A DNA stretch of 64,000 nt from Synergistota bacterium (lineage in GTDB: Bacteria > Synergistota > GBS-1): positions 62,001 to 126,000 of the forward strand of contig JANXBX010000004.1 of NCBI GenBank assembly GCA_025060595.1. The letters run 5' to 3'. Shown here piece by piece: positions 1 to 64,000 of this stretch. The first letter of the stretch is position 1. Each line of letters opens with the position of its first letter. The notes under the pieces are model-generated. The model was not told the DNA's origin and made no database searches. It saw only the letters and a program-made list of their open reading frames with translations. A program made the position numbers and the translations under genes.

Positions 1-88
1 CATCACCAACCCTGGCTTTCATCATCGCTTCTCTCATTTCATCCGTAGGAGTAGTAACCGTATCACTTCTTAAATCTATTACTTTCAT
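1..88 (-). CDS. ltaE: Low-specificity L-threonine aldolase, N-terminal fragment
   Basis: Only the first 29 codons lie in the window; the rest runs off the left edge. They read [20 protein letters not shown] and continue to ARVGD, the typical start of PLP-dependent threonine aldolases, which cleave L-threonine or allo-threonine to glycine and acetaldehyde. The PLP lysine is outside the window. The ATG overlaps the rarA stop as ATGA, with GGAGGAG just upstream, so the two genes are translationally coupled. The family call rests on the N-terminal motif alone. Confidence 0.85.
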
Positions 89-1290
89 CCTTTTACTCCT
101 CCTTTATTTTTCTCCCAATAAGATGGAAAATAATAACACTTTTTCTTAACCATATATTCTTGGTTTACCCAACCTTCAGGATAATCATGAGGATATTTAT
201 AATTTTGAGAACCAGGACGAAGATGCTCTGGAACGGGCTGTATTTCTCCCTTTTTTATATCCTCAAGTGCACTCTCAATACCCTTATAAGCAGAGTTACT
301 TTTAGGAGCTAAAGCTATATACAAAGCAGCCTGTGCCAATGGAATTTTAGCCTCGGGCATTCCTATCCTTTCAACAGCTTCCATAGCAGCTGTAGCTACC
401 AAAAGCGCCATAGGATCCGCATTACCTACATCTTCAGCAGCACATATCGCTATTCTTCTAGCTATAAACCGAGGGTCCTCACCACCAGAAATTAATCTTC
501 CTAACCAATAAAGCGTCGCATCGGGATCACTACCTCTCATACTCTTTATAAAAGCAGAAATAACTGAATAATGCATATCCGCATCTTTATCATGAATTAT
601 ATTAGCTCCTGAAGCAATATCTACATGAGCTTTTTCTATAGTTTTACTACCTTCAGACTTAGCTATGTAAAAAGAAAGCTCTAACCTATGCAGTAATGCC
701 CTTGCATCACCAGCGGAAAGCCTAACAAGAAGATCAAGCGCTTCATCGCTTAGAGATACCCCTCTTCCACCCAATCCTCTTTTATCTCCCATTGCCCTTA
801 GAGCTAATTCTCTTAACTCATCAGGAGATAATAACTCAAAATTAAAAACTATAACTCTCGATATTATAGGAGCATTAATCTCAAAGAATGGATTGTGAAC
901 AGTTGTAGCTATAAAGATAAAGTCACCCCTTTCAAGATAAGGCATTAGTATATCCTGCTGAAGCTTATTAAAATGATATATTTCGTCTATAAATAATATA
1001 GACCTCAAACCCATCTTTTTAAATGAGATAGCCTTATCTATAGCATCTCTCAGCTCCTTAACTCCTGAAGTAGCTGCATTAAGCTCTATTAGTTGAGCTT
1101 CAAACTCCGAAGATAAAAGTCTTGCAGTTATCGTCTTTCCTACACCAGGAGGACCGTAGAAAATTAAGGAAGGAAGAAATCCTTGAGAAAGAAAACCTTT
1201 AAGGGCTTTTTTAACAACTCTTTGCCCTATTATTTCATCAAGGTTTCTAGGAACAAACCTATATGGTAGAGGTTTTTCCACATGCTTCAC
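85..1290 (-). CDS. rarA: Replication-associated recombination protein A (RarA/MgsA AAA+ ATPase)
   Basis: A clamp-loader-like AAA+ ATPase of 401 aa, full length for the family. RarA acts at stalled replication forks and interacts with SSB. Visible motifs are Walker A GPPGVGKT (about residues 46-53), Walker [11 protein letters not shown] (about 99-108), and the C-terminal tetramerisation half containing YPHDYPEGW. The ATG follows GAGGTG. It lies directly downstream of the 6S RNA on the same strand and overlaps the ltaE start. Inference: transcription may continue from the 6S promoter if its 3' end does not terminate fully. Confidence 0.97.
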
Positions 1291-1302
1291 CTCTATTAAA
1301 TT

Positions 1303-1469
1303 AAAAACCCCGCGGTGCCGTATGCCCGAGGTTTTGAACCCAGTCCCCTCACGTGGGTGCCCCTTCTATTACTTCCGCGCCGAAACGCTTCCGCAATAGA
1401 AAGTAGGCTCCCTTTGGTTCTGGTGTTGGCTCAAAACCCTCAATCCCTACACACGAACACCGCAGGGAT
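1303..1469 (-). ncRNA. ssrS: 6S RNA (RNA polymerase-binding regulator)
   Basis: On the minus strand the 5' segment CCCTGCGGTG (ending near 1467) pairs with CACCGCGGGG near 1308-1317. Further in, GAGGGTTTTGA pairs with TCAAAACCTC, giving the long closing stem of 6S RNA. The centre (about 1350-1420) is the large loop with internal stems, and a short T run at 1303-1307 ends the RNA. This rod with an open central bubble mimics an open promoter and sequesters housekeeping RNA polymerase. A candidate -10 (TAGAAT, 1472-1477) lies just upstream of the 5' end. A 6S RNA near rarA is also known in Bacillota. The exact ends are estimates. Confidence 0.85.
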
Positions 1470-1517
1470 CAATTCTAGATAGATTTTAACATATATTTTA
1501 AAAAATTGCAAGTAAAA

Positions 1518-2048
1518 CTAAGCTTTCTGCCTTGCTGTTACAAGAACTCTTAATCTCTCAGCAATTACAACCGCAAGAACAGCTTTGGCTATATCTACCC
1601 CAATAAACGGCAAAACCCCCACCTGAAAGGCCCTATAAAAATCGCCATTCATAAATAAAGCCAAACGCCACCATCCTAATAAATAAATCATTCCCAGCCC
1701 CAAAAAGCTCGAGAAAAATCTCTTTAAATATCCTTTCTTGCCGCTTCCTAATACACTTACTAGCATCGAAGCTATCGGGAAAGACCAAAGATATCCAGCT
1801 GTTGGTCCATAAAGATGAGCAACCCCCCCTTTAAACCCAGCAAATACGGGTAAACCCAAAGCTCCCATAAGAAGATATACAAGCTGACTAAACAAAGCTA
1901 ATCTAGGAGTAAGAAGCATGCCTGAAAGTAAAACAAAAAGAACCTGAAGAGTTATTGGAACAGTTCCAATAGGAATACAAATTTGCGCCCCTATCGCAGT
2001 AAGAGAGGAAAAAAGAGCCACTTTTGTAATACTTTCAACTTTTGACAC
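1518..2048 (-). CDS. bioY: Biotin ECF transporter S-component BioY
   Basis: A 176-aa integral membrane protein with about six hydrophobic segments and BioY-type features: [13 protein letters not shown] near the N-terminus, and [20 protein letters not shown] with its conserved GPTxGYL. BioY binds biotin and works with the shared ECF energising module (EcfA/EcfA'/EcfT), which is not in this window, or alone at low rate. The start is GTG at 2048, preceded by GAGGAGGGG inside the tyrS tail; the genes overlap by 14 bases. It is the last gene of the fatty-acid operon, which fits biotin's role in acetyl-CoA carboxylase. A birA lies at 60.3-61.1 kb, but it has no DNA-binding domain. Confidence 0.93.
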
Positions 2049-3255
2049 TTACTTCCCCTCCTCTTACTCTTAAGAATTTTCTTTTCCCTACCTGAATAAT
2101 CCTCTCCTGACCCAAATTAACAAGATAGTATGGATCCTCTACCTTTACTCCATCTACTCTAACACCGCCTTGAGACAATAACCTTTTAGCTTCACCCTTG
2201 CTCGAAATCAAACCTCCCTCAACTAAAAGATCTATAAGAACCTTCTCCTTTTCAGAAAAAGTTTTGAGCGGGATTTCGCTCGGCAACTCTTTTTTAGAAA
2301 ATACCTTTTCAAACTCCTCTTTTGCCCTCATAGCATCTTCTTCAGAATGATAAGTTTTAACAAGATTAAAAGCTAGCTTCATCTTGAGCTCTTTTGGGTG
2401 TATCTTTCCGCTTTCAATGCCTTTCTTAAATTCTTCAATTTCTTCTATTGAAAAATCAGTTAAGAGCTCAAAGTACTTTATCATAAGCGAATCAGGTATA
2501 GACATAATTTTACCAAACATCTCTACCGGTGGCTCATCTATACCTACATAATTTCCAAGGCTTTTACTCATTTTCTGAACTCCATCAAGCCCCTCAAGAA
2601 TAGGCATCAGTACAGCAATTTGAGGCTCCTGTCCGAAGTACCTTTGAAGCTCTCTCCCTACAAGAAGGTTAAACTTTTGATCAGTTCCTCCTAACTCCAC
2701 ATCTGACTTTAGGGCTACAGAATCATAAGCTTGAGCTATAGGATATAGAAGCTCATGTAACCCTATAGGTTTTCCGTCCGAAAAGCGTTTCGCAAAATCT
2801 TCTCTTTCCAAAAACTGAGCCACTGTAAACTTGCCAGCGAGTTTTATCAGATCAGCAAAAGAAAGACCCTCCAGCCAATGGCTATTATAAGCAACTATAG
2901 TCTTATCTGGATCAAGAACCTTAAAGAATTGCCTTTTATAAGTAGCAGCATTCCTCTCTATCTCTTCTAAAGTTAAAGGCTTCCTCATCTCAGACCTACC
3001 CGATGGATCTCCTATCCTTGCTGTAAAATCCCCTATAAGAAAAACTACTTTATGACCCAGCTCTTGAAAATGACGCATTTTTCTTAAAAGAACGGTATGC
3101 CCAAGATGCAAATCCGGAGCAGTTGGATCAAAACCGGCTTTAACAACTAAAGGTTCTCCCTTCTCCAATTTTTTCCTAAGTTCTTCTTCATTAATTATTT
3201 CAACGGTTCCTCTTTTTATGATCTTAAGCTGTTCTTCAAGGCTAAGCAAATCCAA
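2035..3255 (-). CDS. tyrS: Tyrosyl-tRNA synthetase
   Basis: Class Ic aminoacyl-tRNA synthetase that charges tRNA-Tyr. Visible are the HIGH-like motif [11 protein letters not shown], the KMSKS motif, a [11 protein letters not shown] tyrosine-binding segment and a C-terminal S4 RNA-binding domain (last ~65 residues). An ATG seven codons upstream (3276) has no ribosome site. The TTG at 3255 is preceded at good spacing by AAAGGAG, so I use it; the protein is then 406 aa. It sits between rnc and bioY in the fatty-acid operon. No T-box leader is visible, so it is probably expressed with the operon. Confidence 0.96.
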
Positions 3256-3281
3256 GTTCACTCCTTTCCCTTCCATACTAT

Positions 3282-3974
3282 TTACTCTATTATAGCACTT
3301 TTAATTGCTTCGAGTGCTTTTTCTGCCGCATCCTTTTCTGCTTCCTTTCTGCTTTTTCCCACTCCAAAACCCAAAATTTGCCCTCTGAATAAAACTTTAA
3401 CCCTAAATGTAGGCGCATGACTTGGACCTTCCACCGACACAAGTTCATACTTAGGAAGATCCCTAAACTTGCCTTGAAGAATCTCTTGCAACTCCGTTTT
3501 AGGGTCTTTCATTTTAAAGGATGAATTTCTAAGTTCCAATAATGCTAATTCAAACAATGGCAATAAAAATTTTCTTGCCTCTTCTAATCCACCATCTAAA
3601 TAAATAGCACCAACTATAGCCTCAAAAACGTTAGCTAACGTAGACTTTTTTTCTCTAACTCCTTGTCTATTATCACCATTACCTAAGAGGAGAAAGGGAC
3701 CCATTCCTATCTTATCGGCAAGATAGGCAAGGGTCCCCCTACTCACAAGTCTAGCTCTTATTAAAGCAAGCTCTCCTTCTTTCCTTTCAGGATATTGATT
3801 TAGTAAATACTCCGTGACTACCAGGGAAATAACAGCATCACCTAAAAATTCGAGTCTCTCATTATCTTTTTCAAGTCCATGTTCATGAGCATAAGAAGGA
3901 TGAGTCAGGGCCTCTTTAAGTAACTCTATGTTTGAAAAACGATAAGAAAGGTTTTTCTGAAGTTCATCTATCAT
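3282..3974 (-). CDS. rnc: Ribonuclease III
   Basis: Double-strand-specific endoribonuclease that processes rRNA precursors and structured mRNAs. The N-terminal catalytic domain carries the signature [14 protein letters not shown] (about 39-52) and the second acidic cluster [15 protein letters not shown] (about 115-129). The C-terminal double-stranded RNA-binding domain covers about 158-225. At 230 aa it is full length. Its ATG overlaps the fabF stop as ATGA. The fabF-rnc pairing is common in anaerobic Bacillota and Synergistota. Confidence 0.97.
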
Positions 3975-5203
3975 ACCTTCCTAAAAACTAAAACAGCGTT
4001 ATGTCCTCCAAAACCAAAGGAATTTTTAATAGCTACTTTTACTTTCGCCTCTCGAGCCTCGTTAGGAACATAATCAAGATCGCACTCAGGGTCAGGAACT
4101 TCATAATTGATAGTTGGATGAATAACCCCTTCATGTATTGCCAACAGAGTAGCTATCACTTCTGCCGCTGCCGCCGCCCCTAAAAGATGTCCTATCATAG
4201 ACTTAGTAGAACTTATTGGTATTTTATAGGCCCTCTCCCCAAAGACCTTTTTAATAGCAAGCGTCTCAGTTTTATCATTAAGAGGCGTAGATGTCCCATG
4301 AGCATTGATATAATCTACTTCATCAGGAGATATGCCAGCTTTTTCTAAAGCTCTCATCATAGCTTTAACAGCTCCTTCTCCATCAGGAGGAGGGGCAGTT
4401 ATATGATAAGCATCACAGTTTGCAGCATATCCAACAATTTCCGCGTATATTCTCGCACCTCTAGCTTTGGCCCTTTCCATTTCCTCCAGTACAACCACTC
4501 CTGCTCCTTCTCCCATTACAAATCCATCCCTCAGCTTATCAAACGGACGAGATGCTTTAGCAGGTTCGTCATTCCTTGTAGAAAGAGCCTTCATTGCAGC
4601 AAAACCAGCAACTCCAATAGGAGTTACTGCTGCCTCTGAACCTCCTGCAAGCATAACATCAGCATCTCCTCTGCAAATTATCTCAAATGCTTCTCCAATA
4701 GAATGAGCAGCTGCGGCACAAGCGCTAACAGGAGAATAATTTGGGCCCTTTGCGTTGTACTTTATAGCAACATAAGCTCCACTCATATTAATTATCATCA
4801 TAGGAATAAAGAAAGGACTTATTTTAGATGGTCCCTTTTCTAGCAGGATCTTAATCTGCTCAAAAGATGTTATAATTCCCCCCTGTCCACTACCTATACA
4901 AACACCAAATCTTTCAGGAACAAGCTCCTCGGGAGTTAAGCCAGCATCTTTCATTGCAAGCGCAGAGGCAACAAAAGCAAATTGAATAACTCTATCTAAG
5001 CGCTTAATCTCCTTCTTATCAAGATAGGGAGAAGGGTCAAAGTTTTTGACTTCTGCAGCTATTTGAGAATCGAGTCCTGTTGGATCAAAAGAACTTATCT
5101 TATCTACTCCGTTCCTGCCCTCTTTAAGAGCTTGCCAGAACTCTTCCACACCTATTCCTATTGGGGATACTACACCAGCACCTGTAATAGCAACTCTTCG
5201 CAA
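3971..5203 (-). CDS. fabF: 3-oxoacyl-[ACP] synthase II (beta-ketoacyl-ACP synthase, KASII)
   Basis: Condensing enzyme that elongates acyl-ACP with malonyl-ACP. The Cys-His-His triad is visible: Cys in [12 protein letters not shown], His in [12 protein letters not shown], and His in [17 protein letters not shown]; the glycine-rich C-terminal [12 protein letters not shown] is intact. A GTG at 5212 could start the frame, but the TTG at 5203 is better placed behind GGGGTG and gives the usual N-terminus (L/M)[16 protein letters not shown] use it (410 aa). It lies between acpP and rnc in the fatty-acid operon. Confidence 0.97.
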
Positions 5204-5216
5204 GAATTTCACCCCT

Positions 5217-5465
5217 TTAATCTTCTATACCTAGCTTGTTCTTTATGTACTCAACTGCAGCCCCCACCGTGGTTAGTTTTTCAGCATCTTCATCAGGAAT
5301 CTCAATGTCGAACTCTTCCTCTATAGCCATGATGAGCTCTACGATATCAAGAGAATCCGCTCCAAGATCATCGATAAAAGAGGCATCAGGTCTTATTTCT
5401 GACTCTTCTACACCAAGCTTTTCCACGACTATGTTCTTAAGCCTTTCAAGGATATCTTCCACCAT
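5217..5465 (-). CDS. acpP: Acyl carrier protein
   Basis: A small acidic carrier of 82 aa that holds growing acyl chains on a 4'-phosphopantetheine arm attached to the serine of [10 protein letters not shown]. The frame is open for six more codons upstream, but ATG 5465 is preceded by AAGGGGGG and gives the standard [10 protein letters not shown] start. The helical acidic segment after the serine ([16 protein letters not shown]) is the usual partner-docking surface. It lies between fabG and fabF, as in most bacterial fab clusters. Confidence 0.97.
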
Positions 5466-5479
5466 GTTCACCCCCCTTC

Positions 5480-6223
5480 TCACATTACCATTCCTCCATC
5501 GATATTTATAACTTGCCCAGTTATATAACTTGCATCATCAGATGCAAGAAAAGCTACCACTTTAGCCACCTCCTCAGGTTTACCTATTCTTTTCAAAGCT
5601 ATCTGCTCAAGAAAACGTTCTTTCATCTCTGTAGGCAGAGACGAAGTCATATCAGTCTCTATAAAACCTGGAGCAACAGCATTCACCGTTATACCCCTGC
5701 TCCCAACTTCTTTAGCAAGTGCTTTTGTGAAACCTATAACTCCGGCTTTCGCAGCAGCATAATTTACCTGCCCAACGTTTCCAATTTCTCCTATAACGGA
5801 AGTTATATTTATTATCCTACCCCAACGTTTTTTTAACATACCCCTTATAGCTTCTCTCGAACACAAAAAAACTCCTGTTAAATCTACTTCTATAACTTCC
5901 TGCCAATCCTGAATCTTCATTCTGAGCAAAAGCGTATCTTTAACTATACCTGCATTATTGACTAATATATCTACCTCACCAAGCTTAGAAGAAACTTCTT
6001 CAAACATCATTTTAACCTCTTCTTCAGAAGCAACGTTCGCCTTAATAGCTATAGCTTCCCCTCCACCCTCACGGATTCTCTCAAGGACCTCCTGCGCAAG
6101 TTTTTCGCTTTTGGCATAATTTATCGCTACCTTTACACCGCGAGAAGCAAGTTCAATAGCTATAGCTCTTCCTATACCACGTGAGGCTCCCGTAACCAAA
6201 GCCACCTTCCCAAGCAAGCTCAT
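5480..6223 (-). CDS. fabG: 3-oxoacyl-[ACP] reductase
   Basis: NADPH-dependent short-chain dehydrogenase that reduces beta-ketoacyl-ACP. It has the cofactor motif [12 protein letters not shown], the NNAG motif ([12 protein letters not shown]), catalytic Ser in [12 protein letters not shown], and YxxxK (NYAAAKAG). The C-terminus [13 protein letters not shown] is typical. An ATG at 6250 is nine codons upstream, but the ATG at 6223 follows GGGGAGG and lies one base after the fabD stop, so I use 6223 (247 aa). Confidence 0.97.
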
Positions 6224-6224
6224 T

Positions 6225-7169
6225 TTAAATAACCTCCCCAAAAAAATCAAGCGCTTCCTTTAAAGTCTTTTCATCCTCAATTCTAAAAAGCTTCACATTT
6301 CTATCTATAGACCTTATAAGTCCAGATAATACTTTACCAGGACCAACTTCTATAAAAGCTCCTACTCCCTCATTTATCATCCATAAAACGGAATCAACCC
6401 ATTTAACAGATGAAAAAGTTTGACGCATGAGTTTAATTTTTATCTCTTCGGCTTGCACCGTTGGCTTAGCATCTACATTAGCTACTATAGGAATTTCTGC
6501 ATCCCTAAAATGAATTTTCTGGAACTCTTTCCAAAGCTTCTCTCCTACTTCTCTCATCAATTCACAGTGAAAGGGAGCACTCACGTTAAGCTCAACAACT
6601 TTTTTAGCGCCTCTTTCTTTAGCGAGGTTTAATGCTCTTTCAACAGCAGATTTATGTCCTGAAATCACTATTTGAGATGGGGAATTTATGTTAGCACATG
6701 ATAAAACCTCTCCTAAAGAGACTTCTAAACAGATTTTTTCCACTTCTTCAACGGATAATCCCATTATCGCGCCCATTGAACCAACTCCCAGAGGAACTGC
6801 TTCTTGCATCCACTCTCCTCTCTTTCTAACAAGCTTTAAAGCATCAGAAAAGTCCAAAACATTAGAAGCTACCAGAGCAGTATACTCTCCCAAACTATGT
6901 CCAGCAAAAAAGGAAGGTTTTATTTCAGGTTTCAATTCTTTAAGAAGCCTCCAAAACGCAACTGAAACAGCCATTATAGCTGGCTGTGTATTATATGTCT
7001 TTGTAAGCTCCTCTTCTGGCCCCTCAAAGCAAAGTTTCTTTATAGGCAAAGCAAGTATTTCATCTGCTTCATCTAAAGTACTTTTAACTATTGGATACCT
7101 TTCAGCAAGTTCTTTACCCATACCAACATATTGTGATGCTTGCCCGGGAAAAACTACAGCATACTTCAT
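6225..7169 (-). CDS. fabD: Malonyl-CoA:ACP transacylase
   Basis: Transfers malonyl from CoA to ACP. It has the N-terminal FPGQASQYVGMG, the nucleophile elbow GHSLGEYTALV with the active serine (about residue 92), the partner histidine in NVSAPFHCELM, and the C-terminal EVGPGKVLSGLI. At 314 aa it is a normal length. Its ATG overlaps the fabK stop by one base (TAATG). It is cotranscribed with fabK and fabG. Confidence 0.97.
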   Translation of the reverse strand: MKYAVVFPGQASQYVGMGKELAERYPIVKSTLDEADEILALPIKKLCFEGPEEELTKTYNTQPAIMAVSVAFWRLLKELKPEIKPSFFAGHSLGEYTALVASNVLDFSDALKLVRKRGEWMQEAVPLGVGSMGAIMGLSVEEVEKICLEVSLGEVLSCANINSPSQIVISGHKSAVERALNLAKERGAKKVVELNVSAPFHCELMREVGEKLWKEFQKIHFRDAEIPIVANVDAKPTVQAEEIKIKLMRQTFSSVKWVDSVLWMINEGVGAFIEVGPGKVLSGLIRSIDRNVKLFRIEDEKTLKEALDFFGEVI

Positions 7170-8134
7170 TACCCCTCACCTCTCAAATATCTAGAAGACA
7201 AAACCTCTAAAACTTGATAAGCCTCTTTCATTATTTCTTCTATTATCTCCCTAGCAGGCTTTATATCTTTTATTAAACCAGCAATTTGCCCAGCCATAAC
7301 TGATCCCCACTCTACATCCCCATCTATAACTGCAGCTCTAAGTTTTCCTGTTCCAAGCTTTTCAAACTCTTCTATAGGAGCTCTTATCTCTTCCAGCTTT
7401 TCAAATTCTCTCGTCAACTTATTTCTTAAGCATCTAACAGGATGCCCAGTTATACGAGCGGTAACTACTGTGTCTCTATCACCCGCATTAACTATCTTTT
7501 CTTTGTATTTTATATGAGCTGGACTTTCAGTAGCACAAACAAACCTAGTTCCCATTTGTATTCCTTCTGCCCCTAAAGCTAAAGCAGCTACTAAACCTCT
7601 GCCATCTGCTATTCCACCAGCAGCTATTACGGGAATACTAACAGCATCAACTACTTGAGGGACTAAAGCCATAGTAGTAAGCTCTCCTATATGACCTCCT
7701 GACTCGGTTCCCTCAGCAACAACGGCATCAGCCCCCTGTTTTTCCACCCTTTTAGCATGAGCAACAGAAGCTATAACAGGTATAACCTTAGTTCCTAACG
7801 GCTTTAAAGCATCTATGACTTTCTGAGGACTCCCTGCCCCAGTGGTCACCACAGGAACTTGCTCTCTTTTAAGAAGTTCAAGGACATCATCAACAAAAGG
7901 AGAAAGAAGCATAACATTGACCCCAAAAGGCTTATTAGTAAGTTCCCTCGCCCTTTTTATTTCCTTTTCAAGCCAATCAGCTGGAGCATTTCCAGCCCCT
8001 ATTATTCCTAACCCTCCAGCATTCGAAACAGCAGCTGCAAGATCTGCATTAGCAACCCATGCCATTCCCCCTTGAAGGATCGGATACTCTATACCTAACA
8101 TTTCTGTAACGCGTGTCTTAAATTTTACTACCAT
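7169..8134 (-). CDS. fabK: Enoyl-[ACP] reductase II (FMN-dependent)
   Basis: Last reduction step of each elongation cycle. This is the flavoprotein type found in Streptococcus, Clostridia and Thermotoga, unrelated to FabI and triclosan-insensitive as a family. It is an FMN TIM barrel: N-terminal YPILQGGMAWVANADLA, GxGSP region VVTTGAGSPQKV, EGTESGGHIG, and the phosphate-binding AAGGIADGRGLVAALALGA. It is 321 aa. The ATG follows GGAGGGGTG and overlaps fabH by 7 bases. No fabI or fabL is seen here. Confidence 0.96.
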   Translation of the reverse strand: MVVKFKTRVTEMLGIEYPILQGGMAWVANADLAAAVSNAGGLGIIGAGNAPADWLEKEIKRARELTNKPFGVNVMLLSPFVDDVLELLKREQVPVVTTGAGSPQKVIDALKPLGTKVIPVIASVAHAKRVEKQGADAVVAEGTESGGHIGELTTMALVPQVVDAVSIPVIAAGGIADGRGLVAALALGAEGIQMGTRFVCATESPAHIKYKEKIVNAGDRDTVVTARITGHPVRCLRNKLTREFEKLEEIRAPIEEFEKLGTGKLRAAVIDGDVEWGSVMAGQIAGLIKDIKPAREIIEEIMKEAYQVLEVLSSRYLRGEG

Positions 8135-9105
8135 TCCATTATCACCCCTCCATAAGTCATACCCGAACCGAAGCTAACAAGCATCAATTTATCTCCCCTT
8201 TTTATTCTTCCATCCTTAACAGCTTCATCCAATGCTATAAATATTGTAGCTGCAGAGGTGTTTCCATATTTGTCCAGGTTAACTATCGCTCTTTCCTTAC
8301 CTATTCCAAACCTCTCCAATATAGCATCTATTATCCTTATATTAGCTTGATGGAAAATGTACCAGTTTATATCTTCAGGAGCCAATCCATTTCTATCAAG
8401 TAAAGACTTCATAAAAGTTGGAATAACTTTCACAACGTATTTAAAAACCTCATTACCCTTCATATGAACCGTATGAAGCTTCTTCCTAACGGTTTCTTCG
8501 GTAGCAGGCATAGCCGCTAAACCAGCAGGGAGCTCTATATAATCTGCCTTCGTACCGTCAGATTTAAGCTCAAAATCTATTATGCCTCCACTATTGATCA
8601 ACTTCATAACTATAGCTCCTGCCCCATCCCCAAAGAGAACACACGTATTTCGATCTTCCCAGTTAATTATCCTTGACAAAACTTCAACCCCTACGATTAA
8701 AACATTTTTCCAACAACCATTCTTTATACCTGGTTCTACAATAGCCATAGCGTAAACAGGACTTGTACACCCAGCTTGAAGATCAAAAGCACCAGCTATA
8801 GAGGCTCCAAGCATAGCTTGAACCCTACACGCAGTTGGAGGGAAAAGAGTATCAGGAGAATTAGTAGCAACGATAATCAAGTCTATTTCCTCAGGAGAGA
8901 TTTTAGCATCATCCAAGGCTCTCCTAGCAGCCTCATAAGCAAGATGACATGTACTTACTCCTGGAGGAGCTATTCTTCTCTCCCTTATACCTGTCCGAGT
9001 TATTATCCATTCATCAGATGTATTTACCATTTTCTCTAGATCTTTATTAGTAAGAACATTATCTGGAAGATAAGACCCTACCCCCACTACCCCAACCCGA
9101 GCCAA
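8128..9105 (-). CDS. fabH: 3-oxoacyl-[ACP] synthase III
   Basis: Initiating condensing enzyme joining acyl-CoA to malonyl-ACP. The catalytic Cys lies in DLQAGCTSPVYAM, His in IFHQANIRIIDAI, and Asn in KYGNTSAATI, a complete triad. ATG 9123 would extend the N-terminus by six residues inside plsX. TTG 9105 sits one base after the plsX stop, behind AAGGTGGTGG, and gives the usual start (L/M)ARVGVVGVGSYLPD; I use it. Substrate preference (straight or branched primer) cannot be read from the sequence. Confidence 0.96.
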   Translation of the reverse strand: MARVGVVGVGSYLPDNVLTNKDLEKMVNTSDEWIITRTGIRERRIAPPGVSTCHLAYEAARRALDDAKISPEEIDLIIVATNSPDTLFPPTACRVQAMLGASIAGAFDLQAGCTSPVYAMAIVEPGIKNGCWKNVLIVGVEVLSRIINWEDRNTCVLFGDGAGAIVMKLINSGGIIDFELKSDGTKADYIELPAGLAAMPATEETVRKKLHTVHMKGNEVFKYVVKVIPTFMKSLLDRNGLAPEDINWYIFHQANIRIIDAILERFGIGKERAIVNLDKYGNTSAATIFIALDEAVKDGRIKRGDKLMLVSFGSGMTYGGVIMEW

Positions 9106-9106
9106 G

Positions 9107-10111
9107 CTAACCACCACCTTCAAGCCGTTTTTTTATCTTTTCAAGCCCTTTCTGAAGTACAAACTCTCTTGCTACTTTAATAGCATTAAATATAGCTCTC
9201 CCTTTAGACCTACCATGAGCTACAATTATCACACCATTAACCCCTAAAAGAGGAGTGCCCCCGTAAGCCTCATAGTCAAATTCCTGCCATAGATCCCTAA
9301 GCATAGGCAACATAAAGAGAATACCTATCCGAGGAAGGAGCCTCTTCCCTATTTCTTCTTGAAGAAGCTTATAAACAGCCTCAGCAACACCCTCTATAAA
9401 CTTAAGCATTACATTCCCAACAAAACCATCACACACCACCACATCAGCTATACCAAAGGGAATATCCTTACCTTCGACATTACCTATAAAGTTTATATCT
9501 GAAGAAGACTCTAAAATTTCATAAGTCTCCTTTATAACTTCGTCTCCCTTTCCTCTCTCTTCCCCAACTGTTAAAAGCCCAACCCTAGGATTCTCCACAC
9601 CAAGTATTGTAGACATATAAACGCTTCCCATGATTGCAAACTGATATAGGTTTCTGGGCTTACACCCCACAGTTGCTCCAACATCTATTAAAAAGGTTCT
9701 ACCCTTTAGAGTTGGAATAGCGACTCCTAAAGCAGGCCTATCAATCCCCTCTATTCTCCCTAAACCTAGAAGAGCACCAGCAACCACAGCACCAGTATTC
9801 CCCGCTGACACAAAAGCATCTATTTCTTCATCTTTCAATAATTTCATAGCCTCCCAAATGGAAGATCTCCTTTTTTTCCTTATAGCCTCTACAGGAGTCT
9901 CCCCCATTCCAACGCTTTCAGGGGCATGATATATTGAAATACCTTTAACCTTACCTTTCTCAAAACCAAGACGATTAAGGGTTTCCTCTATCAAAGGCTC
10001 ATCTCCAACAAGAATTATTTCCTCATTAAGTTCCCTTGCAGCCATAACAGCTCCCTTAACGGTTTCCTCAGGGGCATAATCTCCTCCCATCGCATCTAGA
10101 GCGATTCTCAT
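9107..10111 (-). CDS. plsX: Phosphate acyltransferase PlsX
   Basis: Makes acyl-phosphate from acyl-ACP, the first step of phospholipid synthesis by the PlsX/PlsY route. It is a peripheral membrane protein of 334 aa. It has MRIALDAMGGDYAPEE at the N-terminus, GNTGAVVAGALLGLGRI, FLIDVGATVGCKP, and the C-terminal YGGTPLLGVNGVIIVAHGRS. Its ATG overlaps the fapR stop (ATGA). plsX next to fapR is also seen in Bacillus-type genomes. Confidence 0.97.
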   Translation of the reverse strand: MRIALDAMGGDYAPEETVKGAVMAARELNEEIILVGDEPLIEETLNRLGFEKGKVKGISIYHAPESVGMGETPVEAIRKKRRSSIWEAMKLLKDEEIDAFVSAGNTGAVVAGALLGLGRIEGIDRPALGVAIPTLKGRTFLIDVGATVGCKPRNLYQFAIMGSVYMSTILGVENPRVGLLTVGEERGKGDEVIKETYEILESSSDINFIGNVEGKDIPFGIADVVVCDGFVGNVMLKFIEGVAEAVYKLLQEEIGKRLLPRIGILFMLPMLRDLWQEFDYEAYGGTPLLGVNGVIIVAHGRSKGRAIFNAIKVAREFVLQKGLEKIKKRLEGGG

Positions 10112-10704
10112 ACCTTCTCTCCTCCTTTCTCTCGAGAAACAACTATAAAGTATCCAACAAAAACCTCAAGATCGTCAACATAGGAATGAATGGATATTAA
10201 ATACTTGTTCCCCTTTCTCTTTGCAACCCTTCCTCGAGCAACTATTCTATCACCAACTTTAACAGGGTATTTAAAACTAACTCTTGCCCTACCTATTAAA
10301 ACCTCTCCCGACCCAATTAAAGCCATAGCAAGTGAACTCGCCTGAGCAAAAGTATAAATTTCCCTAATTATATCACTATTTTTGAAGGCCATTTCTTTCG
10401 TCGCTTCAAGTACAGAAATCGCCCTCTCATTCAACTTTAACTCTATGAGATCTCCGGTCATCTCTTCAGGAGACATAGAACGAAGAGCACTTCTTGCCTT
10501 CTCAGCCATCTCTTTCATACGCTCTCTAACCTCAGGAATACCTAATCGAGCTCTATCAAAACGAATAGTAGAAACACTAACCTTCAAAATATCAGCAAGC
10601 TCCTCATCAGTAAGGAAAGGATTATCTTCAACAAGCTTTCTTAAATTCTTTTCCCTCTCTATCTTCCTAAGCCTTCTTATAGCTCTGTAAGATTCCCTTT
10701 TCAA
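10108..10704 (-). CDS. fapR: FapR-type transcriptional repressor of fatty-acid and phospholipid genes
   Basis: An N-terminal winged-helix part carries NPFLTDEELADILKVSVST followed by IRFDRARLGIPEVRER, the FapR signature. A C-terminal hotdog domain (about 80-195) in this family binds malonyl-CoA, which releases the repressor from DNA. The TTG at 10704 follows GAGGTG and gives (L/M)KRESYRAIRR; a GTG at 10713 is an alternative. It is first gene of the operon it is expected to control, so autoregulation is likely. The usual neighbour rpmF is absent. The identification is strong by motif; regulation is inferred. Confidence 0.93.
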   Translation of the reverse strand: MKRESYRAIRRLRKIEREKNLRKLVEDNPFLTDEELADILKVSVSTIRFDRARLGIPEVRERMKEMAEKARSALRSMSPEEMTGDLIELKLNERAISVLEATKEMAFKNSDIIREIYTFAQASSLAMALIGSGEVLIGRARVSFKYPVKVGDRIVARGRVAKRKGNKYLISIHSYVDDLEVFVGYFIVVSREKGGEKV

Positions 10705-10729
10705 CCACAACACCTCATAAAATCTACTA

Positions 10730-10746
10730 TTAATACCTGCTTACAA
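10730..10746. promoter_or_regulatory. Putative FapR operator over the fap operon start
   Basis: The 17 bases TTAATACCTGCTTACAA resemble the FapR box TTAGTACC(N)2-3 TACTAA known from Bacillus. The left arm matches well and the right arm poorly. The site lies immediately downstream of the -10 box, where a repressor would block the start of transcription. The call depends on position plus one good half-site. Confidence 0.45.
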
Positions 10747-10775
10747 ATTATATCAAAACCCCCTTTTTTGCTCAA
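10747..10775 (-). promoter_or_regulatory. Promoter of the fapR-plsX-fab-rnc-tyrS-bioY operon
   Basis: A -35 TTGAGC (10770-10775), a 17-base spacer and a perfect -10 TATAAT (10747-10752) preceded by TGA (extended -10). The predicted start is near 10740, inside the putative FapR operator. No other promoter is evident until the 6S gene, because the following genes overlap or nearly touch. Confidence 0.75.
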
Positions 10776-10819
10776 GGCAAATCTATCTTAAAAATATATT
10801 TCTCTCCCAAGAGTCCTTC

Positions 10820-10828
10820 TGGTATAAT
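10820..10828 (+). promoter_or_regulatory. Extended -10 promoter of the TAXI-TRAP operon
   Basis: TGGTATAAT (10820-10828) is a TGn-extended consensus -10. No good -35 exists 16-18 bases upstream. The predicted start near 10835 leaves a short leader with AAGGAGG before the ATG at 10866. The region between this and the fapR promoter (10714-10865) holds no gene. Confidence 0.6.
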
Positions 10829-10865
10829 AGACATTAATAAATTAACTTTAAGGAGGTGTATTAGA

Positions 10866-11867
10866 ATGCGTAAGGGAATTATAATCTTAATTCTCGCGAG
10901 TTTTCTTATTAGCATATGTAGCACAGCTGGAGCTACAGTCTTTATAAGAATCACTACTGCAACTACTGGAGGAACCTTTTATCCTGTTGGTGTGGGCATG
11001 GCCACATTATGGACAGAGAAACTTAAAGGAGAGGGAATCGAAGCAAGGGCAATGTCCTCAGCTGGATGGGTAGAAAACGTAGATATAATGAGGAAAAAAG
11101 AAGCAGAAATTGGAATAATGCAAGGTTTAGCACAAGTTTTAGCATGGGAAGGGAAAGACATGTTTCAAGGTAACCCCTACAAAGAGATGAGATCAATGTT
11201 TTCCCTTTGGCCCAATGTAGATCATTTTGTACTCGTTAAGGAAAAGGTAAAAACTGGAACTGCTGTAGATATAAAGGGAACCCGCTTCTGTCCAGGAGCT
11301 ACAGGAAGTGGAACACTTGTGTCTACAAAATACATAATGGAAGCCATAGGAATAACCTTTAAGGATATCCAACCAGAATTCGTCGGATATGCAGAAGCAG
11401 CAAGAGCGATAATGGATGGTAGACTCGATGGAGCTTCCATAATAGCAGGGCCACCAGTATCTGCAGTAACAGAACTATTTGCAGCTCCCGGAGGACCTAA
11501 AATAAAGGTCTTAGATTTCACCGATGAACAACTTAAGAAAGTTCAAGAAGTTCTCCCCTTTTACTTCCGTTACATAATCGAACCAGGAACCTATCCTAAT
11601 CAGAATGAACCTATAAAAACCATAGCACAGCCTAACTGGCTTGCTGTTAGACAGGACGTTCCTGCAGATGTGGTTTACAAGCTAACAAAAACAATATGGG
11701 AAAACCTGGATTACATGGTAAAGGTTCACAAAGCTTGTGAATTCTTAAAACCTGAGAAAGCTTTAGAAGGATTAACTGTTCCACTTCATCCAGGAGCTTA
11801 TAGATACTACAAAGAAAAGGGAATGAAAATACCCGAATATCTAATTCCACCAGAAGAAAAAAAGTAA
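10866..11867 (+). CDS. TAXI-family TRAP transporter solute-binding protein
   Basis: Exported solute receptor of a TRAP transporter. It has a signal peptide at about 1-23 (hydrophobic stretch, then TAGA), followed by the TAXI hallmark ITTATTGGTFYPVGVGMATL. Some characterised members bind glutamate or other acids; the ligand here is unknown. It is 333 aa, full length. It starts at ATG after AAGGAGG and is followed by a hairpin terminator and then the fused permease, the usual order. The adjacent polar amino-acid ABC genes and aminotransferase hint at an amino or 2-oxo acid, which is inference. Confidence 0.95.
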   Translation: MRKGIIILILASFLISICSTAGATVFIRITTATTGGTFYPVGVGMATLWTEKLKGEGIEARAMSSAGWVENVDIMRKKEAEIGIMQGLAQVLAWEGKDMFQGNPYKEMRSMFSLWPNVDHFVLVKEKVKTGTAVDIKGTRFCPGATGSGTLVSTKYIMEAIGITFKDIQPEFVGYAEAARAIMDGRLDGASIIAGPPVSAVTELFAAPGGPKIKVLDFTDEQLKKVQEVLPFYFRYIIEPGTYPNQNEPIKTIAQPNWLAVRQDVPADVVYKLTKTIWENLDYMVKVHKACEFLKPEKALEGLTVPLHPGAYRYYKEKGMKIPEYLIPPEEKK

Positions 11868-11891
11868 GAAATTGATTCTTTTTGAAAAAAC

Positions 11892-11930
11892 AAAAGGATG
11901 GGTTCTCTTCGAACCCATCCTTTTATAGTT
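11892..11930 (+). terminator. Intrinsic terminator or attenuator between TRAP receptor and permease
   Basis: A 14-base stem (11892-11905 with 11911-11924, AAAAGGATGGGTTC and its complement) around the loop TCTTC, followed by a T-rich tail (TTTTATAGTTTT). It sits between receptor and permease genes of the same transporter, so partial termination would yield excess receptor over permease, a common design in binding-protein operons. Confidence 0.8.
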
Positions 11931-11957
11931 TTAGCCCCTCGATGGGAGGGATAAAAA

Positions 11958-13805
11958 TTGAAAAGGACTCTTAAAGGAAAATACAAACTATTAGCGAGTA
12001 TAATCGCTATTTCATTTTCGATTTTTGAACTGTGGGTCAACAGCTTCGGTATAATGCTCGACATAAAGAGAAACGCTTTACATCTAGGATTTTTGCTAAT
12101 GTTGGCCTTTTTGTTCTACCCAGCTACATCAAAATCCGATAAGGAAAAGCCAACAATTTTAGATCTTCTATTATCTTTGCTGGGTTTATCTGTAGGACTA
12201 TACATTCTTATATTTTACGACGATCTCTTCACCAGAGCAGGTATAGCTATAACTAGAGATTATATATTTGCTATAATTTGCATTATACTTCTTCTTGAGG
12301 CTTCGAGAAGAACCGTAGGACTGGTTTTTTGCGGATTAGTGGTCTTCTTTCTACTTTATGCTATATACGGCTATATTTTCCCGGGGATCTTCAAACACCC
12401 AGGGGTAAGTTGGACAAGAACGCTTTACAGAATGTATCTTACATATGAAGGGATTCTCGGAACAACTTTATCGGTATCATCAACTTTTATTTACCTTTTT
12501 ATCCTTTTTAGTGCTTTTCTTGAGGTTTGTGGAACCGCAAGCTTTTTCAATGATTTAGCATTAGCATTAGCAGGCTCGAAACGCGGAGGACCGGCATTTG
12601 TAGCCGTTATAGCAAGCGCATTAATGGGAACGCTTAGTGGAAGCGCTGTTGCTAATGTTGCAACTACTGGAACTTTCACTATCCCCTTAATGAAAAAGGT
12701 GGGATACAAACCTCACTTTGCTGGAGCTGTCGAGGCAGCTGCCTCAACAGGAGGGCAAATTATGCCCCCAATAATGGGAGCTGCTGCCTTCATTATGGCA
12801 TCCTTCCTTCAAATATCCTATGTCAACATTATGATTGCAGCCATAATACCTGCTCTGCTTTATTATCTTGCCATAGCTGCAAACGTATATCTTGAAGCCA
12901 GAAGATTAAACCTTCAAGGCGTTCCTCCAGAAAACCTTCCATCATTAAAAGAGGTCCTAATAAAAAGAGGTTTTATGATAGCTCCTTTAATAGTTATAAT
13001 GTACCTCCTATTAACGGGAAGAACACCCTTAATGGCTGGCTTTGGAGGAATCATAACAACAGTATTAGTGAGCTTTATAAGAAAAGAAACAAGATTAACT
13101 TTTAGAAAGCTTGTCAAAGCCCTCGAAGAGGGAGCCTATTCAGCTCTTCAAGTGGGTATAGCTTGTGCAGCTTGTGGAATAATTGTAGGAGTAGCAGCGG
13201 TAACTGGAATAGGCTCTATTGTAGCTTATAGTCTCATAAAGCTTTCTGGTGGCATTCCTCTAACTGCTCTTTTTATGGTGATGATAGCATGTATAATTCT
13301 TAGTATGGGACTACCTTCAACAGCCCTCTACATAGTAGTAGCAACAGTCGCAGCACCAGCTCTTATTAACTTAGGATTTTTACCCTTAGCAGCTCATTTC
13401 TTTGTCTTCTATTTTGGAGCGCTCTCAAACGTGACTCCACCTGTTGCTCTCGCTTCTTACACGGCAGCTGGATTAGCAAATTCTGATCCTACCAGAACAG
13501 CAATAACAGGACTTAAGTTAACACTAGCTGGTTTTATCATTCCCTTTGTATACACTTTTAATCCAGTACTTTTAGCTCAAAACATATCTTTTATCCCTCT
13601 TTTAATATCGTTAGCTGAGTGTATCATAGGAATTGCAGCACTAGCTATAGGGACAATTGGGTATACATGGAGAGAAATTAAGCTTTGGGAAAGAAGCTTG
13701 TTTATTCTTGCTGCTATTTCATTATTACTCCCATTGAAGATGTCTTCCTTTTATGGTATAGTTCTCCTTAGCTTACTTATATTGAAGGAAAAATGGAAGC
13801 GTTAA
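11958..13805 (+). CDS. TRAP transporter fused permease (DctQM type, TAXI-associated)
   Basis: A 615-aa inner-membrane protein fusing the small and large TRAP subunits. The first ~110 residues hold hydrophobic helices of the DctQ-like part; the rest is the large transport domain with the conserved [20 protein letters not shown] and [17 protein letters not shown] segments and a C-terminal [18 protein letters not shown]. It uses a Na+ or H+ gradient and the preceding receptor. The start is TTG at 11958 after GGGAGGG. Its 3' end overlaps the ABC ATPase gene by 13 bases. Confidence 0.95.
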
Positions 13806-14575
13806 GAGCAATAAACATTTCTAAAAGATTTGGAAATATCCAAGTCCTAAAGGAAATAAGCTTGTTTGTTAAGAAAGGAGAGGTCCTATCTATAATAGGA
13901 CCAAGCGGATCAGGTAAAAGTACCCTTTTGCGCTGTTTATGTGGCCTGGAAAAAATAGATTCCGGAGAAATATTTATAAACGGTGAACCCCTTTCCACAG
14001 GAAAATTCAGTCATAGAAATCTTGCAACAAAAATAGGAATGATCTTCCAAAGTTTTAACTTATTCCCTCACATGACTGCGCTTGAAAATGTAATGCTGGC
14101 TCCAATAAAAGTTAAAAAACTAAAGAGAAGCGAAGCAGAAAAGCTTTCAAGGGACTTGTTGGTAAGAGTGGGACTCGAAGACAAGATGTTTTACCGACCA
14201 TCTCAGCTCTCAGGGGGGCAACAGCAAAGAGTAGCTATAGCAAGAGCCTTAGCTATGCAACCAGACATAATGCTCTTTGACGAACCAACATCAGCACTTG
14301 ACCCAGAACTTGTAGGAGAAGTACTTGAGGTCATTGCTCAACTTGCAAAAGAAGGTATGACTATGATAATAGTAACTCATGAGATGCTCTTTGCCAAAGA
14401 TATATCTCACAGAGTTATTTTTATGGATGACGGAACCATAATAGAAGAGGGAAAACCAGAAGAAATTTTTACCAAACCAGTTAATCCAAGAACGAGGACC
14501 TTTTTAAAAAGGCTCCTTCCACATTTTGGAAGCTCATTAATAGAAAAGAGGGAAAACCTTGATATTGGATTTTAG
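13793..14575 (+). CDS. Polar amino-acid ABC transporter ATP-binding protein (GlnQ type)
   Basis: ATPase of an amino-acid importer, 260 aa. It has Walker [10 protein letters not shown] (about 37-45), Q-loop [16 protein letters not shown], signature LSGGQQQR, Walker [15 protein letters not shown], and switch His in IVTHEM. All motifs are intact. The ATG overlaps the TRAP permease end and the stop overlaps the next permease gene by 17 bases. Its receptor is probably the convergent gene at 16372-17136. The amino acid cannot be named. Confidence 0.95.
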
Positions 14576-15212
14576 TATAGTCCTTCCATATCTTTCAACA
14601 TTTTTAAAAGGAACAAAAGTTACCATAGAGGCAAGCGTTTTAGCAATACTTATAGGGCTTGTAATAGGCACCATAGTAGGCATCGGCAGAGTTATACCTT
14701 CTAAACCAATAAATCTTATAGCCTGGCTTTATGTATACGTAATAAGAGGGACTCCTCTTTTAGTTCAGCTTTTTGTAATATATTTTGGCCTGCCTTCTAT
14801 CGGAATAGAGTTAGAAGCATTTACAGCTGGAGTAATAGGTTTAGGAATTAATAGTGGAGGATATGTAGCTGAAATCGTTCGAGGAGGAATAGAAGCAGTT
14901 CCAAAAGGTCAAATCGAAGCTGCAAAAGTCTTAGGTCTAAATTACTTACAAACCATGTGGCATATCATCCTCCCACAAGCAATAAGAAACATGCTTCCAG
15001 CTTTGGGAAATGAATTCGTAACATTAGTAAAAGAGTCTTCATTACTTTCGACACTGGCTATAATTGAACTAACCATGGTAGGGCAACAAGTTAGAAGTGT
15101 TACTTTCGCATCTTTTGAGGTTTTCATCGTTGTCGCTTTAATCTATCTTATTATAACTACAGTTGTTAGTATGCTAGTAAGATATATAGAAAGGAAGTGG
15201 CAAGTAAGATGA
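14559..15212 (+). CDS. Polar amino-acid ABC transporter permease (HisM/GlnP type)
   Basis: A 217-aa membrane protein with about five transmembrane helices. It has [13 protein letters not shown] and the cytoplasmic EAA loop ([22 protein letters not shown]) that contacts the ATPase, plus the usual [17 protein letters not shown] single permease gene suggests a homodimeric channel. It is translationally coupled to the ATPase upstream and to the aminotransferase downstream (ATGA). Confidence 0.95.
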
Positions 15213-16342
15213 AAAAGTTATCAGAAAGGGTTTCAAATCTTGAAGTTCTGTCCATTTTAGAGGTAGCAGCAGGTGCTTCTCCCGAGTGTATAGACCTTAC
15301 CGTAGGAGAGCCAGATCTACCCCCTGATCCTCTAGTTAAAGAAGGAATAATAGAAGCTCTCGAGAAAAACTTAACAAAGTACACAGCAGATGAGGGAATT
15401 CTAGAACTAAGAAAAGCTGTTGCAGATGATCTTAAAGAACGATACGGAGTTTCCTATGATACCGATGAGATAATAATCACACAAGGAGGAGCAGGAGCAA
15501 TATTTTCAAGCTTACTAGCATTGCTAAATGAAGGGGACAAAGCCATTCTTCAATCGCCGTGGTATTCTGGACACCTGAGAGCTTTAAATTTACTTAGAGT
15601 CAAATCTTTTCCTCTGAAAACTTTTGAAAAAGGATACCCATTAGAGATAAACCTAGAAAGCCTTCCTCAAGATGCAAAGATAATCTTTCTTTGCTCTCCC
15701 AATAATCCCACAGGCATGATCTTAAAGCACGAAGATCTAGAAAAAATCCTCTTTTTTGCTATTCAGAACGACCAAATAATACTTATTGACATAGCTTATG
15801 AGGCTTTAACTGACAGTGGAAAAGTACCTTTACCTATAGAATTCAAAAAGGGAAAGGAAAGAACTATAATAATAGGCTCTTTTTCAAAATGCTATTCTAT
15901 AACAGGCTTAAGAATAGGATATGTAGCAGCTCCTAAAGACATAGCTGTTGGAGTTAAAAAAACTATATCTACCTTTAGCTTTTGTGCTAACTCGATAACT
16001 CAATATGGTGTACTGAAAGCCTTTAGATGCGGAAATCCAAACTTCCCTTCATTGAGAGAAGAGTTTAAAAGAAGAAGAGAAATATGTACAGAAATATTAC
16101 ACAAAGCTGGCATTAAGTTTGCCAAACCTGAGGGAGGTTTCTTCTTATTTCCATATTTTGAAGACGGAAGAAAAGATGTGGAAAGAGCCAAATTTCTAGT
16201 AGAAAAAGCTAAGGTCATAACTGTACCTGGATATCCATTTTTTGGACCAGACGGTAAAGGACATTTACGCATCGCCTTGACCAAACCAATAGAAACTTTA
16301 AGAAAAGCCTTAGAGCAAATAGTTTCAGCCCTTCCAAAATAA
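15209..16342 (+). CDS. PLP-dependent aminotransferase, class I/II
   Basis: Fold-type I aminotransferase of about 377 aa. It has the substrate-side VGEPDLPPDP, PNNPTGMIL, a DIAYEAL aspartate/tyrosine segment, the PLP lysine in SFSKCYSITGLRIGY and a C-terminal arginine in LRIALT that should bind the substrate carboxylate. The ATG at 15209 overlaps the permease stop (ATGA); a GTG at 15197 would add four residues. Genomic position suggests it deaminates the amino acid imported by the preceding ABC transporter. Substrate is not predictable from sequence. Confidence 0.93.
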   Translation: MKKLSERVSNLEVLSILEVAAGASPECIDLTVGEPDLPPDPLVKEGIIEALEKNLTKYTADEGILELRKAVADDLKERYGVSYDTDEIIITQGGAGAIFSSLLALLNEGDKAILQSPWYSGHLRALNLLRVKSFPLKTFEKGYPLEINLESLPQDAKIIFLCSPNNPTGMILKHEDLEKILFFAIQNDQIILIDIAYEALTDSGKVPLPIEFKKGKERTIIIGSFSKCYSITGLRIGYVAAPKDIAVGVKKTISTFSFCANSITQYGVLKAFRCGNPNFPSLREEFKRRREICTEILHKAGIKFAKPEGGFFLFPYFEDGRKDVERAKFLVEKAKVITVPGYPFFGPDGKGHLRIALTKPIETLRKALEQIVSALPK

Positions 16343-16343
16343 A

Positions 16344-16367
16344 AAAGGGGGCTTTAAAGCCCCCTTT
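16344..16367. terminator. Bidirectional intrinsic terminator
   Basis: A perfect 24-base palindrome, AAAGGGGGCTTT followed by its complement, flanked by A-rich and T-rich runs on the two sides. It lies between the convergent aminotransferase and solute-binding-protein genes and can serve both. Confidence 0.9.
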
Positions 16368-16371
16368 AATT

Positions 16372-17136
16372 TTATTGTTTCTGCTTAAACCATTTATCTG
16401 TTAGTGCTTGAAGTTCTCCACTTTTTCTCATCTCTTCTATAACCTTATTTATCGCCTCAAGTAACTTTACGTCCTCCTTCCTTAAAGCTAACGCCTTTCC
16501 CGCTTCAGTTATAACCTGATCAAAGGCTATCTTAATTTTCCCCTTAAAATCTTTACTCTCGCAGAACTCTATAGCAACAGGTTTATCCATTAAGGTAGCG
16601 TCAGCCCTACCAAGAACCACTTCTCTGACACAATCATCAAACTTTTGGAATCTTTTCATAGTAACATTAGGAATAGCAGAACAGAAAGTGTCCTGAACAG
16701 TACCAAGTTGAACAGCTATAGTCTTACCCTTTAGGTCATTAAGGGTTTTTATAGAATTATCATTAGCTCTAACTACAAAAGAACTAAGGCTTATATAGTA
16801 AGGTACAGAAAAAGCAACCTTTTTGGCTCTTTCCGCCGTTGCAGACATTCCAGCAGCAATAATATCTATTTTCCCAGCTAAGAGTGCCGGAATTAGCGAA
16901 TCGAAAGGCATATCAACCCATTCTAACTTTTTCCCTATCTTTTTAGCGATCGCTTCCATAAGATCAATATCAAAACCAACAAGATTATTATTCTTGTCTC
17001 TAAATTCAAAAGGAGGATAAGTGCTTTCGGTTCCCACTTTTAGGACGTCTTTTTTCATCGCATCTCCAAAAACCATACCAATTCCCGCAAAACTAAGCGA
17101 AAGAACAATTAATACTAACAGCACGTAACGTTTCAT
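16372..17136 (-). CDS. ABC transporter substrate-binding protein, family 3 (amino acid)
   Basis: Periplasmic or lipid-free exported receptor of 254 aa. The signal peptide is about 1-24. The mature part shows the family-3 signature GFDIDLMEAIAKKIGKKL, preceded by KVGTESTYPPFEF, then LLAGKIDIIAAGMSAT. No lipobox cysteine follows the signal. It is the likely partner of the ATPase and permease at 13.8-15.2 kb although it is on the opposite strand with its own promoter, so receptor and channel can be regulated separately. Confidence 0.93.
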   Translation of the reverse strand: MKRYVLLVLIVLSLSFAGIGMVFGDAMKKDVLKVGTESTYPPFEFRDKNNNLVGFDIDLMEAIAKKIGKKLEWVDMPFDSLIPALLAGKIDIIAAGMSATAERAKKVAFSVPYYISLSSFVVRANDNSIKTLNDLKGKTIAVQLGTVQDTFCSAIPNVTMKRFQKFDDCVREVVLGRADATLMDKPVAIEFCESKDFKGKIKIAFDQVITEAGKALALRKEDVKLLEAINKVIEEMRKSGELQALTDKWFKQKQ

Positions 17137-17170
17137 CTTGCCTACCTCCTTTGAGATTTATTTTTTCTAA

Positions 17171-17208
17171 CAAATTATAACACACAGGAACGAGCCTCGT
17201 GATATAAT
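17171..17208. promoter_or_regulatory. Divergent extended -10 promoters
   Basis: On the minus strand TGTTATAAT (core 17174-17179) serves the solute-binding protein. On the plus strand TGATATAAT (core 17203-17208) serves the exported protein at 17245. Both carry the TGn extension and neither has a good -35. The cores are only 23 bases apart, so polymerases at the two sites should compete. Confidence 0.6.
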
Positions 17209-17244
17209 TTTAAAAAAGCTTAACTTAAAGGAGGTTGATGATGT

Positions 17245-17841
17245 TTGAAAAGATCGTTGATACTTGCGACTTTCCTATCATTCCTTCTAATAATTTTAAA
17301 CACAGTTTGGGCTCAAAGCGGAGCTCAAAATATTAACTCACTAGCAGACGAGGTGAAGCAACTTTTTTCGAAAGGAGACTATAAAAATGCTCTGCTAAAA
17401 GCGAGAGAACTCTACCTCAGTATATGGAATAAGTCCCCCCTATTCTACTCTAAAGCAATACTTGTGGAAAACGAACCTGAAGGTGTAGGAATGTATATAG
17501 AGAAAAAGGATAATAAGTTTGCTGAAGGAGATCCAATATATATTTATGTTGAACCTATGGGATATACAGTGAATAAAAAGGGAGAAACTTACTCCTTTGG
17601 ACTTATAGCCGATTTTGCTATACTAGACAACGAAGGAAATCACCTTTATGAAAAGAAAAACTTTGGAACCTGGAGCATGGAATCCAAAGACTTCAACACA
17701 GAATTTTTCCTATTCTTAAGATATTCCTTTACAGGTATAAAACCTGGGAAATATAGGATTATAACAACACTAAGAGATATAAACGATCCTAACAAAAAGC
17801 TTGACATAGATACACCTATAGAAATTGTTCCGAAGCAATAA
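17245..17841 (+). CDS. Exported protein of unknown function
   Basis: A 198-aa protein with a clear signal peptide (about 1-23, ending VWA before QSG). An N-terminal helical part (about 30-65, LADEVKQLFSKGDYKNALLKA) looks TPR-like. It is followed by a beta-rich domain with repeated aromatic residues (PIYIYVEPMGY, FGLIADFAILDNEGN, FFLFLRYSFTGIKPGKYRI) typical of an immunoglobulin-like fold. It resembles uncharacterised periplasmic proteins; I do not recognise a function. The start is TTG at 17245 after AAAGGAGG; two ATGs just upstream are in another frame. It has its own promoter and no operon partner. Confidence 0.85.
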   Translation: MKRSLILATFLSFLLIILNTVWAQSGAQNINSLADEVKQLFSKGDYKNALLKARELYLSIWNKSPLFYSKAILVENEPEGVGMYIEKKDNKFAEGDPIYIYVEPMGYTVNKKGETYSFGLIADFAILDNEGNHLYEKKNFGTWSMESKDFNTEFFLFLRYSFTGIKPGKYRIITTLRDINDPNKKLDIDTPIEIVPKQ

Positions 17842-18160
17842 ACTAAATTTTCCTTTAAAAGCTATATACAAACACTCCCTCCTTAAGATTTACTTAACTT
17901 CAGTTACTCCTATATCCAAGCCCTTATAAGGTAGCTTAATTCTGCTTAAAAATCACTATCTTGCTGTTTTTCTACATTTGCTTCTGTTAATAGAATAGAA
18001 AACCTCTCAAAGGAGCACACCCTTTAATCCCTACAGGGGAAATAGAATCTCTTACGATCTAGTAATAGTCGTTTTTATCTCTAATGAACTTTTAACCGAG
18101 ATATTTGTAGAGTAAGGCTAAAGGCTTGCCACATTATGAATAGTTAGACAAACTCTGAAC
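17842..18160. other. Gene-free 319-base convergent gap
   Basis: The region lies between the 3' ends of the exported-protein gene and the HAD phosphatase gene. All frames are broken by stops. There is no convincing terminator. It contains a 10-base palindrome CCTTATAAGG near 17929-17938 and a CCCTACAGGGG segment near 18030. It is the only sizeable stretch in the window with no assignable content. It may be a decayed gene or hold an RNA, but I see no evidence for either. Confidence 0.6.
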
Positions 18161-19006
18161 TTATGCAAAAAACTTTTTTCTCTCACTCAATATTTCTTCT
18201 AAAAAAGAAGCCACACCATCATCCGCATTGGAAGGAATTATGAGATCTGCCTCCTTTTTAACCTCCTCAGGAGCATTTTCCATAGCTACTCCCAAACCAG
18301 CTTTTCTTATAGCATCTATATCATTAAGGTTATCCCCAACAAAAACGATTCTATCCAAGGGTATTTCATAAAATTTAGAAAAGAAATAAAGAGAAACTTC
18401 CTTTGAGCACTCAGGACCATAAATTTCAAGAAAAACCTCATCATCAACTTTAGAGTTCATTACAAAGCTTAACCCCTTTCCGCAAGATTCACTAATGAAC
18501 ATTTCAACCTTCTCAACTTTTCCAACAACCACAAGCTCATTGAAAGAAAGGGACATCTTAAAAGCTTCCACAATATCATTAAGCAAAATTGCATTGAAAA
18601 CAGATTTTTCAAAATAAGAAGAAAACTTAGAATCATGAGGAAAAATTTTTTCCATCACTATATAAGGAGAAGTAAAAGAAGGGATAAAAAGCATAGAAAA
18701 CAAACCTAAGTCTTTTGCAAGACAAACAGCTTCGACCAGTTTACTCCTGGGAAAGTTCACAAGCCTATAAACCTCCATAGGGTCAAAAGAAACCATCAAA
18801 GCGCTATTTTGAAAGGAAACGAGTCCTCCAATATTAAGTGCCTCTATATAAGGTTTAGCTGAAGGAAAAGTTCTTCCCGTAGATATAGTAATATTAAGTC
18901 CACAAGCACAAGCTCTCTCTATAGCTTTAATAACCCTCGAAGTTAAAATCTTCTGAGGGCTCAAAAGAGTCCCATCCAAATCAAAAACTATTAGCTTGTA
19001 CTTCAT
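18161..19006 (-). CDS. Cof-type HAD-superfamily phosphatase
   Basis: Haloacid dehalogenase-like hydrolase of 281 aa, type IIB cap. The motifs are complete: I VFDLDGTLL (about 7-15), II STGRTF, III with Lys in the SKEVSLYFF region, IV VGDNLNDIDAIRKAG. This family dephosphorylates sugar phosphates, nucleotides or cofactors, and its substrate cannot be told from sequence. Its ATG overlaps the stop of the PII-like gene upstream, so the two form an operon. Confidence 0.93.
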   Translation of the reverse strand: MKYKLIVFDLDGTLLSPQKILTSRVIKAIERACACGLNITISTGRTFPSAKPYIEALNIGGLVSFQNSALMVSFDPMEVYRLVNFPRSKLVEAVCLAKDLGLFSMLFIPSFTSPYIVMEKIFPHDSKFSSYFEKSVFNAILLNDIVEAFKMSLSFNELVVVGKVEKVEMFISESCGKGLSFVMNSKVDDEVFLEIYGPECSKEVSLYFFSKFYEIPLDRIVFVGDNLNDIDAIRKAGLGVAMENAPEEVKKEADLIIPSNADDGVASFLEEILSERKKFFA

Positions 19007-19296
19007 TCCACTCTTCCTACTTCCCAGAAAAATACCTCTAACCCTTCTTCCCTAACCTGTTCTCTTTTCCTCATATCTTTAAGGGCCTCTAAGAGAAGTT
19101 TTTCCTTTTCACCTTCAGCTACCACCAAAAAGGCTTCATTTAATGCAGGCCATATGGGAGTTCCAAGATGAAAACCTGTATCTCCTTTTCCTTTTACCAA
19201 GCTCCATTGAGTATAGCCATCCACCTTTAGCCTTTCCAAGAGAATTTTAATGTCTTCCTCTAAAGTTGAATTCCCCACAATAAGAAAAGCTTTCAA
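19003..19296 (-). CDS. PII-like small protein (PG0541/transporter-associated family)
   Basis: A 97-aa protein with a ferredoxin-like alpha/beta pattern. It has the motif KGKGDTGFHLGTPIWPALNEA, which matches the G-x-HLGTxxWPALN signature of PG0541-like PII-fold proteins. These often sit beside efflux or other transporters and are thought to bind a small ligand. Here the partner gene is a HAD phosphatase. The TTG at 19296 lies six bases after GGGGTG and gives (L/M)KAFLIVGNS; GTG 19305 is an alternative. Confidence 0.75.
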   Translation of the reverse strand: MKAFLIVGNSTLEEDIKILLERLKVDGYTQWSLVKGKGDTGFHLGTPIWPALNEAFLVVAEGEKEKLLLEALKDMRKREQVREEGLEVFFWEVGRVE

Positions 19297-19318
19297 TTTA
19301 ATCACCCCATATCAAAGA

Positions 19319-19327
19319 TGTTATAAT
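19319..19327 (+). promoter_or_regulatory. Extended -10 promoter giving a leaderless transcript
   Basis: TGTTATAAT (19319-19327) ends seven bases before the ATG at 19335. With a normal 6-8 base gap to the start site, transcription would begin on or next to the ATG. No Shine-Dalgarno sequence lies between. Confidence 0.6.
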
Positions 19328-19334
19328 AATAGAC

Positions 19335-20825
19335 ATGAAAAGACCTGTAAAGCTAACTTTAATTATAACACTTTTCGTATTATTAAACCTTATTACCACC
19401 CCTATACACTCTAAACCTATTCCGTGGAATAAATTCGTTAGAGAATTATCTGTTATTTCCAATCTTCACACCAACTTAGCCTTAACAAAATCAGCCCTAA
19501 AAGACTTCAAAAACAATCCCATAACAAGAGCTGAAGCCTTACTCCTAACTATAGAAGCTCTAGGACTAAGCTTCGAAGCTAACCTTCTTCAAGAAGTTGA
19601 TCTTAACGAACTTGATGAGCTTCATCCTTCCCTAAGAGGAGCTGTCAATTTATCAATATTAATGAAACCTCCATTGATAGGTCCAACGAAAGTCCCATCC
19701 ATTAAATGGCTTAAAGGAAACCTTGATGAGAAAGAAGCTAAATCTTTGATTGAAAGAGCCTTACACTTAAAAAATACAGGGGGGAAGGTTTCCTTTAAGA
19801 AAAAAATAGACAAAGACCTTGAGCTCTATTGGGAAAGAAGCTTGAATCCTAACCTCTACATATCTTATCTGAAGTTTAATCCCCAATCTGATAGTTTAAA
19901 ATTAGGAATCGAGTTAGCAGGAAGCCAAGTACAAAATAAGGAAAGACTTAGCGACATATGCAGAAGAATGAATGCTATAGCTGGGATAAATGGTGGTTTC
20001 TTCAAATCCGATGGAGAACCAGTAGGAGCACTTATGATTGATGGGGTCTTAATAAGCGAACCTCTACCTAACAGAGGTTGTTTTGGGTGGAGTAATAAAG
20101 GTAAATTCATATTCGGAAAGGTTAGTTGGGAAGGAAGCATAAGAAGCCAGAATGGCCTTACAATAACTATAGATGGTCTAAACAGAAAGCCTAATAAAGA
20201 TGAAGAACTTATAGTTTATACCCCTTTCTACGGAGAAATATTAGATCTTGGGAAAGAAAGCACTATAGCCACAATTAGAGGAGAAAGAGTATACGAAGTG
20301 AAAAGGAGCCAAATAGAAGTTATTCCTAAAGATGGCTTCATTATAGTAGGCTATGGAGAAAGAGGTAACATCCTTTATCAACTTCAAATAGGTGAAAAGG
20401 TTTCTGTAAAGGCTTACCTAATTCCAGAAAAGAAAAGCCCTATATGGAGAGAAGTTAGTTTTCTCATCCAAGGCGGCCCCACTCTAATTGAAAATGGAGA
20501 AATTGTAAACGATGATGAAGGTTTTAATCACAACCTTATAAACAAAAAGCACCCGAGAACTATAATAGGAGAAACAAGGAGTGGACATATAATACTCATG
20601 GTTATAGATGGAAGAAATCCCATTAGAAGTGAAGGATTAACTATAGAAGAGCTTAAGATCATGCTAAAGAATTTAGGTCTTAAAAATGCCCTTAACCTAG
20701 ATGGAGGGGGATCAACCACCTTGTACTTACAAGGGAAGCTTTATAATACCCCTTCAGATGGAAAAGAAAGAGAAATAAGTTATGCTTTACTTATTTTAAA
20801 TAAAAAGAAAGGTGAAAAATTATGA
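19335..20825 (+). CDS. Exported phosphodiester glycosidase-like protein (NAGPA domain)
   Basis: A 496-aa protein with a signal peptide (about 1-27), an N-terminal helical region, and a C-terminal phosphodiester glycosidase (NAGPA/DUF2233) domain. Hallmarks are AGINGGFFKSDGEPVGALMI, FLIQGGPTLIENGEI, HPRTIIGETRSGHIIL, and NLDGGGSTTLYL. Relatives uncover sugar phosphodiesters or act in exopolysaccharide metabolism. It is first in the plus-strand alpha-glucan block and its stop overlaps the next GH57 gene (ATGA). Its link to glucan metabolism is by position only. Confidence 0.88.
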   Translation: MKRPVKLTLIITLFVLLNLITTPIHSKPIPWNKFVRELSVISNLHTNLALTKSALKDFKNNPITRAEALLLTIEALGLSFEANLLQEVDLNELDELHPSLRGAVNLSILMKPPLIGPTKVPSIKWLKGNLDEKEAKSLIERALHLKNTGGKVSFKKKIDKDLELYWERSLNPNLYISYLKFNPQSDSLKLGIELAGSQVQNKERLSDICRRMNAIAGINGGFFKSDGEPVGALMIDGVLISEPLPNRGCFGWSNKGKFIFGKVSWEGSIRSQNGLTITIDGLNRKPNKDEELIVYTPFYGEILDLGKESTIATIRGERVYEVKRSQIEVIPKDGFIIVGYGERGNILYQLQIGEKVSVKAYLIPEKKSPIWREVSFLIQGGPTLIENGEIVNDDEGFNHNLINKKHPRTIIGETRSGHIILMVIDGRNPIRSEGLTIEELKIMLKNLGLKNALNLDGGGSTTLYLQGKLYNTPSDGKEREISYALLILNKKKGEKL

Positions 20826-23224
20826 AAAGGTTTATATGTATTCACGGCCATTTCTATCAGCCACCAAGGGAAAACCCTTACTTTGAGGAAATTTTTAGGC
20901 AGAAAGAAACATCCCCTTTTCACGACTGGAATGAAAAGATATATTATGAAAGCTATTTACCAAACTCTGCATCAAGAGTTCTGGATGAAACCGGTAGAAT
21001 ACTTGAAATACTGAATAATTACAATCATCTGAGTTTTAATTTTGGACCTACACTTATATCTTGGCTTAAGAAAAATTATCCTGAATTTATAACCCTCTTA
21101 AGAGAATCAGACCTGTACAATATTAAACACTTTGGTTTTGGAAATGCAATAGCCCAGCCTTATAGTCACATAATAATGCCCCTTGCAAAAGAAATAGATA
21201 TAAGAATTCAAACGGTTTGGGGAATAAAATCTTTTGAAAACACCTTTTACAGAAAACCAAGTGGAATGTGGTTACCAGAAACAGCTGTAGACCTTAAAAC
21301 CTTAAGGATCTTGCATAATGAAGGTATAAAATTTGTCATTCTTGGAGCCCATCAATGTGAAAAAGTGAAACCTCTTGACGGGCAATGGATAAATGTAAAC
21401 GAATGGTCTTTAAACATAAATAGGCCTTATAAGGTTTTTCTCGAAAAAGATCAATATATATGGGTATTTTTCTTTCACAGACCTCTATCAGGAGAGCTAT
21501 CTTTTGGGAGTATGCTCAGAAATGGGGATCTTATGGGAGAAAAACTGATTCAAGAAAGCCTAAAAACAGAAACTCTTCCAAGTATTTTACTACTAGCTTG
21601 CGATGGAGAAACTTTCGGACACCACCACAAATTTGGCGAAATGGCACTCTCAAGAGCCATCAAGAAAATCAAAGAGAGTAACGTAGCTGAAATTGCTCCT
21701 TTAGAGTATATACTCAGACTCTTTGAGAATCTCCCGGCCTGGGAAGCAACTATAAGGGAAAACACATCGTGGTCTTGTGCTCATGGGTTAGGAAGATGGC
21801 AAGAAGATTGCGGTTGCTCTACTGGTGGCGAACCTAACTGGCATCAAAAGTGGAGAGCTCCGCTAAGGGAAGCTATAAACTTCCTTGTAGATAAAAGCGA
21901 TGAGCTTTTTGAGGACTTATCAGAAAAACTCTTTAAAGATCCACTAAAAACTTTAGAAGAATACATAAACCTTGTTGAAGGTAAAATAAGTCAGGAAAGT
22001 TTCTTAAAAGAGTATTTTAAAAATCCTGAAAAAAACGCACTCCTAGGTCTTAAGCTTCTTGAACTTCAAAGAATGAAGATGTTCGCTCAAACATCCTGTG
22101 GATGGTTTTTTAGTGATATTTCAGGCACAGAAACAGTTCAAATATTAACTTACGCTTCAAGATGTATTTTTCTATACAAGGAGATCAGCGGAATAGATAT
22201 AGAGTCCAGTTTCAAAGAAATTTTAAAAAGGGCTATAGGAAATAGACCCAAATTTCACAATGGAGAGGTCGTATACGAAAAACTCGTTATGCCATGGATA
22301 TATGACAAGGAAAAGCTCCTCGCAAGCGCCGGTTTTCTTTCAAGAATAAGAGGGAAAAATTTCAATATGGGAACTCTTAATGTAAACGCTCAAGTGTTCT
22401 TCTTTCCAAACATAGGAGAAACCTCAATAACCTCAGGCGAAGTACAGGTAAAGGATTTAAGAACCAGCGAAAAAAGTAAATCTTTCTTTATAGGACTTAA
22501 ATTTAAAGATTTACATCAACTAATATTTCTCTTAGATTTAGATCCAGATAGAATTAAAAGTATCAATGAAAAACTAATACAACTTAGCATATCCTCACAC
22601 CATAAAGAAGAGATCCTTGAGTTAGTAAAGAGCCTCAAGCCTTATGCAACTTACGATTTAAGAATACTTCCTACTGACTATAGAGAGGAAATTTTAAACT
22701 CCGATATAGCTAAGCTAAAGGAGAGGTTAATAGATATAGCAGAAAGGATATATAAAGAAAACAGAGAGATCATAGCAACTTTAAGGGATATGGAAGTAGA
22801 AATTCCCCCATTAATAAAGGAATCTATAAATATCTTTTTTGAAAATTTAATTCGAAATAACTTTCAAAACCATGACCAGCCCCTATGGACCCACGGTTAT
22901 ACAAACATGCTTTTCTCTATAATAGAAGAAGCCTCTTCTTTAGGAACTACAATAAAATTAGAAGCCTTAGCTCCTAACTTAGAAAATAGGTTTAAAGAGC
23001 TTTTCAAACTCTATATTGACACCAAAGAAGAAAGATACTTAGAAGAAATAGAGAATATAATAAATATTTTCTGGAATCTTAAACTCTACTTAAACATTTG
23101 GAGGATGCAAAATGACACTTTTAATGCGTTAAAGACCCTTGATAAAGAAAAAATGAGTAAAAGATTAAGGGAAACTCTAATTAAGCTTGGATTTTCAGAA
23201 AAGCTAGTAAAAAAGGAGGGATAA
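20822..23224 (+). CDS. Glycoside hydrolase family 57 protein with DUF3536
   Basis: An 800-aa protein without signal peptide, so cytoplasmic. The N-terminal GH57 barrel starts CIHGHFYQPPRENP. The likely nucleophile Glu is in SGMWLPETAVD (E153) and the acid Asp in LLACDGETFGHHH (D261). The second half is the long DUF3536 region (GWFFSDISGTETVQ). Family GH57 retains alpha-glucan bonds and includes amylases, branching enzymes and glucanotransferases; this DUF3536 subgroup has no settled activity that I know. It precedes a glucan phosphorylase, which suggests glycogen or maltodextrin processing. Confidence 0.92.
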   Translation: MKRFICIHGHFYQPPRENPYFEEIFRQKETSPFHDWNEKIYYESYLPNSASRVLDETGRILEILNNYNHLSFNFGPTLISWLKKNYPEFITLLRESDLYNIKHFGFGNAIAQPYSHIIMPLAKEIDIRIQTVWGIKSFENTFYRKPSGMWLPETAVDLKTLRILHNEGIKFVILGAHQCEKVKPLDGQWINVNEWSLNINRPYKVFLEKDQYIWVFFFHRPLSGELSFGSMLRNGDLMGEKLIQESLKTETLPSILLLACDGETFGHHHKFGEMALSRAIKKIKESNVAEIAPLEYILRLFENLPAWEATIRENTSWSCAHGLGRWQEDCGCSTGGEPNWHQKWRAPLREAINFLVDKSDELFEDLSEKLFKDPLKTLEEYINLVEGKISQESFLKEYFKNPEKNALLGLKLLELQRMKMFAQTSCGWFFSDISGTETVQILTYASRCIFLYKEISGIDIESSFKEILKRAIGNRPKFHNGEVVYEKLVMPWIYDKEKLLASAGFLSRIRGKNFNMGTLNVNAQVFFFPNIGETSITSGEVQVKDLRTSEKSKSFFIGLKFKDLHQLIFLLDLDPDRIKSINEKLIQLSISSHHKEEILELVKSLKPYATYDLRILPTDYREEILNSDIAKLKERLIDIAERIYKENREIIATLRDMEVEIPPLIKESINIFFENLIRNNFQNHDQPLWTHGYTNMLFSIIEEASSLGTTIKLEALAPNLENRFKELFKLYIDTKEERYLEEIENIINIFWNLKLYLNIWRMQNDTFNALKTLDKEKMSKRLRETLIKLGFSEKLVKKEG

Positions 23225-23227
23225 AAT

Positions 23228-24982
23228 GTGGACCAAGATCCCAGAAGACCCACATTAGGTAAATCACTCATGGACATATGGGCAAACGATCCCTACTTCA
23301 GATCTATAGCCTATTTCTCAATGGAAATAGGACTTGACCCTAAAATACCCACTTATGCTGGAGGCCTAGGTATATTAGCAGGAGACACTTTAAAATCTGC
23401 CGCTGACCTTAACATTCCTATGGTTGGAGTAACGCTACTTTACAGAAAAGGTTACTTCAAGCAACAAATAGATAAGGATGGTCTTCAACGTGAGCTTCCA
23501 GAAACTTGGCATCCTGAAGAAAGATTACATCTTTTACCAAATGAAGTAAGTGTAACAATAGAAAACAGAACCGTTAGAATAAGAGCCTGGGAATATACTA
23601 TCATAGGAGCAACAGGATATAGGGTCCCAGTATATTTTTTAGATACTGATTATGAAGCCAATCACCCAGAAGATCGAAAATTATCTTGGTATCTTTATGG
23701 AGGCGACCTTCGCTACAGGTTATGTCAAGAGCTAGTTTTAGGTGTGGGTGGTTTGAGAATGTTGAGAGAACTTAGATATAACAACATTAAAACCTTTCAT
23801 TTAAATGAGGGTCATGCAGGTTTTATTACGCTTGAGCTTTTAAGGGAGCAAGGTTATGAGGATTATAACAAAATAAGAGAAAAAAGCGTTTTCACTACTC
23901 ACACCCCAGTAGCTGCAGGTCATGACATATTCCCATATGATTTAATAGATAAGGTTATGCAAGCTCCTTTCCCTGATTATCTAAAAAACATGCTTGGCGG
24001 AGAAGGAGTAAGTATGTCAGATCTTGCCTTCAAATACAGCAGGTACGTTAACGCCGTAAGCGAAAAACACAGAGAGGTAACTAAAAAAATATTCAACTTA
24101 GAAAATGTAGATTACATAACCAATGGGATTCACTCATACACATGGGTTTGCCCAGGAATGAAAAACTTGTTCACAAAACACATAAGAGGTTGGGAAAACG
24201 ACCCAAGTAGATTAGTTAGAGCTTTCTCCATACCTGATGAAGAATTATGGAAGGCCCATCAAGCAGCAAAGCTCAGGCTATTAGCTCATGTTCTTGAAAC
24301 AACAGGTGTTGAGCTCGACCCAGACATATTAACTATAGGCGCAGCTCGACGCGCTACAGGTTACAAGAGGTTAGACCTAATATTTAAGGATGTGAAACGA
24401 CTGGTAGAAATATGTGCGGGAAAGGTCCAATTTATATTTGCAGGTAAAGCTCATCCAAAAGACGAGGAAGGCAAAAAGATAATACAAAAGCTAATAAAGA
24501 TGGCCTCAGAGCTTTCAGGAGTAGTTAAGATTGTTTTTCTTGAAAACTACAATATGGAGTTAGCTGCCTTACTTACAGCAGGAGTCGACGTATGGTTAAA
24601 CACTCCCAAAAGACCTCTTGAAGCATGTGGAACAAGCGGAATGAAAGCAGCGGTAAATGGAGTTTTAAACTTCAGCGTTCTCGACGGTTGGTGGATAGAA
24701 GGTTGTCGTGAAGGATTTACAGGTTGGGCAATAGGTCCTGCTCCTAATGAAGTAGATTTACTAGGTTATGACGAATCACTAGATGCGGAAAGCTTCTATG
24801 AAAAGCTTGAAAAAGAAGTTATTACAACATACTACAGAAAAAGAGATAGGTGGGTTCAGATGATGAAATACTCTATAGCTCTTAACGGATCGTATTTCAA
24901 CACACACAGAATGTTAAGAGAGTACGTAGAAAGAGCTTATGGAATAAAGAGACTTGTGATGGAGGGATTCGCACAAGTTTAA
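23228..24982 (+). CDS. glgP: Alpha-glucan phosphorylase, short GT35 type
   Basis: Phosphorolyses alpha-1,4-glucan to glucose-1-phosphate. It is 584 aa, shorter than the ~800-aa muscle or E. coli type and in the range of the compact family (TIGR02094). It has FSMEIGLDPKIPTYAGGLGILAGD, the HLNEGHAGF active-site loop, IGAARRATGYKR, and the PLP site EACGTSGMKAAVNG. The start is GTG at 23228 after AGGAGGG; an ATG two bases earlier is out of frame and stops soon. It supplies glucose-1-phosphate that GlgC, six kilobases downstream, can also use. Confidence 0.95.
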   Translation: MDQDPRRPTLGKSLMDIWANDPYFRSIAYFSMEIGLDPKIPTYAGGLGILAGDTLKSAADLNIPMVGVTLLYRKGYFKQQIDKDGLQRELPETWHPEERLHLLPNEVSVTIENRTVRIRAWEYTIIGATGYRVPVYFLDTDYEANHPEDRKLSWYLYGGDLRYRLCQELVLGVGGLRMLRELRYNNIKTFHLNEGHAGFITLELLREQGYEDYNKIREKSVFTTHTPVAAGHDIFPYDLIDKVMQAPFPDYLKNMLGGEGVSMSDLAFKYSRYVNAVSEKHREVTKKIFNLENVDYITNGIHSYTWVCPGMKNLFTKHIRGWENDPSRLVRAFSIPDEELWKAHQAAKLRLLAHVLETTGVELDPDILTIGAARRATGYKRLDLIFKDVKRLVEICAGKVQFIFAGKAHPKDEEGKKIIQKLIKMASELSGVVKIVFLENYNMELAALLTAGVDVWLNTPKRPLEACGTSGMKAAVNGVLNFSVLDGWWIEGCREGFTGWAIGPAPNEVDLLGYDESLDAESFYEKLEKEVITTYYRKRDRWVQMMKYSIALNGSYFNTHRMLREYVERAYGIKRLVMEGFAQV

Positions 24983-24994
24983 GGAGGCTTTAAA

Positions 24995-26974
24995 ATGGAG
25001 ATAGTTTTTGGTGTTCATGCTCATCAACCGGTGGGAAACCCTGATGAAATAATAATGAAAGCTTTTGAAAGATGCTATACACCTTTTTTAGAAACTCTAC
25101 TAAAGTTTTCAAACATTAAGATAGCCTTTCACATAAGCGGTTATCTTTTAGAATGGGCTTTAGAAAATAGAGCTGATTTCATAGAAATATTAAAAGAACT
25201 TGTAAAAACAGGAAATATAGAACTTCTAGGTGGAGGATTCTATGAACCTATAGTTTCTTCCATTCCAAGAGAAGATGCCATAGAACAAATAAAGCTCTTT
25301 TCAAACTTTTTAGAAGAAGTTTTTGGCAAAAGACCAAGAGGAGCGTGGCTTACAGAACGTGTTTGGGAACCATGCATCCCAGCGCTATTTAAAGAAGCTG
25401 GTATAGATTACACCTTTGTAGATGATTATCACTTCCTTTGTATGGGATTCAAAGAGGAGGAACTTAATGGTTACTATTGTACAGAGTATAACGGGCAAAA
25501 GTTATTTCTATTCCCAACGAGTCAAAAGTTAAGATATTATATACCATTCAAAAATATAGATTCGGTCTTAGAACTCCTAAGATCAATAAATGGCCTGGGC
25601 ATAATATTTGATGATTACGAAAAATTCGGGTTGTGGCCTGATACTTATGAATGGGTGTATGAAAAAGGATGGCTTAAGAGCTTTTTTAAGCTAATAAGCG
25701 AAGGAAGAATAAAAACCCTTTTACCTTCAGAGGTCCTAGAAACTAAAAAGGCCTTAGGTTTAGCATACCTTCCCACGGTTAGCTACTTCGAAATGGGAGA
25801 ATGGTCTTTACCAGCCGAAACAGCTCTTACATTTAAAGAGCTGATAAGCTATCTTGAAAAGGAAGGAATATTTCAAAAATATAAAGGAATTATAAGAGGC
25901 GGACATTGGAAAAATTTCTTGAGAAAATATCCTGAATCAAACTATATGCACAAAAAGATGTATCTTGTAAGTAAACTAGTTAAGAATATTCCCGATAGTG
26001 AAACCAAAGAAAAGGCAAAAAGACATCTGTACCGAGCTCAATGTAACGATGCTTACTGGCATGGAATATTTGGAGGCATATATTTTCCACACCTTAGAGA
26101 AAATATCTTCAAGGAGCTTTCTAAAGCAGAACGCTTAGCGCTTGGAGAAAGAAAAGAAACCTTCATAGAGGATATAGATATGGATGGCTCAAAGGAAATA
26201 TATATTTCAACCCCTAAAATAACCTGTGTAATTAAACCATCTTTAGGAGCATCTATAAGAGAATTAACCTTCCATCCACGCCAAAAAAACTTAATAAACA
26301 CGCTTTCAAGAAAAAAGGAGCATTATCATGTTATTCAAGAAGGTCTAAAAACTGAGAAAAAAACAGACTCTATTTCTACCATACACGAAAGAGTCTACAA
26401 ACTTAATATCCATGAACTTGACTTCGATGAGTATGAACGCACCTTTGGTTATGAAGAGATTATCCTAGATGAAGGAAAAACAAGGATAAACTTACTTAAT
26501 GAAGATTTTGAAATAATATCTTATGATAACCTTTCCTTCGAGTTCAAATTAAATAACTCCTTACTCAAAAGCAAAAACATTGATTTTAAGAAGAAAATAG
26601 AAATGCTTGACAATGGTTTAAAGATAATGTATCTTTTAAACAAAAAGGACTTCCTTAGTTTAAAGTTATTCTTTAATCTGAAACTAACTTCCATAGATAA
26701 TGATTACTCCCTAATAAAAGTAAAAGATAAAAGCGAACCTATAAGTAAATTCCTATCATCAGAAGGCAACAAAGTAGAAATAGAAGATAAGCTCGCTTCG
26801 TTAAAATTATTATTTATCACAGACTGCTTGTGTCAAATATCAGCAAAACAAATTTATACTATTTCTCAGACAGAGGAAGGATACGATACAACATATCAAG
26901 CAACTGAGCTAATCTTAAAGCCACAGATAGAGAAAGAGTGTCTATTAGTTACTATTAATATAATAGAGTGCTAA
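24995..26974 (+). CDS. GH57 4-alpha-glucanotransferase/alpha-amylase-like enzyme
   Basis: A 659-aa cytoplasmic enzyme similar in layout to the Thermococcus litoralis 4-alpha-glucanotransferase. The GH57 barrel begins FGVHAHQPVGNPDE, with the nucleophile Glu in GAWLTERVWEP (E121) and acid Asp in IIFDDYEKFGLWP (D206/D207). A three-helix segment and a C-terminal beta-sandwich (DUF1925/DUF1926-like, from about 395) follow. It would rearrange or shorten maltodextrins. The ATG follows AAGGAGG. Amylase and transferase activities cannot be separated from sequence alone. Confidence 0.92.
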   Translation: MEIVFGVHAHQPVGNPDEIIMKAFERCYTPFLETLLKFSNIKIAFHISGYLLEWALENRADFIEILKELVKTGNIELLGGGFYEPIVSSIPREDAIEQIKLFSNFLEEVFGKRPRGAWLTERVWEPCIPALFKEAGIDYTFVDDYHFLCMGFKEEELNGYYCTEYNGQKLFLFPTSQKLRYYIPFKNIDSVLELLRSINGLGIIFDDYEKFGLWPDTYEWVYEKGWLKSFFKLISEGRIKTLLPSEVLETKKALGLAYLPTVSYFEMGEWSLPAETALTFKELISYLEKEGIFQKYKGIIRGGHWKNFLRKYPESNYMHKKMYLVSKLVKNIPDSETKEKAKRHLYRAQCNDAYWHGIFGGIYFPHLRENIFKELSKAERLALGERKETFIEDIDMDGSKEIYISTPKITCVIKPSLGASIRELTFHPRQKNLINTLSRKKEHYHVIQEGLKTEKKTDSISTIHERVYKLNIHELDFDEYERTFGYEEIILDEGKTRINLLNEDFEIISYDNLSFEFKLNNSLLKSKNIDFKKKIEMLDNGLKIMYLLNKKDFLSLKLFFNLKLTSIDNDYSLIKVKDKSEPISKFLSSEGNKVEIEDKLASLKLLFITDCLCQISAKQIYTISQTEEGYDTTYQATELILKPQIEKECLLVTINIIEC

Positions 26975-26985
26975 GAGGTGAAAGC

Positions 26986-28686
26986 ATGAAACTGGGGTAT
27001 ATTCACTTAACTTTGCATGGTCATGTGCCATTCGTATTAAATCATGGCACCTGGCCACATGGTGAAGTCTGGCTACAGGAAATAGTGTGGGAAACATATA
27101 TTCCATTGCTTGAACTCTTACACGAATATAGGGTTTCAAAACTACCAATTAAATTAACCTTGAATCTATCTCCAATATTGCTTGAGCAGATTTCAAACCA
27201 GCGCTTTATTAAAAACTTTGAAGACTATATTAACGAACAAATTAAATATGCTAAACGAGAGGAAGAAGAATACAGGACTAGGGAGCCTATAAGATCAAAC
27301 CTTGCCAAATATTGGATATCAATTTACGAGAAAAGAAAACAATTCTTTGAAAACCTTGATGGAATAGTTAGCTCTTTTAAAAAATTTGCTGAGGATGGGC
27401 TTATAGAAATTATATCTTGTGCTGCTACTCACGGATATCTCCCCCTCTTAGGATACGATGAATGCGTAGAATCACAAGTTAAGATTGGATTAATGACCTC
27501 AAGGAAACACTTCAGTGGACTTGATATCAAAGGATTTTGGCTTCCAGAGTGCGCTTACAGATCTTCGTATAAATGGACAAATCCGATTACAGGAGAAACC
27601 CTCTTCAGAAAGGGACTAGAGATTATACTTTATGATAATAGAATAACATTCTCTTACACTGATTATCATCTACTTGTTGGCCAGGAAAAGGTAGGGATAG
27701 TGGAATCTCCTTACGAAAGCAAATCATGGGATAGCTTAGAAAAGAGAGAAAAGATATGCAAAGCTGATCAAGATTATAAAAAACTTATACCATTAAAGCC
27801 ATACTACTGTATCTCTCCAGGTTATGAAAAGGGAATCGTATTCTTAATAAGAGATCCAATCGGCACTTCAAGAGTATGGAGTAGAGATATGGGATTTCCT
27901 GGAAACGGTAGATATCTTGAATTTCATAAGAGAGCTTTTCCAGGAGGACACAGATTCTGGAGAGTAACAGACAAAAAGCTCGGATTGGGAGCAAAGGAAT
28001 TCTACGAACCATTAAAAGCGTTAGAAGCTATAAACGAACATGCAACACTATTTGTTAATATGCTCCAAGATAGAAGTAAAGAAGCTCTTCTGAATTTCAA
28101 TCTTAGGCCGCTTTTCGTTGAAGTCTTTGATGCGGAACTTTTTGGACACTGGTGGCACGAGGGAATATTATGGTTAAAAGAGGTTTTTAAACTCATAAAC
28201 TTAAACGGCTTAATAGAACCGCTATTTGGTAGAGAAATTTTAGAAATATACGAAAAGATAGAAATAACTCACTTGTGGGAAGGATCATGGGGAGCAGGAG
28301 GAGATCATAGAATATGGCTTAACGAGGAAACAAAATGGATGTGGAACAAGATATATGAATGTGAGAAAAAAATGATAGATGAGCTTTCACCTATGGAGCC
28401 CAAAAATGACATTCATCTCTTAGCTCTAAACCAAGCAGCTAAAGAATTACTTCTACTTGAAGCATCCGATTGGGAATTCTTATATACAACTTGGCAAGCG
28501 CGCGACTATGCAGAGCAAAGGTTTCAGAGACACTACAGCAATTTTATAAAGACGTATGAGTTAGCTAAAGCTTTAAATAAAGGAATACATCCTGAGGAAG
28601 GAAAGATAGAAGAAATCATGAGAATAGCAAGAGATGATGATATTTTCGAGGGGGTGGATTATAAGCTCTGGAGAAAGAAGAAGTAA
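26986..28686 (+). CDS. GH57 1,4-alpha-glucan branching enzyme (DUF1957 type)
   Basis: A glycogen branching enzyme of the GH57/DUF1957 class, 566 aa from ATG 26986, which follows GAGGTG; the frame extends six codons further up. It has YIHLTLHGHVPFV at the N-terminus, the nucleophile Glu in GFWLPECAYR (about E188) and the acid Asp in EVFDAELFGHWWHEG (about D382). A C-terminal helical DUF1957 region contains LLLEASDWEFLYTT. It introduces alpha-1,6 branches into GlgA product. It directly precedes glgA and the genes overlap or abut at TAATA. Confidence 0.94.
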   Translation: MKLGYIHLTLHGHVPFVLNHGTWPHGEVWLQEIVWETYIPLLELLHEYRVSKLPIKLTLNLSPILLEQISNQRFIKNFEDYINEQIKYAKREEEEYRTREPIRSNLAKYWISIYEKRKQFFENLDGIVSSFKKFAEDGLIEIISCAATHGYLPLLGYDECVESQVKIGLMTSRKHFSGLDIKGFWLPECAYRSSYKWTNPITGETLFRKGLEIILYDNRITFSYTDYHLLVGQEKVGIVESPYESKSWDSLEKREKICKADQDYKKLIPLKPYYCISPGYEKGIVFLIRDPIGTSRVWSRDMGFPGNGRYLEFHKRAFPGGHRFWRVTDKKLGLGAKEFYEPLKALEAINEHATLFVNMLQDRSKEALLNFNLRPLFVEVFDAELFGHWWHEGILWLKEVFKLINLNGLIEPLFGREILEIYEKIEITHLWEGSWGAGGDHRIWLNEETKWMWNKIYECEKKMIDELSPMEPKNDIHLLALNQAAKELLLLEASDWEFLYTTWQARDYAEQRFQRHYSNFIKTYELAKALNKGIHPEEGKIEEIMRIARDDDIFEGVDYKLWRKKK

Positions 28687-30134
28687 TAAGAGTACTAAAT
28701 ATATGCTCAGAAGTTCATCCCTTAAATAAAGTGGGAGGCTTGGGAGATGTAGCTTTTGAGCTTCCTCAGGTATTGAACAAAACCAAAAAGGTAGTATCCT
28801 CAGTAATTGTACCGTTAAATAAACTTGCTATAGAAAATCTTGAAAAGCTTAACCTTAAAATTCAGTATATGAAAGAGATGTATATTCCTCTTGACTTGAG
28901 ATGCCATAGGCTATCTTTATCTAAGCTTCTATGGGATAAAAACGTTGAGATATTTCTTGTTGGAGGAGATATTATAGAAAAGAGCCCGCCTTATCCCGAG
29001 AAGAACGATCCTTTATACAATTTTGTGTTTCCGCTTTTTGCACTTGGCTGTTTAGAAATCTTAAAGGAAAACTTCTTAGAACAAAGCTATGATCTTATCC
29101 ATGTACACGATTGGCCTGCCTCACTTATACCTATATTTAGTAGCTTTCATAGATATTATAAAGACTTTAAAATACCACCTATAGTATTATCTATACACAA
29201 CATAGCTCACCAAGGAATTTACGAACCTGAAGTTATAGAAAAATGGCATTTGCTTCCTCATTGCTTTAATGTAAGCTATCTTGAATTCTGGGGGAAAATA
29301 AATCTTCTTAAGGGAGGAATTATTCTATCAAGAGCTATAATAACTGTAAGTCCATCTTATGCTGAAGAAATAAAGACCCCCGAGTTTGGTTTCGGACTTG
29401 ATGGAGTAATTAGAGAAAACGCTCAAAAACTCTATGGTATAACAAATGGCATAGATCAAGAAAGATGGGATCCATCAAAGGATAACGCTATACCCTGTAA
29501 ATATGATTACCAAAACCTTGAAGGCAAAAGAAAGTGTAAAGCAAATCTTCTTAAGGAACTTTCTCTTGAAAATGATATCGACAAACCCTTAATAAGCGTA
29601 ATCTCAAGGATCACCTATCAAAAGGGCTTTGATATCCTAATACCAGTTATATCTGAAATACTAAATTTAGGCTGCCAAATGATTGTATTAGGAAGCGGAG
29701 ACCCTTACTTTTCTGAAAAGCTAAGCTTTATCGAAAGGGATTTTAGTTCTTGCTATAAATTCATAAATACTTTCGACGAAACCTTAGCAAGAAAGGTATA
29801 TGCAGCTTCAGATATTCTACTTATGCCATCACTATATGAACCCTGCGGAATATCACAAATGATAGCTTTAAGATACGGAACAATTCCTGTTGCAAGAAAG
29901 GTAGGGGGTTTGAAAGACACAATTAAAGATTTAGAAGAAGATGGTTGGGGGTTTTTGTTCGAAGAATATAGTCCGAGAGCTTTACTCGAGAGTGTAAGAA
30001 AAGCTATAAGTATATACACAAACCAAAAAGAAAAATTTTCCAATGCTATAAAAAAAGCGATGTGCCTTGACTTCTCATGGGAAAGTAAAATTAACTCATA
30101 TTTAGATGTTTATAAAAAAATTTTAAAGAGGTGA
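28686..30134 (+). CDS. glgA: Glycogen synthase (ADP-glucose type) with non-canonical start codon
   Basis: GT5 glycosyltransferase that elongates glycogen from ADP-glucose. The reading frame upstream of the first GTG (28731) is homologous: codons 28686-28730 read (I)RVLNICSEVHPLNK, followed by VGGLGDVAFELPQ. The ADP-glucose-binding KxGGLGD motif therefore needs those codons. In this frame there is no ATG, GTG or TTG between the stop at 28662 and 28731. ATA 28686 occupies the place of the family's Met and overlaps the previous TAA as TAATA; CTG 28668 is the other option. It is about 482 aa. The C-terminal nucleotide site MPSLYEPCGISQM is intact. Confidence 0.9.
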   Translation: MRVLNICSEVHPLNKVGGLGDVAFELPQVLNKTKKVVSSVIVPLNKLAIENLEKLNLKIQYMKEMYIPLDLRCHRLSLSKLLWDKNVEIFLVGGDIIEKSPPYPEKNDPLYNFVFPLFALGCLEILKENFLEQSYDLIHVHDWPASLIPIFSSFHRYYKDFKIPPIVLSIHNIAHQGIYEPEVIEKWHLLPHCFNVSYLEFWGKINLLKGGIILSRAIITVSPSYAEEIKTPEFGFGLDGVIRENAQKLYGITNGIDQERWDPSKDNAIPCKYDYQNLEGKRKCKANLLKELSLENDIDKPLISVISRITYQKGFDILIPVISEILNLGCQMIVLGSGDPYFSEKLSFIERDFSSCYKFINTFDETLARKVYAASDILLMPSLYEPCGISQMIALRYGTIPVARKVGGLKDTIKDLEEDGWGFLFEEYSPRALLESVRKAISIYTNQKEKFSNAIKKAMCLDFSWESKINSYLDVYKKILKR

Positions 30135-30137
30135 GTA

Positions 30138-31424
30138 ATGTTGTTTTATGGTGAGTATGGAAGAGTCTTGTCAATGGTTTTAGCAGGAGGTAAGGGAACA
30201 AGACTCTATCCTTTAACAAAATATAGGACTAAACCGGCAGTTTTTTTTGCAGCTAAATATAGAATAGTAGATTTCGCTCTATCTAACTTAGTTAACTCTG
30301 GTTTCTTCTCCATTTATCTCCTTGTTCAATTTAAGAGCCAATCATTAAACGAACATATATCGAGAGGATGGCAACTTGGAGGAGCTCTAAGAGATAGAGA
30401 CATATTTATATCTACCGTCCCTCCACAAATGTGGACCGGAGAACATTGGTACAAAGGAACGGCAGATGCTATATACCAAAATATTCATCTGATAACAACG
30501 TTTGACGCCGATAGAGTTCTCATACTTGCAGCTGATCATATTTACAAGATAGACATAAGACAGTTCATCGAGTTTCATCTAGACAACAAAGCAGATATTA
30601 CAATCTGTGCTACCGTCGTTCCAAAAGAAGAAGCAAAAGCCTTTGGAGTTATCCAAGTAAACGAGAAAAACAGAGTGATAGGCTTTTATGAAAAAATACC
30701 TAACCCTCCAGAAATACCTAATAAGAAAGGATTTTGCCTAGCTTCGATGGGAAACTATATCTTTGAAAGAGAGGTTATTGAAGAAGTACTTTTAGAAGAT
30801 GCCCACGATCCGCTCAGCACCCATGATTTTGGAAAGGACATTTTCCCGAAAGCCTATAAAAAGTATAGAGTTTATGCTTACGACTTTACAAGTAATAAAA
30901 TTCCGGGGAATGAACATCCCTATTGGAGAGACGTAGGAACAATCCAATCCTATTGGACAGCTCACATGGATATATTAAGACCCGATCCTGATCTAAACCT
31001 TTATAATCCTCAATGGCCTATAAGAACAGTAAGTTATGGAGATCCACCTGCTTATATTTATCCCGCTGATGGATATAAACCATTCGTACTTGAAACTCTT
31101 CAAGCAGAAGGCAGCAGAATCTTAGGGGCAACGGTAATAAGATCAGTTTTAGGAAGAAATTGCATTATCAATCCTGGTTCAGTTATAGAAGAGTGTATAA
31201 TAGGTAAAATGTCTATTATAGGAGAAAAGTGTAAGCTAAGAAGGGTTATAGTGGACTCAAATGTGTATATACCACCTGGCACAGTAATCGGTTATGATCC
31301 TGAAGCTGATGCTAAACGATTTTTCTTAGATGAAAGTGGTATAGTTGTAGTTCCTATGCCATCTATATTTTTACGTTCTGAAAAGAAATACTATACCTAT
31401 GGGTGGGAAGAAACCGCTATATAA
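30138..31424 (+). CDS. glgC: Glucose-1-phosphate adenylyltransferase
   Basis: Makes ADP-glucose from glucose-1-phosphate and ATP, the committed step for glycogen. It is 428 aa. It has the nucleotidyltransferase motif VLAGGKGTRLYPLT, RAKPAVFFA-like TKPAVFFAAKYRIVDF, WYKGTADAIYQN, the catalytic base region ADHIYKID, and a C-terminal left-handed beta-helix (from about 300). The ATG follows GAGGTGA three bases after the glgA stop. GlgC enzymes are typically under allosteric control by glycolytic intermediates. Confidence 0.97.
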   Translation: MLFYGEYGRVLSMVLAGGKGTRLYPLTKYRTKPAVFFAAKYRIVDFALSNLVNSGFFSIYLLVQFKSQSLNEHISRGWQLGGALRDRDIFISTVPPQMWTGEHWYKGTADAIYQNIHLITTFDADRVLILAADHIYKIDIRQFIEFHLDNKADITICATVVPKEEAKAFGVIQVNEKNRVIGFYEKIPNPPEIPNKKGFCLASMGNYIFEREVIEEVLLEDAHDPLSTHDFGKDIFPKAYKKYRVYAYDFTSNKIPGNEHPYWRDVGTIQSYWTAHMDILRPDPDLNLYNPQWPIRTVSYGDPPAYIYPADGYKPFVLETLQAEGSRILGATVIRSVLGRNCIINPGSVIEECIIGKMSIIGEKCKLRRVIVDSNVYIPPGTVIGYDPEADAKRFFLDESGIVVVPMPSIFLRSEKKYYTYGWEETAI

Positions 31425-31436
31425 AGGAGGATAACT

Positions 31437-33164
31437 TTGAAAGGTGCTAGAGCTATTTTAGAAATACTTAAAGAATATGAAGTAAAACATGTTTTCGGAT
31501 TACCAGGAGAAACATCTATACCATTATATCTGGAATGGATTAACTTCCCTGAAATTAAACACATATTAACAAGAGATGAAAGAAGCGCTTGCTTTATGGC
31601 AGATGGCTACGCAAAAGTGAGTTATAAACCAGGTATTTGTGAAGCCCCAAGCGTTGGAGCAACACATCTAATACCAGGGGTTATCGAGGCTTATAAATCA
31701 TCAACGCCGATGGTAGTCATTACAACAGATACTCCTCTGAATGTAGAAAAAAGAAACATGCTCACTGGTTTCGATCAAACCCCCTTATTTCAACCTATAA
31801 CAAAAGACAGCATTACAATCTATAAAGCCTCAGATATTCCTTTCGCTTTTAGAAGAGCTTTCAGATTAGCAACAACGGGGAAACCTGGTCCCACCCACTT
31901 GAGAATTCCCATAGATGTATTAGAAGAAGATGTACCCCATACCAACTTAAAAGCACAAAGGGAGTTTTCAAGATATCCTGGCCATAGATTTTGTGCTAAC
32001 CTAAAAGAGATAGAAAGGGCTGTAAATCTTCTTATAGAAAGTCAGAAGCCTGTGATAATCTGTGGACAAGGAGCATTATACTCTGCTGCCTGGGACGAAA
32101 TAGAAGAACTTGCTGAATTTTTAGGGATTCCTGTTGGAACTACAATTTCTGGTAAAGGAAGCTTTTCCGAAAGCCATCCCCTATCAATAGGTGTCGTAGG
32201 AATACGAGGAGGAACACCTCTGTCAAACGAAGTTATAGAAAGTGCAGATCTTATATTTTACATAGGTTGTAATACTGACTTTGTTACCACAAACAACTGG
32301 AAACTTCCAGAACCAGATTCTGACAAAAAAATCATTCATCTTGATATAAGTGAAGTAGAAGTTTCAAATAATTACTCAACTGACGTAATACTTATAGGAG
32401 ATGCCAAATCTTCTTTAAAAGAAATGCTCAAAGTCTTGAAGAAAAAACTCATATCACCATACGATTATCTAAATCTTCCAAGAACGAAAGCGATTATAGA
32501 AAGTTTCAAGAAATACAAAGAGGAACTAAAAGAAAAAGCTATCCAAGAAAACACTTCTAAAGGATTAAATCCTCTCTCAGTTATTGAGATACTTAATGAA
32601 ACGCTTAATGAAGATTACGTTATAACCGTAGACCCTGGCACAAGTGCAATATATTCTTCCGCCTTTTTTAAAGCCAAAAAAGCTGGAAGAAAAATGCTTT
32701 TTAATTTCTCATTAGGAGCCTTAGGCTACGCTCTTCCTGCTGCTATAGGAGCTTACTTCGCAAATCCTGGATCTCAAATATTTGTTTTAACCGGTGATGG
32801 TAGCCTAGGATTTACGCTTGGAGAACTCGAGACCATATCAAGAGAAAACATCAATATAAAGATAATTCTATTCAGAAACGATAGCTTTGGGTGGATCAAA
32901 GCAACTATGAAACTCATATATGGTTCAAAACACTTCTCTACGGAATTTAAAGAGATAGAATATTACAAAGTAGCTCAAGACTTTGGCATAGATTCCTACA
33001 AGGTTGAAAATTATAAGGATCTTAAACTTATAATTGAAAAAACCCTTGGAGAAGAAAAACCTGCTTTTATAGAAATTCCTGTTCCCTCAGAAGATGAGCT
33101 TGTTCCACCAGTTCCCTCGTGGCTCGAAAGAGCTAAAAAAACCGGCTTACCACATATAGTATAA
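31437..33164 (+). CDS. Thiamine-diphosphate-dependent enzyme, acetolactate synthase-like
   Basis: A 575-aa three-domain TPP enzyme. The N-terminal pyrimidine domain has FGLPGETSIPLY and the catalytic Glu-like region LTRDERSACFMADGYA; the central domain has PVIICGQGA; the C-terminal PP domain has the Mg/TPP motif LTGDGSLGFT to FRNDSFGWIK. It resembles IlvB, sulfoacetaldehyde acetyltransferase or oxalyl-CoA decarboxylase relatives, but no specific substrate residue set is recognised. No small regulatory subunit is present. The start is TTG after AAAGGAGG, 12 bases from glgC. Its link to glycogen is unclear. Confidence 0.88.
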   Translation: MKGARAILEILKEYEVKHVFGLPGETSIPLYLEWINFPEIKHILTRDERSACFMADGYAKVSYKPGICEAPSVGATHLIPGVIEAYKSSTPMVVITTDTPLNVEKRNMLTGFDQTPLFQPITKDSITIYKASDIPFAFRRAFRLATTGKPGPTHLRIPIDVLEEDVPHTNLKAQREFSRYPGHRFCANLKEIERAVNLLIESQKPVIICGQGALYSAAWDEIEELAEFLGIPVGTTISGKGSFSESHPLSIGVVGIRGGTPLSNEVIESADLIFYIGCNTDFVTTNNWKLPEPDSDKKIIHLDISEVEVSNNYSTDVILIGDAKSSLKEMLKVLKKKLISPYDYLNLPRTKAIIESFKKYKEELKEKAIQENTSKGLNPLSVIEILNETLNEDYVITVDPGTSAIYSSAFFKAKKAGRKMLFNFSLGALGYALPAAIGAYFANPGSQIFVLTGDGSLGFTLGELETISRENINIKIILFRNDSFGWIKATMKLIYGSKHFSTEFKEIEYYKVAQDFGIDSYKVENYKDLKLIIEKTLGEEKPAFIEIPVPSEDELVPPVPSWLERAKKTGLPHIV

Positions 33165-33165
33165 T
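33160..33165 (+). promoter_or_regulatory. -10 box six bases upstream of the MFS start codon
   Basis: TATAAT at 33160-33165, overlapping the stop of the TPP enzyme gene, ends six bases before the ATG at 33172. Transcription from it would start at the ATG. There is no Shine-Dalgarno sequence in the gap. It could be chance, because the preceding codons also encode a normal C-terminus. Confidence 0.35.
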
Positions 33166-33171
33166 ACTCTT

Positions 33172-34305
33172 ATGAAAAACATCCTAATACTTACCATAAC
33201 GATTGGAATCCTCAGTTGCCTTTTATTCTCTTGGTACTTTCTATTACCACTGTATCTCAAAGAACTAGGAGCTTCAGACAAAATGATTAACGTTGCTTAT
33301 TTTATCTTTAATTTGATTTTCTACATCGGACAAGTCCCAGGAGGGATATTAAGCGACAAGTTTGGAAGGAAACCAATAATAGCCATAACGACCATTGTCT
33401 ATGCCTTTTCAGGCTATGGTATTCACCTCTCTAAAAACTGGATAGAAGCTTTTATATTCTACTCTATAGGTTGTCTCTCAAGTTCTATACAACTACCAGC
33501 CATATACGCAATGACATTCGAATCTCAAAAACACAAGGGACTATCCTTTAGTTTAACAAGCTTTTCCTACAACTTAGGATTAGCCTTAGGACCTCTAATA
33601 GGAGCTTTTCTCCTTAAAAAAACAGATATAAAAGGGCTTTTAATCATATACTCCATAGCAGCCTTTATTATAGGTATCACTCGTATAATACTTTTAGAAG
33701 AAACGCTATCCAAGAGAAACCTGGATCCCAGAGAAAAAGCCTCTCTCCTTCGAGGAAAGCTTTTCTTGTTCAGTGGAGGCATATTCTTCTTCTTAAGCAT
33801 CACTCTCACCATAAATGGACCTTACATATCTTTATACTTAAAAGAAAGTCTAAATCTTCTAGAAAAGGACATTAACATGATATTCACAAAAATTGGAATA
33901 ACAAGTGCCTTAACATGTCTTGCATTTAGCAAAATAGTAGGACATATAGATCCAGCAAAAACGTGGGCAATAGCCTCTCTCTTACATCCTTTTCTTTTGT
34001 TTCTCTGGGCACTCCTTAGAGCTCCCTTATTTATCCTTATTCTCTCAACAATTTTCGTTGAAATAGCCTATATAGTCTATCCTATTCTTGCTTCAAAAGC
34101 TTTCCCGGAAAAGTTAAGAGGAAAAGGACTGGGTCTATTCGGCTTCGTAACAGGAGGGATGGGATCACTTTCCCCGTTACTTTTAAACCTATTTAACGAA
34201 AAACCTCCTCTTCCCCTTCCATTTGTGCTAGCTACCATATTTGGATTTTTAGCATTCTGGTTTATAATAAAAGCAGGAGGTGACTTTAAAAATGAGCATC
34301 AGTAA
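33172..34305 (+). CDS. Major facilitator superfamily transporter
   Basis: A 377-aa carrier with about 12 hydrophobic segments. The loop between helices 2 and 3 has the MFS motif GGILSDKFGRKPII. The substrate is not predictable. The end overlaps the following ECF gene by 14 bases, so the pair is coupled. The ATG at 33172 has no ribosome site and follows a TATAAT by six bases. Confidence 0.88.
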   Translation: MKNILILTITIGILSCLLFSWYFLLPLYLKELGASDKMINVAYFIFNLIFYIGQVPGGILSDKFGRKPIIAITTIVYAFSGYGIHLSKNWIEAFIFYSIGCLSSSIQLPAIYAMTFESQKHKGLSFSLTSFSYNLGLALGPLIGAFLLKKTDIKGLLIIYSIAAFIIGITRIILLEETLSKRNLDPREKASLLRGKLFLFSGGIFFFLSITLTINGPYISLYLKESLNLLEKDINMIFTKIGITSALTCLAFSKIVGHIDPAKTWAIASLLHPFLLFLWALLRAPLFILILSTIFVEIAYIVYPILASKAFPEKLRGKGLGLFGFVTGGMGSLSPLLLNLFNEKPPLPLPFVLATIFGFLAFWFIIKAGGDFKNEHQ

Positions 34306-34789
34306 GAGCAAAAAGATTGCCACTTTTTCACTCTATAGCGCACTCGTGTGTATAGCTACTTTCATCCATGTTCCGATCCCAGGCTATAGAATCTACTTTA
34401 ACTTAGGAGAAGGAGCAATATACACTATAGCAATTCTATTTGGAGGAGCTGCCGGAGGAATAGCAGGTGGATTGGGATCTGCACTAGCGGATCTCATCTT
34501 AGGTTACCCATTATGGGCACCCTTTACCTTAGTTATAAAGGGCATAGAAGGTTTCGTAGTTGGTAAAGTAGGGAAAAAGAACAAAGTACTGGCCTTAAGC
34601 ATTGGAGCAACCGTAATGATAACAGGATATTCCTTAGCAGCCGGGTTCCTATACGGCATAGGAGCTATCCCTGTGGAGGCTCTGACAGACTTAGTCCAAT
34701 GTTCCGTGGGAATACTAGTAGCACTTCCTTTAGTTAGAATACTTCATAAGAGCAGTTTAGAAGAAAAGTTACAGATAAACAATAAGTAA
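34292..34789 (+). CDS. ECF transporter S-component, substrate unknown
   Basis: A 165-aa protein with about six membrane helices. It has the S-component pattern: an N-terminal helix with small residues (YSALVCIATFIHVPIPGYRIYFNLGEGAIY), then FGGAAGGIAGGLGSALADLILGYPLWAP, a layout common to vitamin S-components. It captures a small vitamin or metal and docks to a shared ECF module not in this window. The ATG at 34292 follows AGGAGGTG; the frame is open four codons earlier. No riboswitch precedes it, so the ligand cannot be assigned. Confidence 0.85.
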   Translation: MSISKSKKIATFSLYSALVCIATFIHVPIPGYRIYFNLGEGAIYTIAILFGGAAGGIAGGLGSALADLILGYPLWAPFTLVIKGIEGFVVGKVGKKNKVLALSIGATVMITGYSLAAGFLYGIGAIPVEALTDLVQCSVGILVALPLVRILHKSSLEEKLQINNK

Positions 34790-34802
34790 AAATTGAGTAA
34801 AT

Positions 34803-36506
34803 TTAAGATTCGTCTATTACTACGCCTATTACCCTATTTCCATCTAAATAAACCGAAAAGCTACCCCTATATATCCTTATAGCAGGATGTTTTGTCATCT
34901 CATATTCCTTACTATCGAACCAATTTTTGTTAAATAAATTACCATCAGCACCTATGAATACAGGAAGATATAATATCCCATCAATATCAAGATCCGCAAA
35001 GAAATGAGTTCCATATGAAAGCTCCGGCGTAAAACCCTTTTCAAGTATACCAATTTCAACTATTATTCCGCAATTTGAGATTTCGCTATACTCTATTGGA
35101 ACCCCTTGACGAGGATTAGTACTGCCCCACCTTCCAGGGCCTATTAATATAAATCTCTCCCCTTCCAAGCTTCTATTTATTCTACCTATCTCCCGAGCCA
35201 CACTATAAGGATTAAAAATCTCCATATACTTCCATGGATCCACATAGACAAGATAACGAACTCCTCTTAACATACCATTGGTTAGCATCTTGTTACCACG
35301 AAGTATAATTTTGTGTTCAGGAATACCTTTTGGTATAGCAACAGGCCTGTATGACTCATAACTTAACAGAGGTCTCAACTGAACTAAAGCGAAAAAGCTT
35401 TCTCTTGGCTCCGAAGCAAATTCTACATCAACAGGCATTCCCATTTTTTTCTCAAATAACCTAAAGAGAAAACCTATTAATCTAAAGAAGTTAGGATAAG
35501 TTTTAGGAAAACCATCAAAAGTAAAAATTATTTTCCCATCATTAACCGCAGAAAAAGGGATCACCATACCTGATTCAAAAGAGAAAAGACTCGCAAGCTT
35601 ATCAAAGTGAGGATGATACTTTATCAAATCTTTTCTGTCATTTATATTATAAGTTTTAAACTCTCCGGTTCCAAGGTCAAGAAGATCAAAGTTTTCTTGA
35701 GAATATCTCATTATTTCATAAGGATTACTTCCTTCCGGCCTGAGAGCAAGATTAGAAAGGGAAAAAATCCGAGCATAATTTCTACCAGTACATCTTGTTC
35801 CTAAACCAAAAACAATCCTTACTACACCATCTTCAATCCTTATCCTCTCAGTCCACCTACGATAGTTTCGAGAAAACCCCACCCCTGCAATCTCAGGATA
35901 AAACTCCACTCCCCTGGTTCTTCCTATAAGTTGCTGAATTATTACTCCCATCTTTTCATCAGTCAAAGATCTTTTCTTTCTATACTCCTGAGCTGATGGA
36001 CTGTAAGTACTAGCGTAAACCTTCTTAATGGCGCAAACCAAACCCTTTATCCTTTCTTCTACGCTACCCCTATTAGAAATAAATAGGGTAAGGTACTTTC
36101 CCGCAAAAGAGTACTTTATATTATCCTCAAGCAGCGAGGATGAACGCACTGCTAATGGGTAATCCATCTCATAAACCCACTTTTGAAGATCAGCAATTAC
36201 AGAATCAGGCAAAAGAGCTTTATCAAAAGCCTTTTTTACTTCATCCCAATCCCCCTTTTCTACCACTTCTTCTAGAGAGTTAATTTTAATAAAGTCATCA
36301 AAAACTTCGGTACTTATAAACCTGCTTGGAGGAATATAGACGGGCCAAGGAGGTATCTCTTCAAGGTTCTCAAGAATATATTTAGCAAAAAGTAATCCCT
36401 TTGCTTTCCCCCCCAAACTTCCTTCTCCTAATATATGTGCTTTCTCCTTAACATAGCCTCGAGGATTAAAATTTACATATTCCATAAACTCATTTCTATT
36501 AAACAA
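34803..36506 (-). CDS. PEP/pyruvate-binding domain protein without swivelling His domain
   Basis: A 567-aa protein similar to the ATP-grasp N-terminal part of PEP synthase and PPDK: YPLAVRSSSLLEDNIKYSFAGKY contains the RSS/FAGxY ATP-binding motif, followed by IIQQLIG. It lacks the phosphohistidine swivel (GGxTxHxxI) and the PEP barrel, so it cannot be a complete PEP synthase. The C-terminal ~200 residues contain FILIGPGRWGSTNPRQGVPI, which I do not recognise. The start is TTG after GGGGAGATGG. It ends the long minus-strand operon. Confidence 0.82.
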   Translation of the reverse strand: MFNRNEFMEYVNFNPRGYVKEKAHILGEGSLGGKAKGLLFAKYILENLEEIPPWPVYIPPSRFISTEVFDDFIKINSLEEVVEKGDWDEVKKAFDKALLPDSVIADLQKWVYEMDYPLAVRSSSLLEDNIKYSFAGKYLTLFISNRGSVEERIKGLVCAIKKVYASTYSPSAQEYRKKRSLTDEKMGVIIQQLIGRTRGVEFYPEIAGVGFSRNYRRWTERIRIEDGVVRIVFGLGTRCTGRNYARIFSLSNLALRPEGSNPYEIMRYSQENFDLLDLGTGEFKTYNINDRKDLIKYHPHFDKLASLFSFESGMVIPFSAVNDGKIIFTFDGFPKTYPNFFRLIGFLFRLFEKKMGMPVDVEFASEPRESFFALVQLRPLLSYESYRPVAIPKGIPEHKIILRGNKMLTNGMLRGVRYLVYVDPWKYMEIFNPYSVAREIGRINRSLEGERFILIGPGRWGSTNPRQGVPIEYSEISNCGIIVEIGILEKGFTPELSYGTHFFADLDIDGILYLPVFIGADGNLFNKNWFDSKEYEMTKHPAIRIYRGSFSVYLDGNRVIGVVIDES

Positions 36507-36522
36507 AAAACAACCATCTCCC

Positions 36523-37893
36523 CTAATTATTAAAGCTTATCAAAGGTGGAGGAATTCTTCCTCCACGTCTTATAAAAAGTCCCACATTCCCTATCTCAAC
36601 AGGCAAAATCGGAGCTTCCCCTAATAAACCTCCCCACACGGCTTTCTCTCCTACTCCCTTTCCAGGCACAGGAATAAGTCTTACCCCTGTTGTCTTTGAA
36701 TTAATAACTCCTATAGCCATTTCATCAGCTATTATACAAGCTATTATCTCTTCCGGTGTATTACCAGGTATCGCTATCATATCAAGGCCAACAGAACACA
36801 CACACGTCATGGCTTCAAGCTTCCCTAAACTTATCTTGCCTTGAGAGGCACAGTGTGCCATTTCTGCATCCTCACCTACAGGAATAAAAGCCCCGCTTAA
36901 ACCACCAACTGAGGAAGAAGCCATAACACCGCCTTTTTTAACTGCATCATTAAGTAAAGCTAAAGCTGCCGTCGTCCCTGGAAGACCACATCTCTCTATG
37001 CCCATAGCTTCTATTATCTCTGCTACACTATCACCCGGATTAGGAGTAGGAGCAAGGGAGAGATCAACTATACCAAAGGGGATCCCCAATCTCTTCGCTA
37101 TTTCCCTGCCCAAAAGCTCCCCTGCCACTGTAACTTTAAAGGCAGCTTTTTTTATTTCATTTGCAAGAGTCCTAAAATCAACATCCTTAAGATCTTCAAC
37201 AACCGCTTTTATAACACCAGGCCCACTAATACCTACGTTAATACAGCTCTCCCCCTCCTGAATCCCATGAAAGGCTCCTGCCATAAAAGGATTATCGGAA
37301 GGAGCATTAGCAAAAACAACAAACTTAGCCGCACCTATTCCATCCTTCGTAGCTGTCAATTCCGCTGATCTTTTTACAACTTTAGCACAAAGATTAACAC
37401 CATCTATGTTTATACCAGCCCTCGTTGAAGCTACGTTAACAAACGAACAAACCTTCTCAGTAGAAGATAAAACCTCAGGAATCACGCTTATAAGCCTCTC
37501 CTCCCACTTTGTCATACCTTTTTCAACAAGAGCTCCAAAGCCTCCGATAAAATCAACCTTAACCTCATTTGCTGCAACTTCCAATGTTTTTCCAAGCTCA
37601 ATAAGCTCGCTTTCGCTAAAATTAGCAGTTATCAGGGACAAGGGTGTCAATGATATCCTAGAATTAACTATAGGAATACCGTATTCCTCTTCAACCTCTC
37701 TAACCACCCTAACAAGATCCTTAGCTACAACAGTTACCTTTTTATAAACCTTTTCCACAACTTCCCTTGGATCTCTTCCACAACAATCTAAAAGAGAAAT
37801 TCCCATTGTAATAGTTCTTATATCAAGCTTTTCCTTTTTAACCATTTGAATCGTTTCAATTATCTCCTCTAACGAAATAAAGTTTCTTTTCAT
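36523..37893 (-). CDS. UPF0210/DUF711 family protein (PFL-like fold)
   Basis: A 456-aa member of UPF0210 (COG2848). It has [14 protein letters not shown], a conserved [44 protein letters not shown], and the Cys in [15 protein letters not shown]. The family is widespread in anaerobes and its role is unknown. The adjacent ACT protein (UPF0237) is its usual partner and may sense an amino acid. The ATG follows AGGTGG. It is cotranscribed with the PEP-binding protein. Confidence 0.93.
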
Positions 37894-37902
37894 AAGACCA
37901 CC

Positions 37903-38175
37903 TCATATCCTGTGCATAGCCCTAAAGATTTCCTCTCGCTGAAGCAAAACCTCTACTCCTAACTCCTTGCCCCTGTCTTCTAAAGCTCTTTTAAGATCAG
38001 AGAAAGAACAAGACATCTTCGATATATCAACTATCATTGCCATTACAAATATTCCCTGCATTATAGTCTGACTTATATCTTCAATATTAACATTATATTG
38101 AGCAAGCAAACTTGATATTCCAGCTACTATTCCAACTCTATCCACTCCCATAACCGTGACAACAGCCTTTGACAA
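37903..38175 (-). CDS. ACT-domain protein UPF0237
   Basis: A 90-aa stand-alone ACT domain. VTVMGVDRVGIVAGISSLLAQ is followed by NVNIEDISQTIM, the ligand-binding loop and helix of amino-acid sensing ACT domains (GcvR-like). It almost always pairs with UPF0210, as here, ten bases apart. The start is TTG, after GAGGAGG. Ligand unknown. Confidence 0.93.
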   Translation of the reverse strand: MSKAVVTVMGVDRVGIVAGISSLLAQYNVNIEDISQTIMQGIFVMAMIVDISKMSCSFSDLKRALEDRGKELGVEVLLQREEIFRAMHRI

Positions 38176-38190
38176 GGTTAAAACCTCCTC

Positions 38191-39045
38191 TCACAATAAA
38201 TGGAGCCCCTCTATTAACTGAGATATATTATTAATATCTTTTGACAGGTCAACTTTAAGTAAACACAATTTTGCACCTTCAAAGCCATATCGCGCTGAAA
38301 AAATAGAAAGAAGCCTATTAGAGAATATCTTGTGTCCCTTCTCCCCAGGAAATTGATGCCCTCTCACCATAAACCTAGCATCAACCAACTTTAGAAAGGC
38401 ATCGAGATCCTCTTCTGAGAAGGCTTTAGTTTCTCCGCCTCTTGGAATATAGTCCTCATCCAAAGGATCGTTCCACAGAAGTTGATATTCTCCTTCCCCT
38501 TTTGCGATATCTTTTAAGCTAATAGGAGGTACAGGAGCTCCTCCATGAACTAATATAAGCTTTTGCGGAACATAAGCACATACCGGCAAAAGATCATATA
38601 TACTCTTAAGCTCCGTATAAAACTTCTGCACCTCTGGACCAAGCTTCCAATAAAGCTCCGATAAAAAACCATAAAATCTATTCATACCTAAATCTTCATG
38701 ATTCCCCCTAAGCAGAACCAATCTTTTACCCAAACTTAGCTTCAGCTCAAAGAGCCTTTCAATAACCTCGAGTCCCTCATTTCCTCTATCAACATAATCC
38801 CCTAAAAAAAGGATGTGATCCCTACTCCTATCAAAACCGCTAAAAATAAAATCAAGTATTTCTTCCAGAGAATCCTGCTCGCCATGAATATCACCAACAA
38901 CAAAAAGAACACCCCTGGGTGGAATGACTGCTAGTTTTCCAAACAATCTCGCTTCGTCTATATTAAAAGTTAACCTATCAGGATCCTCTATATCTTTTAA
39001 AAGAACCTCTTTAATATTTTTGAGCAACCTCAAGAAGCTCTCCAT
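38191..39045 (-). CDS. PPP-family Ser/Thr phosphatase-like metallophosphoesterase
   Basis: A 284-aa protein with all PPP metal motifs: GDIHGEQ, GDYVDRG, RGNHED, the His in LVHGGAP, and a final MVRGHQ. These bind two metal ions and identify a PP1/PP2A-like serine/threonine phosphatase (or a bis(nucleosyl)polyphosphatase relative). It overlaps the activase gene by 35 bases from ATG 39045; a later TTG at 39033 is also possible. A phosphatase in an operon with an ATP-driven activase suggests post-translational control, which is inference. Confidence 0.92.
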   Translation of the reverse strand: MESFLRLLKNIKEVLLKDIEDPDRLTFNIDEARLFGKLAVIPPRGVLFVVGDIHGEQDSLEEILDFIFSGFDRSRDHILFLGDYVDRGNEGLEVIERLFELKLSLGKRLVLLRGNHEDLGMNRFYGFLSELYWKLGPEVQKFYTELKSIYDLLPVCAYVPQKLILVHGGAPVPPISLKDIAKGEGEYQLLWNDPLDEDYIPRGGETKAFSEEDLDAFLKLVDARFMVRGHQFPGEKGHKIFSNRLLSIFSARYGFEGAKLCLLKVDLSKDINNISQLIEGLHLL

Positions 39046-40015
39046 TTAACCTTCCTCTTCCAAATTTATTCTGCCATCTACCACATCTATCTCCCCAGCA
39101 AGCCAAAGGCTCTAAACCCCTATATATAACAACAACTTCACACCTATTAGGACAACCGTCACACTCAAAGGACCTCGTATTAAACTTCTCTTCTACTACC
39201 TGAAAGCCCCTAAAAGAGGTTTTTATAGCTTCCTCTTCAACAAGCCTCTTAACCAAAATAGCCATACCCAAAGCCCCCATAACATTGAAATACTTGGGAA
39301 TATAAACTGGAGAACCTAATTCCTTTTCAAATGCCTTTCTTATCCCAAGGTTAGCTGCCACGCCTCCTTGAAAAACATAGGGCGGTCTTAAATCCTTACC
39401 CTTTGCAACATTAGCAAGATAGTTTCTAACAAGGGCCTCACAAAGCCCTGCTATTATATCCTCAACAGCATACCCCATTTGCTGCTTATGAATCATATCA
39501 GACTCTGCAAAAACCGTACATCGACCAGCTATCCTAACAGGGTTCTTACTTTTAAGGGCATACTCCCCAAAACGTTCTATCTCTATACCTAACCTCTGAG
39601 CCTGATGATCAAGAAAAGAACCTGTACCTGCAGCACAAACAGTATTCATGGCAAAGTCAACGACTACTCCATCTCTTATAATTATTATTTTGGAGTCTTG
39701 ACCACCTATTTCAAAAACAGTTCTTACATCTGGAACCTCATGTATAGCAGCAATAGCATGAGCAGTTATCTCGTTTTTTATCATATCAGCTCCTACTATA
39801 ACTCCAGCAAGAAACCTTGCACTACCAGTAGTACCTACACCACAAATCTCAAAACCCCTTACGTCTCTTTCAAGCATCTTCAAGCCCTCAAGTAAAGCAT
39901 TTATAGGCCTTCCAGCCGTCCTTATGTAAATAGCAGAAAGAATCTCATAATCTTCTGACATGGCAACTATATTAGTACTAACAGAGCCTATATCTACTCC
40001 AAGGTAAGCCCTCAT
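39011..40015 (-). CDS. BadF/BcrA/HgdC-type ATPase (dehydratase activase)
   Basis: An ASKHA-fold ATPase of 334 aa that uses ATP to push an electron to a partner iron-sulfur protein. It has GVDIGSVSTNIVAMSED, FEIGGQDSKIII, the two cluster cysteines in NTVCAAGTGSFLDHQA and AGRCTVFAESDM (about C127 and C166), and VFQGGVAAN. Homodimers bridge one [4Fe-4S] cluster. An extra C-terminal Cys-rich CDGCPNRCEVVV with CWGDRC follows, unlike minimal HgdC. ATG 40015 follows GGAGGAGGGGGAGGG. It overlaps the preceding DUF2229 gene (ATGA). Confidence 0.92.
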   Translation of the reverse strand: MRAYLGVDIGSVSTNIVAMSEDYEILSAIYIRTAGRPINALLEGLKMLERDVRGFEICGVGTTGSARFLAGVIVGADMIKNEITAHAIAAIHEVPDVRTVFEIGGQDSKIIIIRDGVVVDFAMNTVCAAGTGSFLDHQAQRLGIEIERFGEYALKSKNPVRIAGRCTVFAESDMIHKQQMGYAVEDIIAGLCEALVRNYLANVAKGKDLRPPYVFQGGVAANLGIRKAFEKELGSPVYIPKYFNVMGALGMAILVKRLVEEEAIKTSFRGFQVVEEKFNTRSFECDGCPNRCEVVVIYRGLEPLACWGDRCGRWQNKFGRGRLNGELLEVAQKY

Positions 40016-41001
40016 ATCACAGCCCTCCCCCTCCTCCACCTAACTAAATCAGTAAAGGCTTCGAGACGGGTTAACAATCCTGCCTCAGCTGTATGTTCGT
40101 CTACTACAATTCTCATAAGCGGCTTCCCTACCCTTCTAGCTTCCAGCTCTATAAGCCTTCCTACCCACGCATCGGTTCCACAGGAAAAGGAAGATATATG
40201 AATTATACCCTCTATCTCAGGTTTTTTAAGAAGAGCAAAGGCAGCTCCAAGCACTTTATTACTTTGAGACCAAAAGAGAGGTTTAAATAAGGTCTTAAGA
40301 AACCCCTCTATTTCCTTTTCATCCAGCATTTCGGGAGTAATTACATTAAATCCTATCTTATTCAATCTTTTTATTAGAGAATGACTAACATAATCATCAT
40401 AGATGAGATAAGGATAACCAACAACACCAACATAAGATCCATTTGTGTTTTCCTTCCTTCTCCCGTTTACGGACTCTCGCAAACAAGCATCTTTTAAGAC
40501 AAGCTCTCTTGCTTCATCAGGCCAGAAGCCTATCTTCATGAGCTTAGACACCGTCTTTGAGGCCATAGCTGCCTTTTTGTAAGCCTTCAGAATACTGAAA
40601 AAGCTATGTCCTAAGTCTCTCCCTACCTTAAGATAAAAATCAAGTTTACGCCAAAAAGTTCCGAGATAAGCATTAACAGAAAAAACCCTCGGAACCGAAA
40701 CCCTTATAATATCAGGAAGCCCTCTAAATTTAGGACAAAGGGTCACTCTCCTCCATTTGTCAAGGTTCATTAAACGAGGAGAGAAAATTAAATCCACTTT
40801 TTCCCTAAGATATATAGAGTGCCCTATCGTAAGTTTTAGGGATATGCAAGCTTCATTAACACCCTCTTTAACCCCTATATCCAGTATATTTTTATTAGTT
40901 AAAGGAGATATTTCAACACTATGCCCAAGCTCCTCAAGAAAAACTTTCCATTCCGTTAAAAAGGGCTCATAATAAAGACCCCTTGGAATACCAAACTTCA
41001 A
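40012..41001 (-). CDS. DUF2229 protein, activase-associated (short paralogue)
   Basis: A 329-aa protein of the family linked to acyl-CoA dehydratase activases. Three cysteines stand in conserved settings: C52 (EACISLKLTIGH), C89 (VTLCPKFRG), and C274 (ISSFSCGTDAW), as in the cluster-binding dehydratase subunits. The C-terminus DEHTAEAGLLTRLEAF is shared with the gene upstream. No recognisable substrate domain. The start is TTG after GGAGGGTGG. It forms a three-gene unit with the longer paralogue and the activase. Confidence 0.9.
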   Translation of the reverse strand: MKFGIPRGLYYEPFLTEWKVFLEELGHSVEISPLTNKNILDIGVKEGVNEACISLKLTIGHSIYLREKVDLIFSPRLMNLDKWRRVTLCPKFRGLPDIIRVSVPRVFSVNAYLGTFWRKLDFYLKVGRDLGHSFFSILKAYKKAAMASKTVSKLMKIGFWPDEARELVLKDACLRESVNGRRKENTNGSYVGVVGYPYLIYDDYVSHSLIKRLNKIGFNVITPEMLDEKEIEGFLKTLFKPLFWSQSNKVLGAAFALLKKPEIEGIIHISSFSCGTDAWVGRLIELEARRVGKPLMRIVVDEHTAEAGLLTRLEAFTDLVRWRRGRAVI

Positions 41002-42131
41002 GCTGCCACCCTCCTTCTCATCCGAAGAAGGTCTACAAAAGCTTCTATACGCGTTATAAGTCCAGCCTCACCAGTAAATTCATCAAAAGACAAGCTTAAA
41101 ACTGGAAAATCAAGCTCTTTACTCACTCTCTCAAGTATCCCACGAGCTACTACCTCAGGCATACAAGAAAAGGGTAGGATATGAACTACCCCATCAAAAC
41201 CTCTCTCTTTAAACATCACAGTATGAGCAATTGTTTCTCTACCATGTCCCCCCACAAAAGCATTCAAAAACGGCCTAGAATATCGCTCTATATCCTCTTT
41301 ACCCTTAAAACCGACCATCTTCTTTAAAGGAAAAGGAAGACCCGGAAATATATTATACTCTATAAACTCTGTGGTCCAGACAGACCTTTCAATCTCTACC
41401 CCGCGCTCGTTCAAAAGCCTTTCCGTATTTAAGTTAGAAAAAGGCTCTAAAATGGTGTATATTTCTCCCACAATACCAACTCTCAATACGTTTTCCCTCT
41501 CATCGGGAATAAGTTCAATTTCATTCTTTGCCTCCTCAAATATCAAATCAACTTCTTTCAAATTCCCACAAAGATTTATCCTCTTAATAGCCTCATTAAA
41601 TACAGCTTCAACCCTAGAAACATCCCTTACCCAGGCCCTCTTTTTTAAGAGTAGCGCTTCCAAATCTTCAACTCTCTTTAGCTTTTTCCATGCAAGCCTA
41701 AAGCCTTTATCAAGCCTTTTTATAAACTCTATCCAGGAAAGTTTCCCTTTCCACTTAAGAACTATATTCCAAACTCTTTTAAGGCTCCCGTAAGGCTTTA
41801 CAGGAGGATCAAGAAGTATAAAATCAAACTTGTAACCAAGCTCTTCCTTTAGAATTTTCTCATACATCACACCATAAAAGCCATACCTACAGGGGCCAAT
41901 CCCACCAGCAGTTATTATGGTATCGACTTCCCCACTTTCAAGAGCTTCTATCAGATTACCAAGGGTTATCTTAAACGGGAAACAAGCGAATTCTGGAGCA
42001 TGCTTAACTCCAAGATCAAGGGTCCTTTTAGTTAATGGCAAAGGTTCAAAAAAATCATAACCAAGCTCATCAAAAACCGCTCTAAATCCTATATAACTAT
42101 ATCCCATCCTAGGTAGGGTTATCTTTCTCAT
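40998..42131 (-). CDS. DUF2229 protein, activase-associated (long paralogue)
   Basis: A 377-aa paralogue of the next gene. It also has three placed cysteines: C50 (PEFACFPFKITLGN), C81 (GIGPCRYGFYG), and C323 (ILPFSCMPEV), and the same C-terminal DEFTGEAGLITRIEAF. In relatives these parts are fused in one ~1400-aa protein; here they are split. Probable role: an iron-sulfur subunit that takes electrons from the activase (established for dehydratases and the double-cubane protein, inferred here). The ATG is 4 bases from the purB end. Confidence 0.9.
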   Translation of the reverse strand: MRKITLPRMGYSYIGFRAVFDELGYDFFEPLPLTKRTLDLGVKHAPEFACFPFKITLGNLIEALESGEVDTIITAGGIGPCRYGFYGVMYEKILKEELGYKFDFILLDPPVKPYGSLKRVWNIVLKWKGKLSWIEFIKRLDKGFRLAWKKLKRVEDLEALLLKKRAWVRDVSRVEAVFNEAIKRINLCGNLKEVDLIFEEAKNEIELIPDERENVLRVGIVGEIYTILEPFSNLNTERLLNERGVEIERSVWTTEFIEYNIFPGLPFPLKKMVGFKGKEDIERYSRPFLNAFVGGHGRETIAHTVMFKERGFDGVVHILPFSCMPEVVARGILERVSKELDFPVLSLSFDEFTGEAGLITRIEAFVDLLRMRRRVAA

Positions 42132-42134
42132 CTT

Positions 42135-43409
42135 TCAACACATCTCCTTGAATCTAGAGAATATGTTATCTACCTTTTTAAGAATATCACTGAAGTTAAA
42201 ACATTCTTCTACATCCTCAGGGGTCAAAAAAGATGATACTTCTTTATCAGATAAAAGAAGTTCTCTAAGGCTTTTTCCTTCCTTCCAAACGCTCATTGAT
42301 ATTCTCTGAACAATATCATAAGCCTTATCCCGTGGAAGACCTTTTGAAAGAAGCTTAGTTAAAATCTCACTTGAAAAAACTAATCCTTTAGTAAGCTCAA
42401 GATTTTCTCTCATCCTTTCCACATTAACCTCAAGCCCTTCCAAAATCCTTTTTAAAACATCAAGCATATAGAATAAAACACTTGTAGTTTGAGGAAGAGA
42501 AAACCTCTCAAACGAAGAATGAGATATATCTCTTTCATGCCACAAGGCTATATTTTCAAAAGTAGGAGAAAGGAATCCTCTCAATAAGCGAGAAAGACCA
42601 CATAGCCTTTCACAAAGAATAGGATTTCTTTTATGAGGCATAGCAGAAGACCCTCTCTGCCCCTTATAGAACGGCTCATAGGCTTCACCAACCTCGGTCC
42701 TTTGCAAGTGTCTTATCTCAAGAGCCACTCTTTCACAAAAAGCCCCAAATAGAGCCAAAACAGAAGCTAAAAAAGCATACCTATCACGGGGAATCACTTG
42801 AGTTGAAATAGGCTCCACCTTAAGCCCCAAAACGGTACAAACATATTCTTCCACACGAGGATCAACCATCGAATAAGTACCCACTGCTCCTGAAATTTTT
42901 CCATAAGATATCTCTTCTTCAGCAAGCTCAAGTCTTCTAATATTCCTTAAAAGCTCACTGTAAAAGCTTAAAAGCTTTAATCCAAAAGTTATAGGTTCAG
43001 CGTGAATTCCATGTGTCCTACCTACCTGAAATGTATTTTTAAACTCTAGAGCTCGATTAAATAAAATTTCTCTAAGCTCTGAGGCTTTACGCTTTATTTC
43101 CCTGATAGCTTCCCTCAATAGCAACGCAGTTGCAGTATCTATAATATCAGAAGAAGTTAATCCATAGTGAAGATATGGGGAAAGTTCTTCTCCAATGCTT
43201 TCCTCTACCGACTTTAGAAAAGCTATAACATCATGCCTATAAATTTTTTCAAGCTCCTCTATACGACTTATGTTAAAAGAAGCCCGCTCTCTCATCTTAA
43301 CAGGAACTTCTTGGGGGAAAACACCTATTTTAGACCATCCCTCAACCACCAGAAGCTCTATCTCTAACCACTTATTAAACTTATTCTCTTCAGACCAAAT
43401 TCTCTCCAT
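42135..43409 (-). CDS. purB: Adenylosuccinate lyase
   Basis: Catalyses two purine steps: cleavage of SAICAR and of adenylosuccinate. It is 424 aa with the superfamily signature GSSAMPHKRNPILCERL, HYGLTSSDIIDTA, the catalytic His in GRTHGIHAEPITFG, and an ordinary C-terminal helix. The ATG at 43409 has only a weak ribosome site. It is a housekeeping gene inserted in an otherwise unusual operon; the other pur genes are elsewhere. Confidence 0.97.
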   Translation of the reverse strand: MERIWSEENKFNKWLEIELLVVEGWSKIGVFPQEVPVKMRERASFNISRIEELEKIYRHDVIAFLKSVEESIGEELSPYLHYGLTSSDIIDTATALLLREAIREIKRKASELREILFNRALEFKNTFQVGRTHGIHAEPITFGLKLLSFYSELLRNIRRLELAEEEISYGKISGAVGTYSMVDPRVEEYVCTVLGLKVEPISTQVIPRDRYAFLASVLALFGAFCERVALEIRHLQRTEVGEAYEPFYKGQRGSSAMPHKRNPILCERLCGLSRLLRGFLSPTFENIALWHERDISHSSFERFSLPQTTSVLFYMLDVLKRILEGLEVNVERMRENLELTKGLVFSSEILTKLLSKGLPRDKAYDIVQRISMSVWKEGKSLRELLLSDKEVSSFLTPEDVEECFNFSDILKKVDNIFSRFKEMC

Positions 43410-43429
43410 TTCTGGAAGAAAATACCTTT

Positions 43430-44287
43430 TTATAATCTTAAAACCCTCCCTTCATAAAAACCAAGTTCATCTAAGGTAATTTCATCAGCTAAAAATAAAA
43501 CATCTGGTTTCAAAAAATGGGCTACTTCATCAACTTTTCCCCTAAAGGAAAAAACGTAATCAACGTAATCTATATGTGAGAGAGCTAATGCCATTTCCCT
43601 ATCTCCCCCCACGGCCAGTGCAAGGATATCCACCATTCCTCTTGCTTTCTGAATAAGCTCTATCATTTCTATTATATCTCTTCTTTTGCGAATTACCAAA
43701 ATTCCTTTCGTTTTAGGATTTCCATCTATCAGGCTCTTTAAAGCCCATTTAGTCGTAAATCTGGAGGTAAGTAGAAAAGGTTTTTTCAAATCCTCAAAAT
43801 ACTTTCTTCTTATCTTGTAAAATATGTTATGATACTCTTCGCTTCTGTAATCAGGATAAGTATAATCAAAGGGGATAAATTTCCCCTCTTTAAATCTTAA
43901 GGTAACTTCAGCATATATTCCCTTGTTAAGGTACACCCTATGAGCTTGATCTTTAGTAGTAGCTAAAACAAGCTTCCCCCCTTCTAAATAACCTGGATCA
44001 AGATTTATCCTTCTGTTTTTCCCCTCTATCCTGTTAGTAAGCTGTTTTATTTCTACTATATGCTCAGGAGATATCAAAGGAGTAAAGGAAACAAAAACCC
44101 TCTTTAAGTTGGGACCAATCTCATCCTCGTAGTAATTAGTCCACCTAAATTGTATTTCTTCGCTTTCAAAATCCATCTCTCCAAACTCACTTATAAGGGT
44201 TTCCTTAATTTCCTCAAAAAATTTTCTATCTTTATATAAAATCCCTATAAATAGCTTCACAGGAGAAGGAGGATATTCCTCTCCCAC
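43430..44287 (-). CDS. DUF4416 protein with unrecognised C-terminal extension
   Basis: A 285-aa protein. Residues ~8-180 are DUF4416: VKLFIGILYKDRKFFEEI, FRWTNYYEDEIG, RINLDPGYLEGGKLVLATTKD, and FIPFDYTYPDYRS. DUF4416 is usually a free-standing ~180-aa protein of unknown role in anaerobes and thermophiles. About 100 further residues (from about 190) contain PKTKGILVIRKRRDIIEMI and GGDREMALALSHIDYVDYVF, with an alternating alpha/beta pattern that I do not recognise. The start is GTG at 44287 after AGGAGTG. It follows the Fis-type regulator by six bases. Confidence 0.85.
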   Translation of the reverse strand: MGEEYPPSPVKLFIGILYKDRKFFEEIKETLISEFGEMDFESEEIQFRWTNYYEDEIGPNLKRVFVSFTPLISPEHIVEIKQLTNRIEGKNRRINLDPGYLEGGKLVLATTKDQAHRVYLNKGIYAEVTLRFKEGKFIPFDYTYPDYRSEEYHNIFYKIRRKYFEDLKKPFLLTSRFTTKWALKSLIDGNPKTKGILVIRKRRDIIEMIELIQKARGMVDILALAVGGDREMALALSHIDYVDYVFSFRGKVDEVAHFLKPDVLFLADEITLDELGFYEGRVLRL

Positions 44288-44293
44288 ACAAAT

Positions 44294-46003
44294 TCACTCC
44301 TTTATTTTAAATTTCTTAAGCTTATACTGAAGGGTCTGCCTAGGTATACCAAGAAGCTTTGCTGTCTTACTTATATTACTTCCACAGAAAGAAAAAGCCT
44401 CTTTTATTATCTCTCGCTCCTTTTCCTCCAAAGCTTCTTTTAATGTAAAACCGCTACTCCAAAAACCATCTGATAATCGATCAACAGCGAAACTATTCTG
44501 GACTATCTTTAAAAGATCTCTAAAATTTTCTTTTAAATCAATTCCCTTTAATTTATTCAGAATACTACTTTCTAAAGTAAGCTCAGGGAATTTGCTCTTC
44601 AAAAATTTCTCTGCTTCTTCCCATCTCTGTGACAAGGGAGGAAGGTATATAACTCCTTTAAAGCAATCTCTTAAAAAAGCTGAAAAGTAACTCAACGGAA
44701 GCCTAGAAGTAACTATACTCTTATGCGTCTTAATTAGCTTAACTAAACAAACTTTACTATCTTCATCAAAAGAATCCAAGTTCTCCACAAAAACAATGCT
44801 ACCATCCTTTAATTCTTCAGGGAAAGGACTGGAATTTATAAAAATAACATCTTCACTTCCTTCCAATATTTTAAGAGCAAGATGAGTTTTACCAGTGCCT
44901 TTTGGCCCCCAAATAAATAAACTACCTTCCTTAAAAGCTTCAATTCCTAGCAAAAGGGATTCTTCTGAAATTTTTCCCAAGTTTATCCAATCTTCCATGT
45001 CAGGAAATTTAAATAAAGATTGAAGAGAAAGTATCTCCACTGCACCAATTACTTCATCAAAAACCTTGATCGGAAAAGCAATCCTCTTCAGACAAAACTT
45101 TTTCCCCTTAACACTCTCCATGATGTCCTGACCTATAGCATCCTTACCACTATTTAAGCTCTTATATATAGGATATTTGGACCAAGAATCGCCAAATATT
45201 TCCCAAGCAAACCTATTTACAGGAGATTTTATACCGAAAAGCTCTTCAAAAACTGAATTGCAAAAAAGTATCTTACCTCTAGAATCTACATACCAGATTC
45301 CTTCACCTATAAAATCGAAAACTCTTTCAAAACATCTCTGAATAGCGGCAAGCTTAGAAGCCTTAGATAACAGATTCTCAAGCTCAGTAACATCTTCCCA
45401 CAAAAAAGCCCATCCATTAACATGTTCACCACTACGTAAAGGAATTAGTAATCCTTCTAATTTTTTACCTCCCAAAGAAAGCTCTATCTCTTCTCGAAAA
45501 GAAAGCCCCTTGCTTCTCTCAATTTTATCAATATGCCAGTTTTTCATCCGATCATCTTTAATTATTTCTCTAAAGAGAGCATTAGAATAAATCAGCTCCT
45601 CTGCATCATTAAATATACCCAAAGCAAAAGGCAAATTTTCTAACAGGTCAGCTATTAAGGATAGAGACAAACCTCTTTTCCCACCTAAAAATTCCATAAA
45701 CTCCAAAGCACTCCAGAAACCATACAATTCCCCCTCTAAAGTTACAACAGGAACTTTAACATCCTTACCATTAAGAAGCTCAGGTAAAAACCCCTTAACT
45801 TCATTTATATCATTCATAAGAAAAGAAATAAGTTCTTTTGTCACAATTTGATCCAGATCCTTGAGATCTCTACCAGTTAGACTAACAACTTTACTTTTAA
45901 GTAAAGCACCTTTAATTTCTCTACCTTTTCCGATAACAGGTATGAAATCGACCGCATATCTATAAAACAAACGTAATAAGTTACGCAAGTTAAGCTTTTC
46001 CAA
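44294..46003 (-). CDS. PAS/AAA+/Fis regulator without GAFTGA (TyrR-like layout)
   Basis: A 569-aa regulator from TTG 46003 (after GGAGGG); upstream in-frame GTG 46036 lacks a ribosome site. Counted from GTG 46036, it has an N-terminal ~130-residue domain, two PAS-like regions (about 135-215 and 240-340), an AAA+ domain with Walker A GPKGTGKT (377-384) and a weak Walker B IVFVENLDSF (414-423), and a Fis-type helix-turn-helix (about 540-580, NISKTAKLLGIPRQTLQYKL). No GAFTGA loop is present and the AAA+ part is short. It therefore should not activate sigma-54; a TyrR-like sigma-70 role is more likely. Confidence 0.85.
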   Translation of the reverse strand: MEKLNLRNLLRLFYRYAVDFIPVIGKGREIKGALLKSKVVSLTGRDLKDLDQIVTKELISFLMNDINEVKGFLPELLNGKDVKVPVVTLEGELYGFWSALEFMEFLGGKRGLSLSLIADLLENLPFALGIFNDAEELIYSNALFREIIKDDRMKNWHIDKIERSKGLSFREEIELSLGGKKLEGLLIPLRSGEHVNGWAFLWEDVTELENLLSKASKLAAIQRCFERVFDFIGEGIWYVDSRGKILFCNSVFEELFGIKSPVNRFAWEIFGDSWSKYPIYKSLNSGKDAIGQDIMESVKGKKFCLKRIAFPIKVFDEVIGAVEILSLQSLFKFPDMEDWINLGKISEESLLLGIEAFKEGSLFIWGPKGTGKTHLALKILEGSEDVIFINSSPFPEELKDGSIVFVENLDSFDEDSKVCLVKLIKTHKSIVTSRLPLSYFSAFLRDCFKGVIYLPPLSQRWEEAEKFLKSKFPELTLESSILNKLKGIDLKENFRDLLKIVQNSFAVDRLSDGFWSSGFTLKEALEEKEREIIKEAFSFCGSNISKTAKLLGIPRQTLQYKLKKFKIKE

Positions 46004-46087
46004 CCTTATCCCTCCGCTATGCTGACTTTTGGGCACTTATAAGTATAACCATCTTTAAAGTCTATTGATAGTGACTATTGTCCTACA

Positions 46088-46618
46088 TCATCTTTCCTCT
46101 CTTTTAAGGTTTTCAAGCTCTCTCTTAAGCAAGGCTATCTGGGCTTCAAGAGCGTTTATCATTGCCTCAAGCTGAGCTATCCTCATTGTTTTCCAATCGA
46201 AAGGACTTCCCCAGCTAAAAAACCATCCAAAGGGTGGATAAAAAGACGCAAAGAAAGTCTTAAAAAAGCTCCCCAACTCAGGTTCCCATCTTTTTAACTC
46301 CCCTAATCTGAATCTCTCTACAATCTCTCTAACCTTTATGGGCAAAGCTTTGAAAAGCTCTACTCCATAAAACTTGAAAAATTGGTATACCCAAGGATCA
46401 AAACCATCACTTATTACTATTTTAACCCCTTTATCTACAAGAAACTGAGCTACCTGAACTCCCACACTCCTTTTAATGTCTGAGTACAAGTTAGGCATAC
46501 TTTCATAGTTATCTTTCTCGATCTCATAAATTATAAAGTAAGGTGCTCTACAAAAATCAAGAGATGCAATGGATTCTAAACTATCTCCTAAAGCACTGAT
46601 AGCTATTTTCAATAACAT
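46088..46618 (-). CDS. NifX/NafY-like cofactor-domain protein with coiled-coil tail
   Basis: A 176-aa protein. The first ~95 residues fit the dinitrogenase iron-molybdenum cofactor (NifX/NifB C-terminal) fold: KIAISALGDSLESIASLDFCRAPYFIIYEIE, then VGVQVAQFLVDKGVKIVISDG. The glycine-rich loop before VGVQVAQ is replaced by YSDIKRS. Residues 115-141 are aromatic-rich (FFKTFFASFYPPFGWFF); residues 147-175 form a coiled coil. Proteins of this fold handle iron-sulfur or metal cofactors in anaerobes. No nitrogenase is present. ATG 46618 follows AGGAGGTG. Confidence 0.8.
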   Translation of the reverse strand: MLLKIAISALGDSLESIASLDFCRAPYFIIYEIEKDNYESMPNLYSDIKRSVGVQVAQFLVDKGVKIVISDGFDPWVYQFFKFYGVELFKALPIKVREIVERFRLGELKRWEPELGSFFKTFFASFYPPFGWFFSWGSPFDWKTMRIAQLEAMINALEAQIALLKRELENLKREER

Positions 46619-46629
46619 ATCACCTCCTT

Positions 46630-46803
46630 TTATTCCTCCTCACCTAAACGATGTTTGGGAGCCCAAGATGAACAACTATCGCTCCCTTTAACAGAAATCT
46701 CCCTTAACCTACAGGTCCCATAACCTAAACCAAGACTTTCCTCACCCCAGGGAAGATCTTCAGGAACAAAATACTTGCATCCAGAGCATCTTCTTCTAAT
46801 CAT
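46630..46803 (-). CDS. Four-cysteine mini-protein, probable metal or Fe-S binder
   Basis: A 57-aa ORF. ATG 46803 follows AAGGAGG at good spacing and the stop lies just before the next gene's ribosome site. The protein starts MIRRRCSGCKYFVPEDL and has cysteines at 6, 9, 31 and 44 (CxxC, GTCRLRE, DSCSSWAP). Such spacing fits a rubredoxin-like or Fe-S site; one half of the 4-hydroxyphenylacetate decarboxylase small subunit has a comparable CxxC-C-C pattern. It is first gene of the minus-strand operon. Function unknown. Confidence 0.75.
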   Translation of the reverse strand: MIRRRCSGCKYFVPEDLPWGEESLGLGYGTCRLREISVKGSDSCSSWAPKHRLGEEE

Positions 46804-46895
46804 AGAAAGCGACCTCCTTATAAATTACAAATAAACTCGCATAAAACATTTTACCACCCCATCCAAAGATATGGAAAGATATTAACAAATAAGTT

Positions 46896-46904
46896 TGATA
46901 TAAT
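46896..46904 (+). promoter_or_regulatory. Extended -10 promoter of the coiled-coil gene
   Basis: TGATATAAT (46896-46904) with no good -35. The predicted start near 46911 leaves a 30-base leader with AAGGAGGG. The 46804-46940 gap is also the divergent promoter region of the minus-strand operon, but no clear minus -10 was found. Confidence 0.6.
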
Positions 46905-46940
46905 TAGATTGAAGTAAATCACTATAAGGAGGGAAAGAAG

Positions 46941-47852
46941 ATGGAAGAAAGGGAAACACTTAATGAACTTGCCAAAGTTGAGGAAACAAAACCTACTAAA
47001 GAAACAAGAGAATTAGTGATTAGAACACTAAAAGAAATTCTTCCAACTGATGAATTTCGTGAGCTTATCCAGGAAACTTTAAGACCATCAATAGAGTACA
47101 GACTATTAAGAGATGAGTTTACTTTACTTTCAGCTCGGTTAGAAGCAAGTTTCGAGGGCTTTAGGAGAGAAATAAGTGCCTTAGCTAGTGAGCTAAAAGC
47201 AGATTATAGAATTCTAAAGGAAGAAATATTAAGCTCGGCAAAGGAAGCCACTAATGGAATAAAGGAAACTACATTAAACCTTAAAAAAAGCAGTGAAGAT
47301 ACAAAGGAAAAAGTAGAAAAGAGCTTCTCCAAAATAGAAGAGTCGCTTAATCATATTCTAGACAGGGTTCAAAACGAAATTACAGAAACCCTACAAAAAA
47401 TAGACATTAAAACTCCTATAAGTGAGATAACAAGAAAAATTGAAGCATATAAAGAGGAAATGAAAATCTCACTAAGTAACGAGCTTAAAAGCATAGAAAA
47501 CCTCTCAGCAAACATTCAGAAAGCCATAAGCGAATTTGAAACCAAAATATCTACAAGAGTAAACGAAAGGCTAAGTATAATGGAAGAACTATTTAGAGAG
47601 GTATCAAAGGAAACGAAAGATACACTATCCAAGATGAAAAGCGAACTAGAAGCGCAAAAGCTGGACATTCAAACTCATTTAAGAGAAAACGGAGAAAAAT
47701 TAGTAGAGCAGATTAATTCCCTTCATATAAAATTAAATGGAATAGAAAATAAGATGTCCAGTGTAAATACGAAAACTTTTATTAACTTACTTTTGATACT
47801 TTTAAGCTTTGGAGGAGTGGCTTTTATTATAACTAAGCTCATGAGTGGTTAA
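46941..47852 (+). CDS. Tail-anchored coiled-coil protein of unknown function
   Basis: A 303-aa, charged, lysine- and glutamate-rich protein. Almost all of residues 50-275 follow heptad-like patterns with no glycine-rich or catalytic motif (RLEASFEGFRREISALASEL, ILDRVQNEITETLQKIDI). One C-terminal membrane helix (about 281-300, INLLLILLSFGGVAFIITKL) ends the chain, so the coil would be cytoplasmic and membrane-tethered by its tail. The sequence resembles phage tail-measure or chemoreceptor-like coils only in composition. Its 3' end overlaps the convergent MFS gene by 51 bases. Confidence 0.85.
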   Translation: MEERETLNELAKVEETKPTKETRELVIRTLKEILPTDEFRELIQETLRPSIEYRLLRDEFTLLSARLEASFEGFRREISALASELKADYRILKEEILSSAKEATNGIKETTLNLKKSSEDTKEKVEKSFSKIEESLNHILDRVQNEITETLQKIDIKTPISEITRKIEAYKEEMKISLSNELKSIENLSANIQKAISEFETKISTRVNERLSIMEELFREVSKETKDTLSKMKSELEAQKLDIQTHLRENGEKLVEQINSLHIKLNGIENKMSSVNTKTFINLLLILLSFGGVAFIITKLMSG

Positions 47853-48965
47853 AACCAGAAAGATTCCCAAAACTATAAAAATGGAACTAACTACAAAGGG
47901 AGCGGACAAGCCAAAAAGATCTTGAGCTTTTCCGGATATTATGGGTCCAACGAACATACCTGCGCTATTAGCTATTTGAAGCAAAGACATGGTTTTTGCC
48001 ATACCTTTGTTTCTGCCAAGCTCAGTCATAATAGCTGCCAAAGCAGGATAGGCGGCTCCTGCTGTAATTCCTATGATCAACATAACAAAAAGCAAGACAT
48101 GATAACTATTAAAGTAAGGAACCAAGAACATTAAAATGCTATAAAGTATATTGGCAATAAGTATTATCTTTTTCTTAGAAAATTTATCTGTAAGTCTTCC
48201 TAATGGGCCCTGAACTAAAGCAGTAACCCCAAGAAAAATTCCGACTATAATTCCGATTTCATCGTACTCTATTCCCTTTAGGTGAGCTATTAGAGGAAAG
48301 AAGGTCATAAGAATTGCTCTACTTATGTCCATAGCAAAACCAATAAAACATAAGCTAAAATAGGTTTTTTCCCTAAAAATAAGCTTAAGAATTGCTAGTA
48401 AATCCATATCCTTAGATTTTGTAAAGGAATTATTCGAAGAAGGAACAAAAAACATAGCAAGTACCAAAGCTATAGCGGTAAAAGATGTCATTCCCCAGAA
48501 AGCTGCATTTATACCCCACTTCTTAACCAACAATCCACTTATGAAAGGCCCACCGCTAAGCCCGAGAAAGAAAGCAGTGTTTGCTATACCCATATATAAC
48601 CCTTCCTTACCAACAGGTGACATTTCGCCAATATAGGCCATAGCAAGAGGAACTATCATGGAAGAACCTAAACCTTGAAGCAACCTTATACCTATCAAAT
48701 CAAGTAAGGTTTTTGCATAAACATATAAAACAGAAGAAAGCAAATATATTAATAATCCGAAAACTATAAACTTCTTCTTTCCATACCTATCAGCAACACT
48801 ACCTACAAAAATAACCCCTATTAATCTTGACAGAGACAGTATAGAAAAAACGATACCTACCTCTAAGCCTGTGGCTCCGAACTCTGTAGCATATATTGGC
48901 AAAACAGGGATAACTATTCCAACCCCTAAAACCGCAATAAATATAAGGAAAGCTAGAGTAGCCAT
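47802..48965 (-). CDS. Major facilitator superfamily transporter (multidrug-efflux type)
   Basis: A 387-aa carrier with 12 predicted helices. It has FVGSVADRYGKKKFIVFG, the MFS loop motif, and VLPIYATEFGATGLEVGIVFS at the N-terminus, as in drug:H+ antiporters of the DHA1 type. A second G-x-LTDKFSKKKIIL loop follows helix 8. The ATG at 48965 lies ten bases from a -10 box, so the mRNA has almost no leader. The gene runs tail-to-tail into the coiled-coil gene. Substrate unknown. Confidence 0.88.
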   Translation of the reverse strand: MATLAFLIFIAVLGVGIVIPVLPIYATEFGATGLEVGIVFSILSLSRLIGVIFVGSVADRYGKKKFIVFGLLIYLLSSVLYVYAKTLLDLIGIRLLQGLGSSMIVPLAMAYIGEMSPVGKEGLYMGIANTAFFLGLSGGPFISGLLVKKWGINAAFWGMTSFTAIALVLAMFFVPSSNNSFTKSKDMDLLAILKLIFREKTYFSLCFIGFAMDISRAILMTFFPLIAHLKGIEYDEIGIIVGIFLGVTALVQGPLGRLTDKFSKKKIILIANILYSILMFLVPYFNSYHVLLFVMLIIGITAGAAYPALAAIMTELGRNKGMAKTMSLLQIANSAGMFVGPIISGKAQDLFGLSAPFVVSSIFIVLGIFLVLTTHELSYNKSHSSKA

Positions 48966-48972
48966 GACTTGC

Positions 48973-48983
48973 TATATTATACT
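48973..48983. promoter_or_regulatory. Overlapping divergent promoters of the MFS and psuG genes
   Basis: On the minus strand TATAAT (48976-48981) lies ten bases before the MFS ATG. On the plus strand TATATT/TATACT (48973-48978, 48978-48983) is a candidate -10 for psuG. The two overlap, so only one polymerase can bind at a time. This also makes any psuG start at 48969 unlikely. Confidence 0.5.
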
Positions 48984-49025
48984 ACTCATTGTACAATAAA
49001 AGCAAGAAAAGGAGGTGAGACTACT

Positions 49026-49925
49026 ATCTGGGAGTTAAGAGACGAAATAAGGGAAGCGTTAGAATTAGGAAAGCCTGTAGTAGCTCTGGAATCTAACCTT
49101 ATAACTCATGGATTTCCTTATCCACAAAACATAGAGATAGCTTTGCTTGCAGAAAAAGTAATAAGAGAACATGATGCTGTTCCAGCCACAATAGCAATTA
49201 TAAGAGGAGTAATAAAGGTAGGCATCACTGAAGATGAGATTCGTATTTTAGCAAACAAAAACAGTGTTAACAAAGTAGGATTAAGAGATATACCCGTAAC
49301 AATAGCAAGAAGGGAAAACGGAGCATTAACAAGTGGTGCAACGCTCTGGTGTGCGAGGAAAGTTGGTATAGAAGTTATTGCAACAGGTGGAATAGGAGGA
49401 GTACATAGAAACATAGATCAGAGCTTAGACATATCAAATGACATTAAGGTTCTATCTGAAGGATCGGGCATAGTAGTCTGCTCTGGTCCAAAAGCAATTC
49501 TTAACCTTGAAGCTACATTAGAACTTCTAGAAACTTTAGGAGTAATAGTTATAGGTTACAAGACCAATGAGCTACCAGCCTTCTACTTCAGGCATAGTGG
49601 AATAAGACTTGAAATAAGCGCCGATTCAGCAGGAGAAATAGTACAAATATATGAAATATCTAAAAAGCTTGGTATAAATAAGAGCATACTTGTAACTAAT
49701 CCACCGCCTAAAGAAGCTTGGGATAAAACAGAGTTTGAAACACTTTTTAAGGAAGCAATTGAAGAAGCAAAAGTTTTAAATATAAGGGGAAAAGCTTTAA
49801 CACCATACCTACTAGGCAAACTAGCTCAATTAAGCAAAGGGAAGAGTATTGAAGTCAATGCGAGTATAATATTATCAAACGCAGCCTTAGCTGCTAAAAT
49901 AGCCAAAAAACTCAAGGAAAACTAA
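49026..49925 (+). CDS. psuG: Pseudouridine-5'-phosphate glycosidase with apparent ATC start
   Basis: Cleaves pseudouridine 5'-phosphate to uracil and ribose-5-phosphate, salvaging modified bases. It has VALESNLITHGFPYPQN, the substrate-binding SGATLWCARKVGIEVIATGGIGGVHR, and YKTNELPAFY. The frame is open from TTG 48969, but that lies in the promoter. No ATG, GTG or TTG follows in frame until inside the conserved region. ATC 49026 lies ten bases after GGAGG (49011-49015) and gives the family N-terminus (I)WELRDEIREALELGKPVVA (about 299 aa). Its stop overlaps hypF (TAATG). Confidence 0.9.
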   Translation: MWELRDEIREALELGKPVVALESNLITHGFPYPQNIEIALLAEKVIREHDAVPATIAIIRGVIKVGITEDEIRILANKNSVNKVGLRDIPVTIARRENGALTSGATLWCARKVGIEVIATGGIGGVHRNIDQSLDISNDIKVLSEGSGIVVCSGPKAILNLEATLELLETLGVIVIGYKTNELPAFYFRHSGIRLEISADSAGEIVQIYEISKKLGINKSILVTNPPPKEAWDKTEFETLFKEAIEEAKVLNIRGKALTPYLLGKLAQLSKGKSIEVNASIILSNAALAAKIAKKLKEN

Positions 49926-52174
49926 TGAAGATGAAAAGAATAGAATTTAAGATATATGGTGTGGTTCAAGGGGTGGGGTTCCGCCCCTTTGTTTCAAAAC
50001 TTGCAAATTCCCTATCCTTGGGAGGATGGGTTAAAAATACAAGTGAATGTGTTGAGATAGAAATCATAGGAGAAGAGGAAGTATTAAACACATTTCTTAG
50101 CGAGTTAATAAACTCTTCTCCCCCCTTATCCAAAATCGTAAAGATAGAGAAAATTAAAGAAGAAGATTTTAAGGATGCTAAACCTCCCTTTAAAATCCTT
50201 AAAAGCGAAAAAAGAGAATCAATAAATAAAAACAATTTATGGATACCGCCAGACGTAGGAACGTGTGATGATTGTCTAAGAGAACTCTTCAATCCTGCAG
50301 ATAGGAGGTATAAATACCCCTTTATAAATTGCACCAACTGTGGCCCTAGATTCACTATAATAATGGATATTCCTTACGATAGGGAAAAAACAACCATGAG
50401 AACCTTTAAAATGTGTAAAGATTGTGAAAGAGAATATTATAATATCGAGGATAGAAGATTTCATGCTCAACCAAACGCGTGTCCCATATGCGGACCCAGC
50501 CTAAGCCTTTTAGATAAAAATGGAAAAGTAGTATATGGAGATCCCATAGAAAATACAATTAAATTGCTTAAAGATGGGAAAATAGTAGCGATAAAGGGTC
50601 TTGGCGGATTTCATCTAGCAGTAGATGCACTGAACAAAAAAGCCATTATTGAACTTAGAAAAAGAAAGAAAAGACCACATAAGCCTTTTGCCCTAATGGC
50701 TTTTGATATGGATAGAATCTTAAAATTTGCGCTCGCAACTGAAGAAGAAAAAAAGATTCTTCTAAGCCCAAGTAAACCTATAGTCCTACTAAGAAAAAGA
50801 TCTTTATCCTCATTACCCGAAGAAATTGCACCAAATAACAAGTACCTTGGTTTCATGCTTCCTTACACTCCTATACATTATCTTATTACTAAGGAGTTTC
50901 AAGCGCTTATAATGACAAGCGGCAATCTCTCAGATGAACCAATAATACATGAAAATGATGAAGCTCTAACTAAGCTCAACCAAATAGCAGACTTTTTCTT
51001 GGTTCACAACAGAGATATTTTTACCCCCTGTGATGACTCTATAGTAATCAATAGTTCAATAATAAGAAGAGCAAGAGGGTACACCCCCTTACCCTTAGTT
51101 GGAGATGAAGAACTTCCCCCAATCCTAGCATGTGGGGGAGAAGAAAAGTCCTCCTTTGCATTAAGCAGGGACAACACCATAATATTAAGTCAATATATAG
51201 GAGATCTCAAGGACTTAGAAACGCTTGAGAGGTATGAATTATTAATAGAAAGATTTAAAAACCTATTTAACGTAAGTCCAAAATATGTAGTTTGTGATCT
51301 CCATCCCCTTTACCTTTCAACAAAATATGCTGAGAAAACAGGCCTGCCGATATTGAAAGTTCAACACCATCATGCCCACTTAGCAAGCTGTATGTGGGAA
51401 AATGGTCTAAAAAATAAAGTAATAGGTATAATACTTGATGGCACAGGATATGGAGAAGACGAAACTATCTGGGGCGGAGAAATACTTGTAGGAGATCTAC
51501 TTAACTTTGAAAGAATAGCTCATTTTAAACCTATTCCACTTCCTGGTGGCGACAAGGCTATAAAAGAACCCTGGAGAGTAGCTTTAAGCTATCTTAAAAC
51601 GATAGGAAGAGAAAATCTTATAAAGGAGGAAAAAGCTCAAAGTATCATTAAAATGCTAAGTTTAGGAATAAACTCCCCCCTATCCTCTGGATGCGGAAGA
51701 CTTTTTGATGCAGTATCCGCATTCTTAGGAATAAGAAGAGAAATAACCTATGAAGCTCAAGCAGCTATAGAGCTTGAGGGAGTTGCCGATGAAAACGAGA
51801 AAAGCTCCTATAGTACCGAAATCTTAATGTCTAATAAGAAAATCCTGTTAAATTGGGGAAAAATGTGGAATGAACTTACACATGATATGATGAAGGGCGT
51901 ACCATTAGAAATATGTGCAATGAAATTTCATAATTATATTGTGAATAGCTTATCAGAAGCTACAGAACTTGTAAAGAATATAACCGGAATAAACGACGTT
52001 GTTTTAAGCGGCGGTGTGTTTCAAAATCAAATCATATTCAGGAAAACTATAGAAAACTTGACTAAAATGGGTTTTAAGGTTTATCATCATAAAGAAGTCC
52101 CTACAAATGACCAAGGGATAGCTGTCGGTCAACTTGCCATATGTGCAGCCAAAATAAAGAAAGGAGAGATTTAA
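49925..52174 (+). CDS. hypF: Carbamoyltransferase HypF (hydrogenase maturation)
   Basis: Makes carbamoyl-AMP from carbamoyl phosphate and transfers it to HypE, the first step toward the cyanide ligands of [NiFe] hydrogenases. The 749-aa protein has an N-terminal acylphosphatase-like domain (GVVQGVGFRPFVSKLA), two zinc fingers (CDDCLRELF, CTNCGPRF, CKDCEREYY, CPICGP), a YrdC-like ATP domain, and a Kae1-like C-terminal domain with VQHHHAHLASC. The ATG overlaps psuG; a second ATG at 49931 is close behind. It begins a hypFCDE run. Confidence 0.96.
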   Translation: MKMKRIEFKIYGVVQGVGFRPFVSKLANSLSLGGWVKNTSECVEIEIIGEEEVLNTFLSELINSSPPLSKIVKIEKIKEEDFKDAKPPFKILKSEKRESINKNNLWIPPDVGTCDDCLRELFNPADRRYKYPFINCTNCGPRFTIIMDIPYDREKTTMRTFKMCKDCEREYYNIEDRRFHAQPNACPICGPSLSLLDKNGKVVYGDPIENTIKLLKDGKIVAIKGLGGFHLAVDALNKKAIIELRKRKKRPHKPFALMAFDMDRILKFALATEEEKKILLSPSKPIVLLRKRSLSSLPEEIAPNNKYLGFMLPYTPIHYLITKEFQALIMTSGNLSDEPIIHENDEALTKLNQIADFFLVHNRDIFTPCDDSIVINSSIIRRARGYTPLPLVGDEELPPILACGGEEKSSFALSRDNTIILSQYIGDLKDLETLERYELLIERFKNLFNVSPKYVVCDLHPLYLSTKYAEKTGLPILKVQHHHAHLASCMWENGLKNKVIGIILDGTGYGEDETIWGGEILVGDLLNFERIAHFKPIPLPGGDKAIKEPWRVALSYLKTIGRENLIKEEKAQSIIKMLSLGINSPLSSGCGRLFDAVSAFLGIRREITYEAQAAIELEGVADENEKSSYSTEILMSNKKILLNWGKMWNELTHDMMKGVPLEICAMKFHNYIVNSLSEATELVKNITGINDVVLSGGVFQNQIIFRKTIENLTKMGFKVYHHKEVPTNDQGIAVGQLAICAAKIKKGEI

Positions 52175-52177
52175 AAA

Positions 52178-52399
52178 GTGTGTCTTGCTATACCTCATAA
52201 GGTAATTGAGATAGATGGAAATGAGGCCTTAACCGAAATAGGAGGAATTAGAAAGAAAATCCGCCTCGATTTGCTTGAAAACGTTGAGGTCGGAGATTTT
52301 GTCCTTGTCCATGCGGGATTCGCTATAGAAAAACTCAACATAGAGGAGGCAAAGGAAATTCTTGACGCTTGGAGAGAGATTGAAAAATATCAGAGTTAA
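52178..52399 (+). CDS. hypC: Hydrogenase maturation chaperone HypC
   Basis: A 73-aa chaperone that carries the Fe(CN)2CO unit with HypD to the hydrogenase large subunit. The GTG is followed directly by TGT, giving the essential second-position cysteine (M-C-LAIPHKV). It also has DFVLVHAGFAIEKLN. It lies 3 bases after hypF and overlaps hypD. Confidence 0.96.
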   Translation: MCLAIPHKVIEIDGNEALTEIGGIRKKIRLDLLENVEVGDFVLVHAGFAIEKLNIEEAKEILDAWREIEKYQS

Positions 52400-53420
52400 A
52401 AAGCCTTTAAAGTTTATGGAAGTATGCGGAACCCATACAGTTAACATATGTAAATTCGGTCTAAGAAGCATTTTCCCAAAAAATGTAGAACTTAGAAGCG
52501 GACCTGGTTGTCCAGTGTGTGTAACTCCTGCTTCTGCGATAAAGATAGGAATAGATCTAGCTCTAAGCAACAGCAAGTTTTTGATTGCAACTTACGGAGA
52601 CATGATGAAGGTCCCTGGCCCCAATGGAACCCTTGCTGATGCAAGGGCAAAAGGGGGAAAAATCTTAAGCGTATACAGCATAACCGAGGCTGTTGCATTA
52701 GCAGATAAAGAAAGGGATCTAAAAGTTATATTTTTAGGGGTGGGATTTGAAACAACAGCCCCTGCAAGCGCATGGGCCATAAAGGAAGCAAAAAAAAGAA
52801 ACCTCAGAAACTTCTTTTTGGCTTCCTTTCATAAGTTGGTTCCCCCCGCTCTAGAAATATTAGCTTCTGAAGGAAGACTAAACGGCTTTCTTTGCCCAGG
52901 CCATGTAAGCACCATAATAGGAGCTAAAAGCTATAAGAAAATAGCAGAGAAATACAAGATACCATGTGTAATATCTGGATTTGAAGCAGAAGAAATTATC
53001 TTTGCTATGACAAAGCTTATAGAAATGGCAGAAAATGAAAGATACGAAGTTTTCAATGCTTATAAACATGTAGTTAAAGAAGATGGGAACAAAATAGCAC
53101 AAGAATTACTTTATGAAGTCTTCGAAGAAGAGGATAGCGAATGGCGAGGATTGGGAACCATACCAAAAAGCGGATTAAAATTAAAAGACGACTTTTCTGA
53201 ATTTAACGCAAAGATTATCTTCAAATTAAAAGAAGATAGCATTCAAGAAAAAGTAGGATGTAAGTGCGGTGATGTTCTTAAAGGCTATATATATCCCTAT
53301 GAATGCCTGCTTTTTGGGAAAGCCTGCACTCCTGAACACCCAATAGGACCATGCATGATCTCAAGCGAGGGAAGCTGTGCAGCCTACTATAGATATGGAG
53401 GTCGTATAGAAGATGATTAA
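52362..53420 (+). CDS. hypD: Hydrogenase maturation protein HypD
   Basis: An iron-sulfur protein that assembles the Fe(CN)2CO group with HypC and HypE. It has the central CGTHT motif (MEVCGTHTVNICKFG), SGPGCPVCVTP, FGVGFETTAP-like LGVGFETTAPA, and C-terminal cysteines in CKCGDVLKGYIYPYECLLFGKAC for the [4Fe-4S] site. TTG 52362 has AAAGGA at good spacing; TTG 52380 is an alternative. At about 352 aa it is full length. It overlaps hypC by 38 bases from 52362. Confidence 0.96.
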   Translation: MTLGERLKNIRVKKPLKFMEVCGTHTVNICKFGLRSIFPKNVELRSGPGCPVCVTPASAIKIGIDLALSNSKFLIATYGDMMKVPGPNGTLADARAKGGKILSVYSITEAVALADKERDLKVIFLGVGFETTAPASAWAIKEAKKRNLRNFFLASFHKLVPPALEILASEGRLNGFLCPGHVSTIIGAKSYKKIAEKYKIPCVISGFEAEEIIFAMTKLIEMAENERYEVFNAYKHVVKEDGNKIAQELLYEVFEEEDSEWRGLGTIPKSGLKLKDDFSEFNAKIIFKLKEDSIQEKVGCKCGDVLKGYIYPYECLLFGKACTPEHPIGPCMISSEGSCAAYYRYGGRIEDD

Positions 53421-54393
53421 ATTAGCCCACGGTAGCGGAGGCGAAAAAACAAGAGAAATAATAGAAAATCTTTTTTTGCCAGCCTTTAGAAACCCGATCT
53501 TAGAAAAACTAGAAGATAGCGGAAGGATGAACGGTTTAGCTTTGACAATAGATGGATATACGGTAAAACCTATCTTCTTTAGAGGAGGAGACATAGGTAA
53601 ACTCTCAATATCTGGAACTGTAAATGACCTTGCTGTATGCGGAGCGAAACCAAAAGCTATCGCTGTTTCAATAATTGTAGAGGATGGCTTCCCAACAGAA
53701 AAACTTGAGAGGATCGTTCTATCAATGGCAAAAGTTTCAAAAGAGATAAACGCCCCTATAATCACAGGTGATTTCAAAGTCGTAGCTAAAGGAGAAATTG
53801 ATGAAATCTTTATTATTACAAGCGGATTAGGGGAAATATTCTACTCAGGATTAGGAGCAGAAAAAGTATCACCGGGAGATATCATAATAGCTAGTGGTCC
53901 ATTAGGTGATCACTCACTAGCTATTATGGGTGAAAGGTACGAAGTAGAGCTTCCACCAGATTTTGAGAGCGATTGTAATCCTATACTTAAGCTCGTCGAA
54001 GCTATCTTAAAAATAGGAGGAGTAAAGTGGATGAGAGATCCAACGAGAGGAGGTTTGGCAGCAACATTAAATGAACTTGCTAAAACAATTAACAGAGAGA
54101 TAATAATTTACGAGGATAAAGTACCCTTCAGAAAAGAGGTAATTGATTTTTGCGAAATATTCGGGTTTGACCCTTATCACTTAGCCTCAGAAGGAAGGTT
54201 TATAGCAGTTATTGAAAAAGAAAAGGAGAAAGAAATTTTAAGTGAGCTTAAAAAATTTCCAGAAGGAGCTAGTGCTATATCCATAGGAGAAATAAGAGAA
54301 AACAGAAAAGGAAGAGTCATAGTTAAGACCAGATTCGGTGGGTTAAGATTACTTGACCCACCAAGAGGTGAGCTTTTACCCAGAATATGTTAA
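53413..54393 (+). CDS. hypE: Hydrogenase maturation protein HypE
   Basis: Dehydrates the carbamoyl group received from HypF to a thiocyanate on its last residue. The protein ends LLPRIC, the required C-terminal cysteine. It has the N-terminal LAHGSGGEKT, the ATP-site region DLAVCGAKPKAIAVS, and MRDPTRGGLAATLNELA of the PurM/AIR-synthetase fold. It is 326 aa. It overlaps hypD by 8 bases. hypA, hypB and the hydrogenase itself are outside the window. Confidence 0.96.
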   Translation: MIKLAHGSGGEKTREIIENLFLPAFRNPILEKLEDSGRMNGLALTIDGYTVKPIFFRGGDIGKLSISGTVNDLAVCGAKPKAIAVSIIVEDGFPTEKLERIVLSMAKVSKEINAPIITGDFKVVAKGEIDEIFIITSGLGEIFYSGLGAEKVSPGDIIIASGPLGDHSLAIMGERYEVELPPDFESDCNPILKLVEAILKIGGVKWMRDPTRGGLAATLNELAKTINREIIIYEDKVPFRKEVIDFCEIFGFDPYHLASEGRFIAVIEKEKEKEILSELKKFPEGASAISIGEIRENRKGRVIVKTRFGGLRLLDPPRGELLPRIC

Positions 54394-54417
54394 AGAAAGG
54401 AAGGGAGGAACGAAGAA

Positions 54418-56687
<2,270 letters not shown>

Positions 56688-56691
56688 TAGC

Positions 56692-57087
56692 TTAACGCTT
56701 AGAGCTCTGGTAAAGCCTCCTTGCCTTCATCCTTCCATACTTCTTTCTTTCCTTCATTCTCGAATCTCTTGTAAGAAAATCCTTTTCTTTCAATATTGAC
56801 TTAAGATTTGGATCATATTGAAGAAGGGCGCGAGCTATGCCTAACCTTATAGCTCCCGCTTGTCCAGACAAGCCTCCCCCACTAACATTTACATAAATAT
56901 CAAACTCCCTTTCTTTTCCCAAGCTCTTAAGAGGCTCAAGAGCGTATATCTTCCACGCTTCTCTTGGAAAATACTCATCTAGACTGCGATCATTTACAAG
57001 AACGTTACCCGTACCTGGCTTAACCCAAACCCGAGCAATCGCCGTCTTTCTCCTGCCGGTCCCATAATAAATCCATCTGTTTTCCAA
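56692..57087 (-). CDS. rpsI: 30S ribosomal protein S9
   Basis: 131-aa S9 whose C-terminal tail reaches the P-site tRNA. It has [38 protein letters not shown], and the basic end [11 protein letters not shown] with the terminal Lys-Arg. The start is TTG at 57087 after GGGAGG; no in-frame ATG is near. It follows rplM by 16 bases in the usual L13-S9 operon. Confidence 0.97.
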
Positions 57088-57103
57088 ATCCTATCTACCT
57101 CCC

Positions 57104-57547
57104 TTAAAACTCCAATTCTAAAGGTTGGGGCTTTTGAGCCTGATGAGGATGTTCAGAACCCCTGTAAACCCTAAGTTTCTTAAACATTTTCCTACCCAAC
57201 TTATTCTTAGGAAGCATTCCCCATACCGTTCTCTCTATTATCTTCTCAGGAGCGCTCTGAAGCATCTTCTCATACGTTGTAACTTTCAACCCCCCCGGAT
57301 AAGGCGAATGACTATAAAGCTTCTTTTGAGTAAGCTTTTCACCTGTAAGTTTAATCTTATCAGCATTAATCACTATTATATAGTCCCCTGTATCAAGGTA
57401 AGGAGTATATATAGCCTTGTGTTTACCCCTCAATATATAAGCTATCCTCGCAGCTAACCTACCTAATGGCTTATCTGTGGCATCCACAATATACCATTTT
57501 CTCTCCAGCTCTTTAGGTTTAGGTATGTATGTCTTATTCCCAAACAT
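57104..57547 (-). CDS. rplM: 50S ribosomal protein L13
   Basis: 147 aa from ATG 57547, which follows GGAGGAG; the frame is open ten codons further up. Hallmarks: [37 protein letters not shown] and the [12 protein letters not shown] signature. Early assembly protein of the large subunit. It is first in the rplM-rpsI operon. Confidence 0.97.
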
Positions 57548-57584
57548 AATAATCTCCTCCCTTTCCCTTTTAGACACGTTCTTA

Positions 57585-57613
57585 ATTTTAATATAGGGCT
57601 AGGGTTTTGTCAA
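57585..57613 (-). promoter_or_regulatory. Promoter of rplM-rpsI
   Basis: A perfect -35 TTGACA (57608-57613), 17-base spacer and -10 TAAAAT (57585-57590). The predicted start is near 57578, about 30 bases before the rplM ATG. This is the best canonical promoter in the window, as expected for ribosomal genes. Confidence 0.8.
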
Positions 57614-57652
57614 GGAAACGATCCAAAACCTCACCACTTTGAAAAAATCATA

Positions 57653-57681
57653 TTGCTGTTTTTAAGACTTTATGTTATCAT
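57653..57681 (+). promoter_or_regulatory. Promoter of the folT riboswitch transcript
   Basis: -35 TTGCTG (57653-57658), 17-base spacer and -10 TATCAT (57676-57681) with a TGT extension. The predicted start, near 57688, is right at the 5' strand of riboswitch stem P1. Confidence 0.65.
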
Positions 57682-57688
57682 TAAATTC

Positions 57689-57791
57689 TGGCAGAGTAGG
57701 CATCATACGTTAAGTGCCAGGGGATGGGATGTTGCCCCTGGATGAACGGTGGGTAGTTTCCACCGGCGCTATGATGTCGCATCCGCTGCCA
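57689..57791 (+). ncRNA. Tetrahydrofolate (THF) riboswitch
   Basis: The aptamer matches the known folT-associated THF class. Stem P1 is GGCAG (57690-57694) with CTGCC (57786-57790). Conserved internal sequences are GAGTAG, CGTTAAGTGCC, GGATGGGATGTTGCC, GAACGG, GGCGC and the GCATCCGC close to the 3' side. The ATGATG arm near 57771 pairs with CATCAT near 57701. THF binding normally turns the gene off. The downstream gene is the folate S-component FolT, the classic target. Confidence 0.95.
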
Positions 57792-57859
57792 CATCTACTT
57801 CATAAGCCTCTTTTACCTCAAAGATGTGGCAGTCTCTGCCAATCTTTGAGGAAAGGAGG
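57786..57859 (+). promoter_or_regulatory. Expression platform of the THF riboswitch, next to the folT ribosome site
   Basis: Two helices exclude each other. The 3' strand of P1 plus its flank (CTGCCACATCT, 57786-57796) is perfectly complementary over 11 bases to AGATGTGGCAG (57822-57832). That same segment is the left arm of a hairpin (57816-57851: CCTCAAAGAT with ATCTTTGAGG, and an inner GGCAG with CTGCC) that ends one base before the Shine-Dalgarno AAAGGAGG (57852-57859). Ligand-held P1 should free the segment to form the hairpin and hinder initiation. No T run follows, so control is probably translational. Confidence 0.75.
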
Positions 57860-57867
57860 TGTTAAGT

Positions 57868-58407
57868 ATGAGGTTTTCAACCTCAACTATGGTCCACGCC
57901 AGCATCCTCATAGCTATAAGTATTGTTCTCACTCGATTTGCAAGCTTTATGCTAACACCTTACATAAGACTTGGCTTTGGTCCCGTTCCCATATACATCG
58001 GTGGTATACTCTTTGGCCCATGGGTTGGAGCAATAATTGGAGCACTTGCTGACATTGTAGGCTTCTGGTTCAATACCTTCGGTGCTGCCTTTCCCAATCC
58101 CTTCATAACTTTGGCATCCTTATGCAGAGGGCTACTACCTCCACTATTTTTGAAAGCCTTAGGTGCAAAACAACTTACTTTTCGTTCACTCATAATATCC
58201 ATAATATTAACAGAAATTGTGGCAGGCTTAGGTCTTACAACTTACGGACTCACCTTAATATATAAGGTTCCATTCTCTGTGCTCATCGTTCCGAGACTTA
58301 TATCTACGTCTCTTCTGGTCATCATCTACTCTTTATTGATCTATGCAATAGCAACAAAACTCCTAGCTACCAAAGTTTTTCACAAGGAATTTTCCACAAC
58401 TAAATAA
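57868..58407 (+). CDS. folT: Folate ECF transporter S-component FolT
   Basis: A 179-aa membrane protein with about six helices. Its N-terminus has IAISIVLTRFASFMLTPYIRLGFGPVPIYIGGILFGPWVGA, and further on ADIVGFWFN and AAFPNPFITLASLCRGLLPP. These and the THF riboswitch upstream identify FolT, which takes up folates with a shared ECF module. ATG 57868 follows AAAGGAGG; GTG 57859 is inside the ribosome site. It is a single-gene transcription unit ended by a strong terminator. Confidence 0.95.
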   Translation: MRFSTSTMVHASILIAISIVLTRFASFMLTPYIRLGFGPVPIYIGGILFGPWVGAIIGALADIVGFWFNTFGAAFPNPFITLASLCRGLLPPLFLKALGAKQLTFRSLIISIILTEIVAGLGLTTYGLTLIYKVPFSVLIVPRLISTSLLVIIYSLLIYAIATKLLATKVFHKEFSTTK

Positions 58408-58413
58408 AAATTG

Positions 58414-58446
58414 ATAGGGGGCACCTAACTGTTAGGTGCCCCCTAT
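58414..58446. terminator. Bidirectional intrinsic terminator between folT and ispD
   Basis: A near-perfect long inverted repeat (ATAGGGGGCACCTAAC, 58414-58429, and its complement 58431-58446) with an A run on the left and T-rich on the right. The ispD stop codon lies in the right arm, so the terminator overlaps coding sequence. It serves both convergent genes. Confidence 0.9.
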
Positions 58447-59145
58447 TAGCCCCTCTGAGAGTAAAGCTTGTGCTAATTTTAAGTCAAAAGCATAGGTTAT
58501 TTTTATATTCCATATATTACCAATAACCAATCTTATATTCTCCTCCTTAAAATACCTTAAAATTAAGCTACAATCGTCAGAAGCTTCAATAAATCCATCT
58601 TCTAAAGCTTTACGATGGGCCTCTTTTATTAAAGAAAGATGAAAACCCTGAGGAGTTTGAATAATGAACATTCTATCACGAGGAGGAATATTTTCTACCA
58701 CAAGATCTTTGGCAAAAGCTATAGTTTCCTTTGCGGGTATAGCTAAGGTTACTGCTTTAAACGATCTAAGCTCTGTTATAAGTCTTTCTATATCTTCAAC
58801 CAAAACGAAAGGACGAACTGCATCATGTATTAAAACAACCCCATCTTCATCGCAAATGTTTTCCAAACCAAGTCGAGAGCTTTCCTGCCTTGTTTTCCCA
58901 CCAGCAATGAATTTACTTATCTTTTTATATTTTGGACCTTTGAATAAACTTCTTGCAAAATCCATATATTTATCATTTACAACAAGAATAATCTCATTAA
59001 TACTTTTACTAACTTCAAAAGGTTCTACAGCCCACTCTAAGATGCTTTTTTCACCAATCTTAAAAAACTGCTTAGGAAAGCTATTATCGAATCTTTTTCC
59101 CTCTCCCCCAGCTAAAACTACAGCATAAACTCTTTTAAAGAACAT
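58432..59145 (-). CDS. ispD: 2-C-methyl-D-erythritol 4-phosphate cytidylyltransferase
   Basis: Third step of the MEP isoprenoid pathway: makes CDP-methylerythritol. It has AVVLAGGEGKRF (nucleotide loop with Lys/Arg), the IHDAVRPF motif, and IQTPQGF. It is 237 aa from ATG 59145, which follows AAGGTGGTG. No other MEP genes are near. It runs toward folT and both genes end in one terminator. Confidence 0.95.
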   Translation of the reverse strand: MFFKRVYAVVLAGGEGKRFDNSFPKQFFKIGEKSILEWAVEPFEVSKSINEIILVVNDKYMDFARSLFKGPKYKKISKFIAGGKTRQESSRLGLENICDEDGVVLIHDAVRPFVLVEDIERLITELRSFKAVTLAIPAKETIAFAKDLVVENIPPRDRMFIIQTPQGFHLSLIKEAHRKALEDGFIEASDDCSLILRYFKEENIRLVIGNIWNIKITYAFDLKLAQALLSEGLIGGT

Positions 59146-59192
59146 TTTACACACCACCTTAATATTGTATAATTCTAAAGGAGGTGATTAGC

Positions 59193-59783
59193 TTGGTTAA
59201 AAAACTTGATTGGATAAAGCTGGAGAAAAACGAATCAATTTATAGGGATCCAAACGTACCCCCTGCCTCCAAGGAAAAAATCACCGACGCTATAGCACGA
59301 TCAGCTTATACTTACCATCATGCTTATAGCGGCTGCACACGCGCAGTTTTACTAGCACTTAACGCTCACTTAAATCTGGCTCCTGAAGAAGCTTTCAAGT
59401 ATTGCTTTAGCGCCTGTTCAACCTTACCTGGCGGTGTAGCAAGGATGGGAGAAGTATGTGGCGCATTGACAGGAGCTTTACTAGCTATAGGGCTTGCCTT
59501 CGGCCCCCAAAAACCCCAAGATATTAAAAGCTATGACAGAGCTCTAAAAATAGGAGCTCAACTATTCACAAAGTTTAAAGAAACATTTAACCATGTAAGG
59601 TGTCAAGAAATTCTAGAAGAGCTTTTTGGGAAAAGCCCGAACTTTTGGAACTCTCAAGAAAGGATAGAATGGATAAAAGCCGGTGGTCTTGAAACATGCT
59701 CTTTACTATGCGCAGAAACAGCAAGAATGGCTGCAGAAATAATCATAGATATCAGAGAGAAAGAGAATCAAACATCTTCCTAA
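59193..59783 (+). CDS. C_GCAxxG_C_C family redox-associated protein
   Basis: A 196-aa helical protein from TTG 59193 (AAAGGAGG ends eight bases earlier); GTG 59184 lies in the ribosome site. It carries the family cysteines: YSGCTRAVL, FSACSTLPGGVARMGEVCGALTGALLAIGL (the C-GA-LTGAL core), VRCQEIL, and CSLLC. The family is found in anaerobes and is thought to bind an iron-sulfur or redox group. A -10 TATAAT (59168-59173) lies just upstream. The 3' end overlaps the convergent sigma factor gene by 32 bases. Confidence 0.85.
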   Translation: MVKKLDWIKLEKNESIYRDPNVPPASKEKITDAIARSAYTYHHAYSGCTRAVLLALNAHLNLAPEEAFKYCFSACSTLPGGVARMGEVCGALTGALLAIGLAFGPQKPQDIKSYDRALKIGAQLFTKFKETFNHVRCQEILEELFGKSPNFWNSQERIEWIKAGGLETCSLLCAETARMAAEIIIDIREKENQTSS

Positions 59784-60297
59784 GCTTCTTCTTTACTCGT
59801 TGGAGAGCGTTATCGACAGCTTTAGAATTACATCCAAGCTCTTTAGCAATTTCAATATAGCTTTTGCCTTCTAAATACCTTTTAAGAATCATCCTCTCCA
59901 ATTCACTTAAGCTTTTTTCAATCTCATAGTATACGCTAACCGGTTCATCCTCTCTCAATAAAGAATTAATATTTATGTTTTCCTCTAAAGGAACATAATG
60001 AGAGGAAGGGATATCTTTTTGTCTAGTGGCACGTCTTAAGGCAGTTATAAGTTGTCTTTCAACGCACACTTCCAGAAAAAGATCAAAATCTTTATTTTTA
60101 TGAATATCAAATGAATTAACTGCTTTAAATAAACCAAACATTCCTTCCTGGAGGAGGTCTTCTTTATCCATATTTGGAACAAAATACCTTTGCACTATAG
60201 ACCTAATAAGAGGCATATACATCTTTACTATTTCATTCCATGCTTCAGAAGAACCATTTTGGGCCTTTACTATCAGTTCTCCCTTTCCTTGAGACAC
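59752..60297 (-). CDS. Sigma-70 family factor, SigH (Spo0H)-like
   Basis: A 181-aa alternative sigma factor with regions 2 and 4 only. Region 2 includes EDLLQEGMFGLFKAVNSFD and the SigH-like FLEVCVERQLITALRRATRQK; region 4 carries KSYIEIAKELGCNSKAVDNALQR. In Bacillota SigH drives early stationary-phase and sporulation genes; here, the target set is unknown. GTG 60297 lies behind GAGGTG; GTG 60306 overlaps the birA stop as GTGA. It is encoded in an operon with birA and a Lon-like protease. Confidence 0.88.
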   Translation of the reverse strand: MSQGKGELIVKAQNGSSEAWNEIVKMYMPLIRSIVQRYFVPNMDKEDLLQEGMFGLFKAVNSFDIHKNKDFDLFLEVCVERQLITALRRATRQKDIPSSHYVPLEENININSLLREDEPVSVYYEIEKSLSELERMILKRYLEGKSYIEIAKELGCNSKAVDNALQRVKKKLRKMFDSLSL

Positions 60298-60302
60298 AAA
60301 CT

Positions 60303-61052
60303 TCACCTCACACTTTCTACCACTTCAGAACAAAGAAGTTCAAGATTATCATCCACTTTGACTATCAGTCTCCCATCATCGTTGATATCTAAAGCTTCCC
60401 CTTTAAAAAGCTTACCTTCCCTTTTAAAAACGATCTCTCTTCCGAGGTTAATACAAATTGATTTATAGCGAGACAAAACTTCTTTCTTCCTGAACCATAA
60501 ACTCTCCAACTCCCTAAAGATATTATTTATCATAATACTAAGAATAACCTCCTCTTTAACTGGAAAACCGATCTCACTTTCAAGAGAAGTAGAATCAGGA
60601 ACGTCGGAAATATCTCTCAGATTCAAACCTACCCCTAAAAGACAATAATCTAGTTCTCTACCATTAAATAATCCTTCTATTAGAATTCCACAGACCTTTT
60701 TACCCGATAAAAGAACATCATTTGGCCATTTAACCAGGGCATTTAAACCTAATTCGCTAAGAGCATCAACTACAGCCAAAGCTGTTACCAAACTCAAAAG
60801 ATTAAGTTCGTTTCCCTCCAATTTAGGCCTAAAAGCAAAAGTAAACCACAAACCCCTTCCTTGGGGAGAAATCCATTTCTTCCCGTGTCGCCCTCTTCCA
60901 CAGGTTTGCTCCCCAGCCCATATAATAGTTCCATCACAAAGCTTTCCCTCTCTATAAAGCCTCTTAGCCTCCTCTTGTGTAGAATCTATACTTTCAATAT
61001 AAATAATTTGACAAACTCTAGAGGATAATCCCTTTATTTCGCTCCCCTTCAT
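60303..61052 (-). CDS. birA: Biotin-[acetyl-CoA-carboxylase] ligase, single domain
   Basis: Attaches biotin to the carboxylase carrier. It has ESIDSTQEEAKRL, AGEQTCGRGRHGKKWISP (GRGRxG motif), ALVKWPNDVLL and GILIEG. It is 249 aa with no N-terminal helix-turn-helix, so it cannot act as the biotin repressor. A C-terminal SH3-like part (LFKGEALDINDDGRLIV) follows. It overlaps the Lon-like protease gene by 35 bases. Confidence 0.96.
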   Translation of the reverse strand: MKGSEIKGLSSRVCQIIYIESIDSTQEEAKRLYREGKLCDGTIIWAGEQTCGRGRHGKKWISPQGRGLWFTFAFRPKLEGNELNLLSLVTALAVVDALSELGLNALVKWPNDVLLSGKKVCGILIEGLFNGRELDYCLLGVGLNLRDISDVPDSTSLESEIGFPVKEEVILSIMINNIFRELESLWFRKKEVLSRYKSICINLGREIVFKREGKLFKGEALDINDDGRLIVKVDDNLELLCSEVVESVR

Positions 61053-63426
61053 CTTTTTCCTCCTCTTCTCTTTTCTCCTCTTTCTCTACTTTCTTCCTCC
61101 CCCACTCTCTCAGAGTTTCAGCCATCTCCCTGAGTTTCTTTTCTACCTCTTCGTGAAACCTCTGCGGGTTCAAACCTGTAAGAATCTCGATACCCTCATC
61201 TATGGTCCTTATAGCATAGATGTGAAACTTTCCTTCCTTAACAGCTTCAACTATATCTTCCCTTAGCATAAGGTTTTCTTTATTTCTATAAGGAATTATT
61301 ACACCTTGTCTACCTGTCAATCCCTTTATTCTACAAAAATCAAAGAAACCAGCTATTTTCTTGTTTACACCACCTATTGGTTGTATGTTACCCTTCTGAT
61401 CTACAGAACCAGTGATAGCTATATCCTGCCTTAATGGAATTCCAGAGATAGCAGAAAGTAAAGCATATAGCTCCGCTGCAGAAGCACTATCTCCTTCGAT
61501 TCCCTCGTAAAGCTGTTCAAAGCATATACTTGCAGAAAGGGTTAAAGGAAAATCCTTAGCATATCGGGATGCCATATAGTTGGAAAGAATCATAACACCT
61601 TTATCATGAATTTTCCCGCTCATTCTGCTCTCTCTTTCTATATTTATAACTCCACGCTGACCAAGATGAACCGTAGCTGTTATCCTACTGGGCTTGCCAA
61701 AAGAATAGTCCCCAACATTAAGAATAGCAAGCCCATTTATTTGTCCGACCTTCTCTCCTTCCGCTTCTATAATTATCTGATCTCTCGCAAACATTTCTTT
61801 TAACTTTTCTTCATATCTATTCTCGCGATATATTTTTTCCTCTATAGCCTTTTTAACATGCTTATCCTCTATGTAATTGCTACCATCCATCCGAGCCCAT
61901 GCATCAGCCTCAATCAAGACCGTTATAATATCACTAAATCTTGTCGAAAGTTTCCTCTGATCTTCAGCAAGCTCACTACTATAATCTATCAATGCAGCTA
62001 ACGCAGTTTTATCACAATGTAGTAATCCTTCCTCACGACAATAAGAAGAGATAAACCTACAAACTTCTTTTATATTATTTTCATTCCTCTCCATTTCCAC
62101 ATCAAAGTCCACCTTTATTTTAAAAAGCTTTTTAAAGTCTTCATCAAAGAGCGAAAGAAGATGATATATCCACGGAGATCCAATAAGTAAAACTTTAACC
62201 TTTACGGGTATAGGCTCCGGAACCAAACCAGACACAGGTATTAATCCTACGTGTTCTGCTATATTTTCTACCCTTATTTCCCCTGTTTTGAGAACTCTCT
62301 TTAAAGCATCCCATGATCCAAAATTCCTTAAGACATCTATAACGTTAAGTATAAGATAACCACCGTTAGCCCTATGAATAGCCCCTGCTTTTATTTTAGT
62401 GAAATCAGTGACTAAGAATCCCATTCTCTGCTCGTATTCAAGTTTACCAACCAGATTGTAATAAGTAGGGTTACTTTCAAAAACAACAGGTGCTCCTTCA
62501 AGGCGAGAGTTATCAACAAGAAGATTAACCCTGTATTTATCAAATGATGGAGGCGCTTTCTTGTGCGGTTCCCCCTCTTCAGCAGTTATGAGAAAATCAT
62601 GTAGGTGTTCAACCACATCCTCCATCATATCTTCAAGGAAAGCAACAACTTTTGGAAGATCCACATACTTTTCTTTCAAATCCTTAAACAACCCACCGAT
62701 AACAAAAATACACAACTCTTTCTCTAAACGCTTTATCCTTTCTCTTGCTCCCTTCTCTAATCTTTGAACCTCTCTCATAATCTGCATCGTTCTCTCATGA
62801 AGCTCTAGAGATCTTGCTTCTAATTCCTTCTTCTTTTCAAGAGGAAGAGCATTAAACTCCTCCTGCGTCATTTCCCTTCCATCAACCAATGGAACATTTA
62901 TGAACCCTGTTGGAGTTCTCTTCAAAGCAAAACCAAGGAGTTCCGCCTCTCTATTTAATGCTTCCATAAGCTCGTTAACTTGCTCCTGAAGTTCCTTAAA
63001 GACAAGCCTCTTCCTCGCTTCAAACTCTTCTCCTTCAAAAGCTTTAGGAATTCTAGCTTTAAGCTCATCAAGAAGCTCCTCAATATCTTTCTTAAACTCT
63101 CTTCCCTTACCCGCCGGAAAGGATAAAGCTATCGGTCTTGAAGGATTTTTAAAGTTATAAACATAACACCAATCAGAAGGAACAGGCTCAGTTAGGGCGA
63201 TCTCCTGTGCTATTTTCTTCGCATAAGTCGTTCTCCCAGTACCTGTAATTCCAACAAAAAAGAGATTATACCCTGGACTCTTCACCCTTAGCCCAAAATG
63301 GGCAGCCTTAGCCACTCTATCCTGTCCAATTATGCCTTTACTCAATGGCTCTATATCTTCGGTAGTTCTGAAGTCAAAAACATTTAAGGGACATTTAACC
63401 CTAAGTTCCTCATAAGATAATTCCAA
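61018..63426 (-). CDS. Lon-like ATP-dependent protease (AAA_32 type)
   Basis: An 802-aa protease with an unusual AAA+ part and a C-terminal Lon protease domain. The catalytic dyad is Ser in EGDSASAAELYAL and Lys in GGVNKKIAGFFDF. The Walker A equivalent reads VGITGTGRTTYAKK, with Arg in the lysine place, a feature I recall in this subgroup. A central coiled insertion (about 150-260) separates the Walker A from the rest. TTG 63426 follows GGGGGTG; GTG 63435 is an alternative. It heads an operon with birA and the sigma factor. Confidence 0.93.
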   Translation of the reverse strand: MELSYEELRVKCPLNVFDFRTTEDIEPLSKGIIGQDRVAKAAHFGLRVKSPGYNLFFVGITGTGRTTYAKKIAQEIALTEPVPSDWCYVYNFKNPSRPIALSFPAGKGREFKKDIEELLDELKARIPKAFEGEEFEARKRLVFKELQEQVNELMEALNREAELLGFALKRTPTGFINVPLVDGREMTQEEFNALPLEKKKELEARSLELHERTMQIMREVQRLEKGARERIKRLEKELCIFVIGGLFKDLKEKYVDLPKVVAFLEDMMEDVVEHLHDFLITAEEGEPHKKAPPSFDKYRVNLLVDNSRLEGAPVVFESNPTYYNLVGKLEYEQRMGFLVTDFTKIKAGAIHRANGGYLILNVIDVLRNFGSWDALKRVLKTGEIRVENIAEHVGLIPVSGLVPEPIPVKVKVLLIGSPWIYHLLSLFDEDFKKLFKIKVDFDVEMERNENNIKEVCRFISSYCREEGLLHCDKTALAALIDYSSELAEDQRKLSTRFSDIITVLIEADAWARMDGSNYIEDKHVKKAIEEKIYRENRYEEKLKEMFARDQIIIEAEGEKVGQINGLAILNVGDYSFGKPSRITATVHLGQRGVINIERESRMSGKIHDKGVMILSNYMASRYAKDFPLTLSASICFEQLYEGIEGDSASAAELYALLSAISGIPLRQDIAITGSVDQKGNIQPIGGVNKKIAGFFDFCRIKGLTGRQGVIIPYRNKENLMLREDIVEAVKEGKFHIYAIRTIDEGIEILTGLNPQRFHEEVEKKLREMAETLREWGRKKVEKEEKREEEEKDEGERNKGIIL

Positions 63427-63458
63427 TGAAGACACCCCCTTTTAAAAACCTTAAGTAA

Positions 63459-63486
63459 AATTATATCAAATTTTTGTGATATAATT
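63459..63486. promoter_or_regulatory. Palindromic divergent promoters
   Basis: The arms AATTATATCA and TGATATAATT flank eight bases. On the minus strand TGATATAAT (core 63460-63465) serves the protease gene. On the plus strand TGATATAAT (core 63480-63485) serves the SurA-like gene. The two -10 boxes point away from each other and neither has a good -35, so the palindrome itself is two extended promoters in mirror image. Confidence 0.6.
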
Positions 63487-63530
63487 CTAAGAGTAAGAAA
63501 AACCGAAAAAACCAAAGGAGGTAAGATCTC

Positions 63531-64000
63531 ATGTTCAAAACATTAAGAAACCAGATGAAGCTAATATTTATAATAGTTACTATTTTCTTCGCCCTATCCA
63601 TATACATAGGATATGACATCTATACACGAGGAAAAGGATCCCCAACACATTCTCCATCTACCACAGCAGCCATAGTTAATGGAGTACCTATATCAACAGC
63701 TCTTCTTAATGCAGCTATAAGAAATGAGCTATCAAATTATAAAGCAGAAGACTTAAAGAAATTAACAAAGGAAGATTTTGAAAATATTAGAAGAAATGTA
63801 TTACAGGCTCTTATAAATTATGAACTTGTATATCAGGAAGCCATAAAAGAGGGACTTAAACCGTCCTCTAAAGAAATAGACGACGCTATAAGCAACATTG
63901 AAAAAAGATTCTCAACTAAAGAAGAATTCTTAAACTTTCTTCAGAGACAAGGAATATCTCTAGCAGATCTGAGGAAAGGATTAGAAAGGGAGCTAACTGT
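63531..64000 (+). CDS. SurA/PpiC-like membrane-anchored chaperone or prolyl isomerase, N-terminal part
   Basis: The first 156 codons are in the window. A short cytoplasmic start and one membrane helix (about 10-28, LIFIIVTIFFALSIYIGYDI) are followed by a SurA N-terminal-like helical domain: AAIVNGVPISTALLNAAI, then VLQALINYELVYQEAIKEGLKP, and KEIDDAISNIEKRF. It is an extracytoplasmic folding factor anchored in the membrane. The PPIase domain, if any, lies beyond the window. ATG 63531 follows AAAGGAGG. Confidence 0.9.
   Translation, partial: MFKTLRNQMKLIFIIVTIFFALSIYIGYDIYTRGKGSPTHSPSTTAAIVNGVPISTALLNAAIRNELSNYKAEDLKKLTKEDFENIRRNVLQALINYELVYQEAIKEGLKPSSKEIDDAISNIEKRFSTKEEFLNFLQRQGISLADLRKGLERELT

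Follow-up and report, generated by a model that had tools for sequence, protein, structure and literature searches.

Near-cognate start codons are known in bacteria singly, as in infC and sigR. Non-canonical starts repressed by initiation factor IF3 are established for infC (AUU, AUC) and sigR (GTC) (PMC5472188), AUU, AUC and AUA are among the starts listed for bacteria (PMC4611024), and CUG makes up 0.024% of bacterial starts, with an output in E. coli of 0.86% of that of AUG (PMC11497404). Across 36 genome groups, switches to CUG were counted at 2 of 61,358 AUG, 1 of 5,080 GUG and 1 of 2,468 UUG starts (PMC5622118). The infC start, AUU in E. coli and AUC in Streptomyces, is a conserved near-cognate codon behind a Shine-Dalgarno (SD) site and serves IF3 autoregulation, while the GTC of sigR, conserved in the genus Streptomyces and proven by experiment, belongs to a two-gene unit in which it holds one product below its partner (PMC5472188).

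The glycogen synthase gene glgA in the window (the whole stretch of 64,000 nucleotides of Synergistota DNA analysed here) resembles both systems: it lies in a two-gene unit with a branching-enzyme gene, and a near-cognate codon at SD distance is kept in its relatives. It differs in that infC and sigR are individual genes, the former tied to IF3 itself, whereas in this little-known lineage (the window's genome, G000, with bacterium 42_11 and bacterium GBS-1) the codons in question stand before many unrelated genes (glgA, hisB, queA and purB among them, a dozen or more in all), are often CTG and are proposed from sequence. With the rare bacterial CUG starts the lineage shares the codon and its presumed decoding by fMet-tRNA(CAU), but it appears much denser in CTG than bacteria generally, such starts being proposed in one genome for glgA, hisB, a leuC-like gene, iscU, acpS, hycI and a GntR gene; this density appears unusual. 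The lineage's own infC appears to start with ATT (GGAGGTGATGGAT-ATT-AAG; G000 C5:55386 and C1 of the GBS-1 genome, G003), an ATG there overlapping the SD site. A TAG inside infC in three genomes, considered as a recoded stop, is the natural stop.

The upstream gene of the pair (26986..28686, + strand, from its ATG) encodes a GH57 1,4-alpha-glucan branching enzyme (NF041566/NF041133; Pfam GH57 and BE_C), and its stop, TAA 28684-28686, lies within glgA, so that its 3' end overlaps the glgA 5' end by 19 bases when glgA, an ADP-glucose glycogen synthase gene, is read from CTG 28668 (28668..30134, + strand). The glgA frame is free of stops, and its product carries the KVGGLGD motif, matches TIGR02095 over its full length (455 bits, the curated cut-off being 328; profile positions 1-477) and is the sole full-length GlgA of the window's genome; the gene is most likely intact. 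The frame is opened by TAA 28662-28664, reads *ALEKEEVIRVLNICSEVHPLNKVGGLGDV and continues after the stop with the codons GCT CTG GAG AAA GAA GAA GTA ATA AGA GTA CTA AAT. Its first ATG, GTG or TTG is GTG 28731 (28731..28733, + strand), downstream of the conserved GlgA N-terminus, and the earlier note's account of this absence agrees with the sequence base for base, as do its position for GTG 28731, beyond the Lys of KVGG, and its TAATA overlap, with ATA at 28686-28688, on the branching-enzyme stop. GTG 28731 was rejected as the glgA start, since it sits past that Lys and is unconserved (GTA in 42_11, GTC in GBS-1). Only two codons from the upstream stop to Arg 28689 differ from ATG by a single mismatch, CTG 28668 and ATA 28686.

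Besides the window's genome, the collection has just three from the class, namely bacterium 42_11 (G001), which is of the same genus, G002, and bacterium GBS-1 (G003), which belongs to another genus; those of 42_11 and GBS-1 are both metagenome assemblies, and a full glgA was not found in G002. GlgA identity between the species is 61-63% (61% for GBS-1). The GBS-1 gene likewise lacks any canonical codon before the TTG of HPLNK (HPL-NKVGG), while in other families of the phylum a canonical codon precedes the motif in 25 of 25 scored glgA genes. At the position of CTG 28668 stands TTG in 42_11 and CTG in GBS-1, and at the position of ATA 28686 all three species have ATA; the ATG looked for there in relatives was present in none.

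Of the two codons, CTG 28668 (28668..28670, + strand) is the better supported. An SD site, GAGGGGGTGG (28648..28657, + strand), lies inside the branching-enzyme gene, and its counterparts in the other two species, GGGGTGG and AGGAGGTGG, stand at the same distance from the codon, although the branching-enzyme residues that overlap them differ (E-G-V, T-G-V and Q-E-V). On an SD score calibrated with 295 unambiguous starts of the window's genome, the CTG/TTG site reaches 21.4 in the window, 21.8 in GBS-1 and 15.6 in 42_11 (TTG), against 16, 11 and 9.8 for the ATA site (28686..28688, + strand) in the three species; over internal codons, CTG has a likelihood ratio of about 9-14 (window, GBS-1) and ATA one of 0.3-2. 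The spacing of 13 bases between the GGGGG of the SD site and the CTG is long, the mode being 7-10. A start at the CTG places six residues before I-R-V-L, and phylum members with canonical starts also have extensions of 6-7 residues (e.g. MGLKNS-IRVLH in L012), though some have none. CTG 28668 is made up of the last base of a branching-enzyme Leu codon (Phe in 42_11) and the TG of a conserved Trp codon, and conservation of NTG is weak evidence by itself because its TG is partly fixed by that Trp codon. The conserved SD, the usual N-terminal extension and the exchange of CTG with TTG or ATG elsewhere in the lineage together make CTG 28668 the most likely start.

Initiation at AUA 28686, which the earlier note had preferred, would proceed by termination-reinitiation at the overlapping branching-enzyme stop and is, in our judgement, rather improbable. 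The ATA stands at the position of the family Met in all three species, the four-base overlaps ATAA and ATAG of GBS-1 and 42_11 resemble ATGA coupling, and ATA apparently serves as a start in other lineage genes (MlaE-like, DedA); however, two of its bases are the first two of a stop codon read in the branching-enzyme frame, and its conservation is no evidence of initiation, because ATA is the only Ile codon that can overlap such a stop. Its SD is weak and unconserved, and 42_11 offers a canonical TTG with a better SD 18 bases upstream. The note's proposal of a non-canonical start thus stands, and its choice of codon gives way to CTG 28668. It had also allowed for a read error or for a mutated start in an impaired gene, a reading to which the lack of any canonical start in the window's glgA lends itself, but GBS-1, of another genus and sequenced separately, shows the same lack, and the reading frame is unbroken along the whole length of the family, at the identities given above. 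A sequencing error or recent loss of the start codon is therefore very unlikely. Equally far-fetched is a GlgA fused to the branching enzyme through a -1 ribosomal frameshift where the genes overlap: the glgA frame is indeed -1 to that of the branching enzyme and in the window stays open through the overlap (AGA AAG AAG AAG TAA), but no slippery sequence common to the three species was found, and the conserved SD would be left unexplained.

The reading we consider probable is that GlgA is translated from CUG 28668, as one case of near-cognate start use throughout the lineage, in which CUG, AUU, AUA, AUC and perhaps ACG behind strong SD sites would be inherited as the starts of about 1% of genes. 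The strong SD in the 3' end of the branching-enzyme gene would place the ribosome at the CUG and offset the weak codon-anticodon pairing, and the ordinary initiator tRNA (anticodon CAU) would accept the first-base mispair and insert fMet, giving MEKEEVIRVLN... The overlap of the two genes suggests coupling, and ribosomes that end the branching enzyme a few codons downstream would probably help glgA initiation. A CUG yields less than 1% of the output of AUG in E. coli (PMC11497404), which is a caveat for this start; a weak glgA start may hold the level of synthase below that of the branching enzyme.

For the lineage as a whole, 1.74 Mb of G000 (most of the genome) was compared with 0.87 Mb of GBS-1 (about half), and 42_11 and G002 were checked by pattern search only. 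Stop-to-stop ORFs were paired between G000 and GBS-1 (748 pairs) and screened for a conserved N-terminus lying upstream of the first canonical codon, and the hits were cleared of antisense and rRNA shadow ORFs and of SD sites read as protein. Several unrelated genes have conserved putative near-cognate starts: among the 748 pairs, a near-cognate codon stands behind a strong SD in both genomes for 7 genes and in one genome for a further 3. The 7 are glgA (CTG), hisB (CTG in both; G000 C16:11738 region), queA (ATT in both; G000 C3:123253), a KOW protein gene adjoining map (ATT in both; G000 C7:11762 region), an MlaE-like permease gene (ATA in both; G000 C5:82234), a DedA protein gene (ATA in both) and a GntR regulator gene (ATA and ATC). 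On the strictest positional test, queA, hisB, the KOW gene and the MlaE-like gene have the near-cognate codon at an SD spacing of exactly 10 bases in both genomes, and the pattern searches in 42_11 gave CTG for hisB and ATA for queA. The 3 genes with such a codon in one genome of the pair are iscU (CTG, with ATG in the other genome) and map and moeA (both TTG in G000, CTG in GBS-1); we propose that, at homologous starts, one species can have CUG where another has UUG or AUG. For flagged ORFs that lack a near-cognate codon, the best explanation is a downstream ATG together with an upstream gene that overlaps, and recO and a nucleotidyltransferase gene were set aside as candidates, no convincing SD-placed codon being found in either. 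Gene names other than those matched to profiles are presumptive, being our own reading of the sequences.

Enrichment was tested in 1607 ORFs of G000 by counting, in ORFs without a canonical start, the codons that follow a strong SD at 7-10 bases. CTG occurred 5 times where codon usage predicts 0.13 (about 40-fold; p ~3e-7), and the NUG, AUN and ACG codons together 10 times against 2.7 expected (p ~6e-4). ATA and ATT alone showed no significant enrichment in these ORFs, and the case for them therefore rests on conservation between species. The control, a small sample of 69 ORFs of the phylum, gave 0 hits with about 1.4 expected. A looser scan of G000 returned 33 raw hits, among which are some clear ATG starts. 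The probable starts seen in one genome only are CTG for the leuC-like gene (G000 C3:56868), acpS (C7:84222), hycI (C1:35142) and a second GntR gene (C6:127053), and ATT for uvrC (C5:104549); in a glycyl-radical activase gene and an FtsW-like protein gene (C8:27866 and C4:49208) the sole SD-placed near-cognate codon is ACG, and these two are tentative. The second gene of the window with a proposed near-cognate start is purB (adenylosuccinate lyase; 42135..43436, - strand), in which no canonical start precedes the ATG of PEMERIW and whose ATT (43436-43434) lies 8 bases behind the GGAGG register of its SD site, GAAGGGAGG (43453-43445). When the proposed start is read as Met, the match to the family profile begins at position 1 for purB (TIGR00928) and acpS, and near position 1 for iscU, the leuC-like gene, hycI and the activase gene. 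Start-codon usage in G000 is otherwise marked by frequent UUG (59 of 295 unambiguous starts), and CTG is a rare internal codon (0.46%).

We infer that start-codon discrimination is relaxed in this lineage, and give roughly even chances to the broad reading that CUG, AUU, AUA, AUC and perhaps ACG behind a strong SD are ordinary inherited starts, used by about 1-2% of genes (hisB, queA, purB, uvrC, acpS, iscU and glgA among them) in G000, 42_11 and GBS-1. An alternative would keep the CUG start at glgA and regard the lineage as ordinary, most bacteria being similar and their near-cognate starts hidden by annotation restricted to ATG, GTG and TTG. We consider this unlikely, though misannotation of such starts is documented (PMC5472188) and the control of 69 ORFs is small; against it, switches to CUG amount to 3e-5 to 4e-4 per start in the 36 genome groups, an annotation-based figure (PMC5622118), whereas 2 of about 127 UUG-start genes of the lineage have CUG in the other genome. 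The literature rates rest on annotations that favour canonical codons, and the large excess seen in the lineage therefore needs control genomes treated by the same method.

The translation apparatus offers one lead to a cause of the relaxed discrimination that we propose. The 16S tail shows nothing unusual, and the single initiator tRNA of GBS-1 is of the ordinary kind, with the GGG/CCC stem; the GBS-1 stretches gave no special initiator tRNA, and in G000 the Met tRNAs fall outside the stretches examined. IF3 is intact in the lineage (G000 and GBS-1), and its C-terminal domain has Glu in ..IREFLQEG.. where the solved Thermus and Geobacillus proteins have Arg or Lys, and Trp in ..EGWSI.. where they have Arg. 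The Glu is present in all four genomes of the family, and a phylum-wide pattern comparison of IF3 matched the family only. We take these positions to correspond to Arg116 and Arg168 of E. coli IF3; the two substitutions may underlie relaxed discrimination, as a lead and not as a result.

Gene finders as a rule accept ATG, GTG and TTG only, and conserved genes of this lineage would be annotated as truncated or missed by them. Taken by itself, glgA would be another case of a known type of start, and it is the lineage-wide set that makes the matter worth pursuing. If CUG, AUU and AUA are indeed ordinary starts here, the lineage would be a natural setting in which to test how the stringency of start-codon selection depends on IF3, initiator tRNA and SD strength together, and whether protein ratios within operons, such as that of branching enzyme to glycogen synthase, are tuned by weak starts.
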